Positions 1 through 64,000 of a stretch of 64,000 nucleotides of DNA are shown piece by piece. The position numbers and the translations under genes were made by a program. The notes below the pieces were generated by a model that was not told the DNA's origin, did not search any database, and was given only the letters and a program-made list of their open reading frames with translations. Source of the DNA: Polynucleobacter sp. es-MAR-4 (GTDB lineage: Bacteria; Pseudomonadota; Gammaproteobacteria; Burkholderiales; Burkholderiaceae); contig NZ_JACVPF010000001.1 in the NCBI RefSeq assembly GCF_018882055.1, forward strand, positions 558,001 through 622,000, given 5' to 3'. The stretch's first letter is position 1, and every line of letters starts with the position of its first letter.

Positions 1-52
1 GAAAGATGGGGACTGAATTGAATAGAGCCAAGAATTTCACGAATTCATATCA

Positions 53-412
53 ATGCGGCTAAATACTTGCATGAAAAATCGCAAACCAACACAGCTACAA
101 AGACAGATCGAATCAAAGACGCAAAAGGACACAAAACAGTCCAATGATTGGTTAAAAGAGAATGGCATCAACTCTCAAACCTTTGCATTTACACACGTAA
201 AGCTAATACAGGCAAAACAAAAGGCGCATGACCTACTTAACAACTACAAAAATCTATTGACACCGGCACAAGAGAAAAAGCTGAAAGACTTCCAAATAAA
301 AATGAACACAGGGCACATACGAAAGAAGCTAAAACCAGAGGCAGCCAAGGCCATATTTGTCATCAGCACTCAAATCAAGCGTAAAGCGCACAAACTAGCG
401 CAGGGAATTTAA
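53..412 (+). CDS. Hypothetical small basic protein in the island
   Basis: An open frame of 119 residues, rich in Lys, Gln and Asn, with no signal peptide or membrane segment and predicted to be largely helical. A second ATG lies six codons in (71). Neither start has a clear Shine-Dalgarno site, so the start, and to a lesser degree the gene itself, is uncertain. I do not recognise the family. Around residues 67-74 it carries KNLLTPAQ, which also occurs in the unrelated-looking 175-aa protein at 1027-1554. It faces the end of the leftward operon, with about 600 bp of hairpin-rich non-coding DNA between them. A function cannot be assigned. Confidence 0.5.
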   Translation: MRLNTCMKNRKPTQLQRQIESKTQKDTKQSNDWLKENGINSQTFAFTHVKLIQAKQKAHDLLNNYKNLLTPAQEKKLKDFQIKMNTGHIRKKLKPEAAKAIFVISTQIKRKAHKLAQGI

Positions 413-602
413 TAGGCAAATCCACGGTACAACCAACCGTAAAAAAACAGGTAAAACGCGGGTTGAAATATGACGGCTAATGACCCCGCCCTACACATGT
501 TGACGTAACAGCGTGTGAAAAAATAGGTGTGCCGCAGAGCAGTACGTGTAAAAACGGCTGGGAGTTTCAATACATCAGTCTCCAAACCAACTCTGTTACG
601 TT

Positions 603-883
603 CGTGTAGTAACGACTCAACTCAAATCAACTACACGACACGGCGGTTCATAGCACCAAGGTTCAAACCTCGTGCTATAGCCGTCGTGCGTCCAATCTAA
701 TCTAAATCAACCAAAACCACTTCACACAACTCCGTTGTGTTCAGCTTTAAAAAGTGCCAAGTTAAGCCAAGAGCGATAGCGAATGGGCTTGACGAAGGCA
801 CAAGCAAACGCAGTTTGCTTCATTCAAATCCAGACTTAGAGATGGGATAAAACCCTCGGGTTTATGAAAAAGCATGGTTTTTC
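603..883. ncRNA. Candidate structured RNA: run of consecutive hairpins
   Basis: Exact complementary arms occur in succession: 603-610/630-637; 634-639/683-688 with 651-656/672-677 and 659-663/666-670 nested inside; 724-730/734-740 (loop TCC); 754-758/797-801 enclosing 764-768/786-790; 802-809/813-820 (loop GCA); 850-855/858-863; 866-871/878-883. The first two stems share bases 634-637, so they are alternative folds. Several hairpins abut with almost no gap. No promoter is evident and the strand is unknown. It could be a non-coding RNA, a set of protein-binding sites or degraded mobile DNA. Confidence 0.3.
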
Positions 884-987
884 GTAAAAGTTGGCAAAAA
901 ACCTGCATTTCCAAAAACCACTACTCAGCCAGCCATTAGCCATTAATTGACGCAATTTTGGTCATTTGTTCACAAAATTGCCGCCGT

Positions 988-1014
988 TTCATCGTGTTCA
1001 TCGCGTTCATCGCG
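988..1014. repeat. Short tandem repeat, 3 x 9 bp
   Basis: Three 9-bp units of TTCATCGCG (the first with one change, TTCATCGTG) lie just past the stop codon of the last gene in the leftward operon. A partial fourth unit may follow. The repeat is short and could be neutral slippage. Confidence 0.7.
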
Positions 1015-1026
1015 TTCACGAATTCA

Positions 1027-1554
1027 TCACTGTTCGTCATCTGCCTCGCTCTTTAGCATTTTAAGTAATTGTTCCTCAATTTCCTGTACCTGCTTGTCCC
1101 GAGTAGTCTGGTTTGACAACACCACACGATTGAAAGGCTTAAGTCCAGAACGAACAAGCGCATTATTTGCTGCTGGATAAGGACTTTTATTCTCATCAAC
1201 TGCTTTAAAAAAAGCATCTATAAAAGTCTTAGCCCGCCGAATTTCAATCTTATCAATCGACTTTTCATAGGCATCTAGCAAGCCATCTTCTATCTCCTTG
1301 CTAGACTTTTTAAGGATTTCAATTTGTACTTGACGTTTAGATTTCCAACCTAGGGCATCTTTTTCTTCTTGAGTTCTTGCCCTTTTTTTACTACGCAATG
1401 CTTTCTGGTCAGCCCATGCCGCATCTAACTCCAATCGCTGTGCAGGTGTCAGTAAATTTTTTTTATCTCTAGGATGCACCTCTGCACCTGCCTCAAGTTC
1501 AGCAATCCTTTTGTCTATACGGATTTGACGGTCTTGATCAGTCAGCTTAGGCAT
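1027..1554 (-). CDS. Uncharacterised charged helical protein, last gene of the defence-like operon
   Basis: A 175-residue soluble protein, highly charged and probably mostly helical (residues 1-110), with no membrane segment and no catalytic motif I recognise. The ATG at 1554 is chosen because it lies one base after the stop of the upstream Res-like gene (TGATATG) and is preceded by AAGGG; the longer frame from 1584 would overlap that gene. The tight junction implies translational coupling and a shared job with the methyltransferase and helicases. It contains KNLLTPAQ near residues 32-39, shared with the small protein at 53-412. It could be a specificity, adaptor or regulatory subunit, but that is inference from position only. 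Confidence 0.75.
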   Translation of the reverse strand: MPKLTDQDRQIRIDKRIAELEAGAEVHPRDKKNLLTPAQRLELDAAWADQKALRSKKRARTQEEKDALGWKSKRQVQIEILKKSSKEIEDGLLDAYEKSIDKIEIRRAKTFIDAFFKAVDENKSPYPAANNALVRSGLKPFNRVVLSNQTTRDKQVQEIEEQLLKMLKSEADDEQ

Positions 1555-1555
1555 A

Positions 1556-4312
1556 TCAACCCTTGTATTGCTTGACCAGTCCACTCAGTGTTGCACTAGG
1601 AAGAATTGCAGTGTGCGGAATAAGAATGTAGGCCCACTCTTTACCGCCATTCTTCACCTCATGCGCAGTTGCATTCTGGCACCACGTAACCGCAGCACTC
1701 TTCTTAGCTAGCACGTTAACATCATCCATCATGCTGGCTTGCTTAGGCTCGATGATGTATTTGTGTGTCGCCGTTTCAACCACAAAGTCTGGTTCATAGT
1801 TAGCAGTACTGCCGCTTGCATCTCGGTAGCTGATAGAAAATTGATCACGAGTAGGCTTAAACCACTTCTTAACGTCCAAGTCTTTTTCCAGCAAGCTAGC
1901 AAAGGCACGTTCACTATCACTGCTAAATTTTTGCACTGGATATGAACAGCGTTCAAAGCCACCAAACAACATACCGCCGATCCTGTCACGCTCACCCGTT
2001 GCCAAAGGTTGATGTACGTTACGCAGCTTCTCATCGCCATCAGCCGAGTAGCTTGTATCCGTAAACGTTTGATAGCCACGACTAACAGTTACCTCGTAGC
2101 CCTCGTCAGCCTCCTGCCACCAGTGCTGCTGCATTTGGGCATGAATGTAGGTGGAATACTGACGCTGGTTGAACTGAATGACATTCAGCACTTTCTCATC
2201 GGTATCCAAATAACTGCGTAGCTTGGCTACCACTTGACTAGAAAGCTTGTAAAGAATGTCCGCATGCTCGTCGTAGCTGATGTCATCAAAATCCACCAAA
2301 TTACGGACGATGTAATCCTCAAACCGCTCTTCAGTTGCGTAGGCTAAGTCCGCATGAATTCTTGACCTGTCACTAGTCCTCAAGTGTTGAATAAGAATGT
2401 TTTGATCAACTGGCTGCTGATTGATAGCACTGGTATCAAGTTCAAAATCTTTAAAGCCTGTTCGCACATTGCCCTTTGGTCTTACGCTGATACGCGGAAT
2501 ACCAATATTCAAGTCCAAGTACCGCTTCAAGCTATCTTTGACAATGGCTGCAATATCGGGCTTTGTACTTGTTTCAGCAAATTCAGCTTGCGCTGGTTGG
2601 TAAGTGGTCTCGTATGCCTCAGTCACTTTCTTTGCGATACGTTCTTGTACGTCTGGCTTGATAAGGGCTTCAAGATTTGGTACATCCGATACCCTACGCT
2701 CGTTTTCCTTGATCGCCTCAACGATTAAGTTGACCACGGTCTGTTCTTCGCGTGTTGTTAGCACGGGCTTTTCCTGTACGCCCAACTCAAATTGCTGGGA
2801 TGGCACGGGTTGAACTGTAGGGCGACCAATGAGCTGCTCAATGGCAGTATTGGTCACTGTCACAGCCTTTTTACCAACCAAGCTAACGTCTTTGCCGATA
2901 CGAACGACAGAACGAATGATTGAGTTTGGTTTGTTTGCCTCGTTGATAATGGCATCAAACTTGTCGTGCGCAACGATGGTCAATCTATCAACGGCAGCAA
3001 CACCCATGCGCTTACCGTACGGCAGACGTAAGCCACGACCAATACTTTGCTCAACCAGTGTCGAGGAGTTGGCAGCACGTAATGGAACGATGGTGTACAA
3101 ATTCCTAACGTCCCAGCCTTCTTTCAATTTATCTACGTGGACAACAATCTCTGTCGGCTCATTTGGGTCTTCGACTGCAAGTAAACGTGCAATCGTCTCA
3201 TCGCTCTCAGTACCCTTTTGGTTGGAGTGAACGGTGATTACCTTGTCTTTGTAGCGCCCATCAAAAAAGTCATCACGCTTTATGCGTTCAACAATATTGT
3301 CCGCATGTGCAGTGTCTTTTGCCACAACAAGCATGAACGGCTTAACAATTGGTAAATTGTGATTACGGGCAAATGTTGCAAGCTCGATCTTTGTGTCTTC
3401 ATGCACCACAACGCCATCACGTATTTTCAAATCTTCAAGTTCTTCCTCGCCATAGTTATCGGCGTTGAAGTCTTCACGTGTCGCAACTGCTGGCTCTTTT
3501 ACAAAGCCATCCGCAATCGCGTTAGCCAATGGGTAGTCAAAAATAATATTCTTGAAACGTTCGGGTGTTGTGCCGCTTTCAATCTGCGGTGTAGCAGTTA
3601 ATTCCAATCCAAGCATAGGCTTGAGTTCATTGATTGCCTTAAAACCTGCACTTGCACGATAACGATGGCTCTCGTCCATGATCATTACTAAGTCGTCCAA
3701 GCTGGCTAGATACTCAAAGTAGCTTTGACCGATGTACTCGCTTAGGCGTTTGATGCGCGGGGCTTTACCACCACGCACCTCACTGCTAATCTTTGCAACG
3801 TTAAAAACGTTGATGGTTACTTCATCTTGATTTAAGCGTCCGCTGCCAACGTCAATACCGCTGTCATAGTTGTCGCCAGTAATCACTAATGGTGGATTAT
3901 TTGCAAACTCTTGCAAGCCATTGAGCACGTACTTGGGCGATGCTGGTGAAAAATCAGTAATTAGCTTGTTGTAGATGGTCAAGTTTGGCGCAAGTACAAA
4001 GAAATTACGCACACCGTATTGCGTGTAGAGCAAAGCCATAAATGCCCCCATCAAGCGTGTCTTACCAACGCCAGTGGCTAGCGCAAAGCAAAGTGACACA
4101 AAGTCACGATCAAAGCTTGCAACGTTTGGGTAGGCCTCCTGCACCTTTGCTAGTTCAGCCACTAAGTCACCACCTTTTACAGGTGGATTTAGCTCAAGTA
4201 TGTAAGCCAAAATTTCAAGACTGTCGCGCTGAGGCTGACGAAGGCTAAGCCGTGAACTGATTGCATTCACGTTGCGCTTTGATTGTTCGTTGAGGCTGTA
4301 GAAGGCTGTCAT
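1556..4312 (-). CDS. Type III restriction Res-like helicase-nuclease
   Basis: A 918-residue superfamily 2 helicase with a C-terminal nuclease-like domain. Visible motifs are Walker A ATGVGKT (79-85), Walker B DESH (213-216), TATP (239-242), a second RecA-like domain with an arginine-finger region (SIGRGLRLPYG, near 430), and a PD-(D/E)xK signature at the C-terminus: PD at 841-842 and ExK at 855-857. This is the layout of type III Res subunits, which translocate on DNA and cut when paired with a Mod subunit; the length is close to the usual size. It begins 12 bp after the Mod-like gene, with AAGAGAG upstream of the ATG. All key motifs look intact. It differs from classical mod-res pairs in sharing an operon with an SNF2 helicase. 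Confidence 0.9.
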   Translation of the reverse strand: MTAFYSLNEQSKRNVNAISSRLSLRQPQRDSLEILAYILELNPPVKGGDLVAELAKVQEAYPNVASFDRDFVSLCFALATGVGKTRLMGAFMALLYTQYGVRNFFVLAPNLTIYNKLITDFSPASPKYVLNGLQEFANNPPLVITGDNYDSGIDVGSGRLNQDEVTINVFNVAKISSEVRGGKAPRIKRLSEYIGQSYFEYLASLDDLVMIMDESHRYRASAGFKAINELKPMLGLELTATPQIESGTTPERFKNIIFDYPLANAIADGFVKEPAVATREDFNADNYGEEELEDLKIRDGVVVHEDTKIELATFARNHNLPIVKPFMLVVAKDTAHADNIVERIKRDDFFDGRYKDKVITVHSNQKGTESDETIARLLAVEDPNEPTEIVVHVDKLKEGWDVRNLYTIVPLRAANSSTLVEQSIGRGLRLPYGKRMGVAAVDRLTIVAHDKFDAIINEANKPNSIIRSVVRIGKDVSLVGKKAVTVTNTAIEQLIGRPTVQPVPSQQFELGVQEKPVLTTREEQTVVNLIVEAIKENERRVSDVPNLEALIKPDVQERIAKKVTEAYETTYQPAQAEFAETSTKPDIAAIVKDSLKRYLDLNIGIPRISVRPKGNVRTGFKDFELDTSAINQQPVDQNILIQHLRTSDRSRIHADLAYATEERFEDYIVRNLVDFDDISYDEHADILYKLSSQVVAKLRSYLDTDEKVLNVIQFNQRQYSTYIHAQMQQHWWQEADEGYEVTVSRGYQTFTDTSYSADGDEKLRNVHQPLATGERDRIGGMLFGGFERCSYPVQKFSSDSERAFASLLEKDLDVKKWFKPTRDQFSISYRDASGSTANYEPDFVVETATHKYIIEPKQASMMDDVNVLAKKSAAVTWCQNATAHEVKNGGKEWAYILIPHTAILPSATLSGLVKQYKG

Positions 4313-4323
4313 GTTTACTCTCT

Positions 4324-6039
4324 TTACTCTTCGCCAAACAAGTCAGCTTCTTTCATTGCTGCTTTCGTTTTAGGAGCTACTAATTCCTCGTCGGCTATCT
4401 CTGCTAAAGGCAAATTAGATATGTTTAAGCTGTAGTCGTCTTTGCCCCACTCACACTTAGATAGCAGTGCATGCGGCATCTTTTTAAGTGTTAAGTTTGA
4501 TAGCTTGTCATTCAGCATTGACGAACTTGCTTTAAATGCGGCACAACAGACTAGCAACGTGCGATCGCTACCAACATCCTCGCTCAGTGCAACCAACTGT
4601 TCTTCTGTAAGCGTTTGCGTAGTTACATATATAAAGTCTGTTTCAGTGCTGTAACCATGTGCCCACCATTCAGTTTCACTTGGGCTATACGTAAACCCCT
4701 CATGCTTGCACACAGCAGCAGCAAGCATATTGGCGTCGTAGTCTTTATTAATTACCCAGTTGTCCCATTTGTCTTTTGCAAGCAAAGATGGTGCAAGTTT
4801 GTAGTAACGGAAACCCCCGCCGCCTTTCCAATTTAACGCCTTACTTACCCCAGAATGGTCATCTCCATCGATAATTGCTTTCAATCTAGGTATCACATGC
4901 GTATGACATTGCTCCCCCAACTCAAGCATTACCCATTTTCGCCCCATCTTGTGAGCAACTGCACCTGTTGTTCCAGAACCCGCAAACGAATCCAATACTA
5001 TGTCGCCTTTTTCAGTCGCAATTTCAATAACTCTGTGCAATAACTTTTCTGGCTTCTTGCCTTTTGGAAAAACCACATTACCTTCATTTGCGATGCCTTG
5101 ATATGGAATATCAAGCCACATATTTGTTAATAACTCACCAGTCACTAGCTTGCCATCGATAACTTTCATCTTGTCTTTATAAAAAAGAATTCTGTCGCCT
5201 TTTATCAAATAAATGTCTGGGTTATCTTCGCGCTTTTGCAATAAGATTTCAGTTGGGCGACTTCTTGATTCCAAAATAAGTTCTTTGGTTTCCTTGCCCA
5301 CGCCTTCAAAGTTAGGCTGTGCAAATCTAATAATCCTCTCGGGGAAACGCTCAAGGCATTCATCCAAGGTTAAGTTCAATTTCTTTAAGGCTGTTTTTAA
5401 AGACACAAAAGACCAGTATTGAGTACCTTTCTCATAATTTTCAATAAATTTGTTGTAAGCAGTATCAAATTCACGCTCAGTAAACTGCTGCTTATAGTTC
5501 CATCTACTTTTATTTTTTGCATAAACAAGCAAATAGTCAGCAACTTGGACTGGTGATGGGTTTATTGATTTATGACCTGTTGGAGCACTTCTTTTAATTG
5601 TGTTTTGAATAACAAAATTATTTCTTCCAAATATTTCATCGCACAATACTTTTAGATAGTGAACTTCATTATCATCAATCGTTATCCAAAGAGAACCATC
5701 CTCAGTTAAAAGTTTATGCAACACTTCAATTCGATCACGCATAAGCGATAACCAAATTGAATGCTCAAGTCCGTCTTCATAATGCTCAAATGCTGAGCCA
5801 GTGTTATAAGGTGGGTCAATAAACACACATTTAACTTTACCCGTGTACTCTTGCTCCAACGCCTTAAGTGCAAGCAGGTTGTCACCATATATCAACTTGT
5901 TATCAAATAAGTCCTCATTTGTAAATCGCTTTGAAGCGTGGTAGGAAAGCTCTGCATCTTCAATAAGTATTCGCGGCTCAACTTTATTGCGGCTATCTTT
6001 GCCAACCCAATTCAATTCTAATTTGTGTTTTTTAGTCAT
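4324..6039 (-). CDS. Site-specific DNA N6-adenine methyltransferase, type III Mod-like (beta class)
   Basis: This enzyme should transfer a methyl group from S-adenosylmethionine to adenine in a specific DNA site. With the start at 6039 (571 aa), DPPY (motif IV) is at 75-78 and FAGSGTTG (motif I, cofactor binding) at about 352-359. The order IV before I marks the beta class used by type III Mod subunits. The region between the two (about 140-330) would hold target recognition. The ATG overlaps the stop of the helicase gene as TAATG and has GGAG nine bases upstream; in-frame ATGs at 6054 and 6090 are less likely. Both motifs are intact, so it is probably active. The last 200 residues are not recognisable to me and may bind a partner. 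Confidence 0.92.
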   Translation of the reverse strand: MTKKHKLELNWVGKDSRNKVEPRILIEDAELSYHASKRFTNEDLFDNKLIYGDNLLALKALEQEYTGKVKCVFIDPPYNTGSAFEHYEDGLEHSIWLSLMRDRIEVLHKLLTEDGSLWITIDDNEVHYLKVLCDEIFGRNNFVIQNTIKRSAPTGHKSINPSPVQVADYLLVYAKNKSRWNYKQQFTEREFDTAYNKFIENYEKGTQYWSFVSLKTALKKLNLTLDECLERFPERIIRFAQPNFEGVGKETKELILESRSRPTEILLQKREDNPDIYLIKGDRILFYKDKMKVIDGKLVTGELLTNMWLDIPYQGIANEGNVVFPKGKKPEKLLHRVIEIATEKGDIVLDSFAGSGTTGAVAHKMGRKWVMLELGEQCHTHVIPRLKAIIDGDDHSGVSKALNWKGGGGFRYYKLAPSLLAKDKWDNWVINKDYDANMLAAAVCKHEGFTYSPSETEWWAHGYSTETDFIYVTTQTLTEEQLVALSEDVGSDRTLLVCCAAFKASSSMLNDKLSNLTLKKMPHALLSKCEWGKDDYSLNISNLPLAEIADEELVAPKTKAAMKEADLFGEE

Positions 6040-8921
6040 TATTTCAAGCTCCATCGCACAACAAACAGTTTCGTCTTGTTCACAGTACATTGCAATTGTT
6101 TTTCCACTTTCTTGATTAACGTATCACGCTGTTCGTCAATGCGATCTTGCGCCTCATACAAGCTTCTACGTTTAGCATTTCTACTTTGTTCAAGGGTGCG
6201 TAAGTTTTTTTGATGCTCTAACTTTGATGCAAGTGACATGGCTGTGGAGGCAGACTTCTTAGCCTCTTTGATGTCCTTGTCAAGCTGTTTGATTTCAGTC
6301 TCAAGTCCAAACTTCAAATCATCAGCCCAGCTATCTAACTTGCCAGCCTCTTCATCAAAGTAAACAGCATTACGCTCATCCAGTTTTCTTGCCACGGCAT
6401 CACGTTGTTTACCTATTGCCATTTCAAGCTGCACTGTTGGTACTTGAGAAGTACAAGAACTAATGCTTGAACAATGGATTGCCATTAGCCGTTCAGCTAA
6501 TTCAGCATCAAGCACTTCACCATCATCTGTTATTGCAGTGATAGCCAAGAAATCCTCATCCTCAACGCTGCTTACAGTTATCTTTTCTGCGGCAACCCAG
6601 CCACTTTTACCAAGGTGCGGCTCAAGTGCGCTGACTTTGAATGGATATGCGTTGTAATCAAGCTCAAGCGTAACGTTGCTATCTAAATCACGTCCCAACG
6701 CATTGCTAACAATCCAACTTGCAAGTGGACTTGTTTCTGCAAAAAAGTGCTGGTCTTTGCTATCGGCAGCTCGCCAATCAAAGTTATATGTGCCCACTAG
6801 AGCGCCACTGTCTACTGGACTTTCATGTAGGTCAAAGACTGTTCCGCTAGCCTCAAACTTAGCAATATCTGCTAACTCAGTTTTTGCAAGCATGAGCAGC
6901 AAGCTACTTCTTTTGTCCAGCATTGCCTTAGTTTGATCGTGACTAACTTTTAAACGTGCATTTACCTCTTCGTCAAAGTTCTCAAGCAGCTTTAAGCGTG
7001 TTGTCTCAAGTGCGGCCTTAATCTGCTCGTCAAGCTCTTCTTGTATTTCATCGAATGCAAGTTGAATTTCATCGGCTGTTCGGCACGTTTGGTAAACCCC
7101 TGCAATCCGCTTCTCAATATCTACGCCATTCTCAATTACGCCAAGTACTTCATCGCTTGCCCCGAACACACCATCAAATAATTTAAATTTTTCAGCCAGT
7201 AGTTGATACACACGCTGGTCAGCAGCATTGCGTTTATTCAAAAAGTTAACGACAACCACGTCAAACTTCTGGCCGTAACGATGGCAACGCCCAATACGCT
7301 GCTCTACACGCTGAGGGTTCCATGGCAAATCAAAGTTAACTACAAGAGAGCAGAACTGCAAGTTCACACCTTCTGCCGCACTCTCAGTGGCAATTAGGAT
7401 TGTTGCGGTGTCTCTAAAGTGCTCAACAATTGCAGCCTTCATGTCAGCAGTTTTTGAACCCGATACCTTGTCACTTCCAGCATGCTTCTTAACCCAGTCA
7501 GCGTAAATTGCTTTTGATTGTGGGTCTGTGTTTGTCCCGTTCATCAAGCAGATTTGGTTCTCAAAGCCAGACTGCGAAAGCAGCTCAGCCAAGTAACGTT
7601 GAGTGCGTGTTGATTCGGTAAAAATTACAGCCTTCTTCGCAGCACCGATACCTTGCAGCTTCTCAAACGCAGTAGCTAAGACCTTTTGTAACGCCGCACC
7701 CTTTGCGTTCTCACGTATACCGCTGGCAAGTTTTGCATAGTCTCGCAACTCTGCTAACTCAAGCCGCAAGTCTTGCAGCTCTTCTTCAGTCAACTTACCG
7801 CTTGCCTCTTCTACTGCATCAGCGCCAATTTCGTCCGTCAGTTCGTCAAGACCTTCAATCTCGCCATCAAGCAATTCCAGAACACTTTGGCGTGCTTGGG
7901 TTTGTTCAAGTCGTTCGACCAGTTTTTGCAGTGTTGCAGCAATAGCATAGCTACTCGATGCCAATAATTTTCGCAGAACAAGCGTCATCAACGTTCGCTG
8001 ACTTCTTGGCAGTGCATTTAACTTTTCACGTTGAAGATACGCTGACACTTGCTCGTAAAGCCTGTGCTCATCATCGCTTGGAACAAACTCTTCCGTCATC
8101 GCCACACGCTGCGTGAACTTGATGTACTCAAGAACTTGCTTACGGAGTGTGCGCTGGCAAAAAGGTTTGATGCGCTCTTTTAATCTTGAGTTACGCAGGT
8201 TTTCATTTACGCCACGGATGTACTGTTCTTTAAAGCTAGTAATGTCACCGAACACGTGCGGGTCAATGATGCTTACCAGTCCGTACAGCTCAAGCAAACT
8301 GTTTTGCAACGGTGTAGCTGTCAGCAGTAACTTGGGCACATCTGCAACAACACCAGCAATTGCTGATGCCATCTTATTTCCAACTTTGTAGACGTTGCGC
8401 AGCCTATGCGCCTCATCTACAACGACCAAATCCCACTCAACATCCTCAAGCACATCAGCTTTTGATGCAGCAAAGTTATAAGAGCAGATAAGCAAGCTAT
8501 TGCCACTTAACAATGTCCCGTCTTTCTTTAATTGCTTGTATGTGCCATTTTCAAGAATAGTACTTGGAATGTTGAACTTGTCCATTAACTCCTGCTGCCA
8601 TTGCTTTCGCAAAGTTGCTGGTGCAATGATCAACAGCTTGCGTTTACGTTCAGCCCATTTTTGACTGATGACGATACCAGCTTCAATGGTCTTCCCCAAA
8701 CCAACTTCATCAGCAAGTATTACGCCCTTACTAAGTGGGCTGCGTACAGCAAACAACGCTGCATCTACTTGGTGTGGATTCAAGTCAACTCGTGCTGAGG
8801 CTATTGCATGACTGAGCTTGTCAATGCTGTTAGCTGGTTGCCGCAACGTAAGTTGTGTAGCAAACAGCTTTGATTGGTAGGTTGAATACGGGCGCATGAT
8901 GTGAGCGTTAGTCTTGCTCAT
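6039..8921 (-). CDS. SNF2-family DEAD/DEAH helicase (defence-associated)
   Basis: A 960-residue SNF2-like double-stranded DNA translocase. The first RecA domain has DEVGLGKT (71-78) and DEAH (169-172); the second has QRIGRCHRYGQ, the usual motif VI region, near 530-545. A long Glu/Lys-rich insertion (about 340-410) and a C-terminal coiled coil (about 850-945) follow. No nuclease motif is visible. SNF2 helicases of this type occur in phage-defence loci such as class 1 DISARM (DrmD), but the other DISARM proteins (DrmA, DrmB, DrmC) are absent. It overlaps the preceding gene by 14 bp; GGAGG directly abuts the ATG, so a later ATG at 8897 is possible. Its 3' end is fused to the Mod gene start (TAATG). 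Confidence 0.9.
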   Translation of the reverse strand: MSKTNAHIMRPYSTYQSKLFATQLTLRQPANSIDKLSHAIASARVDLNPHQVDAALFAVRSPLSKGVILADEVGLGKTIEAGIVISQKWAERKRKLLIIAPATLRKQWQQELMDKFNIPSTILENGTYKQLKKDGTLLSGNSLLICSYNFAASKADVLEDVEWDLVVVDEAHRLRNVYKVGNKMASAIAGVVADVPKLLLTATPLQNSLLELYGLVSIIDPHVFGDITSFKEQYIRGVNENLRNSRLKERIKPFCQRTLRKQVLEYIKFTQRVAMTEEFVPSDDEHRLYEQVSAYLQREKLNALPRSQRTLMTLVLRKLLASSSYAIAATLQKLVERLEQTQARQSVLELLDGEIEGLDELTDEIGADAVEEASGKLTEEELQDLRLELAELRDYAKLASGIRENAKGAALQKVLATAFEKLQGIGAAKKAVIFTESTRTQRYLAELLSQSGFENQICLMNGTNTDPQSKAIYADWVKKHAGSDKVSGSKTADMKAAIVEHFRDTATILIATESAAEGVNLQFCSLVVNFDLPWNPQRVEQRIGRCHRYGQKFDVVVVNFLNKRNAADQRVYQLLAEKFKLFDGVFGASDEVLGVIENGVDIEKRIAGVYQTCRTADEIQLAFDEIQEELDEQIKAALETTRLKLLENFDEEVNARLKVSHDQTKAMLDKRSSLLLMLAKTELADIAKFEASGTVFDLHESPVDSGALVGTYNFDWRAADSKDQHFFAETSPLASWIVSNALGRDLDSNVTLELDYNAYPFKVSALEPHLGKSGWVAAEKITVSSVEDEDFLAITAITDDGEVLDAELAERLMAIHCSSISSCTSQVPTVQLEMAIGKQRDAVARKLDERNAVYFDEEAGKLDSWADDLKFGLETEIKQLDKDIKEAKKSASTAMSLASKLEHQKNLRTLEQSRNAKRRSLYEAQDRIDEQRDTLIKKVEKQLQCTVNKTKLFVVRWSLK

Positions 8922-9531
8922 CCTCCAAGCGCAAACGTCGAGCTGTCAACGTCTCATCTTCAAATTTCCAGTAATCACTACCGCTTACAGCCGCCCATTT
9001 GTAGCCCATCTTTTGTGTAGCAATGAGTGCCGCCTTGCTTGGCGACATGATTTGATTCTGGAAGTCCACTTCACCGTTTGCAACAACCGTGCAAGTCACC
9101 GCCTCATCTTTTACAAAAACAAGCGTTGCGCCAACAGGAATGTTCAGCTCGCTGAATTTAAGCCTTGATCGTCTATCCTGTGCGACTGCTGCCTTCTGCA
9201 ATGCCTGTACATCACTAGCATCAACAACAACGTCAGTTCTTGGCGTAACGTCTTTTGGACTAGCAATCATGATTGCAGCACGGACTTGGTTGGGGTCAAC
9301 TCGAAAAAACTCCCGATTACTTCGGACTCGCTTATCAGCAAATGCCTTATGCAAATGTGCTTCAACATAGGTCGAATCGTTCACCTCACCTGCAAAAAAG
9401 CATTGGAATGGCAGTGGAGTGCTTGTGTTGTCAAGTTCTTTGATGCGCTGCTCTACGCTTGTTGAAGTCCTGCCGATCTTTACGAGACCGTCCATTGCTT
9501 CATTTGTAAGTACGTATACGATTTCAGCCAT
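8908..9531 (-). CDS. GIY-YIG-like (T5orf172/MUG113) protein with DUF4357-like C-terminus
   Basis: A 207-residue protein with two parts. Residues 1-90 look like the T5orf172/MUG113 branch of the GIY-YIG nuclease fold: a VYVL strand, VKIGRT in place of YIG, an Arg in EQRIKEL, a Glu in VEAHLHKAF, and a terminal REFFRV. Residues 125-205 resemble DUF4357, with a conserved SPSKAA helix, which often follows GIY-YIG domains. The first tyrosine-glycine pairs are degenerate, so catalysis is not certain. It begins 2 bp after the regulator gene, with AGG in front of the ATG, and runs into the helicase gene. It may be the nicking or cutting effector of the system, or a DNA-binding accessory. Confidence 0.8.
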   Translation of the reverse strand: MAEIVYVLTNEAMDGLVKIGRTSTSVEQRIKELDNTSTPLPFQCFFAGEVNDSTYVEAHLHKAFADKRVRSNREFFRVDPNQVRAAIMIASPKDVTPRTDVVVDASDVQALQKAAVAQDRRSRLKFSELNIPVGATLVFVKDEAVTCTVVANGEVDFQNQIMSPSKAALIATQKMGYKWAAVSGSDYWKFEDETLTARRLRLEDEQD

Positions 9532-9533
9532 AG

Positions 9534-9722
9534 TTAACCTGCCATCTTTTTAGTTTTAATTGCTGCTTTAGTCTTGGTTGCATTCGTTTTCAACTGTTCT
9601 ACGTAGCCCCTCATAAACTGTCGAAGCACCTGCGCCGCTGGCACATGTTGAGCTTGGCAAGCGGCAACGAACTCTTCCCGCAAATCCTGTTCAACCCGTA
9701 TCCGCATTCCAGCATCTTTCAT
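9534..9722 (-). CDS. Ribbon-helix-helix (Arc/CopG-like) regulator, first gene of the operon
   Basis: A 62-residue protein with the pattern of a ribbon-helix-helix DNA-binding dimer: a short beta strand (MRIRVEQDLREEF), helix A (EFVAACQAQH) and helix B beginning PAAQVLRQFMRGYVEQL, then a Lys/Thr/Ala-rich tail. The start at 9722 is supported by GGAGG five bases upstream; a frame opening at 9752 lacks this. Such proteins at the head of an operon commonly repress it, so autoregulation of the defence-like genes is likely. A relaxosome or antitoxin role is possible but no partner gene for those is present. Confidence 0.78.
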   Translation of the reverse strand: MKDAGMRIRVEQDLREEFVAACQAQHVPAAQVLRQFMRGYVEQLKTNATKTKAAIKTKKMAG

Positions 9723-9784
9723 ACTGCCTCCGTGTCTCCAATGTGTATCCACTTTACCATTAATATCGGTTCAGTTACCAGCAA

Positions 9785-9817
9785 AATGTTCACGAACAGT
9801 CACGGACAGCGAACATT
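9785..9817. promoter_or_regulatory. Candidate operator: 7-bp inverted repeat upstream of the RHH regulator
   Basis: AATGTTC (9785-9791) and GAACATT (9811-9817) face each other across 19 bp, 63 bp upstream of the regulator's start codon. The position suits an autoregulatory site for the ribbon-helix-helix protein. It is short enough to be chance. Confidence 0.3.
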
Positions 9818-9912
9818 GCGGACACAGTGGTCAAAAATCACCACCTCAAAAGCATAAGTACTCCCCTGCAACTTTTTGCGCAGCTTGTTTTTTGGGGGCT
9901 GTAACCCTTTTT

Positions 9913-10109
9913 CAGCGCAAGTCCACCGTCTGTAAAGCCCTACAAGCTGCGCTAGTGCCAGCCCAGCTACCCAAACCAGCGAAATGCAGTCAAAACGCTT
10001 GTAGGGCTGCAAACTTGCAAATTGCAAGTTGCGCTGTAAATCGTGGCGCTTTAGCCACGAGACTGGGCTAAATATCACTGAGCATAAATTACACAAAATA
10101 TGCTCAGTG
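9913..10109. ncRNA. Candidate structured RNA or recombination site: nested inverted repeats
   Basis: Arms at 9913-9920/10029-10036 enclose a 12-bp exact pair at 9936-9947/9997-10008 and a near-perfect palindrome at 10012-10030 (9-bp arms, one-base centre). Downstream are 10041-10047/10054-10060 (7 bp, six-base loop) and an 11-bp exact pair at 10076-10086/10099-10109. In addition AGCCCAG (9960-9966), in the loop of the 12-bp stem, matches CTGGGCT (10063-10069), which would make a pseudoknot. This could be a folded RNA, or DNA sites for the adjacent tyrosine recombinase. The strand of any transcript is unknown. Confidence 0.35.
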
Positions 10110-10222
10110 CAGCTAAGTTGTTGATTTATATGAGGCTTGCACGAGGCAAAAAAGGGGTAGGAATTTTGCACATACGAAAACATACTAATAGCACTTTAAA
10201 CATATCAACGCGAAAGGTGCAA

Positions 10223-10792
10223 ATGTCAAAGCAAGCCAAAACACTAAACGAACGCGAACTGCAACGTTTGTTGGATTTCGTGAAAACGACAAAGAACGCA
10301 ACACGCAACCGCGCCATCTTGCTTCTAACACACTTAGCTGGCATGCGCATTGGCGAAGTTGCTGCTGTACGTGTTTGTGATGTGCTTGCAAGCGATGGCA
10401 GCGTTCGCGAAGAAATCAACCTTAGCGCAGCACAAACCAAAGGCAACCGCAGCCGCAGCGTTTTGCTTAACGAGCGCATGCAATCGGAATTAGCAACTTA
10501 CATTCGCTCAGTCCGTGTACGCGACAGCAAGCAAGCATTGTTTGCAACACAGCGTAGCGCAGCATTTACAGCCAACTCGCTTACCCAAGTTGTAAACGGC
10601 ATTTATAAACACGCTGGTTTTGATGGTGCTAGCAGTCACAGTGGACGTAGAGGGTTTTTGACAAACTTAGCTGAGAAAGGTGTCAGCGTTCGCGTAATGA
10701 TGGCACTCGCTGGTCATGCCAATATGGCAACCACGCAACGTTACATTGACTTGAGACCAGGTGTGCTGCGTAACGCTGTAGAACTTGTATAA
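10223..10792 (+). CDS. Small tyrosine recombinase (FimB/XerC-like catalytic domain only)
   Basis: A site-specific DNA recombinase of 189 residues. It has the full catalytic set: Arg in GMRIGE (about 44), Lys in the beta-hairpin (TKGNRSRS), HSGR (H-x-x-R), GHANM (second His) and nucleophile Tyr in TTQRYIDL. It lacks the usual N-terminal core-binding domain, so it is similar in size and layout to the FimB/FimE DNA invertases rather than to phage integrases. The start at 10223 is chosen because AAAGG lies just upstream; the frame is open further, to 10100. Its stop directly abuts the stop of the integrase on the other strand. It may act on the inverted repeats just upstream, or help excise the island. 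Confidence 0.85.
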   Translation: MSKQAKTLNERELQRLLDFVKTTKNATRNRAILLLTHLAGMRIGEVAAVRVCDVLASDGSVREEINLSAAQTKGNRSRSVLLNERMQSELATYIRSVRVRDSKQALFATQRSAAFTANSLTQVVNGIYKHAGFDGASSHSGRRGFLTNLAEKGVSVRVMMALAGHANMATTQRYIDLRPGVLRNAVELV

Positions 10793-12133
10793 CTATTCTG
10801 CGAGTGCGTTTTTGCGCATTTTTTCTCTAGTAGTTCTATAGTAGGTTCTCTCAATCTGCGCAACACTAGTACCAGCCATTTCAGCAACAGCAATCATGTC
10901 TTTTGTGCTGTTGACCTTATGGGTGATAAATGAGTGCCTAAAACTATAGTGGACGATACCGCGCTGAATTGAATCTGTAATTTTGGCTCTTTGAAGCAAG
11001 TTATCAAAATGAACGTACAGCGCCCTTGGCGTTATTGGAGTATCACCATCAACACTAAAGATTAAATCTTCTGCAATTTCTTTTTGTATGAGATTAAAGT
11101 TTTTTTCAATGAATTGCTCTGCTTTTCTCGAATAGCTTGATGGCAACCCTTTAAATTTAATACGCTTTGCAGCAAGATATAACAAGCCGTATACATATCC
11201 ATCATCGCCGACCATAAACTGACGTGTACGCCTTACCTTGCTTATTGCCCCAGGAACAGTAATAAAAAAGAGTGTATCGACAAACCTGCCATCCGCTTTT
11301 CTAACTTGTAGCTCACTATCTTTAAAGCTTATGTGCTTCCATTGTAATTGCATCATCTCGCCACGGCGCATCCCTGTAAGCATCGATATTGCGTTGAAGT
11401 AGCCACAAACAGCCTTAGTTAAATTATTTTTATCGTTCTTATCTTCCGCAGGCTCATGTACGTATACCCGAAGAACATCATCTATGTGCTTCAATTCTTC
11501 TTTTGTAAAAATTGGTCTCTTGAGTGCTAAATCACCTGCATCAATAGGCTTTAATCTTTTAAAATCAAACGCATCAATATAAGTTTCGTTCCTCTTAAAA
11601 AGCCAGTTAATCATTGCATTTATGCTTGCTTGCTCATTAACAATGGTGCTCTGGCTAATTTTTATATCATTCCGCTTTTTTGTCTGTCTTCGCTCATTAA
11701 AGTAGTTCTCGCAGTCAGTCCTGCTCAATTCTTTTAACTTTACATCTTTCCCAATAAATTTAAGCCAGTGCTGTAAATGTGTATTGATTGTTTTCCAGCG
11801 ACCTTCAGTAATGTGTTCTGGTATGTCACGTTTGCGCTGCTCAAGATAAAACTCAACGCCTTGCTTTGTTGTCAGTGAAAAGTAGGTCTTTCCAGAAAGC
11901 TCCATAGCCATCAGCTCATGGTATTGCTTCTTGGCTTTATCTATTGCCGTATCTCTGTTGCGTGTTCTTAGGCTGAAGCGTGCGTACTTTTTTTCTTTAC
12001 CCAGCCACATACGCATCTGCCAGTAATCTCCACGCTTGTAGATTACAGCTTCGTCATAGATCGGAATTTCATCGTCAGCGTATTCGGTTTTTTTAAGCGT
12101 CATTTTTGGCGTATGAGCACTTATGAAAATCAA
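10793..12133 (-). CDS. int: Tyrosine integrase of the guaA-associated genomic island
   Basis: A 446-residue phage-type integrase that should recombine the island with its attachment site. The N-terminal part (about 25-80) resembles an arm-binding domain and 90-185 a SAM-like core-binding domain; the C-terminal half is catalytic, with Arg in GMRRGEM (about 265), SFRHS as the second Arg box, and a nucleophile Tyr in RTYYR near 430. The first box-II residue looks like Tyr instead of His, a change I recall from other integrases of this type. It sits next to the 3' end of guaA, as expected for an enzyme that integrates there. No good Shine-Dalgarno site precedes the ATG at 12133; 12103 is an alternative. 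Confidence 0.9.
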   Translation of the reverse strand: MIFISAHTPKMTLKKTEYADDEIPIYDEAVIYKRGDYWQMRMWLGKEKKYARFSLRTRNRDTAIDKAKKQYHELMAMELSGKTYFSLTTKQGVEFYLEQRKRDIPEHITEGRWKTINTHLQHWLKFIGKDVKLKELSRTDCENYFNERRQTKKRNDIKISQSTIVNEQASINAMINWLFKRNETYIDAFDFKRLKPIDAGDLALKRPIFTKEELKHIDDVLRVYVHEPAEDKNDKNNLTKAVCGYFNAISMLTGMRRGEMMQLQWKHISFKDSELQVRKADGRFVDTLFFITVPGAISKVRRTRQFMVGDDGYVYGLLYLAAKRIKFKGLPSSYSRKAEQFIEKNFNLIQKEIAEDLIFSVDGDTPITPRALYVHFDNLLQRAKITDSIQRGIVHYSFRHSFITHKVNSTKDMIAVAEMAGTSVAQIERTYYRTTREKMRKNALAE

Positions 12134-12265
12134 TAAGTACTTTTTTGTGTAGGTTTACGTGCAACTGTAAATCCTGCGCTCAATAAAATCAAGTACTTAT
12201 TACGCCTTGTGTCACTTTTGTGTAAGTTGAAAAATCAATTAAATCAACAACTTACAAAATAAAAA
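12134..12265. other. Candidate attachment-site region beside guaA 3' end
   Basis: This 132-bp A/T-rich gap between the integrase and guaA has two copies of the palindrome AAGTACTT (12135-12142 and 12191-12198) inside a 10-bp inverted repeat (12132-12141/12192-12201), and a second 9-bp inverted repeat (12221-12229/12248-12256). Integrase arm sites often look like this. The crossover core itself would most likely be in the last bases of guaA, from 12266. The matching copy at the far end of the island is outside the window. Confidence 0.45.
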
Positions 12266-13873
12266 CTATTCCCACTCGATAGTTGCCGGAGGTTTTCCGC
12301 TGATGTCGTAGACCACGCGATTGATGCCGCGCACTTCGTTAATAATGCGATTAGATACCTTGCCCAGCAACTCATGTGGCAAGTGGGCCCAGTGTGCAGT
12401 CATAAAGTCTTGTGTTTGCACCGCTCTGAGCGCAACAACATACTCATAGGTTCTGCCATCACCCATAACGCCAACAGATTTGACTGGCAAGAACACTGCA
12501 AAGGCTTGACTGGTGAGGTCGTACCAGGATTTTTGACTTGCTTCATCAATCGTATTGCGCAACTCTTCAATGAAAATGGCATCAGCACGTTGCAAGAGGT
12601 CAGCAAAATCAGCCTTAACCTCACCTAAGATGCGCACACCAAGACCAGGTCCTGGGAATGGATGGCGATAGACCATCTCACGCGGCAAACCTAAGGCAAC
12701 GCCGAGTTCACGCACCTCATCTTTAAATAATTCACGTAATGGCTCAAGCAGCTTGAGGTGCATATCTTCAGGCAAGCCACCCACATTGTGGTGGCTCTTA
12801 ATCGTATGCGCGCCCTTTTTACCCTTACCGGCAGACTCAATGACATCCGGATAAATAGTTCCTTGGGCAAGCCACTTGGCATTTTTAATCTTGCCAGACT
12901 CGATTTGGAAAATCTCAACAAATTCTTTGCCAATAATTTTGCGTTTAGCCTCTGGATCAGCGACACCGGCGAGCTCAGACATAAATTTCTCTTTGGCATC
13001 TACTCGAATTACCTTGACGCCAAGGTTGCGAGCAAACATCTCCATCACCATGTCGCCTTCGTTTAGACGAAGTAAGCCATGGTCCACAAACACACAAGTG
13101 AGTTGCTCACCAATCGCACGGTGGATTAATGCTGCTGCTACGCTAGAGTCAACGCCGCCGGACAAGCCAAGAATGACTTCTTCATCGCCAACTTGTTTGC
13201 GGATATGCTCAACCGCTTCACTAATGTAGTCACCCATCACCCAGTCAGGCTTGCACTTGCAGATCTCATGTACAAAGCGACCTAGGATAGCCTCGCCTTG
13301 CAAGGTATGCGTTACTTCTGGATGAAACTGGAATGCATAAAAACGGCGCTCTTCATCTGCCATGCCAGCAATCGGGCAAGACTCTGTTGAAGCCATTAAC
13401 TTAAATGCTGGCGGCAATGTCGTGACTGAATCACCATGACTCATCCACACTTTCAGAATGCCGTGGCCTTCGCTAGTAGAGAAGTCCTGAATACCTTTGA
13501 GCAAATTAGTGTGACCATGAGCACGTACTTCGGAGTAACCAAACTCACGGGCTTTACCCAAGGATTCAGCAGAAGCAACGGCGCCACCAAGCTGGGTTGC
13601 CATGGTTTGCATGCCGTAGCAAATACCCAGAACAGGAACACCTAATTCAAAAACGATTTGTGGTGCACGAGGACTACCCTCTTCTGTAACAGAGCTTGGT
13701 CCACCAGAAAGAATGATTCCCTTGCCACCCTGCTCTTGAATAAATTTGCGAATAAATTCTGGATCGCAATCGTAGGGATGGATTTCGGAATAGACACGTG
13801 CATCACGCACGCGTCTGGCAATTAATTGGGTGACTTGTGAACCAAAGTCGAGAATCAGTATTTTGTCGTGCAC
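12266..13873 (-). CDS. guaA: GMP synthase (glutamine-hydrolysing)
   Basis: Converts XMP to GMP with ATP and glutamine, the last step of guanine nucleotide synthesis. It has a class I glutamine amidotransferase domain with the nucleophile Cys in GICYGM (about 85) and His/Glu in FHPEVTH (184, 186), then an ATP pyrophosphatase domain with SGGVDSS (from 238) and a dimerisation domain ending PPATIEWE, the usual C-terminus. I place the start at the GTG at 13873 because family members begin M-H-D-K-I-L; a TTG at 13894 overlapping the guaB stop would add seven residues. It follows guaB in one operon. Its 3' end carries the island junction, and the reading frame is preserved. Confidence 0.96.
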
Positions 13874-13886
13874 GAAAGGAACAGTC

Positions 13887-15362
<1,476 letters not shown>

Positions 15363-15378
15363 CTAGTCGCAAAAACCG

Positions 15379-15384
15379 ATTATA
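15379..15384 (-). promoter_or_regulatory. Possible guaB promoter -10 box
   Basis: A perfect TATAAT on the minus strand lies in the gap between rnfH and guaB, giving a short leader of about 20 bases. No good -35 hexamer is seen 17 bp upstream, so this is a weak call. Confidence 0.35.
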
Positions 15385-15730
15385 GCCTCCTAGCCTTTCT
15401 TTTAGCTGCGGCGGCCTGGAATTTGGCATCTTGGTTCTGGTTGGCCTTCTTGCGGCGGACGGCCTTGGGGTCCACCAGGAGCGGCGAATACAGCTCTAGA
15501 CGATCACCTTCGTAAATAGGGCTGTCCCAGTCCTTGCGCTTACCAAAGACGCCAAAACAGCCTTTTCTAGCCAAGATGGGGTCGTCAGGGCCTTGGGCAA
15601 TCCCAGACTTAAGCAGGGCTAGGCCCACTGTAGGGGCCTCGGATGCCGATAAATAGAAGGTGAAGGGTTTAAGCTGGGGCTCACCCAAGCGGGCATCGCA
15701 AATCAGAATCTCCATTGACTGATCAGCCAT
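15380..15730 (-). CDS. rnfH: RnfH/RatB-family ubiquitin-fold protein
   Basis: A 116-residue small protein of the RnfH family, which has a beta-grasp fold. Typical elements are a first strand (MEILICDARL), the central GVFGKR segment and the conserved GDRLELYSPLLVDPKAVRR near residues 75-95, followed by a basic tail. The cellular role of the family is not settled; it is usually encoded beside ratA, as here. The ATG at 15730 overlaps the ratA stop; an internal ATG at 15715 is also possible. Confidence 0.9.
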   Translation of the reverse strand: MADQSMEILICDARLGEPQLKPFTFYLSASEAPTVGLALLKSGIAQGPDDPILARKGCFGVFGKRKDWDSPIYEGDRLELYSPLLVDPKAVRRKKANQNQDAKFQAAAAKRKARRL

Positions 15731-16154
15731 AGAGGTCTTCAGCTCGCTTAACGAAGCAATCTACAAAGGTACCTGCAATATGACCAAATACCGGGCCAAT
15801 AATCTTATCCAGGATGACGCTTTTGAACTCCCAGTGGAGCTTGAACTCCACCTTACAGGCATCTTCCTTCAGGGGGATAAAGTTCCACTGCCCAGAAAAA
15901 TGCTTGAATGGGCCATCTACAAAGACCATATCGATGGTTTCAGGGCGGTGATTGATGTTTCGAGTATGAAAGTATTGATTAATACCCTTGAAGTGGATAT
16001 TGATTTTGGCATCCAAAACCGTCTCTGTTTGCTCAAAAATTTCCACTCCGCCACACCAGGGCAAGAACTCTGGGTAGCGGGCAACGTCGGTGACTAAGCC
16101 ATACATGCGGTCGGCTGACTGGCCAATTAAAACGGTCTTGTAGACGTCTGCCAT
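15723..16154 (-). CDS. ratA: RatA-like SRPBCC (coenzyme Q-binding COQ10 type) protein
   Basis: A 143-residue START/SRPBCC-fold protein. The conserved N-terminal stretch YGLVTDVARYPEFLPWCGG and the C-terminal VDCFVKRAEDLYG are typical. In eukaryotes and many bacteria this family binds coenzyme Q; in E. coli the homologue RatA has been described as a ribosome-association toxin. Either label is by family only. It is the first gene of the ratA-rnfH-guaBA run, overlaps rnfH by 8 bp and diverges from smpB with only 26 bp between starts. Confidence 0.9.
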   Translation of the reverse strand: MADVYKTVLIGQSADRMYGLVTDVARYPEFLPWCGGVEIFEQTETVLDAKINIHFKGINQYFHTRNINHRPETIDMVFVDGPFKHFSGQWNFIPLKEDACKVEFKLHWEFKSVILDKIIGPVFGHIAGTFVDCFVKRAEDLYG

Positions 16155-16180
16155 AATCGATCTTGAGAAGCTAAATAAAT

Positions 16181-16633
16181 ATGAGTATCGTCGATAACAA
16201 AAAAGCCTTCTTCGATTATTTTATCGAGGAACGGTTCGAGGCAGGACTGGTTCTGGAAGGCTGGGAAGTAAAAGCCATTCGCGCCGGTCGAGTCCACATT
16301 AAAGAAGCGTATGTTGTCATCCGTCGGGCGGAGCTATTCCTCATCGGCTGTCACATCACCCCCCTACTATCGGCCTCCACTCATATCGTCCCAGACAGCA
16401 CTCGTACCCGCAAGCTTCTGCTGAATGCAATTGAGATTAAAAAACTCATCGGTAAAGTGGAGCAAAAGGGGTACACCCTCGTGCCGCTGAATCTGCATTT
16501 CTCCAAAGGCAACGTGAAGTGCGAGATTGGGCTGGCCCGAGGCAAGAAACAGCACGACAAACGCGCAGCCACTAAAGAACGTGAGTGGGAAGTTCAAAAG
16601 GGACGCATTGCTAGGGGCGACCTCAACGCCTAA
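16181..16633 (+). CDS. smpB: SsrA-binding protein SmpB
   Basis: Binds tmRNA and places it in stalled ribosomes for trans-translation. The 150-residue protein has the standard beta-barrel core, with [20 protein letters not shown] and [16 protein letters not shown], and the basic C-terminal tail ([15 protein letters not shown]) that enters the ribosome. Divergent from ratA. A 7-bp hairpin without a T-run follows at 16660-16680. Confidence 0.97.
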
Positions 16634-16659
16634 GCCCTGGAGCAGGTTTCTCAGCCTTT

Positions 16660-16680
16660 AATGCACCAATAAAGTGCATT
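16660..16680. repeat. Hairpin between smpB and the ATP-grasp gene
   Basis: AATGCAC and GTGCATT pair across a seven-base loop. No T-run follows, so it is at best a weak terminator or a processing site. Confidence 0.4.
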
Positions 16681-16741
16681 CAGGCACCAAGCTGCCCCAT
16701 ATCCCTAAATGCAATTAAGCCAAAGGCATTAGTTTGTAACT

Positions 16742-18154
16742 ATGAAATTGCCTTTTGATGAAATGCTCGACGCCAGCGGAAAAGCGCGTCCCCATTACCA
16801 AGTTTTCCATAACTGGCTCAAGCAGCAAAGCGATACGCTGATGGGCCTCAAACGCGCTGAAGCCGACCTCATCTTCAGAAGAGTTGGCATTACCTTTGCC
16901 GTCTATGGAGACGATCTTGGATCTGAGAGAACCATTCCCTTTGATCAAGTGCCCCGCATCTTCACCGCCAAAGAATGGGAACAACTTGAGGCCGGTCTAC
17001 GCCAACGGGTTAAAGCACTCAATCGGTTTATTTATGACGTCTATCACGAAGAAGAAATTATCAAAGCCGGCATCATTCCCGCTGAGCAGATTTATAACAA
17101 CGCGCAATACCGCCCTGAAATGCGCAACGTCAATGTGCCGCGAGATATTTATGCACAAATCGCCGGGATTGATATCGTCCGGGCTGGCGAAGGTGAGTTC
17201 TACGTTTTAGAAGATAACCTGCGTGTTCCATCTGGTGTGTCTTATATGGTTGAGGATCGCAAGATGATGATGCGACTCTTCCCAGATCTATTTCAAAAGT
17301 ATCGTGTAGCACCCGTTGAGCACTATCCCGATTTTTTACTAGAGTGCTTAAAGTCAGTCAAACCTGATGATGTCAAAAAACCCAATGTTGTAGTGCTAAC
17401 TCCAGGCATGTACAACTCGGCTTATTTTGAGCATAGCTACCTCGCCCAACAAATGGGGGTTGAATTAGTGGAAGGCAAAGACTTGTTTGTAAAGAATGAG
17501 CAAGTCTTTATGCGCACCACCCAAGGGCCTGAACGTGTTGATGTAATTTACCGTCGCGTCGATGATGACTTTTTGGATCCACTGGCCTTCCGCTCCGACT
17601 CAACATTGGGGGTTGCGGGATTGCTTTCAGCACATCGTGCGGGTAATGTGACTCTGGCTAATGCGATTGGTACCGGCATTGCCGATGACAAATCGATCTA
17701 CCCTTATGTACCAGACATGATTGAGTTCTATTTGGGTGAGAAGCCCATTCTGAATAATGTGCCAACCTTCCAGTGTCGTAAGCCGGATGATCTCGCCTAT
17801 ACCTTAGCCAATTTAGATAAGTTGGTGGTGAAGTTGACACATGGTGCTGGTGGCTATGGCATGCTGGTCGGGCCAGCATCGAGCAAAGCTGAGATAGAAG
17901 AATTTCGGAAGCACTTGATTGCCAACCCAGATAAATACATTGCACAACCAACTCTAGCGCTATCAACCTGCCCAACTTTTGTTGAGTCGGGTGTTGCGCC
18001 GCGCCATATTGATTTGCGTCCTTTTGTTTTATCAGGAAAAACAATCAAGATGGTGCCAGGCGGCCTTACGCGTGTTGCCCTCAAAGAAGGTTCTTTAGTC
18101 GTGAACTCCTCACAAGGTGGCGGCACTAAAGATACCTGGGTTCTAGAAGAATAA
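16742..18154 (+). CDS. Circularly permuted ATP-grasp type 2 protein (DUF404/DUF407)
   Basis: A 470-residue protein of the circularly permuted ATP-grasp family, expected to form a carboxylate-amine bond using ATP; the substrates are unknown. Conserved stretches include the GITFAVYGDD region, NRFIYDVYH, RAGEGEFYVLEDNLRVPSGVSYM (the ATP-grasp-like acidic/Asn set, about 155-175), and a Gly-rich LTHGAGGYGMLVGP near 365. Members are almost always followed by an alpha-E protein and a transglutaminase-like protein, exactly as here, and often by an Anbu proteasome homologue. The four are spaced 8 to 61 bp and probably form one transcript. Confidence 0.93.
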   Translation: MKLPFDEMLDASGKARPHYQVFHNWLKQQSDTLMGLKRAEADLIFRRVGITFAVYGDDLGSERTIPFDQVPRIFTAKEWEQLEAGLRQRVKALNRFIYDVYHEEEIIKAGIIPAEQIYNNAQYRPEMRNVNVPRDIYAQIAGIDIVRAGEGEFYVLEDNLRVPSGVSYMVEDRKMMMRLFPDLFQKYRVAPVEHYPDFLLECLKSVKPDDVKKPNVVVLTPGMYNSAYFEHSYLAQQMGVELVEGKDLFVKNEQVFMRTTQGPERVDVIYRRVDDDFLDPLAFRSDSTLGVAGLLSAHRAGNVTLANAIGTGIADDKSIYPYVPDMIEFYLGEKPILNNVPTFQCRKPDDLAYTLANLDKLVVKLTHGAGGYGMLVGPASSKAEIEEFRKHLIANPDKYIAQPTLALSTCPTFVESGVAPRHIDLRPFVLSGKTIKMVPGGLTRVALKEGSLVVNSSQGGGTKDTWVLEE

Positions 18155-18169
18155 AAGGGATAAGTAATT

Positions 18170-19177
18170 ATGTTGAGTCGTACCGCTGATTGCCTTTACT
18201 GGATGGCCCGCTATACAGAGCGCGCAGAAAATACTGCACGTATGTTGGACGTCAATCATCAAACCTCCCTTCTCCCGCAGCCTGCAGAGTTTTTAGAGCA
18301 AAGCTGGAAAAAATTACTGACGATTTCTAAACTAGAAGACGCCTTCTTGATGAAATACGATGTAGTTACTCGTGAGAATGTTTTAGATTTCATGATTTAT
18401 GAAACTAGCAATCCTTCTAGCATCGTGTCCTGCCTGTTTGCCGCTCGTGAGAATGCTCGCGTCATTCGAGGAAAAATTACTTCCGAGGCATGGGAAACTC
18501 AGAACACCACTTGGCTGGAGTTACAGCGCATTCTTGAAGCCCGCAATCAAGCCGATCCAAGCAGATTGCTGGAATGGGTAAAACATCGCTGCCATCTCTT
18601 TAGGGGCGTGATGCATGGCACTATGCTCAAGAATGAAGCCTTTTACTTTATGAATGTCGGCACCCTCCTAGAAAGAGCTGATAACACTGCTCGTATTTTA
18701 GAAACTAAATATGAAGGTCAGGCTGCACTAAAGGTACTGCGCACCGATAAAAAAGGTAAGGCAGTTGAAGGTGAGGCCGCTGAGACTATCGATGGAGCTG
18801 ATGGTGACTTTTTTGACTTCTACCACTGGGCTGCACTTCTACGTTCAGTCTCTGCTTTTGAGATCTATCGTCAGATCTACTCCGATCAAGTGACCCCTAA
18901 GCAAGTGGCTCAACTCTTGATTTTCAATAAGCAAATGCCGCGCTCACTGGTGTGCTGCGTCAATGAACTGATCCCTCTAATTGCAGAGATGAAGAATCAG
19001 CAATCCAAAGAAATTGAACGCCTGCTTGGTAAGCTCAAAGCAAGTCTGGACTATTCCGATATTGATGAGGTCTTCTCGCAAGGCTTAGAGGAGTTCATTG
19101 AGGAGTTCTTAGAGCGCATCAATCATATTGCTGATGAATTCAGTAATGCCTACCTCATACCATTAGCAGTAGCTTAA
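18170..19177 (+). CDS. Alpha-E domain protein (DUF403)
   Basis: A 335-residue all-helical protein with the family's N-terminal LSRTADCLYWMARYTERAENTARMLD and conserved acidic residues. Its biochemical role is unknown; it is thought to work with the adjacent ATP-grasp enzyme. It starts 15 bp after that gene, with AAGGGA upstream, and the transglutaminase gene follows after 8 bp. The insertion around residues 185-215 (Lys/Gly/Glu-rich) looks like a surface loop. Confidence 0.93.
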   Translation: MLSRTADCLYWMARYTERAENTARMLDVNHQTSLLPQPAEFLEQSWKKLLTISKLEDAFLMKYDVVTRENVLDFMIYETSNPSSIVSCLFAARENARVIRGKITSEAWETQNTTWLELQRILEARNQADPSRLLEWVKHRCHLFRGVMHGTMLKNEAFYFMNVGTLLERADNTARILETKYEGQAALKVLRTDKKGKAVEGEAAETIDGADGDFFDFYHWAALLRSVSAFEIYRQIYSDQVTPKQVAQLLIFNKQMPRSLVCCVNELIPLIAEMKNQQSKEIERLLGKLKASLDYSDIDEVFSQGLEEFIEEFLERINHIADEFSNAYLIPLAVA

Positions 19178-19185
19178 AGATCACT

Positions 19186-19983
19186 ATGCACCTGAAGATT
19201 CGTCACCGCACAGAATACCGCTATGAAATGCCGGTACGCTACTCCATTCAAGAGTTACGACTCACGCCACCCGATGTAGCTGGACAAACTATTGCTAAGT
19301 GGAAAGTCAGCACCCCGATTAAGGCAAGCACATCACTGGATGCTTTTGGAAACCTCTACAGCGTATTTGTTCAAGAGAATGCATACACCTCCATGATGAT
19401 TGAGGCTGAGGGTGAAGTACATACACAAGATGCTTTTGAATTTATGGATGACCCTAAGGCTGTTTCACCTTATCACCTACTCCAACAAACCAATTTGACT
19501 GAACCCACAGCAGAGATGCTGGAATATTTCGCAGCATCCCTTCCAAAGACAAACTCGATTGATGAGGTTCTAGAGTTAGCAGCAGCAGTTCAAGGAACTA
19601 TTCTGTATTTCCCAGGGCAAACCAATTCCACAACAACTGCCGCACAATCCTTTGCCATGAAATCTGGCGTTTGCCAAGATCATGCACACATCATGCTGGG
19701 TCTTTGCCGCGCCTCAGGCATACCGGCACGCTATGTCAGCGGCTATTTCTTTGCTGAAGATGCCCCTAACCTCGCAAGCCATGCCTGGATTGATTTCTGC
19801 TCAGATATTGATAAAGGACTCTGGCTTAGCATTGATATCACCAACGCCTGTTTTACCGATGCGCGCCATGTTCGCCTAGCGATTGGCAGAGATTACTACT
19901 CGGCAGCCCCCGTCAAAGGGGTTCGTTCTGGTGGCGGCGGTGAAGAGTTGAGTGCCAGCATCTCAATTGCCCAAGCCAATTAA
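19186..19983 (+). CDS. Transglutaminase-like cysteine protease family protein
   Basis: A 265-residue protein with an N-terminal beta domain and a transglutaminase-like core. The catalytic triad is visible: Cys in SGVCQDHAH (about 164), His in ASHAWIDF (about 205) and Asp in SIDITN (about 220). It could be an amidase or protease acting on the product of the adjacent ATP-grasp enzyme. It is third in the four-gene Anbu-type cluster. Confidence 0.93.
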   Translation: MHLKIRHRTEYRYEMPVRYSIQELRLTPPDVAGQTIAKWKVSTPIKASTSLDAFGNLYSVFVQENAYTSMMIEAEGEVHTQDAFEFMDDPKAVSPYHLLQQTNLTEPTAEMLEYFAASLPKTNSIDEVLELAAAVQGTILYFPGQTNSTTTAAQSFAMKSGVCQDHAHIMLGLCRASGIPARYVSGYFFAEDAPNLASHAWIDFCSDIDKGLWLSIDITNACFTDARHVRLAIGRDYYSAAPVKGVRSGGGGEELSASISIAQAN

Positions 19984-20044
19984 ATCAGCCCCCAGTAAAG
20001 TCAAGTAAGAGATAATTCAGAGGAATAATTAAAGGGGCTGCAGG

Positions 20045-20926
20045 ATGACGTATTGTGTTGGGCTTTGCCTAAAAGATGGCTTGGTATTTTTATCGGATAC
20101 CCGCACCAATGCGGGCGTTGATCAGATTGGCACCTTTAGAAAGATGTCCTTATTCCAGAAGGATAAAGATCGCTTTTTCACCCTAATGAGCGCTGGCAAC
20201 CTTGCTATTACCCAAGCAGTTAAAGAGATCTTGCTACAAGGCCAACTCCTCAATGGGAAGAATCTGTGGAATGTGGATAGCACTCACGATGCAGCTGTAG
20301 TCATCGGCGATGCCATCAAGCAGGTTTATGACCGAGATCACAAAGCGCTAGAAAAAGCAGGCATTGATTTCAATTGCAATCTCATTTTTGGCGGACAGAT
20401 TAAGGGCGAGCGCCCAAGACTCTTTAACATCTATTCAGCTGGCAACTTTATTGAGGCTACGCCAGAGACTTGTTATTTCCAGATCGGGGAATCCAAATAC
20501 GGTAAGCCAATCTTGGACAGGGTTATTAGCTTTGATACCCCACTTAATCTAGCTACCAAGTGCGCCCTCATCTCAATGGATTCAACACTCAACAGCAATA
20601 TCTCTGTTGGCCTACCGCTAGATCTATTGGTTTATGAAAAGAATTCATTGCAAGCGAGTAAGTTGGTCACCATGGATGAGTCCAACCCCTACTTCCAAAT
20701 GATTCATCAGTTATGGGGTGAAAAATTACGCTCCGCGTTTAATTCGATTGCCGAGCCTAGTTGGTCGGGAGCAACCCCATCGCGCTCGATTGCATCTCCT
20801 GCCAAGAAGATGGGTGCAGTACCAATTCATCGCAACAGCAAAGCTATTAAAAAAGTAGCTTCACCAACCAAGACAACAGTCAAAGCCAGTCCAAAGAAAA
20901 AGGTGGCTGTAAAAACTAAACGATAG
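20045..20926 (+). CDS. Anbu-type proteasome-like peptidase with basic C-terminal tail
   Basis: A 293-residue Ntn-hydrolase. The protein begins M-T-Y-C-V-G; removal of Met would expose Thr as the catalytic nucleophile, and SDTRTNAG and a Lys in FRKMSLF fit the beta-subunit active site. This is the bacterial 'ancestral beta subunit' (Anbu), a relative of HslV. Members known to me are about 240-250 residues. Here the last 45 or so are an added Ser/Pro/Ala/Lys-rich tail, resembling a histone H1 tail, that is not part of the fold. Fourth in the cluster, it starts 61 bp after the transglutaminase gene and ends at a strong terminator. No partner ATPase is nearby. Confidence 0.9.
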   Translation: MTYCVGLCLKDGLVFLSDTRTNAGVDQIGTFRKMSLFQKDKDRFFTLMSAGNLAITQAVKEILLQGQLLNGKNLWNVDSTHDAAVVIGDAIKQVYDRDHKALEKAGIDFNCNLIFGGQIKGERPRLFNIYSAGNFIEATPETCYFQIGESKYGKPILDRVISFDTPLNLATKCALISMDSTLNSNISVGLPLDLLVYEKNSLQASKLVTMDESNPYFQMIHQLWGEKLRSAFNSIAEPSWSGATPSRSIASPAKKMGAVPIHRNSKAIKKVASPTKTTVKASPKKKVAVKTKR

Positions 20927-20950
20927 TTTAGCTGCTACTCAAAAGACAAA

Positions 20951-20976
20951 AGGCCTAGATTTCTCTAGGCCTTTTT
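20951..20976. terminator. Strong bidirectional Rho-independent terminator
   Basis: A 9-bp perfect stem (20951-20959/20964-20972) with a four-base loop, extended by three A/T pairs, followed by a T-run on the plus strand and by As before it that give a U-run on the minus strand. It separates the converging Anbu gene and ppsA. Confidence 0.92.
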
Positions 20977-21005
20977 GCATATTGCTAGTGATTAGCTAGC
21001 GTGGC

Positions 21006-23408
21006 TTATGCCTCTTTCTTGCCCAACATTTCCCAAGTGGCAACTACGCTATCTGGGTTGAGAGAGATTGAAGTAATGCCTTTAGCAACCAACCAACGCG
21101 CAAAGTCTGGGTGGTCTGAAGGACCTTGACCGCAAATACCAACGTATTTGTTTTGCTTGCGGCAAGCCTCAATAGAACGAGCGATCATGAACTCAACCGC
21201 AGGGTCACGTTCATCAAAGTCAATTGCCAGCAATTCCATACCGGAGTCACGATCAAGACCCAGTGTTAACTGAGTCATATCGTTTGAACCGATTGAGAAT
21301 CCATCGAAATGCTCGAGGAATTGGTCGGCCAAAATAGCATTGGAAGGAATCTCACACATCATGATTAGGCGCAAACCTTTTTCACCACGCTTGAGACCAA
21401 ACTTCGCCATCATGTCAATCACGCGCTCAGCTTGCTTAATGGTACGAACAAACGGCACCATGATCTCGACGTTATCCAGACCCATATCTTCACGAACACG
21501 CTTCATCGCAGCGCACTCTAAAGCAAAGGCTTCGCCGAAATCTGCTGATACGTAACGGGATGCGCCACGGAAACCCAGCATTGGATTCTCTTCATCCGGC
21601 TCATAGCGTGAACCACCGATCAGCTTTTTGTACTCGTTTGACTTAAAGTCGGACAAGCGAACGATGACTGGCTTTGGATAGAAAGCAGCAGCAATCGTTG
21701 CTACACCCTCAACCAATTTGTCTTCATAGAACTGACGTGGGCTTGCATAGCCACGAGCAACGCTTTCTACAGCGCGCTTGAGGTCAGGATCAATATTTGG
21801 GTACTCCAACACAGCGCGTGGGTGTACACCAATGTAGTTGTTGATGATGAACTCGAGGCGAGCCAAACCAACACCAGCATTAGGGATCTGGCAGAAATCA
21901 AATGCCAACTGTGGATTACCAATGTTCATGGTGATCTTGACTGGGATCTCTGGCAATACACCACGAGACACTTCAGTTACTTCAGTTTCAATCAAGCCAT
22001 CATAAATATGGCCTTCGTCGCCTTCTGCACAAGAAACTGTCACCATCATGCCGTCTTGCAAATGCTCAGTCGCATCGCCGCAACCCACTACCGCAGGAAC
22101 ACCTAACTCACGAGCAATAATCGCAGCGTGACAAGTACGGCCACCACGATTGGTCACAATCGCAGAAGCACGCTTCATGACCGGCTCCCAGTTAGGATCA
22201 GTCATATCAGCAACCAATACGTCACCCGGCTGCACACGATCCATTTCGCTTGGATCACGAATCACGCGAACCGGACCTGCGCCAATCTTTTGACCAATTG
22301 CACGGCCTTTGGCGAGAACCTTAGAGGTACCCTTGAGCTTGTAGCGCATCTCAACCTGGCCTGCAGCCTGACTCTTCACTGTCTCTGGGCGTGCTTGCAG
22401 GATGTAAATACGACCATCTTGACCGTCCTTACCCCACTCAATATCCATTGGACGGCCATAGTGCTTCTCAATGATCACGGCATATTTAGCTAATTCAGTA
22501 ATGTCGGCATCTTCCAATGAAAAACGATTACGTTTCTCAGGAGCAACATCCACAGTCATTACCTTCTCAGCGGAACCTGCTGGGGCGAATTGCATCTGAA
22601 TCAACTTCGAGCCTAAGGAGCGACGAATAATCGCCTTCTTATCTTGAGCCAAAGTGGTTTTGAATACATAGAACTCATCCGGGTTCACTGCACCCTGCAC
22701 CACTGTCTCACCTAGGCCATAGCTTGAAGTGATGAATACGACATCTTCAAAGCCAGATTCGGTATCCAGAGTAAACATCACACCAGCTGCGCCCAAGTCA
22801 GAGCGAACCATACGTTGAATACCAGCAGATAAGGCTACTTCAGCGTGAGCAAAGCCCTTGTGGACGCGGTAAGAAATCGCGCGATCGTTGTATAAGGAGG
22901 CAAATACTTCACGAATCTTCTTCAGAACATCGTCAATACCTTCAACGTTCAAGAAAGTTTCTTGCTGTCCAGCAAAAGAGGCATCAGGCAAATCTTCTGC
23001 GGTTGCAGAAGAGCGCACCGCGAAAGAACCTTTACCAGAGTCATCCAATTTTTTAAATGCTGCACGAATCTCTTCGTCAAGACGCGCTTGAAACGGGGCA
23101 GTTTCAATCCAGCCTCGAATCTCTTTACCAGCTTCAGCTAGAGCGCGAACATCATCAATATTGAGATTTTCCAAACGCTTCTGAATGCGCTCGGTCAAAT
23201 TGTTATGCTCTAAGAAATCACGAAACGCTAATGATGTCGTTGCAAATCCAGTGGGAACACGAACCCCCGTGGAGGACAACTGAGAAATCATTTCACCGAG
23301 TGAGGCATTTTTACCGCCGACTGACTCAACATCGGTCATCCGGAGTTGCTCAAAAGGCAAAACATAGGCATTTGCTACATCATTACTTTGTTGCTGTTGG
23401 TTGGACAT
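21006..23408 (-). CDS. ppsA: Phosphoenolpyruvate synthase
   Basis: Makes phosphoenolpyruvate from pyruvate and ATP (giving AMP and phosphate) for gluconeogenesis. An N-terminal ATP-binding domain (with [22 protein letters not shown], about 128-149), a swivelling phosphohistidine domain with the catalytic His at 427 in GGRTCHAA, and a C-terminal PEP-binding TIM barrel are all present; 800 residues is normal. The ATG at 23408 is chosen over an open frame extending to 23558, because AGAGAG lies upstream and the protein then starts as usual before the [11 protein letters not shown] motif. It diverges from its regulator gene. Confidence 0.96.
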
Positions 23409-23514
23409 AAAATACTCTCTAAAGATAAGAAAACTGGTCGAGCGGCCGAATAAAATACGGCATACTTCATTAACTACATATTGTAGTGCTGACCACGACC
23501 GATAGGCCAATCTC

Positions 23515-24342
23515 ATGTCTACCCAAACCCGCATTGTTTTTATTGTTTCTGACGGCACCGGAATTACCGCCGAGAACTTCAGCCAGTCGATTTTGGCTCA
23601 ATTTGAGGCCACTTTTAAGCATATTCGGGTACCTTTTGTAGATAGCCCTGAAAAAGCCCATGACGCCGTTTCTAGCATCAATCAGGCGGCCTCCAAATAC
23701 GGGGTTCAGCCTATCGTTTTCACCACTTTGGTGAATCCAGACCTGAATAAGATTGTCGGCAAGGCTAATGGCCTGATTCTCGATATGTTCCAGACTTTTG
23801 TGGCGCCTTTGGAGCAAGCCCTAGGGGTTAAATCGACCCATGCCATGAATCGACTTCACCATAATGCCGATACCGAAGCCTATAAAAACCGCATAGAGGC
23901 CATTAACTACTCCTTGGCCCACGATGATGGCCAGTCCAACCGCAACCTTGCTGAAGCCGATGTCATTCTCGTTGGAATATCTCGCGTAGGTAAGACGCCA
24001 ACTAGTCTGTACCTGGCAATGCAATATGGCATGAAGGCAGCCAACTACCCACTTATTCCCGAAGATTTTGAGCGTGGACAATTGCCAAAGGATTTGATTC
24101 CCTACCGCAATAAGATTTTTGGCCTAATGATCGATGCAGAGCGCCTATCTGAGATTCGCAATGAGCGACGTCCTGGTAGCAACTACGCAAAGTTGGAAAA
24201 CTGTCGCTACGAAATTAATGAAGCCACCGCCATGATGAAAAAAGAATCCATTCCTTGGGTGGCCACAACCAGCAAATCGATTGAAGAGATTGCTACCACT
24301 GTCTTGCAATCCATTAAGTCCGATAAAACCATTTTAGGCTAG
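23515..24342 (+). CDS. ppsR: PEP synthase regulatory kinase/pyrophosphorylase (DUF299)
   Basis: A bifunctional enzyme that inactivates PEP synthase by ADP-dependent Thr phosphorylation next to the catalytic His and reverses it by pyrophosphorolysis. The 275-residue protein has the N-terminal [10 protein letters not shown] motif and a P-loop-like GISRVGKT (154-161). It is divergent from ppsA across about 106 bp that should hold both promoters, the usual arrangement. Confidence 0.95.
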
Positions 24343-24374
24343 TCTTTTATTGACTTAGCTTAGCCTGATTTTTT
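24336..24374 (+). terminator. Probable terminator after ppsR
   Basis: AGGCTA (24336-24341) pairs with TAGCCT (24361-24366), with a smaller inner AGTC/GACT pair, followed by a run of seven Ts. It overlaps the ppsR stop region. Confidence 0.55.
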
Positions 24375-25198
24375 TAACTACGGCGCACTCGAACCGTTTC
24401 AAATAAACAGATTGCTGCAGCAGTAGATACATTGAGTGATTCCACGCGGGGGTCAATTGGAATCGATATACCTTTAGCTTGAGCCATGAGGTCTTCAGAA
24501 ACGCCTTGGCCTTCACTTCCCATCACCCAAGCAACTGGATGCATTAATACCTTGGGCATATTGAAGAGATCTAACTCACCATCAGCAGTAGCAGCCAGTA
24601 AAGGTGCTGTTACCGCGCTCAATACTTGCGGAGTTGACCAACCCTCGTAAAGATCTAGCAAGCGATGAGCACCCATGCCAGCACGCAATACCTTGCTTGA
24701 CCAAAGGTGAGCGCAACCAGACAGCGCAATTACTTGGGTAAAGCCTGCTGCTGCCGCAGTACGCAATATAGAACCCACATTACCCGCATCCTGAATGCGA
24801 TCCAAAATAATCACATCCCCAGAAATTGTTGCAACCGATTTTTGTGGGTTTAATGCAGACTCAGGGAGATCTAATAGGCCTGCAATCTGCGGAGCATTGA
24901 CTAAATCACTGAGTAAGTCCCATAGACCTTTATCCAGTTGATAAACACGAGTCTCAGGACAAATTTCTACATGGTCATATACAGCCTGCGCGATCTCCGG
25001 GTTTTGCAAACCAAGATCAGAGGTAATCAAGGTCTTTAGCGCTGGATTGCCCACCCAGGTTTGCACTAAATGAATGCCTTCCAGCAAAGCCTGACCACAA
25101 GCAAATCTCGCCTTTTGGCCTTTAGGGCCGGGAGCTTGTAATTGACGAATTTCCTTAAACAAGGAATTGTCTTTTGAGCTGATAAATTCCATTTTCAT
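24374..25198 (-). CDS. TrmH/SpoU-family RNA 2'-O-methyltransferase
   Basis: A 274-residue SPOUT methyltransferase, expected to methylate a ribose 2'-OH in rRNA or tRNA. The three family motifs are visible: DRIQDAGNVGSILRTAAAAG (about 133-152), the VMGSEGQGVS segment (about 225) and SLNVSTAAAICLFE (about 253-266) that forms the knotted cofactor site. An N-terminal substrate-binding domain is present. The exact target is not predictable here. It follows rnhB by 8 bp at the end of the long envelope run and may be co-transcribed with it. Confidence 0.9.
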   Translation of the reverse strand: MKMEFISSKDNSLFKEIRQLQAPGPKGQKARFACGQALLEGIHLVQTWVGNPALKTLITSDLGLQNPEIAQAVYDHVEICPETRVYQLDKGLWDLLSDLVNAPQIAGLLDLPESALNPQKSVATISGDVIILDRIQDAGNVGSILRTAAAAGFTQVIALSGCAHLWSSKVLRAGMGAHRLLDLYEGWSTPQVLSAVTAPLLAATADGELDLFNMPKVLMHPVAWVMGSEGQGVSEDLMAQAKGISIPIDPRVESLNVSTAAAICLFETVRVRRS

Positions 25199-25206
25199 AA
25201 TGAGGA

Positions 25207-25800
25207 TTATCGACTATGCAGAGCTAGGACATTGCGAACCGGTGAAAAGCTTCGACGGTGTTGATCGCAGGCACCAAATTCCTTTAAGGCAGAAAAATGT
25301 GCCTCTGTTGGATAGCCCATATGTTGAGCAAAACCATACTGTGGGTGCAGCTCATGCAGAGCCATCATTTGACGATCGCGCGTCACTTTAGCCAAGATCG
25401 ATGCCGCTGAAATTGCTGGCTCCTTAGTGTCGCCCTTCACAATAGCTTCTGCTGAAATTGGAAGTTCGGGACAGCGATTGCCATCGATCAAAGCTTTATC
25501 TGGCCAGGCGCCTAAACGCGTGGTGAGATCCTCAATCGCTCGGCGCATTGCCAGCATTGTTGCCTGGAGGATATTGATCTCATCGATCTCAGCTGGGCTC
25601 GCTTCACCAATACCCCATGCTTTTGCTTTGAGCTGAATTTGCTCAAATAAAAACTCGCGTCTCGCAGCCGATAACTTCTTAGAGTCTTTTAATCCAGCAA
25701 TAGGGTTCTCAGGATCGAGAACGACCGCACCAGCGACAACTGCCCCCGCCAATGGACCCCGCCCCGCTTCATCAACACCGCATACCCAAATTACACTCAC
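25207..25800 (-). CDS. rnhB: Ribonuclease HII
   Basis: Cleaves RNA in RNA/DNA hybrids and starts removal of misincorporated ribonucleotides. The 197-residue protein has [14 protein letters not shown] with the first acidic pair, an Asp in KALIDGNR, and the final acidic residue in TRDRQM. The start is GTG, overlapping the lpxB stop as GTGA, so translation is coupled. Confidence 0.95.
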
Positions 25801-26999
25801 ACAGTAGCCCGATTTTTAGTGGCGGCAATCGTTTGAGCCACAGCCTGAGCAACCAATAAACCGGTTGGCCTGCGCAAGGTCTCGTGCATTTCTGCAAAAC
25901 GCGTTTTTAGTTGGGTGACTTTGCTAGGGTTATTTAACCAAGCCAATAAGGCATCGGCTAAATTAGTTGGAGTAGCCGCATCCTGCAGAAGCTCAGGAAC
26001 AACAAACTCACCACATAAAATATTTGGGAGCCCAACATAGGGTAAGTAACCCTGTCGTTTCATGATCTGCGCGGTTAACCAAGGCACCTTATAGGAAATC
26101 ACCATTGGCTTTTTCCAGAGCGCCGCCTGTAATGTTGCTGTTCCACTGGCAATCAACACGACATCAGCAGCTTCAAGTACAGCATCAGCCTCCCCATCAA
26201 TCAAATAAATTTTGAGATCAGGATTTTTCTCAAGAGTATTTTTAAGTAGGATCTCTAGGGGTGTACGCAGGCGTGGGGTTGCCACTGGAATGACAAAGTG
26301 GAGTGCTTGTCCTGGCATGCGCTTCGCAAGCTCTGCCATCGTCTCAAAAAAGACTGGTGCAATCAATTCAATTTCAGAACCACGACTGCCCGGTAGAACG
26401 GAAATAACAACTCCATTCAAAGCATCAGCTGGAAGGCCCAAGATTTTTTCTATTTTTTGCTTTGCTATCGCTGGATTTGGCTCTAGAGGAATTTCACTCG
26501 CTAGCGGGTGCCCAACATAGCTTGCGCTAATTCCAGCACGCTCATAAATCTCAGTTTCAAAAGGGAAAATGCAAAGCATGCGTTCAACCGCCTGCTTAAT
26601 CTTAGTAATGCGCCCTGCTCGCCACGCCCAAATTGATGGCGAAACAAAATGCAAGGTTGGAATGCCTGCTTTACGCAAAGCTAACTCGACACCTAAATTA
26701 AAATCGGGGGCATCAATACCCAAGAAGACATCTGGGCGAGCTTCGCCCGTTAGATTAGCAATTAGGTCTTTGCGCAATCTCAGAATGGCAGGCAGCTGCC
26801 TAATTGCCTCTACGTAACCACGCACGCTGAGGGTCTCCATTGGCCAATCTGAACGCAGACCCTCCGCCTGCATACGCGGACCACCAATACCGAAAACCTC
26901 CAAATTAGAAGTATCGGGTATCTGCTTTAGCGCACTGAGTACTGGCGCTGCCAGCAAGTCACCCGAAGGCTCTCCGGCAACACAAGCAAGTTTAGACAC
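25797..26999 (-). CDS. lpxB: Lipid-A-disaccharide synthase
   Basis: Joins UDP-2,3-diacylglucosamine to lipid X, a glycosyl transfer at the inner face of the inner membrane in lipid A synthesis. The GT19 signature GEPSGDLLA opens the protein, and LPGSRGSEI and [16 protein letters not shown] are typical. I place the start at the GTG at 26999, just after the lpxA stop; an ATG at 27050 would overlap lpxA by 41 bp with residues that look non-conserved. The lpxD-fabZ-lpxA-lpxB order is standard. Confidence 0.95.
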
Positions 27000-27009
27000 T
27001 CGATCTACT

Positions 27010-27807
27010 CTATCGAATGATGCCGCGTGTAGAGGCGGCAATAAAGTCATGAAACTCTGTCAGCTTTTCGGCTGTAGCGGCATCAGATGCACTAGCTTTC
27101 GCCATCTTCTGAATCTCTACCTTAGCCTCTTCAAAACTAAGGCCATCCTTGTAAAGCACTTTATATGCCTGACGCAATGCAGAAATCGTTTCACTTGAGA
27201 AACCGCGACGCTTTAGACCTTCCACGTTAATGCCGTGTGGAGAAGCTTTATCTCCAGCAGCAATAACAAATGGTGGAATGTCTTGCACTAGTGCGGAGGC
27301 GCCACCCAACATGGCATGTTGACCAATACGGACAAATTGATGTACACCGGACATGCCACCCATAATCGCCCAGTCACTCACCTTCACATGACCAGCAATT
27401 TGTGCGTTGCTTGAGAAAATGGTGTGGTTACCAATTTGGCAATCATGTGCAATATGTACATAAGCCATGATCCAGTTGTCATCACCAATTCTGGTGATGC
27501 CTTCATCCTGTGATGTGCCCGTGTGAATCGTGGTGAACTCACGAATCGTATTGCGATCACCAATGATCAATTGAGTAGGCTCACCGCGGTATTTCATATC
27601 CTGGGGAGCGCCACCGATTGCAGCAAAATGGGCAAAGTTATTTTCTTTACCGATCGTGGTGAAACCCTCGATGACGGTATGAGACCCAATCTTGCTGCCA
27701 GCGCCAATTTTGACATTAGGACCAATGACAGAATATGGCCCAATCTCTACGTCGCTAGCGATCTCAGCTTTACTATCGACTACAGCGGATGCATGAATCC
27801 GAGTCAT
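27010..27807 (-). CDS. lpxA: UDP-N-acetylglucosamine acyltransferase
   Basis: First enzyme of lipid A synthesis, moving a 3-hydroxyacyl chain from ACP to UDP-GlcNAc. It is a left-handed beta helix of hexapeptide repeats (about 1-185) with the catalytic His in [10 protein letters not shown] (about 120), and a helical C-terminal domain. The ATG at 27807 overlaps the fabZ stop as TAATG, giving 265 residues, close to the usual 262; the frame is open a further nine codons. Confidence 0.97.
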
Positions 27808-28256
27808 TACGCACCTTTCGTACGAACAGCACAAGTAATGTTAGCTTCTGCAGCCAACTCCCCATCTACAGTAGCTTGCACCTGAAACTTATAAATACCA
27901 GCACGCTCACGCTCTAACTTGGCAGTCATAATTAGTTGATCACCAGGCAAAACTGGCTTCTTGAAGCGAGCGCCATCGATACCAGCAAAGTAATAAATGG
28001 CATTCTCTTCACGCACCTCTGAAAAAGTAAGTAGTGCAGCAGTTTGAGCAAGCGCTTCAATAATTAAGACGCCGGGCATTACTGGAAAATCTGGGAAGTG
28101 CCCTTGAAAGAATGGCTCATTCATAGTGACATTCTTGAGTGCTGTAATACTTTGGCGAGGCTCAATCTCCAATACACGATCCACCAATAAAAATGGATAG
28201 CGATGTGGCAACAATTTCAAAATTTGATTGATATCGATAGCGATGGGTTTGCTCAT
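27807..28256 (-). CDS. fabZ: 3-hydroxyacyl-ACP dehydratase
   Basis: Dehydrates 3-hydroxyacyl-ACP in fatty acid elongation and competes with LpxA/LpxD for the same substrate. The 149-residue hot-dog protein has the catalytic His in [12 protein letters not shown] and Glu in [11 protein letters not shown]. It lies between lpxD (49 bp upstream) and lpxA (overlapping). Confidence 0.97.
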
Positions 28257-28305
28257 ATGTTTACCTGCTGGATAAAGTTTTTAATTTTTTAATATGGTGA
28301 CGATA

Positions 28306-29361
28306 TTATTTAGATTTATCTAATAATCGTAAGCGCTGACGTATTTTATCGAGGCCGCGTAGAATCGCTGCATTTTTCTCCCAGGCACCATGGAGCATTG
28401 AAGGATAAACGCCTGTGTAGTGCTGTCCGGGCTCGGTAATGGAGCGAATAATTGATGTGTTTCCAGATACTGTCGTTCTATCAGCAATTGTGAGGTGCCC
28501 GGCAAAGTTAGCCGCGCCTCCAATGATGCAGAAATTACCAATTTTGGTGCTACCTGAGATCGCTGCGCAACCAGCGATCACACAGCAGTTACCCACTACT
28601 ACGTTATGGGCGATCTGGACTTGGTTATCAATCTTTGTTCCGCTACCTATTTCGGTATTACTCATGGCGCCGCGATCGATCGTAGTCGATGCCCCGATCT
28701 CAACATCATTGCCGATTGCTACAGCACCAGTCTGAGGAATTTTGACCCACTCACCACCTGCAGCTGAAAAGTCAGGGGCGAAACCAAAACCATCAGAGCC
28801 AATTACAGCACCGCTATGAATAATGCAGCGCTCACCAATAATGGTTTCTGAATAAATCGAGACATTCGGGTATATCAAAGTGTCGCTGCCAATAGCAGAA
28901 TTTCTGGCAACCGAAGTATTACCCAACAAGGTAACGCGCTCACCTAATTTCACACCAGGACCGATGTGCACAAAGGGTCCGATGTGACATGAAGCAGGAA
29001 TGACTACAGAAGGGTCAATTGCTGCACTAGGGTGAACTCCTGCGGCATAAATGGGCGCCAAAATCTTAGCAAAGTGCTGCGCCATTCTGGCAAAAGTAGC
29101 ATAGGGGTTCTTGGAGACAAAATACACCCGGCCTGCCGATTGACCTCCAGGATTTGCCTGCAGAAAATCGAGATCTGCTTGATTAACAATCAAGCCACCT
29201 GCGCCACTATCACTAGCTTGCTGTCGGTAGAGCGGATTGGAGAGAAAAGATATTTGGCTTGACTGGGCTCGCTCGAGAGGAGCGAGACCCTGAAGCGCGA
29301 GGGAGCCATCCCCCACCAAGCTTACTTGAAACTGTTCGGCCAGCTCGATGGCGGTGGGCAT
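28306..29361 (-). CDS. lpxD: UDP-3-O-(3-hydroxyacyl)glucosamine N-acyltransferase
   Basis: Third step of lipid A synthesis, adding the second 3-hydroxyacyl chain. An N-terminal uridine-binding domain (about 1-100) precedes the hexapeptide beta helix (about 105-300) with the catalytic His in [12 protein letters not shown]; a C-terminal helix follows. The 351-residue length is normal. It starts 5 bp after ompH, in the bamA-ompH-lpxD order. Confidence 0.97.
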
Positions 29362-29366
29362 AAAAC

Positions 29367-29894
29367 TTACTTGAGACTATTCAAAGCCTTGATGACATCA
29401 TCAGTAACATCAACCTTTGGATTGGCATAGGCTGGATCTTGAATAATGACATCAATTTTTCTTTGCTCAGCAATTTGCTTGAGGGCTTGATTGGCTTTTT
29501 CAGCAATCTTGGCACGCTCTTCAAAATTACGCTGATTGAGATCTTCTGTGTATTCACGTTGCTTGCGTTGCAGTTCACGATCCTGATCTGACAACTCACG
29601 TTGACGACGAACACGATCCGCCTCAGACATGACAGCTGAATCACGATCTAATTTTTCAGCAGCAGACTTAATTTTTTGAGCGCTGTCACGAATCTCATTC
29701 TGACGCCTCATGAATTCATTTTGCAATTTAGTTTGGCTTGCTTTAGCCATATTGGACTCATTGAATACTTTTTCAACGTTTACAGCCGCAACTCGAGTTC
29801 CTGCATCTTGCGCAAGTGCTTGCGGGAGAGCAATCAGTGATGAAACGGCAATTAAACCGTATTGAATCCATTTAGCAGATTGATGAAGCTTCAT
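29367..29894 (-). CDS. skp: OmpH/Skp-family periplasmic chaperone
   Basis: Holds unfolded outer-membrane proteins in the periplasm for delivery to BAM. A signal peptide (basic start, hydrophobic core, cleavage after ALA near residue 28) is followed by a short beta core and a long coiled coil (about 50-150) of Skp type. The ATG at 29894 is chosen because AAGGAAAG lies just upstream; this gives 175 residues. It directly follows bamA. Confidence 0.94.
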
Positions 29895-29912
29895 AAAACT
29901 TTCCTTAAACAA

Positions 29913-32261
29913 TTAAAACGCCGTACCCACTTGGAACTGCAAACGCTGAATATTATCCGTTGGTAAAGATTTGATCGGAATACCGTAACTGAATTTTAGC
30001 GGACCTAGTGGTGATATCCATGATAAACCCAAGCCATAAGAATATCGCAAGACAAGATTGATATTCTCGTTATAGACATTACCGCCGTCTGCGAAGCCAA
30101 ATACCCGCAAGGTTTTATCAACACCAGATCCAGGAACCGGCACGGTGTACTCCACATTGGTAACAATCTTAGACTGTCCACCGGTTGGCTGATTTAGGCC
30201 GGTATTGGTGTTGAAATAGGTTGGCCCAAGAGATCCTGGGGCATATCCACGAACCGATCCGATACCACCAACATAGTAGTTCTTGGTAATTGGGAACGGA
30301 TACTTTCCATAAGCTTCGCCGTAGCCCACTTCACCATTAAAGGACAAAATATTTCCCTTAGAGAAAGAGTGATATTTCTGGTATTGGCCAAAGAGGCGAT
30401 AGAACATCATGTTGCCCAGGGGTGTACCTACCTCAGCATTCAACTGCTGCAAGGAACCTGTTGATGGGATCAATGCGCTATCACGTCCGTCACGTGACCA
30501 ACCAACAGTAACTGGTATGTTGTAAGTATTTAGCGTTGAAGGATAGCCTGGTGAAGGCGCACCGTAATCCATCATGTAATTCAAATAAGGCTGAGGCGTA
30601 TTGATAGTCGATTGAATCTGGAACACCTCAATACCCGAACCAAAGAATACGCGATCTACCTCGGTATAGGGAACGCCAAACTTAATGTTTGAGCCAACGG
30701 ACTTGATCTGGTAATCAGGATCCCCAACGTAGTACAAAGGCTTGGATGAGCGATAGAACAAATCGGTATAGCGACTGATGCCATCTTCAGTAAAGTACGG
30801 GTCGTAGTTTGACAATGCCAAACTTTGATTAATCTTGCCGAGAGAGAAATTCAAGCCTACTGAAGTACCGGTACCAAAGGCATTCTCTTGATTAATACCT
30901 GCAGAGAGAATCAACTTCTCAGTTGAGGAGAAACCAGCACCCAAAGTAACCGCCCCAGTTGGCTTTTCGGTCACTTTAACGCCCACATCAACCTGATCCG
31001 GAGAGCCAGGAACGTCTTGTGTAGATACATCAGTCTCGGTGAAGTAGCCGAGGCGGCCCAAACGTTTTTTGGATAACTCAATCTTTTCGCTATCAAACCA
31101 AGAGCTTTCAAACTGACGCATCTCTCGACGAATCACCAGGTCACGAGTCTTGGCGTTACCGGTAATGTTCACTTGTCGAACATAAACGCGACGGCCTGGA
31201 TCAACCACCAAAGTGAGGTCTACCTCGCTTAATTCACGACGAATATCTGGCTGCGGGTTAATGGTTGCAAACGCATAACCATACGAACCTAAAATATCTG
31301 CAATCGCCTTAGTGCTCTCAGTCAACTTAGCGGATGAGAAGGTATCGCCTGGTTTAAGACTTACAAGCTGGATCAACTCAGCGTCTTTACCCAATAAATC
31401 ACCAGCCAAACGAACATCTTTAACGGTGAACTTATTGCCCTCACGAATACTGATCGTGAGATAGATGCCTTTTTTATCTGGGGTAATAGAAACCTGAGTC
31501 GACTCAATGACAAACTCAAGGTAACCGCGATTGAGATAGTAGGAGCGAATGTTTTCTAAGTCAGCCGTGAGCTTTTGCTTGGAATACAAATTGTCTTTGC
31601 TATACCAGGAGAGCCAGCCGCCAGTTTTTAACTGCATCTGACTCTTGAGAGTGCTCTCACTATAAATACTGTTACCGATGAAATTAATCTCTTGAATCTT
31701 GGCCACAGGACCTTCATCGATATTGAAATAAACCGCTACTTGATTGCGTTCCACCGGAGTAACCGTTGCAACCACCTCAGCAGCATACATACCCTTGCCA
31801 ACATACTGACGCTTAAGCTCTTGCTCTGCCTTATCAATCAATGCTTTGTCATAGAAGCGAGCCTCGGCAACACCGACCGCCTTTAAGGATTTGCGCACTA
31901 CCTCCTGATCAAACTCTTTCATCCCAGTAAATTCGATACGGGAGATTGTTGGACGCTCTTCAACGATCACGATCAACACATTGCCTTGCGCTTGGATCTG
32001 GACGTCTCGGAAAAAGCCAGTGCTGTAGAGAGCTTTAATGGCCTCGGCACTCTTCTCTTCGGTGAAGGTGTCGCCCACTTGAACTGGCAAATAACTAAAT
32101 ACAGTACCCGGCTCTACTCGCTGCAAACCTTCAATTCGAATGTCTTTAATGGCAAAGGAGTCAGCAGCCTGCGCATTCACACAAAAACCAGCAGCAAGAA
32201 TCAAGGCGACTTGAGCAACAAATCGAGTTACAGAGCGAAAAGAAGGGATCAAAAAATTCAA
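29913..32261 (-). CDS. bamA: Outer membrane protein assembly factor BamA
   Basis: Central pore of the BAM complex that inserts beta barrels into the outer membrane. A signal peptide (cleavage after AQA, about 33) precedes five POTRA domains (about 35-430) and a C-terminal 16-strand barrel ending in Phe, the usual C-terminal signal; GSVRGY of the barrel loop is present near 660. The start is a TTG overlapping the rseP stop (TTGA), with no ATG or Shine-Dalgarno nearby, so it depends on coupling to rseP. Confidence 0.96.
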   Translation of the reverse strand: MNFLIPSFRSVTRFVAQVALILAAGFCVNAQAADSFAIKDIRIEGLQRVEPGTVFSYLPVQVGDTFTEEKSAEAIKALYSTGFFRDVQIQAQGNVLIVIVEERPTISRIEFTGMKEFDQEVVRKSLKAVGVAEARFYDKALIDKAEQELKRQYVGKGMYAAEVVATVTPVERNQVAVYFNIDEGPVAKIQEINFIGNSIYSESTLKSQMQLKTGGWLSWYSKDNLYSKQKLTADLENIRSYYLNRGYLEFVIESTQVSITPDKKGIYLTISIREGNKFTVKDVRLAGDLLGKDAELIQLVSLKPGDTFSSAKLTESTKAIADILGSYGYAFATINPQPDIRRELSEVDLTLVVDPGRRVYVRQVNITGNAKTRDLVIRREMRQFESSWFDSEKIELSKKRLGRLGYFTETDVSTQDVPGSPDQVDVGVKVTEKPTGAVTLGAGFSSTEKLILSAGINQENAFGTGTSVGLNFSLGKINQSLALSNYDPYFTEDGISRYTDLFYRSSKPLYYVGDPDYQIKSVGSNIKFGVPYTEVDRVFFGSGIEVFQIQSTINTPQPYLNYMMDYGAPSPGYPSTLNTYNIPVTVGWSRDGRDSALIPSTGSLQQLNAEVGTPLGNMMFYRLFGQYQKYHSFSKGNILSFNGEVGYGEAYGKYPFPITKNYYVGGIGSVRGYAPGSLGPTYFNTNTGLNQPTGGQSKIVTNVEYTVPVPGSGVDKTLRVFGFADGGNVYNENINLVLRYSYGLGLSWISPLGPLKFSYGIPIKSLPTDNIQRLQFQVGTAF

Positions 32262-33391
32262 GGTGAAAGGTAGCGTTGCAAATCGTTAAACAAGGCTAGC
32301 AAGGAAATGCCTATCAACAGCAAAAAACCCACTTTTTGGAGCTTTTCCTGCAGAGATACTGAAATTCGCTTACCAGCAACCAACTCCCATGCATCATACA
32401 GGAGCTGACCCCCGTCTAGCATTGGTAAGGGCACCAAATTCAAGAGTCCGATACTGATACTCATGAGGGCTAAAAAGGCAACAAACGGCTGCCAGCCGAC
32501 CTGAGCAGACTTCCCTGCCATATCGGCAATACTCAATGGGCCGCCAAGCTGTTTTAGAGTCGTTTTGCCCGTAAACAAGCCCAACATGAGTCGGGTGGAG
32601 ACCTTGGTTATCAGGTACACCCGTTGGGTAGCAAAGCCTAGGGCATCTATAGGCCCCAATTTGAGCTCTTTCCACTCGGAGGGTGCGCTGACTTGAGGAA
32701 GCAATCCCAGCGCTTGAAATGGGTCAGATTCTGGCGCAATTGGGGGTAAATCATCCTGCCTAAAAGATTTAACGTGGCGAGCACCAGTTACGTCCTGCAC
32801 CTCCAAGGCAAAACCCTGCTCTCCAGTAAGTGCATCCAAAAGAAGCCAACGCAAAGCATTCCAACTGGGAACGGCATCAAAATCATCAAGAATCGGGGTG
32901 CTGCTGTAATCAGATGACAGCGATTGCCAACCAATAACCTGATCGCCTGCTGCTACTCCCAGTTTTGCAGCAATCGACTGCTCAGGAGGAGCTTGAAGCT
33001 TTGCCGGCAACTGAGGAACGCCCGAGACATAAATAATCGAAAATAAAATAACTGCCAATAGGAAGTTGGCAAGTGGTCCAGCAGCGACGATGACAGAGCG
33101 TTGCCATAGCGGCTTCACATCAAAAGATTCCGGACGATCTTCTACTGAAATACGTTGCTGACCATCGCGGCCATCCAATAATTTGACATAGCCACCCAAA
33201 GGGATGGAAGCCAGAACCCACTCCGTCCCGTTACTGGCACGAAAAGTAAATAATGGCTTGCCAAAACCTAAAGCAAATCGAAGTACTTTGACACCGCATA
33301 AACGGGCTGCTAAAAAATGGCCGTACTCATGAAAGCTCACCAGCACACCGAGCGTGACTAAGAATGCAGCAAGAGTGATTAAAGCCTGCAC
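32258..33391 (-). CDS. rseP: RseP-family site-2 intramembrane metalloprotease, single PDZ
   Basis: Zinc protease that cuts membrane-bound anti-sigma factors and leftover signal peptides. The HEYGH zinc motif is at 21-25 in the first membrane helix and the LDG motif (third ligand) at about 325-327. Between them I can place only one PDZ-like domain (about 110-215), and the protein is 377 residues against about 450 for the two-PDZ E. coli enzyme. The start is GTG. It lies between dxr and bamA, the usual place. Confidence 0.94.
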   Translation of the reverse strand: MQALITLAAFLVTLGVLVSFHEYGHFLAARLCGVKVLRFALGFGKPLFTFRASNGTEWVLASIPLGGYVKLLDGRDGQQRISVEDRPESFDVKPLWQRSVIVAAGPLANFLLAVILFSIIYVSGVPQLPAKLQAPPEQSIAAKLGVAAGDQVIGWQSLSSDYSSTPILDDFDAVPSWNALRWLLLDALTGEQGFALEVQDVTGARHVKSFRQDDLPPIAPESDPFQALGLLPQVSAPSEWKELKLGPIDALGFATQRVYLITKVSTRLMLGLFTGKTTLKQLGGPLSIADMAGKSAQVGWQPFVAFLALMSISIGLLNLVPLPMLDGGQLLYDAWELVAGKRISVSLQEKLQKVGFLLLIGISLLALFNDLQRYLSP

Positions 33392-33403
33392 AAATCTACC
33401 GAT

Positions 33404-34594
33404 CTATCTTTTGCTATTTCGTATGAACTGATTCGCAGTTTGACGAGCTAGAGCATCAGCCTCGAGAATCGTCTCTAGGGAACTTGCATCTACTGAAGGT
33501 AAAGTATTTAAGCAGTGCTCTACTACATTTGGAATGCTTAAGTATGGCAAGCCATCATCCAAAAAAGCTGCTACAGCAACTTCGTTAGCGGCATTTAGGA
33601 CGGCAGCAGCAGTACCGCCTGCTTTTGCAGCAGCAAAGGCTAGAGCAAGACAAGGGAATTGAGCAAAATTCGGCTCAGTGAAGCTAAGGCCAGTCAACTG
33701 AGTCAGATTTAAAGGGGCAACACCAGCATCAATACGTTCAGGCCAAGCCAATCCATAAGCGATGGGCGTCCGCATATCAGGCTGGCCCATTTGCGCCAGC
33801 ACCGAGCCATCTCGATAACGCACCATCGAATGCACTACGCTCTGCGGATGAATCAATACCTTAATTTTTTCAAGCGGCAAACCAAATAGCCAATAAGCCT
33901 CAATAACTTCAAGACCTTTGTTCATCATGGTTGCGGAATCAACTGAAATCTTTCGACCCATCACCCAATTTGGATGTGCACAAGCTTGCTCAGGAGTAAT
34001 GCCTGCTAAATCAACAAGCTGCCTATCTCTGAATGGCCCACCAGAAGCAGTTAACCAGAGCTCCTCAACGCCTAAATGCTCGGATGGATTTTTTGTAAAT
34101 TGATCTGGCAAACATTGGAAAATCGCATTGTGCTCACTATCGATTGGGAGCAACTCGCCGCCACCGACTTTCATGGCTTGCATGAATAAATTACCCGACA
34201 TTACTAGCGCTTCTTTATTGGCCAGCAAGACGCGCTTACCCGCTTGCGCCGCGGCCATGGCCGGCACTAGACCAGCAGCACCTACGATCGCCGCCATGAC
34301 GGTATCGCAACCCGATTCGGTGATGGCATTCACCAAGGCTTTAGGGCCATAGAGAACTTGAGTGGCAATCTTTTTCCCTTGCAGGAGCTGACTCAGCCTG
34401 GCAGCACCCTCAGCGTCAGCCACTACTGCAATATTTGGTTTGAACTCAATACATTGCTCAGCAAGACGCTCAATTTGTTTTGCGGCAGTCAGGGCTACCA
34501 CTTTGAAGCGTTCAGGATGGGCACGGATCACGTCTAAGGTGTTGACGCCAATCGATCCCGTCGATCCTAAGATAGCAATCTGTTTAAGAGACAT
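33404..34594 (-). CDS. dxr: 1-deoxy-D-xylulose-5-phosphate reductoisomerase
   Basis: Second step of the MEP isoprenoid pathway, making 2-C-methylerythritol 4-phosphate with NADPH and a metal ion. [13 protein letters not shown] binds NADPH at the N-terminus; the metal-binding [11 protein letters not shown] region and HPQSVVHSM are present. 396 residues is normal. The ATG at 34594 overlaps the cdsA stop (TGATG). Its product feeds UppS, encoded two genes upstream. Confidence 0.97.
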
Positions 34595-35421
34595 CAAATT
34601 AGTCCGGCTAGTAATGCAGCAATTGGCATTGTTGGGATGAGTGCATCAACGCGATCCAGAACGCCGCCATGGCCAGGCAACAAATGACTGCTGTCTTTGA
34701 CACCAGCCAAGCGCTTTAACTGAGACTCAAACAAATCACCGAAGACGCTGAACGCAGCCAATACAGTAACCATCAAGAACATCGGCACCCAACCAAATCG
34801 AATAGCCCAAGCACCAAAGAGCGTATCGCCAAGAGGGAGGTACATTACACACAAGAAGGCATAGATGTAGCAAAGTACAAGACCGCCCAACGCTCCTTCA
34901 ATCGACTTCCCTGGGCTGATATTCACGGCCAGCTTATGTTTACCAAAAGCCTTGCCGACAAAGTAAGCGCCAATATCAGCAACCCAAACTAGCGCCATGC
35001 TGCTTAATAAAAATACTAAGCCCAACTCGCGTAAGAAGACCAAAGCAAACCAAGTTGCCGGAAGAACAATTAAACCCAGAATGCTATAAAAAGGTTTGAA
35101 TTTTTGAAGAGATAAGTTCATCCCCTTTGCCAAAATAAATGGCGCTAGAAAGAACCAAAACAAGACCGCCATCATCAACAAAGAAAACTGCCATGAAATC
35201 GCCTGCGTACCCAGCAAAAATAAAATAATGGTTAAGCAAAAAGTGGCATAGAGCCATGCGGCCTTTTTTGCTTCAGGCGCAATCATGCGACTCCACTCCC
35301 AAGCAGCGACAACTAGCGCCACAAGAAAAAATCCACCTAAGTAGATTGGGGGCAGCAAAAATAAGATAGGCAATAGCACTGCCATCAAAATAGTGGCAGT
35401 AATGATTCGGGTTTTTAGCAT
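34594..35421 (-). CDS. cdsA: Phosphatidate cytidylyltransferase
   Basis: Makes CDP-diacylglycerol from phosphatidate and CTP at the inner membrane, the branch point for phospholipids. It has 7 to 8 hydrophobic helices and the family signature [18 protein letters not shown] near the C-terminus (about 244-261). It lies between uppS and dxr. Confidence 0.97.
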
Positions 35422-35440
35422 ATGAGGGTTTGGGGGGTAC

Positions 35441-36214
35441 TTAAACCGCGTCGCTCAAGGGCTCGGAAGCCAGTTGAGCACTCGTGCGTCCAAAACGACG
35501 CTCGCGCTGGCTAAACCAGTTGAACGCTTTGTGTAATTCAGCTTCATCAAAATCAGGCCAGAGGGTATCCGTGAAATACAACTCGGTATAGGCTAGCTGC
35601 CACAACAAGAAGTTGCTAACACGCTGCTCACCACCGGTACGAATAAATAAATCTGGCTCTGGCGCATAAGCCATTGAGAGGTGCGGTTGAAGCAACTCTT
35701 CAGATATCTGCTCAGGCTTCAAGTCAGGATTGGCAGCCAGGCATTGACGCATTGCCTGCAAAATATCCCAACGCCCGCCGTAATTAGCGGCAATCGTAAA
35801 AGTCAGCCCCTTACAAGCAGCAGTTTTTTCTTCAGAGAATTGCACCATTTCCTGAATGGCGGAATCAAAGCGACTAAGGTCTCCAATGAGGCGAAGAGAA
35901 ATATCGTTTTCAGCAAGACGTGAAACTTCGCTTTTTAATGACTTTAGAAATAACTTCATCAAGAAGCCTACCTCTTCAGGTGGGCGACGCCAATTTTCAG
36001 AGCTAAATGCAAATACAGTGAGATATTCAACACCAAGACGGCGGCACTCTTGAACAATTTTGCGAACCGCCCCCAGCCCTTCTGAGTGCCCCGCTACTCG
36101 CGGCATGAAGCGCTTACTAGCCCACCGGCCATTACCATCCATGATGATGGCAACATGGCGAGGAATAGCACTAACCTCTGGAACGGCTAAGGTAGAACTA
36201 GTGTGCTGAGTCAT
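35441..36214 (-). CDS. uppS: Undecaprenyl pyrophosphate synthase
   Basis: cis-Prenyltransferase that builds the C55 lipid carrier for peptidoglycan and O-antigen. The [11 protein letters not shown] motif with the catalytic Asp is near residues 24-34, and [15 protein letters not shown] and the Glu of YTELYF are conserved. 257 residues is typical. It follows frr by 30 bp and precedes cdsA. Confidence 0.97.
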
Positions 36215-36244
36215 CAGGCGAATAATAAAAAATAGATCTGACGA

Positions 36245-36805
36245 TTAAACCGTCATGATCTCTTTTTCTTTTTCAGAGACGATCTTGTCGATCTCGACAA
36301 CTGTGCGATCAGTCATCTTCTGAATATCGTCAGTCGCACGACGCTCATCATCCTCAGAAATTTCTTTATCTTTAGTGAGGCGCTTGAGATGCTCGTTTGC
36401 ATCACGACGTAAATTACGTACGGCGATTTTGGCATCTTCACCTTCGTTCTTTACCACCTTAGTTAAATCGCGACGGCGCTCTTCTGTCAAAGCTGGCATT
36501 GGTACGCGAATCACGGTACCTTGTGAGGCTGGATTAAGACCTAAGTCAGAATCACGAATCGCCTTCTCAATTGCGCCAACCATAGTCTTTTCGAATGGCT
36601 GAACGTTAATCGTTCTGGCATCAGCCAAACCTAAGCTAGCCACTTGGCTTAGTGGTGTTGGGTTACCGTAATAATCGACTTGGATGTGCTCCAAAATTCC
36701 TGGATTTGCACGACCAGAACGAATCTTGGCCAGGTTAGATTTCAAAGCCTCAAGAGACTTCTGCATCTTTTGATCGGTAGTGGTTTTAATTTCTGCTGCG
36801 GACAT
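36245..36805 (-). CDS. frr: Ribosome recycling factor
   Basis: With EF-G, splits the post-termination ribosome. The 186-residue protein has the three-helix-bundle and beta/alpha domain sequence with [10 protein letters not shown] and the conserved RRDA/ERR helices. The ATG at 36805 is chosen because AGGAGG is just upstream; a TTG one codon earlier also opens the frame. It lies 11 bp after pyrH. Confidence 0.97.
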
Positions 36806-36816
36806 CAAGCCTCCTA

Positions 36817-37527
36817 TTAAACGTGTACTAAAGTGCCTTCAGATTCACCCTGAACCACGCGCATCAATGCGCCTGGCTTGAGAATTGAAAACACTTTGAT
36901 GGGTAATTTGCGATCACGACACAATGCAAAAGCAGTTGCATCCATCACCTGTAAGTTTTTGATGATTGCTTCATCAAAAGTAATTGTCTTGTATAGGGTG
37001 GCGGTTGGATCCTTCATTGGATCAGCGCTGTAAATACCATCAACCTTAGTAGCCTTTAGAACGATCTCTGCGGCCATCTCAGCGCCGCGCAAGGCTGCAG
37101 CTGTATCAGTAGTAAAGAACGGGTTACCAGTGCCCGCAGCAAAGATTACTACTTTGCCTTCGCTCAACGCACGAATCGCACGTGGACGAATGTAGGGCTC
37201 GACTACTTGATCCATTCTTAAAGCAGATTGCACGCGTGCTTCAACACCTTTTTGGCGCAAAGCATCTTGGAGTGCAAGTGAGTTCATCATGGTGGCAAGC
37301 ATTCCCATGTAGTCAGCTGTTGCACGATCCATACCGGCCGCACCACCTGCTACACCGCGGAAAATATTTCCGCCACCAATCACGATTGCCAACTGAACAC
37401 CGCTATTCACTACATCGGCAATTTCTTTCACCATGGAGTCGATGGTTACTGGGTTGATACCAAAAGCATCATCCCCCATGAGGGCTTCACCAGAAAGTTT
37501 TAAGAGAACACGTTTGTAGGCTGGCAT
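36817..37527 (-). CDS. pyrH: UMP kinase
   Basis: Phosphorylates UMP to UDP; a hexameric amino acid kinase-fold enzyme. [18 protein letters not shown] and the [13 protein letters not shown] segment are typical; 236 residues is standard. The tsf terminator and a candidate promoter lie upstream, so pyrH-frr-uppS probably start their own transcript. Confidence 0.97.
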
Positions 37528-37607
37528 CGTTTTATTTTCCGTAATTTGCCAAGCAATTTATTTGCTTAGCTTATTGATCTTTAAGTACTTTTTAATATCT
37601 TGCCCAA

Positions 37608-37637
37608 ATTATAAAGGGCTTGGCACAGATCAAACAA
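37608..37637 (-). promoter_or_regulatory. Candidate pyrH promoter
   Basis: On the minus strand, a perfect TATAAT (37613 to 37608) is preceded by a TTGTTT -35-like hexamer (37637 to 37632) with an 18-bp spacer. It lies directly downstream of the tsf terminator and about 80 bases before the pyrH ATG. The -35 overlaps the U-run of the terminator. Confidence 0.45.
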
Positions 37638-37671
37638 AAGGGCATAGAAACCGAGATTTCTACGCCCTTTT
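37636..37671 (-). terminator. Rho-independent terminator after tsf
   Basis: An 8-bp outer stem (37636-37643/37664-37671) and a 6-bp inner stem (37645-37650/37657-37662), separated by one mismatch, close a short loop. On the minus strand the stem ends in TTTT followed by G and TTT. It ends the rpsB-tsf transcript. Confidence 0.85.
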
Positions 37672-37716
37672 GGGTATTACAGCCTTACTGGGTAAGCCCA
37701 GCAATCTTGAAGCTAA

Positions 37717-38595
37717 TTAAGCGCCTTTGGCGGCAGCCACCTGAGCAGCAACTTCAGCCGCAAAGTCGTCTTGACGCTTCTCAATGCCCTCGCCCACAAC
37801 AAACATGGTGAAACCCTTGATTGTGGTGTTAGCGGCCTTGAGCATTTGCTCAACAGACTGCTTGTCATTTTTAACGAAAGTTTGGTTCAACAAAGAAACC
37901 TCTTTGAGGTACTTCTGAATAGAACCTTCAACCATCTTCTCAACGATTTCTGGTGGTTTGCCAGATTCAGCAGCTTTTTGAACAGCAACACTACGCTCAA
38001 CAGCAATTGCTTCAGCAGGAACATCAGCCATCGACAAAGCCACTGGCTTCATCGCAGCAATATGCATTGCTACGTCTTTAGCTGCAGTCTCATCGCCTTC
38101 GAACTCAACCATGACGCCAATACGAGTGCCGTGGAGGTAAGAAACCAACTTGTTGCTACCAGCAAAACGCTTGAAGCGGCGTGGCATGATGTTCTCACCG
38201 ATTTTGCCGATCAAGGCGCTACGAACTTCATCAACAGTTTGACCATTCATTGGCAATGCAAGTAGCGCAGCAACATCAGCTGGATTCTTTTCAGAAATCA
38301 GATTTGCGCAGGCTTGTGTAAATGCCAAGAAATCATCGTTCTTTGAAACGAAGTCAGTCTCACAGTTCACTTCAAGCAAAGTACCTGTAGTGCCATTGAT
38401 GGCAGAAGCAACAATACCTTCAGCAGTAACACGGGATGCTGCTTTACCAGCTTTGCTACCAAGCTTTACACGCAGAATTTCTTCTGCACGAGCCATATCG
38501 CCATCAGCTTCAGTTAATGCTTTTTTGCACTCCATCATCGGAGCATCTGTCTTGGCGCGTAACTCGCCAACCATTGCAGCGGTAATAGCGGCCAT
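37717..38595 (-). CDS. tsf: Elongation factor Ts
   Basis: Guanine nucleotide exchange factor for EF-Tu. The N-terminal domain ([25 protein letters not shown]) and the core [13 protein letters not shown] (about 76-88) are conserved; 292 residues is typical. The ATG overlaps the rpsB stop as TAATG. Confidence 0.98.
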
Positions 38596-39344
38596 TATTC
38601 AGCTTTCCCTTCTTCAACAAACTCTTCTTCGCCTTCTTTAACGGCAGTCAAGATTTCTTGAACAGAGTTTGATTTACCTTCGAGGATTGCGTCAGCAATG
38701 CCACGAGCGTAGAGAAGAACAGCTTTGCTGGAGTCGTCGTTACCAGGGATGATGTAATCAACACCTTCTGGTGAGTGATTGGTATCAACCACAGCGATAA
38801 CAGGAATACCAAGCTTGTTGGCTTCGGTAATAGCAATCTTGTGATAGCCAACGTCCACTACGAAAATCGCATCAGGAACGCCGTTCAAATCTTGAATACC
38901 GCCAAGTGCTTTTTGCAACTTGTCGAGATCACGATCGTTAGTCAAAGCCTCTTTCTTAGAAAGCTTTTCCCAATCGCCAGCTTCTTTAGCAACTGCCATA
39001 TCCTTCAAACGCTTGAGGGAACCTTTAACAGTTTTGAAGTTAGTGAGCGTACCGCCCAACCAACGGCTGTCGATGTAAGGCATACCAGCACGAGCAGCTT
39101 CTTCAGCAATGATCTCGCGTGACTGACGCTTAGTACCAACGAATAAGATAGTTCCACGATTAGCAGCAACTTGTTTTGCAAATTTCAGGGCGTCCTGAAA
39201 CATTGGCAATGTTTTTTCTAAGTTGATGATGTGAATTTTGTTGCGATGGCCGAAAATGTAAGGGGCCATTCTTGGGGACCAGAAACGGGTTTGGTGACCA
39301 AAATGGCAACCGGCTTCCAGCATTTGACGCATAGTTACTGACAT
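38595..39344 (-). CDS. rpsB: Small ribosomal subunit protein uS2
   Basis: Protein S2 of the 30S subunit. The N-terminal [18 protein letters not shown] and [17 protein letters not shown] are conserved; 249 residues is standard. AGGAGA precedes the ATG. A TATAAT box lies about 109 bases upstream, leaving a long leader that may be autoregulatory. Confidence 0.98.
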
Positions 39345-39458
39345 AACTTCTCCTAAGGGTTAATTTCTAAGATTGAGTCCTAGCTGCGCTAAAAAGCGCC
39401 ACCCTGGAAGGCTCAACCCGCGATTTCAGATCAAAATTGACCTGAGAGCGAAATTATA
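39345..39458 (-). promoter_or_regulatory. rpsB promoter -10 box and long leader
   Basis: A perfect TATAAT lies on the minus strand at 39458 to 39453; I see no good -35 hexamer. About 100 bases of leader follow, containing a GCGCT-TTTT-AGCGC hairpin near 39384-39398. S2 represses its own operon through a leader in other proteobacteria; the same here is an inference. Confidence 0.45.
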
Positions 39459-39600
39459 GCTTAAATATCAATCACCTAGGCACCCCATAACCCACCCAAG
39501 CAATCTAAATCCCCTTGGATATACCTTCCAACGAGCTATATGCCTCATTTTTGAGCATTAGAGATCTACCAAAAACCGCCAAGTCGTTGATAATCAAGGC

Positions 39601-40437
39601 ATGAATAGTGTATTTACCGCCGAAAAAGACATCCAAGGGATGCGCGAAGCTGGCCGCTTAGCCAGCGAAGTTCTTGACCATGTAGCCCCGCACGTTAAAG
39701 CTGGGGTCAGCACAGCTGAATTGGATCGCATTTGCCATGAATACATGCGCGATGTCCAAAAGACCATTCCAGCACCACTGAACTACCAGCCACCAGGCTA
39801 CCCACCCTTTCCAGCATCCATCTGCACCTCTGTCAATGATGTGATTTGCCATGGCATTCCTGGTGAGAAGATTTTAAAAACTGGTGACGTCGTCAACCTC
39901 GATATCACCGTGATTACTCCCGATGGTTACTACGGCGATACCAGCCGCATGTTTATGGTCGGCGAAGTTTCAGTATTAGCGAAACGTCTGACTCAAATTA
40001 CTTTTGAATGTATGTGGCTTGGCATCGCCCAAGTAAAACCTGGTGCATCGCTTGGTGATATTGGCCATGTTATTCAGACTCATGCTGAAAAAGCTGGCTA
40101 CTCAGTAGTCCGTGAATACTGCGGTCACGGCATTGGCAAAGTGTTTCATCAAGATCCACAAATTCTTCACTACGGTCGCCCTGGTACTGGTGAGAAATTA
40201 AAAGAAGGAATGACCTTCACGATTGAGCCAATGATTAATGCAGGTAAGCGAGATATACGAACCATGCCCGATCAATGGACTGTGAAGACTAAAGACCGCA
40301 GCCTCTCTGCACAATGGGAGCACACCCTCTTGGTAACGGCTACTGGAGTTGAAGTGCTCACTTGGTCGGAAGGTAGTAACCCAGCACCTGATTGCGTTAA
40401 AGGGCTATCCTTTAGGCCAAGTCTAGCAAGCGCATAA
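39601..40437 (+). CDS. map: Methionine aminopeptidase, type I
   Basis: Removes the initiator Met from new proteins. The five metal ligands are visible: Asp 101 and Asp 113, His 176 in YCGHGIG, Glu 209 in FTIEPM and Glu 240 in QWEHT. 278 residues is typical of betaproteobacteria. It is divergent from rpsB, the usual arrangement, and glnD begins 4 bp after its stop. Confidence 0.97.
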   Translation: MNSVFTAEKDIQGMREAGRLASEVLDHVAPHVKAGVSTAELDRICHEYMRDVQKTIPAPLNYQPPGYPPFPASICTSVNDVICHGIPGEKILKTGDVVNLDITVITPDGYYGDTSRMFMVGEVSVLAKRLTQITFECMWLGIAQVKPGASLGDIGHVIQTHAEKAGYSVVREYCGHGIGKVFHQDPQILHYGRPGTGEKLKEGMTFTIEPMINAGKRDIRTMPDQWTVKTKDRSLSAQWEHTLLVTATGVEVLTWSEGSNPAPDCVKGLSFRPSLASA

Positions 40438-40441
40438 ATTC

Positions 40442-43039
40442 ATGAATGAGCCTCGGGCAGCCAGCAATATTAGTGATGCAGCTAGTCTGCGAGCAGCTCG
40501 CGAAGTTGTGTACGACGAGTTTAGAAAAACACAGTCAGTAGGCAGGTTAACCAAACAACTTACAAAGATGAGCGATCAAGTGCTCGCCCATCTTTGGAAT
40601 GGCTGCGGCTTAAACAATCAAGCTAGCTTAATTGCCGTTGGCGGATACGGAAGGAATGCTTTATTCCCTCATTCTGATATCGATATTCTTATTCTGCTCC
40701 CATCCGAAGAAAAACAAGCGCTCGCTTTATCAAAACAGGTTGAACAATTTATTGCCAGCTGCTGGGATATGGGGCTGGAGATAGGGTCTTCAGTGCGGAA
40801 CACTGCAGAATGCATGTCCGAATCTGAGCAAGATGTCACTGTACGCACCTCACTCTTAGAGGCGCGATTACTGTGCGGCAATAAACAACTGTTTAAAGAC
40901 TTTGAAAAAGCCTTTGAAGCGGCCATGGATCCAAAGGCATTCTTTCAGGCTAAGCTTGCTGAGCAAATTCAACGTCACTACAAATACCAAGATACGCCCT
41001 ACTCCCTAGAGCCCAACTGCAAAGAGAGTCCCGGTGGATTACGTGACCTTCAAGTAATTTCTTGGGTCAGTAAAGCGGCGCACCTAGGTAATACATTCAA
41101 AGATCTCAGTCTTGCCGGTCTAGTTACTCAACGTGAGTTAACCGAACTCAATCGCAACCAGCGTTTTTTAGAGGCACTGCGCGCTAACTTACACCTCCTT
41201 GCAAAGCGTAGGCAAGATGTATTGGTTTTTGACTTGCAGGCACCCCTTGCTGCAGCAATGGGTATCGAAGAAGAATCCTCCAGATTGGCCAGCGAAGCCA
41301 TCATGCGTCGCTACTATTGGGCAGCTAAAGCAGTCACTCAATTGAATGACGTACTGCTACAGAACATTGAAGCACTTCTCTTCCCTCAAGAGTCCAAAAC
41401 AACTCACGCGATTGCCGGCGAAGGCAATGAGTGCTTCATTGAGCGTCAAGGTGTCTTAGATATCACCGACCCCCAGCTATTTCAGAAGCACCCAGAACAA
41501 ATTCTGCGAACCTTTTTGGTTTTTGCGCAAACCGCTAACGTCAAAAGCTTATCTGCAACCATCTTTAGAGCTTTGTATAACGCTCGCCAGAAGATGGATA
41601 GCAAATGGCGTAAAGATCCAGTAAATCGTGCACTCTTTATTGAAATCCTAAAAGAGCCTGAAGGAGTTAGTCGCGCTTTTCAACTCATGAACCGCACCAG
41701 CGTGCTTGGTCGCTATCTACCAGCCTTCAGAAAAATCGTTGGCCAGATGCAGCATGACTTATTTCACGTCTACACGGTTGACCAACATATCTTGATGGTG
41801 CTGCGTAATGTACGACGCTTTATGGTGGTTGAGCACACGCACGAGTTTCCTTTCTGCAGTAGCCTGATCGCCCATTTTGAAAAGCCTTGGCTATTGGTCA
41901 TTGCCGCCCTCTTTCATGACATTGCTAAAGGTCGTGGCGGTGATCACTCTGAGCTTGGTAAAGCAGACATGCGCAAGTTTGCAAAAGACCATGGTTTAGA
42001 CAAAGCAGATACCGAGCTATTGGTTTGGCTAGTTGCAGAGCACTTGAACATGAGCCAAGTTGCTCAGAAACAAGACATTACAGACCCGGAAGTGGTGCAA
42101 GCGTTTGCTAAAAAGGTTGGGGATGAGCGTCATCTGACCGCCCTATATCTGTTAACTGTTGCAGACGTCCGTGGAACCAGTCCTAAAGTATGGAATGCCT
42201 GGAAAGGAAAATTATTAGAGGATCTATATCGAGTAACGTTGCGAATATTAGGTGGCGCAAAACCAGATGCATCTTCTGAGCTGGCGCAACATCAAGAAGA
42301 GTCTCGGGCCAAGCTACGACTTTATGCAATCGAGGACTCGGCTTATGAGAATCTCTGGAAGCAATTGGATGTTGCCTTCTTCCTTCGTCAAGATGCAGCT
42401 GATATCGCCTGGCTCACAAGACATCTATTTAATAAAGTAGATAGCGAGATACCCGTTGTGCGTGCTCGACTCTCTCCAGTTGGCGAAGGATTGCAGATTG
42501 CTGTCTACGTCAAAGACCAAGAAGACCTCTTTGCCAGAATTTGTGCCTACTTTGAACGCCACGGCTTCTCGATTTGGGATGCGCGTATTCATACGACAAA
42601 GCATGGCTATGCACTGGATACATTCCAAATCTCTGGCAGTAATTTAGTTGATGAAGGTGGAAGTTACCGTGACCTCATACAGTTAGTGGAGTATGAACTG
42701 ACAGCTGCATTGCAAAACAATGATCCCCTGCCATCACCAAGCATGGGTAGACTCTCAAGACAGTCGCGTACTTTCCCAATTCAGCCACGTGTGCACATGA
42801 TTCCAGATGAACGTGGCCATTACTACGCACTGTCTCTGTCGGCTAGTGACCGAACCGGCCTGCTCTATGCCATCTCCAGAGTCCTGGCCAAGCATCAGGT
42901 TTCACTTCATACCGCACGCATCAACACCTTGGGCGAGCGAGTGGAAGACGTATTCCTTTTGGATGCGGCTAACCTGAGCAAGAACCCTAAGTTGCAGATC
43001 TTGTTGGAAACGGATTTATTAGAGGCTTTAGGGGCTTAA
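40442..43039 (+). CDS. glnD: Bifunctional PII uridylyltransferase / uridylyl-removing enzyme
   Basis: Nitrogen sensor that adds or removes UMP on PII proteins according to glutamine. In order: nucleotidyltransferase domain with GGYGRNALFPHSDIDI (about 68-83), a helical linker, an HD domain with FHDIAKGRGGDHS (about 490), and two ACT domains (about 680-760 and 790-865) that bind glutamine. 865 residues is normal. It follows map closely and its stop overlaps that of the converging NUDIX gene. Confidence 0.96.
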   Translation: MNEPRAASNISDAASLRAAREVVYDEFRKTQSVGRLTKQLTKMSDQVLAHLWNGCGLNNQASLIAVGGYGRNALFPHSDIDILILLPSEEKQALALSKQVEQFIASCWDMGLEIGSSVRNTAECMSESEQDVTVRTSLLEARLLCGNKQLFKDFEKAFEAAMDPKAFFQAKLAEQIQRHYKYQDTPYSLEPNCKESPGGLRDLQVISWVSKAAHLGNTFKDLSLAGLVTQRELTELNRNQRFLEALRANLHLLAKRRQDVLVFDLQAPLAAAMGIEEESSRLASEAIMRRYYWAAKAVTQLNDVLLQNIEALLFPQESKTTHAIAGEGNECFIERQGVLDITDPQLFQKHPEQILRTFLVFAQTANVKSLSATIFRALYNARQKMDSKWRKDPVNRALFIEILKEPEGVSRAFQLMNRTSVLGRYLPAFRKIVGQMQHDLFHVYTVDQHILMVLRNVRRFMVVEHTHEFPFCSSLIAHFEKPWLLVIAALFHDIAKGRGGDHSELGKADMRKFAKDHGLDKADTELLVWLVAEHLNMSQVAQKQDITDPEVVQAFAKKVGDERHLTALYLLTVADVRGTSPKVWNAWKGKLLEDLYRVTLRILGGAKPDASSELAQHQEESRAKLRLYAIEDSAYENLWKQLDVAFFLRQDAADIAWLTRHLFNKVDSEIPVVRARLSPVGEGLQIAVYVKDQEDLFARICAYFERHGFSIWDARIHTTKHGYALDTFQISGSNLVDEGGSYRDLIQLVEYELTAALQNNDPLPSPSMGRLSRQSRTFPIQPRVHMIPDERGHYYALSLSASDRTGLLYAISRVLAKHQVSLHTARINTLGERVEDVFLLDAANLSKNPKLQILLETDLLEALGA

Positions 43040-43512
43040 GTCTGACCTTGTAGTTTTAGCAACGCTCGCTTAATACGCGGGCTGCTAACTTGATCAAAAG
43101 GTACCCATGCCTTTTCAATCTCCTCAGGAGATTCTTGCTCCTCAATCACCTGCAGCGCAAATAAAAGATCGATGTGCAAATGCGCACCCTCACCCTTCTT
43201 TAGATTTGTAGGTATTTCATGCAAATCAATATCTATAGGATCTAAGAATTCGCTGAGAGATTCACAAACCACACCAGTCTCTTCAAATACTTCACGAATC
43301 GCCGCCTGAATAGGCGCCTCTCCATCATCAATATGACCGCCAGGCTGGAACCATTGCTTAACGTAAGGGTGAAATATAAGAAGGGCTTTACCATCATTGA
43401 TCACTAGACCGCTTGCCGTGATGTGCCCCATCCGATTAGCCCTTGAGAATGGATTATCTGAGGCCAATATTTTCCGTGAAAGTGCAGCAAAAGCAAATTT
43501 GAGGTCCATCAT
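43036..43512 (-). CDS. NUDIX hydrolase
   Basis: A 158-residue NUDIX protein with the full box GGHIDDGEAPIQAAIREVFEETGVV (G-x5-E-x7-REVxEExG), about residues 57-81, so it should hydrolyse a nucleoside diphosphate derivative; the substrate is unknown. The ATG at 43512 is preceded by AAGGAG and overlaps the stop of the MFS gene (ATGATG). The frame extends further upstream inside that gene but lacks support. Confidence 0.9.
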   Translation of the reverse strand: MMDLKFAFAALSRKILASDNPFSRANRMGHITASGLVINDGKALLIFHPYVKQWFQPGGHIDDGEAPIQAAIREVFEETGVVCESLSEFLDPIDIDLHEIPTNLKKGEGAHLHIDLLFALQVIEEQESPEEIEKAWVPFDQVSSPRIKRALLKLQGQT

Positions 43513-44723
43513 AGAATCTCCTTTGTATGGCGACCAATGAGCCTGGGACTTGAAAACCGGTCTAGGCAAGCTAGAGTGACAATCATGACAGCGCCGCAAA
43601 GCATCAGTAACGAGGTAGAGATCCACGAGGCACTAGAAAAGCTCGAAAGAATAAGACTCGCAAATGCACCAAACATCATCTCAATAGAGTAAAACAATCC
43701 TGAAATTAATCCAATATCTGCTTTAAATGACCGTGTCACGCCTGCCTGAGTAGCAGGAAAAATTACACCGACTCCGAATAATGAGAGAAAAATACAGGGC
43801 AGCAACATGAAGAGTGAGTCTATATTCAACAAAGAGAGAATCACCAGAAAAGATGTGGAAATTAAAATAATTAATCCTGAAAAATAAACCAAGTCCTTAA
43901 GGTCCATGCGATCAATATTGCGACGAATGAAAATTGTTCCAAATATATATCCACAAACTGATAAGGAGAAGATGTAGCTATATTCCAATGGGCTGAATTT
44001 ATGAATCTTTTGAATCAATCCTGGAGAGGAAGAGGTAAAGGAAAAATACACCGTCCAAGCAAAGCTGATAACTAGCGTATGAAAAATAAATTCATGGTGG
44101 GTCAGTAGTTTTAAATACTTCTTGAGAATATTGCCAACCAATAAATCTCCACTAAGTTCGATCGGTCTAGACTCCCTCATAAAAATACAAATAAGCCCAA
44201 ATGAAATAAATGAAAAAAAGGTAAGGGCATAAAATATTGATCTCCAGCCATAATTAATTGTCAGGTAAGCCCCAATTATTGGCCCCAAAATTGGGGATGC
44301 AATTAGACCGGCCGCCAAATAACTTAAAACCCTCACTTGAGATTTGAAATCATACAAATCCCTAACAATTACTCTAGCCAACAGAGTGCTGCACCCACCA
44401 CCCAAGGCCTGAAAAAATCGACACCAAGTTAACTGCTCGACTGAAGTTACAAAACAGCTCGCTAGGCTAGCCAAGGTAAATATCAAGATGCCGTAAAGAA
44501 CAATCACTCTTCGACCATATATATCTGAAAGGACGCCTGAAATTAGCAAGCTAATAGAGTAGCCAGCCATGTAAGAGGTTAAGGTCCACATTAACGCGGA
44601 GTGATTGGCAATCAGATCTTCACCCATAGATGAAATGGCGGGCAAATATATGTCAGTTGCCAGCATGGGGATTACAACCAAAATCATTAGAAGCGGCAAT
44701 AAAAAGGGATGCTTAATTTGCAT
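43509..44723 (-). CDS. MFS efflux transporter, Bcr/CflA type
   Basis: A 12-helix major facilitator protein of about 404 residues, probably a proton-driven exporter. DIYLPAISSM in the first loop and GVLSDIYGRR (motif A, loop 2-3) are typical of the Bcr/CflA drug-resistance group. The ATG at 44723 has GGTGG upstream and overlaps the oxidoreductase stop by 11 bp, so the two are coupled. The DNA here looks more A/T-rich than the neighbouring core genes (by eye). The cargo could be the product of the adjacent oxidoreductase, but this is inference. Confidence 0.88.
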   Translation of the reverse strand: MQIKHPFLLPLLMILVVIPMLATDIYLPAISSMGEDLIANHSALMWTLTSYMAGYSISLLISGVLSDIYGRRVIVLYGILIFTLASLASCFVTSVEQLTWCRFFQALGGGCSTLLARVIVRDLYDFKSQVRVLSYLAAGLIASPILGPIIGAYLTINYGWRSIFYALTFFSFISFGLICIFMRESRPIELSGDLLVGNILKKYLKLLTHHEFIFHTLVISFAWTVYFSFTSSSPGLIQKIHKFSPLEYSYIFSLSVCGYIFGTIFIRRNIDRMDLKDLVYFSGLIILISTSFLVILSLLNIDSLFMLLPCIFLSLFGVGVIFPATQAGVTRSFKADIGLISGLFYSIEMMFGAFASLILSSFSSASWISTSLLMLCGAVMIVTLACLDRFSSPRLIGRHTKEIL

Positions 44724-46365
44724 TTTCCACCCCAAATTGTTTTTTCCTTATAGACTCCATTGGATTAATTGATCGCCAATAAGAGCCAACTAAATCACGA
44801 GCTACCCTCTTGGCGCCCATTGAAACCATATCCAAGGAACTGACAAAGTAGTAGGTGCCGGAAGTAAGGTGCCCAATAGCGTAAAAATTTTTCACTTTAT
44901 CGCCACCCCTTCGAACCATCGATGTTTCATAATCAACCTGAATACCGCCAAATGGGTTGACCATTACCAATCCCGATTTCATAAGGTTGTTTAATAGCAG
45001 TGATCCGGAGTTGCCATCAATCAATCGGGCTGGTCCAGTTGCATTAATAATCCAGTCACACTCAACCTTGATTGACTCACCTGAACAGTCAGCCTTTGAA
45101 ATTGAGGCAACAAACTTGTCAGGGTCTCTAACCTCAATGCCAAGCAATGGGGTTTGATGATTTAGGATTCCGGCCTTCAGTAGGGAATATATTTTTAAAT
45201 AAGTGTGCACTGGGAGCGGAACCCTCTTGCACATCCAAAGCCGGTGATACTTATTCATAAAAATTCGTTTGCTGGAGGTAGATAAGGCATCCCAATAATT
45301 GCTGATAACAGCATCACTTGCAATAGCAAAATTCTGCCATTCTGCATACATATCCCCTTTGGACAGTAGGTGTCTTATCCAGTCCTCATAGGAGTGCTGC
45401 ACTGGATTAAAGAACTTATTCCACTTAACTCCAGCCCTTATAAAATCCTTTCTAGCAAGTCTTAGCGCCTGTCTTAATGAAATTTCACCAAACTGCCTGG
45501 ACTTGATAACTTCTAAATTTTTAAGATTGAAATAGATCAACTCAAATTTTTCCTTGGAGCACCTCATTAAGGGGTGATTTGATCCTCTAGTAAAAAAATG
45601 AATTGGTCCAGCATGTCCTTGTCGTGCTAACACCACAGCTATATCTGCAGCAGTTAGTTGGCCACCAATAATGCCAACAGAATCACTCCTTCCAATCCCC
45701 ATGGCATAGCGATTAGTAGGGTATGGGTTATTAACGTACCGACTCTTGCCCCTTAACTTAAACATGTCATGTGGCTCAATGTTTCCGATACATAAAATTA
45801 CATAATCAAACCGGCTTACACGTTCTGCGCAATCAGCCACCTCAAAGTATTGATTCCTACGCTTAATATCAATCACCTCATGATTTTCTAACCCTACTGA
45901 GACATTGATTTTTTTGGCATCAGAAATTGCATCTTGAAGACGATCTTTCAAATACAGACCAAAGAATTGTCGTGAGATGTAACCATCTGGCGAAACCCCA
46001 GATCCCGACAAGACTTGGCCTGAACCCATCTGATGACCCTTATCAACCACCCATTCCCAAAAATCAGTTTCTCGATTCTCAAATATGGAAGTGGTTGAGC
46101 TAACCATATTCATCAATAAATCATCGCTATCGCATTGATATGCGAGCCCTGACCCAAAGTTCGAATTTTTCTCAAAAATATTTATTTTGTATTTTTGATA
46201 ATTTGAATTTTTAATAAATTCAATTAGGCTTGCTAGAGTCGCAACTCCTGAGGCGCCGCACCCAATTATTGCAATGCTAGTAAGCGGTTCGCTTGAACAT
46301 ATATTGCTCTCGATCCTCAAACAATCGGAGACCCCCAAGAGCTTGCTGACTGTCTTTTGATGCAT
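44713..46365 (-). CDS. FAD/NAD(P)-binding oxidoreductase (NAD_binding_9-like)
   Basis: A 550-residue flavoprotein with two dinucleotide folds: AIIGCGASGVATLASL near 32-47 for FAD and VGIIGGQLTAADIAVVLA near 227-244 for NAD(P)H. FGSGLAYQ is typical of the NAD_binding_9 group, which I recall from uncharacterised proteins with siderophore- or amine-modifying relatives. The substrate is unknown. GAGGG lies before the ATG. It is followed without a gap by an MFS exporter and appears to be an accessory insertion between the ligA group and glnD, with A/T-rich composition. Confidence 0.85.
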   Translation of the reverse strand: MHQKTVSKLLGVSDCLRIESNICSSEPLTSIAIIGCGASGVATLASLIEFIKNSNYQKYKINIFEKNSNFGSGLAYQCDSDDLLMNMVSSTTSIFENRETDFWEWVVDKGHQMGSGQVLSGSGVSPDGYISRQFFGLYLKDRLQDAISDAKKINVSVGLENHEVIDIKRRNQYFEVADCAERVSRFDYVILCIGNIEPHDMFKLRGKSRYVNNPYPTNRYAMGIGRSDSVGIIGGQLTAADIAVVLARQGHAGPIHFFTRGSNHPLMRCSKEKFELIYFNLKNLEVIKSRQFGEISLRQALRLARKDFIRAGVKWNKFFNPVQHSYEDWIRHLLSKGDMYAEWQNFAIASDAVISNYWDALSTSSKRIFMNKYHRLWMCKRVPLPVHTYLKIYSLLKAGILNHQTPLLGIEVRDPDKFVASISKADCSGESIKVECDWIINATGPARLIDGNSGSLLLNNLMKSGLVMVNPFGGIQVDYETSMVRRGGDKVKNFYAIGHLTSGTYYFVSSLDMVSMGAKRVARDLVGSYWRSINPMESIRKKQFGVENAN

Positions 46366-46438
46366 TCTTCCCTCTCAAAGCCTTAAGCTTATCGACGAGA
46401 AACAAAAATGCCTACCTGATGTTTGTGTAGGAAATTAC

Positions 46439-48463
<2,025 letters not shown>

Positions 48464-49534
48464 TTAGCTAAAGAGTCTGCTAGCGGTAGAAGAGCCAGCT
48501 GAAACGCCACCCTTCTCGAGGTTCGCATATAAAACATCGAGATGCTGACGAATGCTAATCACAGCAGCTTCTGTCAGATTAATACCGTTGTCATCTACCA
48601 AGCGACCATGGGCGGCTTGGGCGATCTCAATACCTTCACCGAGCATGCGCTCAAAAGCACGTTCCTCATGAGATACCAAAGGCACCTCGAGCAACAAGGT
48701 CACCTGCTGAACTGGCGCATTAGGATCAATTTCCGCGCTAGTAAAGATCAGTGCGCCATTACTAAAGAACTCATAAGCACGGCCATTGCGAGAGAGTCTA
48801 AAACCGCGCTTACGCATCAGTGCATCAAAGTTAGCTCCAGGGCATGCCTCATCAAACAACACATTGATACTCAATTGAATATCACTCTCTGCTGCCATGG
48901 AATCAAGCTCTTTAGCGCTCTCGAGCATAGTGCTGACGCTTGGCATATCAATTTGAGAACCCAGAGTTTCTGCAAGCGCTTGAGCGCGTGAACAGAAATC
49001 AGACAACTCTAAAACACCAATCGGGCCACGGCGGCTAGCCAATTGAATTGCTAACTGCAACTCAGAATAAGAAGCTTCTGGACGCAGGGCTTCCCAATCT
49101 TCAGCAGCATCAACGTCTGCATTTAATCCTTCACACATCCAGCGCGCTGTTGAGCTAGATGGCCCATCAGCCCATAACTTCATCTCTTCAAGAATTTCAG
49201 CACCACTAATGCCTTCGTCAAAACGCAGAGTGATCACGCAATCAATCCGAGGATCAATCGAGAAACTTTCCGGGACAGAGATTACTGGGAGATTAATCTC
49301 GCCAAAAGAAGGCTCGGCCCGTTCTTCAGCCTCAGCAAAACCTTGGCCAAATGAGGGTTCTTTTATAAAGCGATTATCAGCAGAGTATTCACCAGCAGCT
49401 TTTGCCTTGCGGCGTGCGCGAGCGTATTTGAGATTGAGAACGGCTACTGAAATCAGAATCAGTAGGCCAATAACAGCCAAAGCGAATTGCAAATCAGACA
49501 AACCTAGCATTGTCATGAATTGCTCTAGATCCAC
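48464..49534 (-). CDS. zipA: Cell division protein ZipA-like
   Basis: Anchors FtsZ to the membrane. An N-terminal membrane helix (about 16-36, LQFALAVIGLLILISVAVLN) is followed by a basic stretch, a short linker and a C-terminal ZipA FtsZ-binding domain (about 210-335). At 356 residues its linker is shorter than in E. coli. The start is GTG at 49534 straight after the smc stop, or ATG at 49516. The smc-zipA-ligA order is typical of proteobacteria. Confidence 0.92.
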   Translation of the reverse strand: MDLEQFMTMLGLSDLQFALAVIGLLILISVAVLNLKYARARRKAKAAGEYSADNRFIKEPSFGQGFAEAEERAEPSFGEINLPVISVPESFSIDPRIDCVITLRFDEGISGAEILEEMKLWADGPSSSTARWMCEGLNADVDAAEDWEALRPEASYSELQLAIQLASRRGPIGVLELSDFCSRAQALAETLGSQIDMPSVSTMLESAKELDSMAAESDIQLSINVLFDEACPGANFDALMRKRGFRLSRNGRAYEFFSNGALIFTSAEIDPNAPVQQVTLLLEVPLVSHEERAFERMLGEGIEIAQAAHGRLVDDNGINLTEAAVISIRQHLDVLYANLEKGGVSAGSSTASRLFS

Positions 49535-52500
49535 TTAAGCTGCCTCCACCATAGATACTGCAGAAGAAATATCCACCGCCACAATACGAGATACACCCTG
49601 CTCTTGCATGGTGACACCAATCAACTGATGAGCAATTTCCATAGTGATCTTGTTATGTGAGATGAACACAAATTGAGTCTTATTAGACATTTTGGCAACC
49701 ATCTGCGCATAACGCAAGGTGTTCGCATCATCCAATGGTGCATCAACCTCATCGAGCAAACAGAATGGTGCAGGATTGAGGAGGAATAAGGAGAAGACCA
49801 AGGCAATCGCGGTCAAGGCTTTTTCACCACCGGAGAGTAAGTAGATAGAGCTGTTCTTTTTGCCTGGAGGTTGTGCCATCACTTGCACACCAGCATCGAG
49901 AATCTCTTCGCCAGTCATTACCAACTCAGCATGACCACCACCGAATAGCTCAGGGAATAGTTTTCCAAAATGGGTATTAACCTGATCAAAGGTGCCTTGC
50001 AAGAGATCACGGGTTTCAGCATCAATCTTGGCAATCGCATCCGTCAAAGTCTGCATTGCTTCATTCAAGTCAGCAGACTGTGCATCCAAGAACTGCTTGC
50101 GCTCACGTGAGCTGGATAGCTCATCCAGCGCAGCCATATTGACTGGACCCAAAGACTGAATCTCAGAATTCAGACGGTTAACCTCAGTTTGCAATGCGCC
50201 TACTTTGAGATCAGGACTAAAGCTAGATTCCAATGCAGTGAGGTCTGCTTCAGCATCTGAAAGTAAGGTTGCAAACTGTTCGAAGTTCAAACGGGCAGCC
50301 TGTTCACGCAACTGTAAATCAACCACTTTGTCACGCATTGGCTGAAGGCTACGCTCAATCTGTAAACGCACTTCATCCGCTTCACGTAATTGATGCAATA
50401 ACGCATCTTGTTCAGTACGGGCATTGGCTAATGCAGCTTCACGAGCACTGCGAGCCAACAAGAGGCCTTGTAATTTGTCTTGCGCTTCTTCATCGCTGAG
50501 CGTTTCAAGCTCTTGCTCAGAAGTAGCCTGCTTATCCTGGATCTCCATGATCTGGATACGAGCAGTACTTTGATCGCGCTGTAAGTCAGCAATCCGCTGT
50601 TGTAAAGAGCGAGTTGCAAATGCCGCTTCTTGAGCGGACATCTCGGACGAACGTAAAGCCTCGCGGAGACGATCACGTTCTTGAGTGGCTAACTCGAGTT
50701 TTTCTTGAGCAATTGCCAGATTCTCTTGTAAGCCTTGTTTAGATTCTTCTGATTGCGCAAGCTCTTCTGCAGATTGCTCTTGAGTTTGAGTCAATTGCTC
50801 CATTTGCTGACGCAGCTCACTTAACTCACCCTGAATTTGTTCAGCGCGTTGGCTGTATTTTTCTTCGGCTTGAGTTAATTGCATTCTTTCTACTTCAAAA
50901 CCATGCACTTCTTGAACGGCTTGCTCAGCAGCGATGCGAGTTTGTTCAGCAGCCTGGTGGGCGGCTTGATAGTTGACAACACATTGATCCAACTCACCTT
51001 GCAACTCACTCTGAATTAGCTTCTGAGCACGCAATTGCTTCTCAAGACCTTCCATCTCTTGAGCACGTGCCAACATACCCGCTTGCTCAGAGTCTGCCGC
51101 ATACAACTGGACGCCCACACGACTAACCAAATGACCTTGTTGGGTAACGAAAGCGCCGCCAGCGGGTAACTTCTCGCGACGATGCAATGCATCTTCCAAG
51201 CTATTGGCAATATAGATATTATCTAACCACTCTTGTAATACGGCGGCAACACGTGGTGCACCTGCGCTTTGAACGCGGGTCAATAGAGGAATGAAATCTG
51301 CTGGCACAGCAGTGTGCGCAGGAGAAATATCTTCTGTTAATAAAATCGCTAAACGACTTGGAGGAGCGTCATTCGCTAAAGCCAAAGTTTCTTGAACGCT
51401 TTTCGCTGTAACGGCAGCTAAGCGCTCGCGCAATACAGACTCTAATGCCGCTTCCCAGCCACTCTCAACTTTGAGCTCTTGCCATAAACGTTTGCTCTCT
51501 TTTAAACCTTTACTCTCAAGCCATGGACCAATCTTTCCTTGCGCCTGAACACTCGCTTGCAATGCAGTTAATGCAGTGAGCTTTGCTTCGGTTTGAGCTA
51601 ATTCTTGATTAGCTGATTGAATCTGTTGCTGTGCAGTGTTGCGAGCCTCATCGGCAGCTGGCACACGTTGCTGCGCCTCGCCTGCTTTCTGTCTTGCTTC
51701 ATCCACTTTGCGCTGCGCCATCGCATGACGATCAATTGCCATTTGCAATGCTTCGGCATCGGGTCTACGCATACCAGCAAGCTCTGCCTCAAGACGGGTA
51801 TCGCGCCCCTTGAGCTCTTCAACTTGAGTAGTAATAGCTTTAACGCGCTCACCCAAACTAGCTAAGCGCTGATCAATCGTTGCCAAGTTCTCACGAGCAT
51901 CATTGAGTTCGCGTGCGTGAACTTGATAAGCCTCTTCGCGGGATGGCATTTGCTCTTGCAAGCCAGATAAATCAGCAATGAGTGTTTGTTCTTTTTCTGC
52001 AGCTAAGCTGAGTTCTTGCTCGGCAGTGCGCTGTGCTTGCGCAGCATCTGTTTCTTGAACAGTCCAACGTTGAAGTTGGGCTTGTAAATCTTGAGATTGC
52101 TGCTGCAGGCGCTGACGTGCTTCTTGCACGTAACGAATCTGTGCCTCTACTTGACTGACATCAGCATTGGTTTGATACAAGTCACCTTGAGCTTGAGACA
52201 CCTTATCTTGCAATGCGTATTGTTCTGTACGCATAGTCTCAAGCTCAGTTTCAGCATGACGCATTTTTGCAGTCTGCTCTTCTAAGTTAACTTGAGTGTC
52301 GCGGATGCCATTGGCATGACGTTCTTGCTCTTTACCAGCCTCAGTCTGACGAACAAACCAGAGTAACTGCTGCTGAGACTTCATCTCAGTAGAGAGTTCA
52401 GCATGGCGCTCGGCTACGGTTGCCTGTTTCTCTAAGCGGTTGAGCTGTTGATCGAGCTCACGCAGAATATCTTCTACGCGTACTAAGTTTTCTTTTGTAT

Positions 52501-53056
52501 CTTCAAGACGGGAGGCGGTTTCTTTGCGGCGCTCTTTATATTTAGAAACGCCCGCAGCTTCTTCCAAGAACACGCGCAATTCTTCTGGCTTTGCTTCCAA
52601 GATGCGGTTGATCGTGCCTTGACCAATGATGGCGTAGCCTCTTGGACCCATACCTGTGCCCAAGAAAATATCTTGAATGTCTTTACGGCGTACAACTTGA
52701 TTGTTGACGTAGTAACTGGAATTGCCATCACGCGTTAAAACGCGTTTGATACCTAATTCTGTAAAAGCACTCCACTGACCCTGAGCACGTCCTTCTGAAT
52801 TATCAAAAATGAGTTCAACGCTGGCACGGCCAGATGGTTTACGCAAACCCGAACCATTAAAAATCACGTCCTGCATCGATTCGCCACGCAATTCACTAGC
52901 GCGAGACTCACCTAAAACCCAGCGTACAGCGTCAATAATGTTCGACTTTCCGCAACCGTTAGGACCCACAACACCGATCAATTGACCTGGCATTTCGAAA
53001 TGGGTTGGGTCTACGAATGACTTAAAGCCGGAAAGTTTGATGGATTTCAGTTGCAC
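49535..53056 (-). CDS. smc: Chromosome segregation protein SMC
   Basis: Condensin ATPase that organises the chromosome with ScpA/ScpB. The N-terminal Walker A GPNGCGKSN (about 31-39), two long coiled coils (about 170-500 and 670-1000), a hinge (about 515-640), and a C-terminal signature LSGGEKA plus Walker B LLDEVDAPLDDAN are present. 1173 residues is normal. The start is GTG. It diverges from dapD across 174 bp. Confidence 0.97.
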   Translation of the reverse strand: MQLKSIKLSGFKSFVDPTHFEMPGQLIGVVGPNGCGKSNIIDAVRWVLGESRASELRGESMQDVIFNGSGLRKPSGRASVELIFDNSEGRAQGQWSAFTELGIKRVLTRDGNSSYYVNNQVVRRKDIQDIFLGTGMGPRGYAIIGQGTINRILEAKPEELRVFLEEAAGVSKYKERRKETASRLEDTKENLVRVEDILRELDQQLNRLEKQATVAERHAELSTEMKSQQQLLWFVRQTEAGKEQERHANGIRDTQVNLEEQTAKMRHAETELETMRTEQYALQDKVSQAQGDLYQTNADVSQVEAQIRYVQEARQRLQQQSQDLQAQLQRWTVQETDAAQAQRTAEQELSLAAEKEQTLIADLSGLQEQMPSREEAYQVHARELNDARENLATIDQRLASLGERVKAITTQVEELKGRDTRLEAELAGMRRPDAEALQMAIDRHAMAQRKVDEARQKAGEAQQRVPAADEARNTAQQQIQSANQELAQTEAKLTALTALQASVQAQGKIGPWLESKGLKESKRLWQELKVESGWEAALESVLRERLAAVTAKSVQETLALANDAPPSRLAILLTEDISPAHTAVPADFIPLLTRVQSAGAPRVAAVLQEWLDNIYIANSLEDALHRREKLPAGGAFVTQQGHLVSRVGVQLYAADSEQAGMLARAQEMEGLEKQLRAQKLIQSELQGELDQCVVNYQAAHQAAEQTRIAAEQAVQEVHGFEVERMQLTQAEEKYSQRAEQIQGELSELRQQMEQLTQTQEQSAEELAQSEESKQGLQENLAIAQEKLELATQERDRLREALRSSEMSAQEAAFATRSLQQRIADLQRDQSTARIQIMEIQDKQATSEQELETLSDEEAQDKLQGLLLARSAREAALANARTEQDALLHQLREADEVRLQIERSLQPMRDKVVDLQLREQAARLNFEQFATLLSDAEADLTALESSFSPDLKVGALQTEVNRLNSEIQSLGPVNMAALDELSSSRERKQFLDAQSADLNEAMQTLTDAIAKIDAETRDLLQGTFDQVNTHFGKLFPELFGGGHAELVMTGEEILDAGVQVMAQPPGKKNSSIYLLSGGEKALTAIALVFSLFLLNPAPFCLLDEVDAPLDDANTLRYAQMVAKMSNKTQFVFISHNKITMEIAHQLIGVTMQEQGVSRIVAVDISSAVSMVEAA

Positions 53057-53167
53057 GGCGTACTTTGCAGGGAAAAAAGGGGTTCAAATAAGGGGGTAAA
53101 AATTATTACTAAAGTGGGAAGATGATAGCAAGCTTGGGGCTCCTCACACGGGTTTTTGCCCCACCGA

Positions 53168-53173
53168 TATAAT
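53168..53173 (+). promoter_or_regulatory. Possible dapD promoter -10 box
   Basis: A perfect TATAAT lies 58 bp upstream of the dapD ATG on the plus strand. No good -35 hexamer is seen at 16 to 18 bp. Confidence 0.4.
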
Positions 53174-53230
53174 GATTAATCTACTTCCAGGGGCAAAACC
53201 CCTTAACAATCTGATAGTTAACTGAAAAGC

Positions 53231-54058
53231 ATGAGCCAATCACCACAAAGCATCATCGAACAAGCCTGGGAAAACCGCGCAAACCTGTCTCCTGAGGCCG
53301 TTTCTGGAGAAATTCGCAACGCCGTGAACGCCGTACTCGAAGGCCTCAATACCGGCAGCATTCGTGTGGCTGAACGCCGTAGCGTCGGCAAATGGGAAGT
53401 AAATCAGTGGGTAAAGAAGGCTGTTTTGCTCTCTTTCCGCCTGGAAGACAACAAACCCATGGGTGCTGGTGGCTATACCCAGTTCTACGACAAGGTGCCA
53501 AGCAAGTTTGAGCACTACACCGCAGAAGACTTCGCCAATGGCGGATTCCGCGTAGTTCCCCCTGCAATGGCTCGCCGTGGCTCATTTATTGGCAAAAATG
53601 CCGTTTTAATGCCCTCTTACGTCAATATTGGCGCTTATGTAGGTGAAGGCACCATGGTTGATACCTGGGCAACCGTAGGCTCATGCGCTCAAATCGGTAA
53701 AAACGTTCACCTTTCTGGTGGCGTTGGTATTGGCGGTGTTCTAGAGCCAATCCAAGCCGGCCCAGTGATTATTGAAGATAACTGCTTTATTGGCGCCCGC
53801 TCTGAGGTCGTTGAAGGCGTTGTTATTGAAGAAAACGCAGTTCTCTCTATGGGCGTATACATTGGTCAAAGTACCAAGATCTACGACCGCGAAACCGGTG
53901 AAATCCATTACGGTCGTGTACCAGCGGGTTCTGTTGTGGTTCCAGGCTCACTTCCTTCTGCCTGTGGCAAGTACAGCCTGTACGCAGCGATCATCGTGAA
54001 AAAGGTTGATGCTCAGACTAGAGCTAAGACTGCGATCAACGAACTCTTGCGCGATTAA
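53231..54058 (+). CDS. dapD: Tetrahydrodipicolinate N-succinyltransferase
   Basis: Adds succinyl-CoA to tetrahydrodipicolinate in lysine and diaminopimelate synthesis. The 275-residue protein has an N-terminal helical domain and a left-handed beta helix of hexapeptide repeats (about 110-230) with the typical [20 protein letters not shown] and [17 protein letters not shown] segments. dapE follows after 9 bp. Confidence 0.97.
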
Positions 54059-54067
54059 GCTAAATCT

Positions 54068-55219
54068 ATGAGCGCCACCCTTGAGCTAACTGAAGCCCTC
54101 ATCTCCTGCCGCTCGGTAACCCCAGCGGACGGGGGCTGTCAGGAGCTCATTGCTAAACGCCTTCAAGCTATAGGCTTTCATACTGAGAGCGTGGTTAGTG
54201 GCCCGGAGAGTTTTCAGGTTACTAATTTGTGGGCAATCAAAAAAGGTACGGCTGGGGATCAAGGCGAAGTCTTAATGTTTGCCGGCCATACCGACGTTGT
54301 ACCTACTGGCCCACTAGAAAAATGGACCAACGATCCATTTACCCCGACCATTCGAGATGGCATGCTCTATGGTCGTGGCGCTGCGGATATGAAAACCTCA
54401 CTGGCGGCATTTGTGGTTGCCACAGAAGAATTTGTCATCACCCACCCTAATCACAAAGGCTCTATCGCCTTCTTGATTACGAGTGATGAAGAGGGTCCCG
54501 CAAATGATGGCACGGTCATTATGTGTGAGCGCCTGCAGAAGCATGGCCAACGTTTAGATTACTGCGTGATTGGTGAGCCCACTTCTGTTGATCGGCTTGG
54601 CGACATGATTAAGAACGGTCGTCGTGGATCACTCTCAGGCAAACTTCGGGTCAAAGGAATTCAGGCGCACATTGCCTACCCTCACCTTGGTAAAAATCCG
54701 ATTCATATTTCAGCACCAGCGATTCAAGCACTTGTTGAAACTGAGTGGGACAAAGGTAATCAGTATTTCCAACCTACTAGCTTTCAGATCTCCAATATTC
54801 ATGCGGGCACTGGCGCGAACAATGTCATTCCAGGCGAGCTAGCAATTGATTTCAATTTCCGCTTCTCTACCGAGAGCAAGCCAGAAGAGTTGCGTAGTCG
54901 CCTAGAGGGCATCCTCAGTGCCGCAGGCCTAGATTTTGAGATTGACTGGGTCCTAGGCGGCAGTCCATTCATTACTGGCGATGGCGCTCTTGCTGGCGCT
55001 CTTCGTAAAGCCATTAAATCTGAAACCAAAATCGATACTGAGCTCTCCACAACTGGTGGCACAAGTGACGGTCGCTTCATTGCTAAGATCTGCAAAGAGG
55101 TGGTCGAGTTTGGTCCACTTAACGCAACAAGTCACAAAATTGATGAGTGCGTGATTGTGGATGATGTTGTGCCACTCAAAAATATCTTCCGCAAGACTCT
55201 CGAGCAACTTGTTGCTTAA
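54068..55219 (+). CDS. dapE: Succinyl-diaminopimelate desuccinylase
   Basis: Zinc peptidase-like enzyme (M20) that removes succinate to give LL-diaminopimelate. Metal ligands are visible: His in [12 protein letters not shown] (about 74), Asp in [12 protein letters not shown] (about 107), the EE pair in TSDEEGPA (about 142), and the C-terminal His in ATSHKIDE. 383 residues is typical. Same operon as dapD. Confidence 0.97.
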
Positions 55220-55249
55220 GACTGCTTAGTTAATTACTTTCTATACATA

Positions 55250-56146
55250 ATGGCCCCTGCGCCCCAGCAATCTCTGACGCTTGATCAATGCATTGATCAA
55301 ATTGCACAACGACTAGAAGCAGCGGATTTGCATTATGGGCATGGTGCCATTGATGCCGGGAGCGAGGCACTGTGGATCGCCAGCAAACAACTGAATCTAA
55401 GTCCTGCAGATGCACTCGACCACCTAGAACAAGTCATGACTGCCGAGCAAATTACCAGGGCTTTTGCAGTTACCGAAACTCGCATCTCGACACGCAAGCC
55501 CTTGGCTTACATTTTGGGTGAAGCTTGGTTAATGGGCGTACCTTTTTACTCCAGCGAGCAAAGTATTGTTCCCCGCTCATGGATCGCTGAGCTCATTGTT
55601 GATGGCTCACTGGAGCCTTGGTTGCCCGCCGATGGCAAAGCCTTGGACCTATGTACCGGTAACGGCTCTTTAGCGATCTTGCTAGCCTTGGCTTGTCCTG
55701 ATATTCATGTCAGCGCTTGTGACATTAGTCTGCCTGCATTAGCAGTTGCCTCTCGAAATCTTGATCGTCATAGCCTCACTTCTCAAGTAGAACTTTTTGA
55801 AGGCGATCTATGGGATGCGCTTCCAGAACCCCATGAAGACAATCTCTTTGATCTCATCATCTGCAACCCGCCTTACGTCAATGCCAATTCCATGAACGCT
55901 CTTCCTGCTGAATATCACGCAGAACCTGCCTTGGCATTAGCAGGTGGTGATGACGGTATGGACCTCATCCGTAAAATTATTGCTGGTGCCTCTGACTACC
56001 TATCTGAACGTGGTGCCATTTTGATTGAGATTGGCAATGAGTATGAGCACTTTAAAAGAGCGTTTCCGCAGATCCCCGTCATTTGGATGGAAGTATCCGC
56101 AGGCGACGAGCAAGTCCTACTCATTCAGGCAGAAGACTTACGCTAA
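55250..56146 (+). CDS. prmB: Ribosomal protein uL3 N5-glutamine methyltransferase
   Basis: Methylates a glutamine on ribosomal protein L3. A helical N-terminal domain precedes a Rossmann methyltransferase with LDLCTGNGSLAILLA (motif I, about 127-141) and NPPYVNANSM (catalytic NPPY, about 205-208). The sequence after NPPY and the partner-free context favour PrmB over PrmC. It begins 30 bp after dapE and converges with radA. Confidence 0.92.
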   Translation: MAPAPQQSLTLDQCIDQIAQRLEAADLHYGHGAIDAGSEALWIASKQLNLSPADALDHLEQVMTAEQITRAFAVTETRISTRKPLAYILGEAWLMGVPFYSSEQSIVPRSWIAELIVDGSLEPWLPADGKALDLCTGNGSLAILLALACPDIHVSACDISLPALAVASRNLDRHSLTSQVELFEGDLWDALPEPHEDNLFDLIICNPPYVNANSMNALPAEYHAEPALALAGGDDGMDLIRKIIAGASDYLSERGAILIEIGNEYEHFKRAFPQIPVIWMEVSAGDEQVLLIQAEDLR

Positions 56147-56159
56147 GTTCATTGTTGAC

Positions 56160-57524
56160 TTAGCTTAACTCTGCTGCTGCAGAGATCGCTTGATCAATTC
56201 GCTCTACCGGGATCACCCTTAATCCCGGAATCTTTGTCTTGGGCATATTGGCCTTCGGAATAATTGCTACCGTGAAGCCCAGCTTTGCAGCTTCTTTCAG
56301 GCGCTCCTGACCACGTGGGCAGGGACGAATCTCTCCAGCCAAACCAACCTCACCAAAGACAATCAACTCTTTAGGTAACGCCTTATTCCGAATCGATGAT
56401 TGAATTGCCAACAACACTGCTAAGTCAGCCGCTGGCTCAGAGATCTTCACACCACCCACTGCGTTTAAGAAGACGTCTTGATCAAAACAGGCAACACCCG
56501 CATGACGATGTAGTACCGCCAAGAGCATGGCTAAACGAGCCTGCTCCAAACCAACAGCCAAGCGGCGAGGGTTGGGAATGTGCGCAGTATCTACGAGCGC
56601 CTGAATCTCTACCAAGAGTGGGCGACTGCCCTCTTGCGTAACCAATACGCAGGCGCCAGGCACCATCTCTGCATGCTGAGACAGAAAAATTGCTGAAGGA
56701 TTAGCCACTCCGCGCAGACCTTTTTCAGTCATAGCAAATACACCGAGCTCATTGACTGCGCCGAAGCGGTTTTTAATCGAGCGCACCAATCTAAATGAAG
56801 AATGGGTATCGCCCTCAAAGTAAAGTACCGTATCGACAATGTGCTCAAGTACACGTGGGCCGGCCAAATGACCATCTTTCGTGACGTGTCCCACCATGAG
56901 GACACAGATGCCACTAGATTTAGCAGCTCTGGTGAGTTGTGCCGCACACTCGCGGACTTGCGCAACAGACCCTGGAGCTGAGCTCAACACTTCTGAATAC
57001 AAGGTCTGAATAGAGTCGACCACCAATACCTGTGGCTTGACCGTATCCATGATGGATAACAACTTTTCTAACTGAATCTCAGCCAACACCTCTAATTGAG
57101 GAGCATCCAATGCGATACGTTTTGCTCGCAGTGCAATTTGAGCGGCAGATTCTTCACCACTACTGTAGAGGACGTTCATGCCTGCGGCACTCATTTCAGC
57201 GAGCGCTTGTAGCAATAAGGTGGATTTACCAATGCCTGGGTCACCACCCAAGAGCACTACACCTCCAGGAACTAGTCCGCCGCCCAGTACGCGATCAAAC
57301 TCTTCTACGCCAGTACTAAAACGCGGAAGGTCTTCAGCAGAAATGGCAGAGAGTTTTTGACGTGGTAGCGACTGCGCTAGACCTTGAAAACGTGTATTTG
57401 AACTCACCTCAGGTAAGCCCTCTTCCAGCGTGTTCCACGCCTGACATGAAGGGCACTGTCCTTGCCACTTAGCAGAAGTCCCACCGCATGACTGACAGAT
57501 ATAGATTGTTTTAATCTTGGCCAA
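56160..57524 (-). CDS. radA: DNA repair protein RadA
   Basis: A RecA-like helicase that extends D-loops in recombination and repair. A C4 zinc finger (CQSCGG and CPSCQAW, about 10-30), Walker A GGDPGIGKSTLL (about 93-104), the RadA-specific KNRFG (about 250) and a C-terminal Lon-protease-like domain are present. 454 residues is standard. The start is TTG with AGG a few bases upstream. Confidence 0.96.
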   Translation of the reverse strand: MAKIKTIYICQSCGGTSAKWQGQCPSCQAWNTLEEGLPEVSSNTRFQGLAQSLPRQKLSAISAEDLPRFSTGVEEFDRVLGGGLVPGGVVLLGGDPGIGKSTLLLQALAEMSAAGMNVLYSSGEESAAQIALRAKRIALDAPQLEVLAEIQLEKLLSIMDTVKPQVLVVDSIQTLYSEVLSSAPGSVAQVRECAAQLTRAAKSSGICVLMVGHVTKDGHLAGPRVLEHIVDTVLYFEGDTHSSFRLVRSIKNRFGAVNELGVFAMTEKGLRGVANPSAIFLSQHAEMVPGACVLVTQEGSRPLLVEIQALVDTAHIPNPRRLAVGLEQARLAMLLAVLHRHAGVACFDQDVFLNAVGGVKISEPAADLAVLLAIQSSIRNKALPKELIVFGEVGLAGEIRPCPRGQERLKEAAKLGFTVAIIPKANMPKTKIPGLRVIPVERIDQAISAAAELS

Positions 57525-57565
57525 AGTATTACCTAGTAATTAGTTAGTGCAGCAGTAAAAATCAG

Positions 57566-58075
57566 TTAATCGAGCTGTGTGCCCGCTTTATTCTCTTGAG
57601 CACGCTTAGGCGCATCTTTACGACGTTGCTCTACATCTGCTGCACGAGCTGCTGCTGCTTTTTGCTTCTCTTCAAATTCTTTCTGATTGGCTGAGCGCTC
57701 AGCCGCTTTTTCAGCAGAGGCACGTTCGGCGATCTTAGCGGCATCACGTTGATCTTTAATGCTAGCGCGCAACTTACGCTGCACTTCATGCAACTCCACC
57801 TCTTGCGCACGAATCGGATCAATCTCTTTACGGTACTCAGCACGGGAGTCTTTTAAGCAACTATTAACCCAATACTTTTGATAGCACTCCGAGTTTGATT
57901 TATCCCAACGGTATTTAGCCCAATCTCGCTGCAACTCTAATTCACGCTCAATCTTGTCGAGTTGCTCTAACTGAGCCTCTTCAGCAGGAGTGGCGAGCAC
58001 TAAGTTGCTGAAGGAGCAAACGAGCAGAAAAGCGCCTAATGAAACTAAGGAGCGCAAAGAACTTGGCTTTCTCAA
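57566..58075 (-). CDS. Exported coiled-coil protein of unknown function
   Basis: A 169-residue protein with a signal peptide (basic start, hydrophobic core about 10-27, likely cleavage after VLA) followed by an almost continuous charged helix rich in Arg, Lys, Glu and Ala. Two Cys (about 64 and 73, [11 protein letters not shown]) could form a disulphide. It starts with TTG overlapping the kup stop (TTGA). I recognise the type from related genomes as a conserved exported hypothetical but know no function. Confidence 0.8.
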
Positions 58076-60012
58076 ATCTCGACCTTTGCGCCAAGCTCAA
58101 CTAAACGATTGGCAGGAATCTTGAAGAAGTCAGATTGGCGACCAGCGTTTTGATACATCCAACAGAACAGACGTTCACGCCACATTGCCATACCTGGAAT
58201 TGCTGATGGAACGATCGTGTCTCGCGATAAAAAGAATGAGGTATTCATCAAATCGAATTTCATGCCGAAGGTCTTCTCAATCAAATCAATGATGGAGCCC
58301 ATATCTGGAGTTTCTTTAAAGCCGTAGATAGCGCGTACTACGTGGATGTTGCCACCGAGATCTTTCATGGTGATGCGCTCTTCGTCGCTAACATAAGGCA
58401 CATCCCAAATGCTGACCTTTAGGAAGAAAACACGCTCATGCAAAACGTGGTTATGTTTGAGGTTATGCAAGAAAGAAACTGGCAAGTAATCAACGTGCGC
58501 AGTAAGGAACACTGCAGTGCCCTCTACACGATGTGGCGGATGTTTGAGTAAGGACTCAATAAAGCTAGCCAGTTGAATACCTTCTTCCATGGCGCGCTTA
58601 CGTAAAATCTGACGACCTCTGAACCAAGTGATGAGACAAGTAAAGCAAAGTAAGCCAAGCGCTAATGGGTACCAACCACCATCCTTAATCTTAATTAAGT
58701 TAGCAGTCCAGAAAGCAAGATCCACAATGAAGAATGCGATCGTCACAATGCTGACGAGAATAATGTTCATCTTCCACTCACGGAACATCACTACAGCCAG
58801 CAAGATAGTCGTGATCAGCATCGTTGACGTCACCGAGATACCATAAGCGGCCGCCAAATTCATGGAACCCTTGAACGAAACTACGGTCGCTACGACCATA
58901 AAGAGCAGAGCCCAGTTCACAATCGGAATATAAATCTGCCCCTGCTCAGAATCAGATGTGTGCAGGATATTCATGCGAGGCATAAAGCCCAACAAGATTG
59001 CCTGACTAACCAAAGAGTAGGCGCCAGAGATAACTGCCTGCGAAGCAATCACAGTGGCTGCAGTAGCTAAACCCACTGTTGGCCACAAAGCCCAATCGGG
59101 TACCATTAAATAGAACGGATTTTTAATCGCTTCTGGGTTAGACAGAACTAAAGCGCCTTGACCTAAATAATTAATCAACAAGCTAGGCAGCACTACGATC
59201 AACCAGGCATAACGCACCGGGGTTCGTCCGAAGTGACCCATATCTAAGTACAAAGCCTCAACACCCGTAACCACCAATACCACCGCACCCGCCACGATAT
59301 AAGCGGTTGTTGGATGACTGATGATGAAGCTCACGGCATACCAAGGATTAAATGCTGCAATGATTTGTGGCGCATCGCCAATATTAATTATCCCTAAGGC
59401 GGCTAGCGTTAAAAACCACACCAACGTCACAGGTCCAAATAATTTACCTACAGCAGCCGTACCGTATTTCTGAATCAGAAACAAGGCAACCAAAATGATC
59501 AATGAGATCGGAATAATAAATTTATGCAAAGCGGGTGCCGCAATCTCAATACCCTCTACCGCAGATAAAACAGAGATTGCTGGCGTAATCACAGACTCAC
59601 CAAGCAACATGCACGCACCGAACATGCCGATGATCATGAAGAAAAAGTAACTCTTTGATTTGCTATCGAAGGAGCGAAGAGCTAGCGCCATTAATGAGAG
59701 AACGCCGCCCTCACCTTTATTGTCTGCCCGCATAACGAACAGCACATACTTCACGGTCACCACCAAAATCAGAGCCCAGATCATCATCGAGATCACACCA
59801 AACAGCGCCTCTGGTGTAAATGCAATGCCGTGCTCCGGATCAAAACACTCCTTGAGAGCGTAGAGTGGACTGGTACCAATGTCTCCAAAGACCACCCCGA
59901 TTGCCGCAAGCATCATTACGCCGAGGCTCTTTTTATGCTCGCCCCCTGTTCCATGAACCTCAACTGGGTTCAAAAGTGTGGAGCTGGAAAATTCTGGATT
60001 GCTAATCGACAT
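58072..60012 (-). CDS. kup: Potassium uptake protein Kup
   Basis: A proton-coupled K+ importer of the KUP/HAK/KT family in the inner membrane. The N-terminal [17 protein letters not shown] is the family signature; 12 membrane helices (about 25-460) and a cytoplasmic C-terminal domain follow. 646 residues is typical. It is the first gene of a leftward unit with the exported coiled-coil gene. Confidence 0.96.
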
Positions 60013-60126
60013 CTCAAAACCTTAAGGTGATGTTGCACGGCAATATGTTACTCCTTATGCAGACTGACTCAGGGGTGATGTTTAGCCCTAAAAGCCGCTT
60101 ATTTGAGCTCTATTTAAAGGTATTGC

Positions 60127-60156
60127 TCGACAGAGACCCTTAAAAAATGGTAGAAT
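60127..60156 (+). promoter_or_regulatory. Promoter of the initiator tRNA gene
   Basis: TCGACA (60127-60132) and TAGAAT (60151-60156) with an 18-bp spacer, 12 bp before the mature 5' end of the tRNA. Confidence 0.6.
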
Positions 60157-60168
60157 TTCAGCTTCAGA

Positions 60169-60245
<77 letters not shown>

Positions 60246-60254
60246 AACAAGTAG

Positions 60255-60289
60255 AAGGCTTCTAGGTCATATGACTCAGAAGCCTTTTT
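60255..60289 (+). terminator. Terminator after tRNA-fMet
   Basis: A 9-bp stem (60255-60263/60278-60286), with a further inner palindrome GTCATATGAC, followed by TTTTT. It ends the tRNA transcript. Confidence 0.85.
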
Positions 60290-60429
60290 GCTTTTCCGGG
60301 CACCCAATGTCTAGGCATAACGCCCCAAAGTAGGGAAAAGGTCTATTCGGATACTCTCAGTCGTCTACTATCCTAAATAGAGGCATGAATTCTCAATGCC
60401 CATGAATTGTCTATTTTGGAGAACAAGTA

Positions 60430-61398
60430 ATGACATTAGTTAGTAAATTAGTCGCAATAGCCTGCGGCTCACTCATTAGCTTTGGCGCAATAGCCCAAAA
60501 CTACCCTAACAAACCGATCAAGATCATTGTTCCATTTGCCCCGGGCGGCAGTACCGACATCATTGCGCGCAGCATGGCTGATCCTTTAAGCAAGCAATTA
60601 GGCCAATCTGTCATTGTGGAAAACAAGGCTGGTGGTGGCGGCTCTGTTGGCGCCCTAGAAGTTGTGCGCGCACCAAAAGATGGCTACACCTTAGGAATTG
60701 CAACCATTTCTACTACGGCATCCAATCCAGCAATTAATGGCAAGATTGGCTATGACCCACTGAAAGACTTCACAGCAATTACGAATATTGCTGCGACACC
60801 GAATGTGATTGTGGTGAACCCATCCTTTCCAGCCAGAGACTACAAAACGTTTATTGAGGTTATCAAAAAGAATCCCGGCAAATACTCGTATGCAAGCTCT
60901 GGCACTGGCGGCATTGGTCATATGCAAACAGAACTCTTCAAGAGTTTGACTGGGACCTATATTGTTCACATCCCATACCGTGGTGCAGGCCCTGGCCTTA
61001 TCGATGTTGTAGCTGGCCAAGTACCCATCATGTTTGACAACTTACCTTCCGCCCCTCCCTTCATTAAAGATGGTCGCCTGATTCCGATTGTGATCGCAGC
61101 ACCTAAACGCCTTGCGATTTTGCCAAACGTACCTACATTTACTGAAGTGGGTTTAGCGCCTGCAAACAGAATGGCCTACTACGGTCTATTAGGACCTGCA
61201 GGCTTGCCTAAAGATGTTGTAGACAAGATTTATGCCGCGGCTCAAAAAGCAGTCCTTGACCCTACAGTACGAAAACGTATTGAAGATACCGGCTCCATCA
61301 TTAACGTAAATGGTCCTGAGGCCTTCTCGAAAGAAATGGCTGCAGAGCTGGCAACTTATAAAGACGTTGTTGCCAAGCAAAAATTAGAATTAGAGTAA
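60430..61398 (+). CDS. Bug-family (TctC-type) periplasmic solute-binding protein
   Basis: A 322-residue secreted binding protein. A signal peptide with cleavage after AIA (about 22) is followed by the family opening YPNKPIKIIVPFAPGGSTDIIAR. Bug proteins are greatly expanded in Burkholderiales and usually bind carboxylates. No tripartite carboxylate transporter membrane genes are near, so this is an orphan. It has GGAG upstream and a strong terminator downstream. Confidence 0.92.
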   Translation: MTLVSKLVAIACGSLISFGAIAQNYPNKPIKIIVPFAPGGSTDIIARSMADPLSKQLGQSVIVENKAGGGGSVGALEVVRAPKDGYTLGIATISTTASNPAINGKIGYDPLKDFTAITNIAATPNVIVVNPSFPARDYKTFIEVIKKNPGKYSYASSGTGGIGHMQTELFKSLTGTYIVHIPYRGAGPGLIDVVAGQVPIMFDNLPSAPPFIKDGRLIPIVIAAPKRLAILPNVPTFTEVGLAPANRMAYYGLLGPAGLPKDVVDKIYAAAQKAVLDPTVRKRIEDTGSIINVNGPEAFSKEMAAELATYKDVVAKQKLELE

Positions 61399-61421
61399 TT
61401 CCTCAGTAGCGCAATGAAAAA

Positions 61422-61443
61422 ACCGCCCTCGGGCGGTCTTTTT
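61422..61443. terminator. Bidirectional terminator between the Bug gene and the His/Met-rich pair
   Basis: ACCGCCC (61422-61428) pairs with GGGCGGT (61431-61437), with TTTTT after it on the plus strand and six As before it, so it can serve both converging genes. Confidence 0.88.
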
Positions 61444-61463
61444 ACATTCATGCACACCAACCA

Positions 61464-62105
61464 TTAATGCGAATGACCTTGCGAACTCATTGGCATTTTA
61501 TTGGGACTAACATTTTTCATGCTTTCACCATTCATCATCTGCTGATGCGCCCCCTTCATTTGCTCATGCATCTCTGGATGACAGAACTCATGGTCAGCGC
61601 TACTGCCAGCAGCACCCATTTGATGGGCGCCACCGCCTTTGTAACCAAGTAAGGAAGGATCAAGCATGCCGGCAATCATGGCGATGTGCCCAAAGACTAA
61701 GAACAAAGCTACGCAGATAGCATGAATCTTGAGCTTACCCATTTGATCTAGGGCTTTATTTACAAAACCAAACTCTTGCAAGGCTATCCAGATCAAAGGC
61801 AAGCCCCCAATCAGATAACTACCAACCGCTATCACATCAATTGCAGTACGCCATTCATGATTTTTAGTAATCGGCAGCACAGCAGTAGTCATTAAATAGG
61901 CGATCACACCAATAAAATACAGGCCTACTGTCGTGCCCGCAAATCGATTCAGGTGATAAACAAAGCCATCAAACTTCCTAGTAAATAGGATATACAGCTC
62001 AGTGATTGCCAAAGTTTCAGCAAGCACAATTGGTATTGCCATAAAGATTAAGAGGTTCCAAGGCTGATTGTCAGCCAATAGCTCCATGTAGTGAGTCATG
62101 TTCAT
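61464..62105 (-). CDS. Multi-span membrane protein with His/Met-rich tail (DUF6803-like)
   Basis: A 213-residue protein with about five hydrophobic helices (about 17-165) and a soluble tail (about 175-213) very rich in His and Met, ending GHSH. I recall the membrane part as DUF6803-like, without known function. The tail is like those of copper- or other metal-handling proteins. The next gene upstream encodes a small exported His/Cys protein; the pair may act in metal tolerance or supply, but this is inference. Confidence 0.8.
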   Translation of the reverse strand: MNMTHYMELLADNQPWNLLIFMAIPIVLAETLAITELYILFTRKFDGFVYHLNRFAGTTVGLYFIGVIAYLMTTAVLPITKNHEWRTAIDVIAVGSYLIGGLPLIWIALQEFGFVNKALDQMGKLKIHAICVALFLVFGHIAMIAGMLDPSLLGYKGGGAHQMGAAGSSADHEFCHPEMHEQMKGAHQQMMNGESMKNVSPNKMPMSSQGHSH

Positions 62106-62163
62106 AAGTCTTCTCCAAAACGGAAATTATCAAAAGGCATCTAAATGCCACAATCAAAAGTGA

Positions 62164-62499
62164 CTAAAGATAATTTTTGGGAGGCTTGTAAATAGACTCA
62201 GCAATACTAGATTTTGGTCTTGAAATATCGCTGCGCACATATACATCGGCCTGCTTGACTGAAAAAAACTCGGGTGAAGCAGTAAGAATCGCAACGACTG
62301 CACAGCAGTAATGGGTAGGACTAATGTTGGTACTGGACATACCTTCTTCAGAGTGGCCAACTGATGCCATCTCTTGGCAATGATCATGCCCGGAAACTAT
62401 TACCGCAGTGCTTTCTGCATTTAAATCAACAGGCATCATCGCAGCATTGATTTGGCTGACAAAGAGGCTGATAAATAAAAATGTGATGAACTTCTTCAT
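62164..62499 (-). CDS. Small exported His/Cys protein (DUF2946-like)
   Basis: A 111-residue protein with a signal peptide (MKKFITFLFISLFVSQINA, cleavage about 19). The mature part has HDHCQEM, a further His, then HYCCAV and a C-terminal YKPPK. This pattern resembles DUF2946 proteins, which often sit with copper genes. It lies 58 bp before the membrane protein gene on the same strand, and directly follows comEC. Confidence 0.75.
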   Translation of the reverse strand: MKKFITFLFISLFVSQINAAMMPVDLNAESTAVIVSGHDHCQEMASVGHSEEGMSSTNISPTHYCCAVVAILTASPEFFSVKQADVYVRSDISRPKSSIAESIYKPPKNYL

Positions 62500-62503
62500 A
62501 GAC

Positions 62504-64000
62504 TCAGTTTACGCTGTATTTAGAGTGTCGATGCCACAAGCGCTTGTCATGCTTTCGCCAAAATAGCGGTTCTCCTTGGTTTAACTCTAATGCGGCCGAA
62601 AATTGCCATATCTGCGCACCAGTCATCGGTGTTTGATAGAAGGGGATACTCATCTCCTCATATCGGGCGGTGACCGTTGGATGTGGATGACCATATCGAT
62701 TGCGATATCCGTTTTGTGCAAATGCTTCATCAGGATTTAGCGCAGTTAAGAGCTCTTGAGATGAGGATGTTTTGCTACCGTGATGTGGGGCCATGAATAT
62801 CAAACTCTTATCATTCAAATCATTGAGGGCAGCACGAGTTAATCGCTCAGTGATTTCGGCCTCACCCTGCTTTTCTACATCCCCCGTCAACCAGAATGAA
62901 GTTCTTGAGTTACGAACCTCTAGAACACAACTGACCTCATTTGGCTTTCTAGGATGTTGATCCTCAAAAACTGTGAACTCATTCGGATGCCAAATGTAAA
63001 ACCCCACCCCATCCCACCTCCATTTCTGACCAAAGCGGCAAGGTATCGCAGGGATTCTTCTATCTCTTAGATTAGCGAGCAATGGATTGGTGCTTGGCAA
63101 AGAACCCATCATTGACTCAAAGCGAATCTCTTTCAGTAGGGTTGCAGCACCTCCAATGTGATCACTGTCACTATGGCTAATTACCATCCGATCAACATGA
63201 TCAATTCCTCTCCCTCTTAAATACGGCAGGATAATTCTTTGACCAGCATTATCTTTCCCCTGAATGGGACCGGTGTCATAAAGCAATTTTTTTGTTTTGG
63301 TTTCGATAAGGACTGCTGTGCCCTGGCCAATATCCAACACTGTTGCCCGAAATTCACCTTGAGATAAATTGGTATTTTGAGTTGGATAAATAAATAAACT
63401 TGTAGTGAGCATGAGCCCGACCACTCTAGACATCCAACTTTCCCTGATAGAGCCCGGACGAATCGCCACAATAATGCCGATAGTTGAGAACAACATCGCC
63501 CACCAAGCGGGCTGACTAGACCAGGCGATTGCCCATTTCCAATTAGCCATCCAAGTAAGCATGATTGCTAAGTAATCCATCGTGATATGTGTTGGGATCA
63601 ACAGCCATTTACCAATAAAGTCGGGGAGTAAAGCGCCTGCGATAGCTAGAGGGGTTACGATATAACTCACCACGGGAATGGCGATTGCATTTGCTAGCGG
63701 TGACACTATCGAGACCTGAGAAAACCAATACAAGGTCAATGGTAGAAGTGCAATAGTGACAACCGCCTGAACTCGACAAGCCTCTCTAAGAGCTTGCGTC
63801 ACTCTATGTCGCCAATCAAGCTGCAGCTCTCTGCCAGTAGGTACACCCAATAAGCCATCCGAATCCTGCATCGCATACAAAATTGCCGCTACAGCGCCAA
63901 ACGATAGCCAGAACCCAGGTGTATAGGGTGCCATCGGATCAACCAACAGAACAAATGCAAGTGCCCACCACCAGATATCGAATGAACGGGGATTTCTGCC
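62504..64000 (-). CDS. comEC: ComEC/Rec2 DNA-uptake channel, C-terminal part (runs off the window)
   Basis: The visible 498 or so residues are the C-terminal part of ComEC, the inner-membrane channel that takes up transforming single-stranded DNA. The frame is open to the window edge, so the N-terminus is missing. The end of the competence domain (LLVDPMAPYTPGFWLSFGAV and several membrane helices) is followed by a metallo-beta-lactamase domain with SHSDSDHIGG and further His/Asp residues (APHHGSKTS). An internal TTG at 63946 is not the real start. Confidence 0.93.
   Translation of the reverse strand, partial: GRNPRSFDIWWWALAFVLLVDPMAPYTPGFWLSFGAVAAILYAMQDSDGLLGVPTGRELQLDWRHRVTQALREACRVQAVVTIALLPLTLYWFSQVSIVSPLANAIAIPVVSYIVTPLAIAGALLPDFIGKWLLIPTHITMDYLAIMLTWMANWKWAIAWSSQPAWWAMLFSTIGIIVAIRPGSIRESWMSRVVGLMLTTSLFIYPTQNTNLSQGEFRATVLDIGQGTAVLIETKTKKLLYDTGPIQGKDNAGQRIILPYLRGRGIDHVDRMVISHSDSDHIGGAATLLKEIRFESMMGSLPSTNPLLANLRDRRIPAIPCRFGQKWRWDGVGFYIWHPNEFTVFEDQHPRKPNEVSCVLEVRNSRTSFWLTGDVEKQGEAEITERLTRAALNDLNDKSLIFMAPHHGSKTSSSQELLTALNPDEAFAQNGYRNRYGHPHPTVTARYEEMSIPFYQTPMTGAQIWQFSAALELNQGEPLFWRKHDKRLWHRHSKYSVN

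Follow-up and report, generated by a model that had tools for sequence, protein, structure and literature searches.

Does the six-gene operon beside an island integrase in Polynucleobacter sp. es-MAR-4 encode one dedicated defence system, or a restriction-modification (R-M) core that carries exchangeable neighbours? The window, the whole stretch of DNA analysed here, is 64,000 nt long (NZ_JACVPF010000001.1, 558,001-622,000), and the operon occupies positions 1027..9722 of it. The features are as follows.

1027..1554, minus strand: all-helical protein, 175 aa, optional 3′ gene; 60 homologous proteins
1556..4312, minus strand: Res, SF2 helicase with PD...ExK motif, 918 aa, core gene; PADLOC REase_III, 730 bits
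4324..6039, minus strand: Mod, DNA methyltransferase of the type III kind, 571 aa, core gene; PADLOC MTase_III, 661 bits
6039..8921, minus strand: SNF2/RapA-like motor, DrmD-related, 960 aa, core gene; Pfam SNF2-rel_dom, 129 bits
8908..9531, minus strand: GIY-YIG nuclease (T5orf172), 207 aa, its C-terminal domain RAMA-like; optional cargo; Pfam T5orf172, 67.5 bits
9534..9722, minus strand: putative ribbon-helix-helix (RHH) regulator, 62 aa; Pfam RHH_9, 17 bits, sub-threshold
9732..9750, minus strand: candidate operator preceding the regulator gene, a tandem GGATACAC / GGAGACAC repeat with units 11 bp apart
10100..10792, plus strand: second integrase-like protein; Pfam Phage_integrase, 99 bits
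10793..12133, minus strand: tyrosine integrase of the island, adjoining the guaA 3′ end; Pfam Phage_integrase, 35.3 bits (cut-off 27.1)
12266..12284, minus strand: 3′ end of guaA (GMP synthase by Pfam), right attachment site

The operon and its island

All six ORFs are intact, begin with ATG and contain no internal stops. In the order of transcription, from the regulator to the helical gene, they are spaced by +2, -14, -1 (TAATG), +11 and +1 bp, the tight same-strand packing that a preliminary description of this DNA had reported. The longest open frame across 50 mononucleotide shuffles of the operon was 205 aa, so the SNF2, Mod and Res ORFs lie far beyond chance; the case for the small ORFs rests on their homologues. 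The ORF listing offers an upstream start for Mod at 6090, but the congeneric Mod starts directly after the SNF2 stop, which favours 6039. A scan of positions 9500-10200 for sigma-70 promoters found none.

The first gene had been called an RHH regulator. Homologues do occupy the equivalent place in two congeneric loci, L017 (genome G006) and L126 (genome G016), but the score with RHH_9 is below the cut-off of 23.4 bits, and the family name is kept as putative. A degenerate pattern for the upstream repeat, picked after the repeat had been seen, has one match in the window and none in 100 shuffles, and the 21-base form occurs a single time in the genome at up to 3 mismatches. The repeat is preserved in L017, whereas the bases farther upstream diverge.

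The integrase beside the operon, also part of the preliminary description, was confirmed by Pfam, and the island borders were fixed through an empty site in genome G008, of which bases 119-137 match both island ends. The left attachment copy lies outside the window, at about -1427 to -1409 (0 being the base before window base 1). Among congeneric genomes, three islands were compared at the guaA end (that of the window, L017 and L126); all three keep regulator-SNF2-Mod-Res and differ in the target-recognition region of Mod, the gene between regulator and SNF2, and the 3′ gene. The middle region of Mod is replaced in both L017 and L126, with SNF2 and Res 93-96% identical (the Res of L126 was compared by DNA: 81%). 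The order RHH-GIY-SNF2-Mod-Res is also found in L017; five of the six genes thus recur in one congeneric genome, and the SNF2-Mod-Res core recurs, but no second instance of the exact six-gene set was found. That set looks like a local assembly.

The SNF2-Mod-Res core

In type III R-M, ATP-dependent cleavage needs two sites and methylation falls on one strand. Mod and Res have the gene features of this type: they are adjacent on the same strand with a gap of 11 bp, a target-recognition region lies between motifs IV and I, and an SF2 helicase is joined to a PD-(D/E)XK motif. Mod also matches the EcoP15I Mod (4zcf) at E 3e-28. Its DPPY motif precedes FAGSG, the variable block between them spanning about residues 135-335 in the window's form. 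Res gives 75.9 bits with Pfam ResIII, and its nuclease part is recognized from motif patterns alone. Every motif that the preliminary description listed for SNF2, Mod and Res is present, and the type III-like assignment is borne out by the two PADLOC models and the EcoP15I match. The pair resembles the EcoP15I kind in its adjacent genes, its DPPY-variable region-FAGSG Mod and its SF2 plus PD...ExK Res; it differs in having SNF2 as a third recurrent gene, cargo slots, and three Mod/Res lineages sharing one SNF2 clade.

This SNF2 clade (E<=1e-100) is present in 21 of 368 other genomes of the class and 18 of 397 other genomes of the phylum; the hit genomes are all distinct, and some hit-free searched genomes are common to both samples. 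Mod lies downstream of SNF2 on the same strand in 16/19 and 17/19 fetched loci of the two samples, with Res also present in 12 and 15. Three of the five loci without Mod are contig ends, while L091 has a split SNF2 and L094 fragments; G226 and G311, with SNF2 at a contig edge, lie outside the fetched loci. The same order was seen on plasmids of Pseudomonadota, Deinococcota and Bacteroidota. A Salmonella locus used as DNA query was 80% covered in 4 of 5426 E. coli genomes, IS256 transposase making up most of the matches listed. L055, which has SNF2, Mod, Res and GIY-YIG, was left out of the core on account of the 22% identity of its SNF2. Literature searches found no name for the SNF2-Mod-Res core.

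The SNF2 partnership proposed in the preliminary description is upheld by the 33 of 38 fetched loci in which Mod follows this clade, but its statement that the system needs a second translocase was too strong. This Res (E<=1e-30) was found in 21 other genomes of the class, eight of which have no SNF2 at E<=1e-100, two candidates per genome being scored in that search. In seven of these eight Mod is near Res, and the fetched stretches, several ending at contig edges, hold no SNF2; the motor is thus not obligatory for the pair.

Distance matrices were compared for 20 loci of mixed lineages, giving r 0.41 for SNF2-Mod (27/2000 permutations), 0.55 for SNF2-Res (0/2000) and 0.92 for Mod-Res. Removal of L055, L092 (partial SNF2) and L009, L010 and L081 (other lineage) left 15 loci, and of L090 (Mod in two frames) 14. 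Among these 14, SNF2 is correlated with Res (r 0.91, 0/1000 permutations) and with the catalytic part of Mod (0.76, 0/1000), and hardly with the Mod middle region (0.19, 139/1000); without L017 the values are 0.88, 0.78 and 0.30. The catalytic and middle parts of Mod give r 0.44 (32/1000), and the middle region is thus loosely, not wholly, decoupled. Correlated distances of this kind can be obtained from physical linkage alone. The SNF2 tree, in which 13 of 24 inner branches are starred and 7 open, sorts by Mod/Res lineage with 4 changes (minimum 3, shuffled mean 9.3), and the clade pairs with all three lineages. L093, labelled "short", has a truncated Mod that fits the medium lineage better (672 vs 429 bits), so the count of 4 may be too high.

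Cargo genes

The gap between SNF2 and Mod often holds defence-type genes (AIPR, IetAS, GmrSD, SIR2, Schlafen-AlbA, AAA ATPases, HipA). Counted by length, it is at least 300 bp in 14/16 and 9/17 loci, 8/17 being the better cargo figure because the 443 bp gap of L135 holds a piece of a split SNF2. PADLOC models were matched at <=1e-10 by nine of ten inserts from seven loci; inserts for the Pfam and PADLOC scans were chosen by hand and are mostly the larger ones, and those of L079 and L131 follow SNF2 on contigs that stop before any Mod. In the window itself nothing is inserted between SNF2 and Mod, and the comparison of its cargo with the internal cargo of other loci is one of analogy.

The second gene had been described as GIY-YIG/DUF4357. 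The T5orf172 match upholds the nuclease; DUF4357 is rejected, as it was unmatched in 26 relatives at E<=5, a search in which HMMER filters discard most matches above 0.1. RAMA was matched in 8 of the 26 proteins of the GIY-YIG alignment (best E 2.9e-4), the window's own protein giving no Pfam RAMA match, and Foldseek returned CcrM 6pbd and MPND 7ydw, neither at E<=0.001. By relatives and fold, the C-terminus is better read as RAMA than as DUF4357. GIY-YIG-RAMA fusions, with the same two-domain layout, are mentioned in an excerpt of PMC11037411 as occurring and are left there for future study; a preference of the MPND RAMA for 6mA is disputed in an excerpt of PMC9963953. The protein matches the PADLOC candidate PDC-S57 over its full length (243.9 bits, residues 2-204), a model that covers this single gene and not the operon.

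Its role as a required partner was not sustained. An unrelated gene takes its position in G016, and it is present in one of the 21 other SNF2-bearing class genomes, there on a separate contig. Other GIY-YIG loci lie near type I, IIG and II R-M genes; the SNF2 clade is found at 1 of 46 (12 of the 46 have less than 3 kb downstream). A plasmid search returned 32 records, 4 of them covering 80%.

For the last gene, an AlphaFold2 model with seven helices (mean pLDDT 85) supports the helical nature proposed earlier; no PDB fold was matched at E<=0.001. HEPN was rejected, R-x4-6-H being absent by eye and the fold unmatched. Neither this protein nor its relative P0021 matched a plasmid, and P0021 as query matched no phage; one IMG/VR contig matched the window's protein, with a Sel1-repeat gene close by. 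Among 369 class genomes it was found in its own and as a weak partial match in G261, and it is absent from L017 and from the fetched G016 stretch.

Interpretation and known systems

We think it probable, judging from sequence comparison, that the locus is a mobile type III-like R-M system with a RapA/DrmD-like SNF2 protein as third core gene and optional cargo defence genes in operon slots. Established here are the gene content and order, the recurrence of the core, the correlated divergence of SNF2, Res and the catalytic part of Mod, the swapping of both cargo and the Mod middle region, and the island borders. The small regulator would control the operon; Mod would methylate adenine, its exchangeable target-recognition region determining the site, and Mod-Res would cut DNA lacking the methyl mark. 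The SNF2 motor would aid the restriction arm, either travelling along the DNA or clearing it, and the cargo, here the GIY-YIG-RAMA nuclease and the helical protein, would act as a further defence when phages escape or block restriction. A bolder and rather doubtful extension makes SNF2-Mod-Res a distinct, widespread R-M class whose motor would both power restriction and restrain a lodged effector; phage block of the motor or Res would free the cargo (nuclease, SIR2, AIPR, IetAS, PARIS-like, others), and the core would be a guard platform of general use on which second-line immunity is interchangeable.

An ordinary type III Mod-Res could instead travel with an independent SNF2 and other defence genes, with no common mechanism. 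The SNF2-less pairs of the same lineage speak for this, and some cargo, matched by IetAS models, consists of self-standing defence systems; but the regularity with which Mod follows the clade (with contig ends behind three of the five exceptions) and an SNF2 tree that tracks three Mod/Res lineages, all paired with it, make this possible rather than likely. That the six genes form one dedicated system in which the GIY-YIG and helical proteins are essential, as first proposed, draws on the single, tightly spaced transcription unit and the five genes shared with L017. Given the replacement of GIY-YIG in G016, its rarity and lack of linkage beside this SNF2, and the absence of the helical protein from L017 and the fetched G016 stretch, we consider it very improbable.

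There is equally little chance that the locus derives from DISARM, with DrmD and a methylase retained and DrmABC lost or replaced. The likeness to class 1 DISARM is a RapA/SNF2-like protein beside an adenine methylase gene, and DrmD is the top PADLOC model of the SNF2 protein (694.7 bits), but this protein lies below both NCBIfam DrmD cut-offs (DrmD_b, 697 vs 950; the other, 261.5 vs 610), and the best models of Mod are type III. The DISARM core consists of DrmA, DrmB and DrmC. Besides the operon and integrases, no ORF on the island is the size of DrmA or DrmB, which agrees with the absence of DrmABC noted before; the PADLOC comparison covered the six operon proteins. DISARM was rejected on these grounds.

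In line with the preliminary description, which gave this exact set no system name, no model among those compared (PADLOC, Pfam, NCBIfam) matches all six genes. If a type III enzyme does include SNF2 as a functional component, R-M gains a motor-assisted branch, which the model libraries compared here split into type III subunits and a DrmD-like helicase. The recurrent cargo slot would flag a place to seek new defence genes, unannotated ones included, and through it the link between R-M and second-line effectors could be tested in a setting other than PrrC. EcoprrI-PrrC and toxin-linked R-M operons, in the excerpts of PMC3710099 and PMC12707154, place such effectors inside an R-M locus; PrrC sits in a type I locus, whereas the present one is type III-like with SNF2 and varied cargo.

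A Swi2/Snf2 RapA-like helicase with a methyltransferase also features in excerpts describing ARMADA (PMC12458937) and the BREX-related BR systems (PMC12839542). As excerpted, their partners are YprA-/GajB-like or DUF499, none of which was seen here; ARMADA was rejected by that description, and BR because none of nine island proteins has DUF499 among its Pfam matches (E<=0.1). MADS (methylation-associated defense system) was likewise rejected, with no MAD model among the NCBIfam matches of the six proteins at E<=0.01; for SNF2 and Mod the PADLOC matches listed were the best 25. The MAD name arises only for a small HTH protein upstream of the E. coli relative.

The operon and its island

The window (G000:C2:558001-622000) belongs to a genome of 1.93 Mb; negative positions lie to its left, 0 being the base before base 1. 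Recomputation of the six operon ORFs returned the same starts and spacings as the preliminary description had claimed.

9534-9722, - strand, putative RHH regulator
8908-9531, - strand, GIY-YIG protein
6039-8921, - strand, SNF2 protein
4324-6039, - strand, Mod
1556-4312, - strand, Res
1027-1554, - strand, helical protein
12266-13894, guaA, GMP synthase by Pfam

The SNF2, Mod and Res ORFs each exceed the longest open frame (205 aa) of 50 shuffles. The SNF2 protein matches Pfam SNF2-rel_dom and Helicase_C, has RapA as its top PDB sequence matches, and scores 694.7 bits against the PADLOC DrmD profile (best stretch residues 38-667); it is under the cut-off of both NCBIfam DrmD models. Mod scores 661 bits against PADLOC MTase_III, its PDB match list being headed by a Mod protein (6k0w) and EcoP15I Mod, and Res scores 730 bits against REase_III, with a weak PDB match to EcoP15I Res (E 4.7e-5). 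Sixty homologues of the helical protein were found, and its structure model is all-helical with no fold match at E<=0.001. One relative lies near a Sel1-repeat gene on an IMG/VR contig (L063:4046-4663), in a stretch with no match to Mod, Res or SNF2 profiles.

In the congener G008 the end of guaA runs straight into sequence starting at about -1409 in G000, and bases 119-137 of that stretch match both island ends (12266-12284; about -1427 to -1409). Because G008 joins both ends directly, the island extends from about -1427 to 12265 (13.7 kb); on this comparison its attachment site is the 3′ end of guaA, and G008 carries the empty site. The end repeat is imperfect, about 19 bp, and terminates in GGGAATAG. 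Beyond the operon and integrases the island has only small ORFs, two of them with DUF6876 and DUF6641.

Exchange between islands and the GIY-YIG protein

Related islands are found at guaA in the congeners G006 (locus L017) and G016 (locus L126). Between the window and L017, 907/960 SNF2 residues and 880/918 Res residues are identical. In Mod, blocks of 30 residues show 4-10 identities at about residues 150-350 and 19-30 in most blocks elsewhere, with fewer at both ends. L126 has an SNF2 protein of 93% identity, a third form of the Mod middle region, and the regulator; between regulator and SNF2, the GIY-YIG position in the window, lies an unrelated 185-aa gene (L126:6183-6740). Neither a GIY-YIG nor a helical-protein match (E<=10) is found in the L126 stretch, nor a GIY-YIG match (E<=0.001) in the G016 genome. 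L126 is the most direct sign that the GIY-YIG and helical genes are replaceable. The 185-aa protein has no Pfam match and, by eye, a likely N-terminal membrane segment.

The GIY-YIG protein matches T5orf172 (Pfam), and Y6, G20, R29, E57 and N72, which we take to be catalytic, are invariant across a 26-row alignment. Pfam RAMA matches the C-terminus of eight rows at E<=5 (best 2.9e-4), the window's own row having none at that threshold. The structure model is moderate (pLDDT 74, pTM 0.44); Foldseek returned nothing at E<=0.001, the top two hits being CcrM (prob 1.00, E 0.024), followed by Slx1 and then DNA-bound MPND (prob 0.99, E 0.16). In PMC9963953, RAMA is the name given to the matching part of CcrM. 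The role of RAMA as a 6mA reader is disputed, PMC9963953 reporting that MPND binding is unaffected by 6mA; PMC11037411 defers RAMA fusions to later work. A nuclease that depends on 6mA and sits next to an adenine methylase would need to spare the host's own mark.

A match to Mod, Res or SNF2 lies no more than 6 kb away in 16 of 46 GIY-YIG loci from genome contigs, and in four of the 16 it is weak (30-47 bits). Stretches of at least 3 kb downstream are covered in 34 of the 46, and only L017 has the window's SNF2 clade. PADLOC assigned six of ten neighbours, from ten loci of which one (L045) belongs to the 16, to type IIG, II or I R-M genes and had no match for the other four. GIY-YIG matches occur in 6 of 149 relatives (own genome excluded), full-length in G006 alone (97%). 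Several loci (within L027-L050) show that numerous MAGs of Patescibacteria and other candidate phyla carry GIY-YIG-RAMA relatives, frequently with R-M genes close by. In Limnohabitans sp. Jir61 (L019:10001-15550), the GIY-YIG gene directly overlaps a medium-lineage Mod-Res pair in a stretch with no SNF2.

Recurrence of the SNF2-Mod-Res core and its cargo

Among other genomes of the class, 21 of 368 contain SNF2 relatives (E<=1e-100), as do 18 of 397 among other genomes of the phylum; the two samples have no SNF2-bearing genome in common. Nineteen loci were fetched from the class sample (G226 and G311 omitted), and all 19 places from the phylum sample. Mod lies downstream on the same strand in 16 and 17 of these, respectively, counting L090 and L135, whose genes are in pieces; Res is also present in 12 and 15. 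Of the loci lacking Mod, L079, L131 and L132 lie on contigs that stop less than 2.4 kb from SNF2, L091 has a split SNF2, and L094 has fragments, with Res present. The order SNF2, Mod, Res is also found on plasmids of Cupriavidus, Rhizobium, Deinococcus, Aeromonas, Salmonella, Ketogulonicigenium, Hymenobacter, Klebsiella and Roseomonas, nine cases chosen by hand out of 744 records matching SNF2 at all, of which 46 cover 80%. The converse fails, as the Res lineage (E<=1e-30), present in 21 other class genomes, is with SNF2 in 13 and without it in eight.

The Mod/Res partners of the one SNF2 clade fall into three lineages, in which Mod is about 550, 650 or 1100 aa long; the SNF2 tree sorts by lineage, with 4 lineage changes against a shuffled mean of 9.3. 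Over 14 loci the distance correlation is 0.91 for SNF2-Res and 0.76 for SNF2 and the Mod catalytic part; values for the middle region of Mod (0.19 against SNF2, 0.13 against Res) stay within permutation range. A Klebsiella IncF plasmid (L016:9992-19512) has the lineage of 1046-aa Mod and 1120-aa Res beside SNF2. In E. coli CFSAN064036 a small HTH_17 protein encoded upstream of SNF2 (L107:2814-3014) is annotated MAD1 (methylation-associated defense system), its neighbours nonetheless being SNF2, Abi, Mod and Res.

Gaps of at least 300 bp separate SNF2 from Mod in 14/16 class and 9/17 phylum loci (one of the nine being a piece of split SNF2), and Mod from Res in 8/12 and 5/15. Chosen inserts were scanned with Pfam and PADLOC.

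Cargo in or beside the core, by Pfam unless stated
AIPR: L076, L127, L134, L136, L138
AAA + subtilase: L077 (IetA/IetS by PADLOC), L080
GmrSD: L081, L131
AAA_13 or SMC-like AAA: L082, L083, L129
AAA_21 or AAA_15: L084, L086, L092 (AriA-like by PADLOC)
Schlafen-AlbA: L089, L137, L139
SIR2: L130
HipA: L087
KilA-N: L088
Fic: L079

PADLOC matched nine of ten chosen inserts at <=1e-10, some distantly, the L089 Schlafen-AlbA protein having no match at this level. The 359-aa insert between SNF2 and Mod in L078 (5034-6113) has no Pfam match and is a candidate defence gene of a new kind. On the Salmonella plasmid the gap holds an IS256 transposase too. Since AAA or subtilase genes precede Mod in the SNF2-less loci L098, L099, L102 and L104 too, cargo is not confined to loci with SNF2.

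Proposed working and published relatives

Gene content, recurrence and exchange were observed directly in these loci. By analogy with EcoP15I, the restriction arm would work in a type III-like manner, and the SNF2 protein may assist it, as suggested by its distances tracking those of Res more closely than those of Mod, although linkage alone might produce the same pattern. Cargo would form a second line comparable to PrrC (PMC3710099, PMC12707154).

We found no published name for the core in mainly open-access literature, which is weak evidence. Related themes have already been described: PMC2292703 reports MORC-linked R-M operons that carry type III-like helicases or, separately, SWI2/SNF2 ones, and PMC3710099 reports R-M operons with linked toxins.
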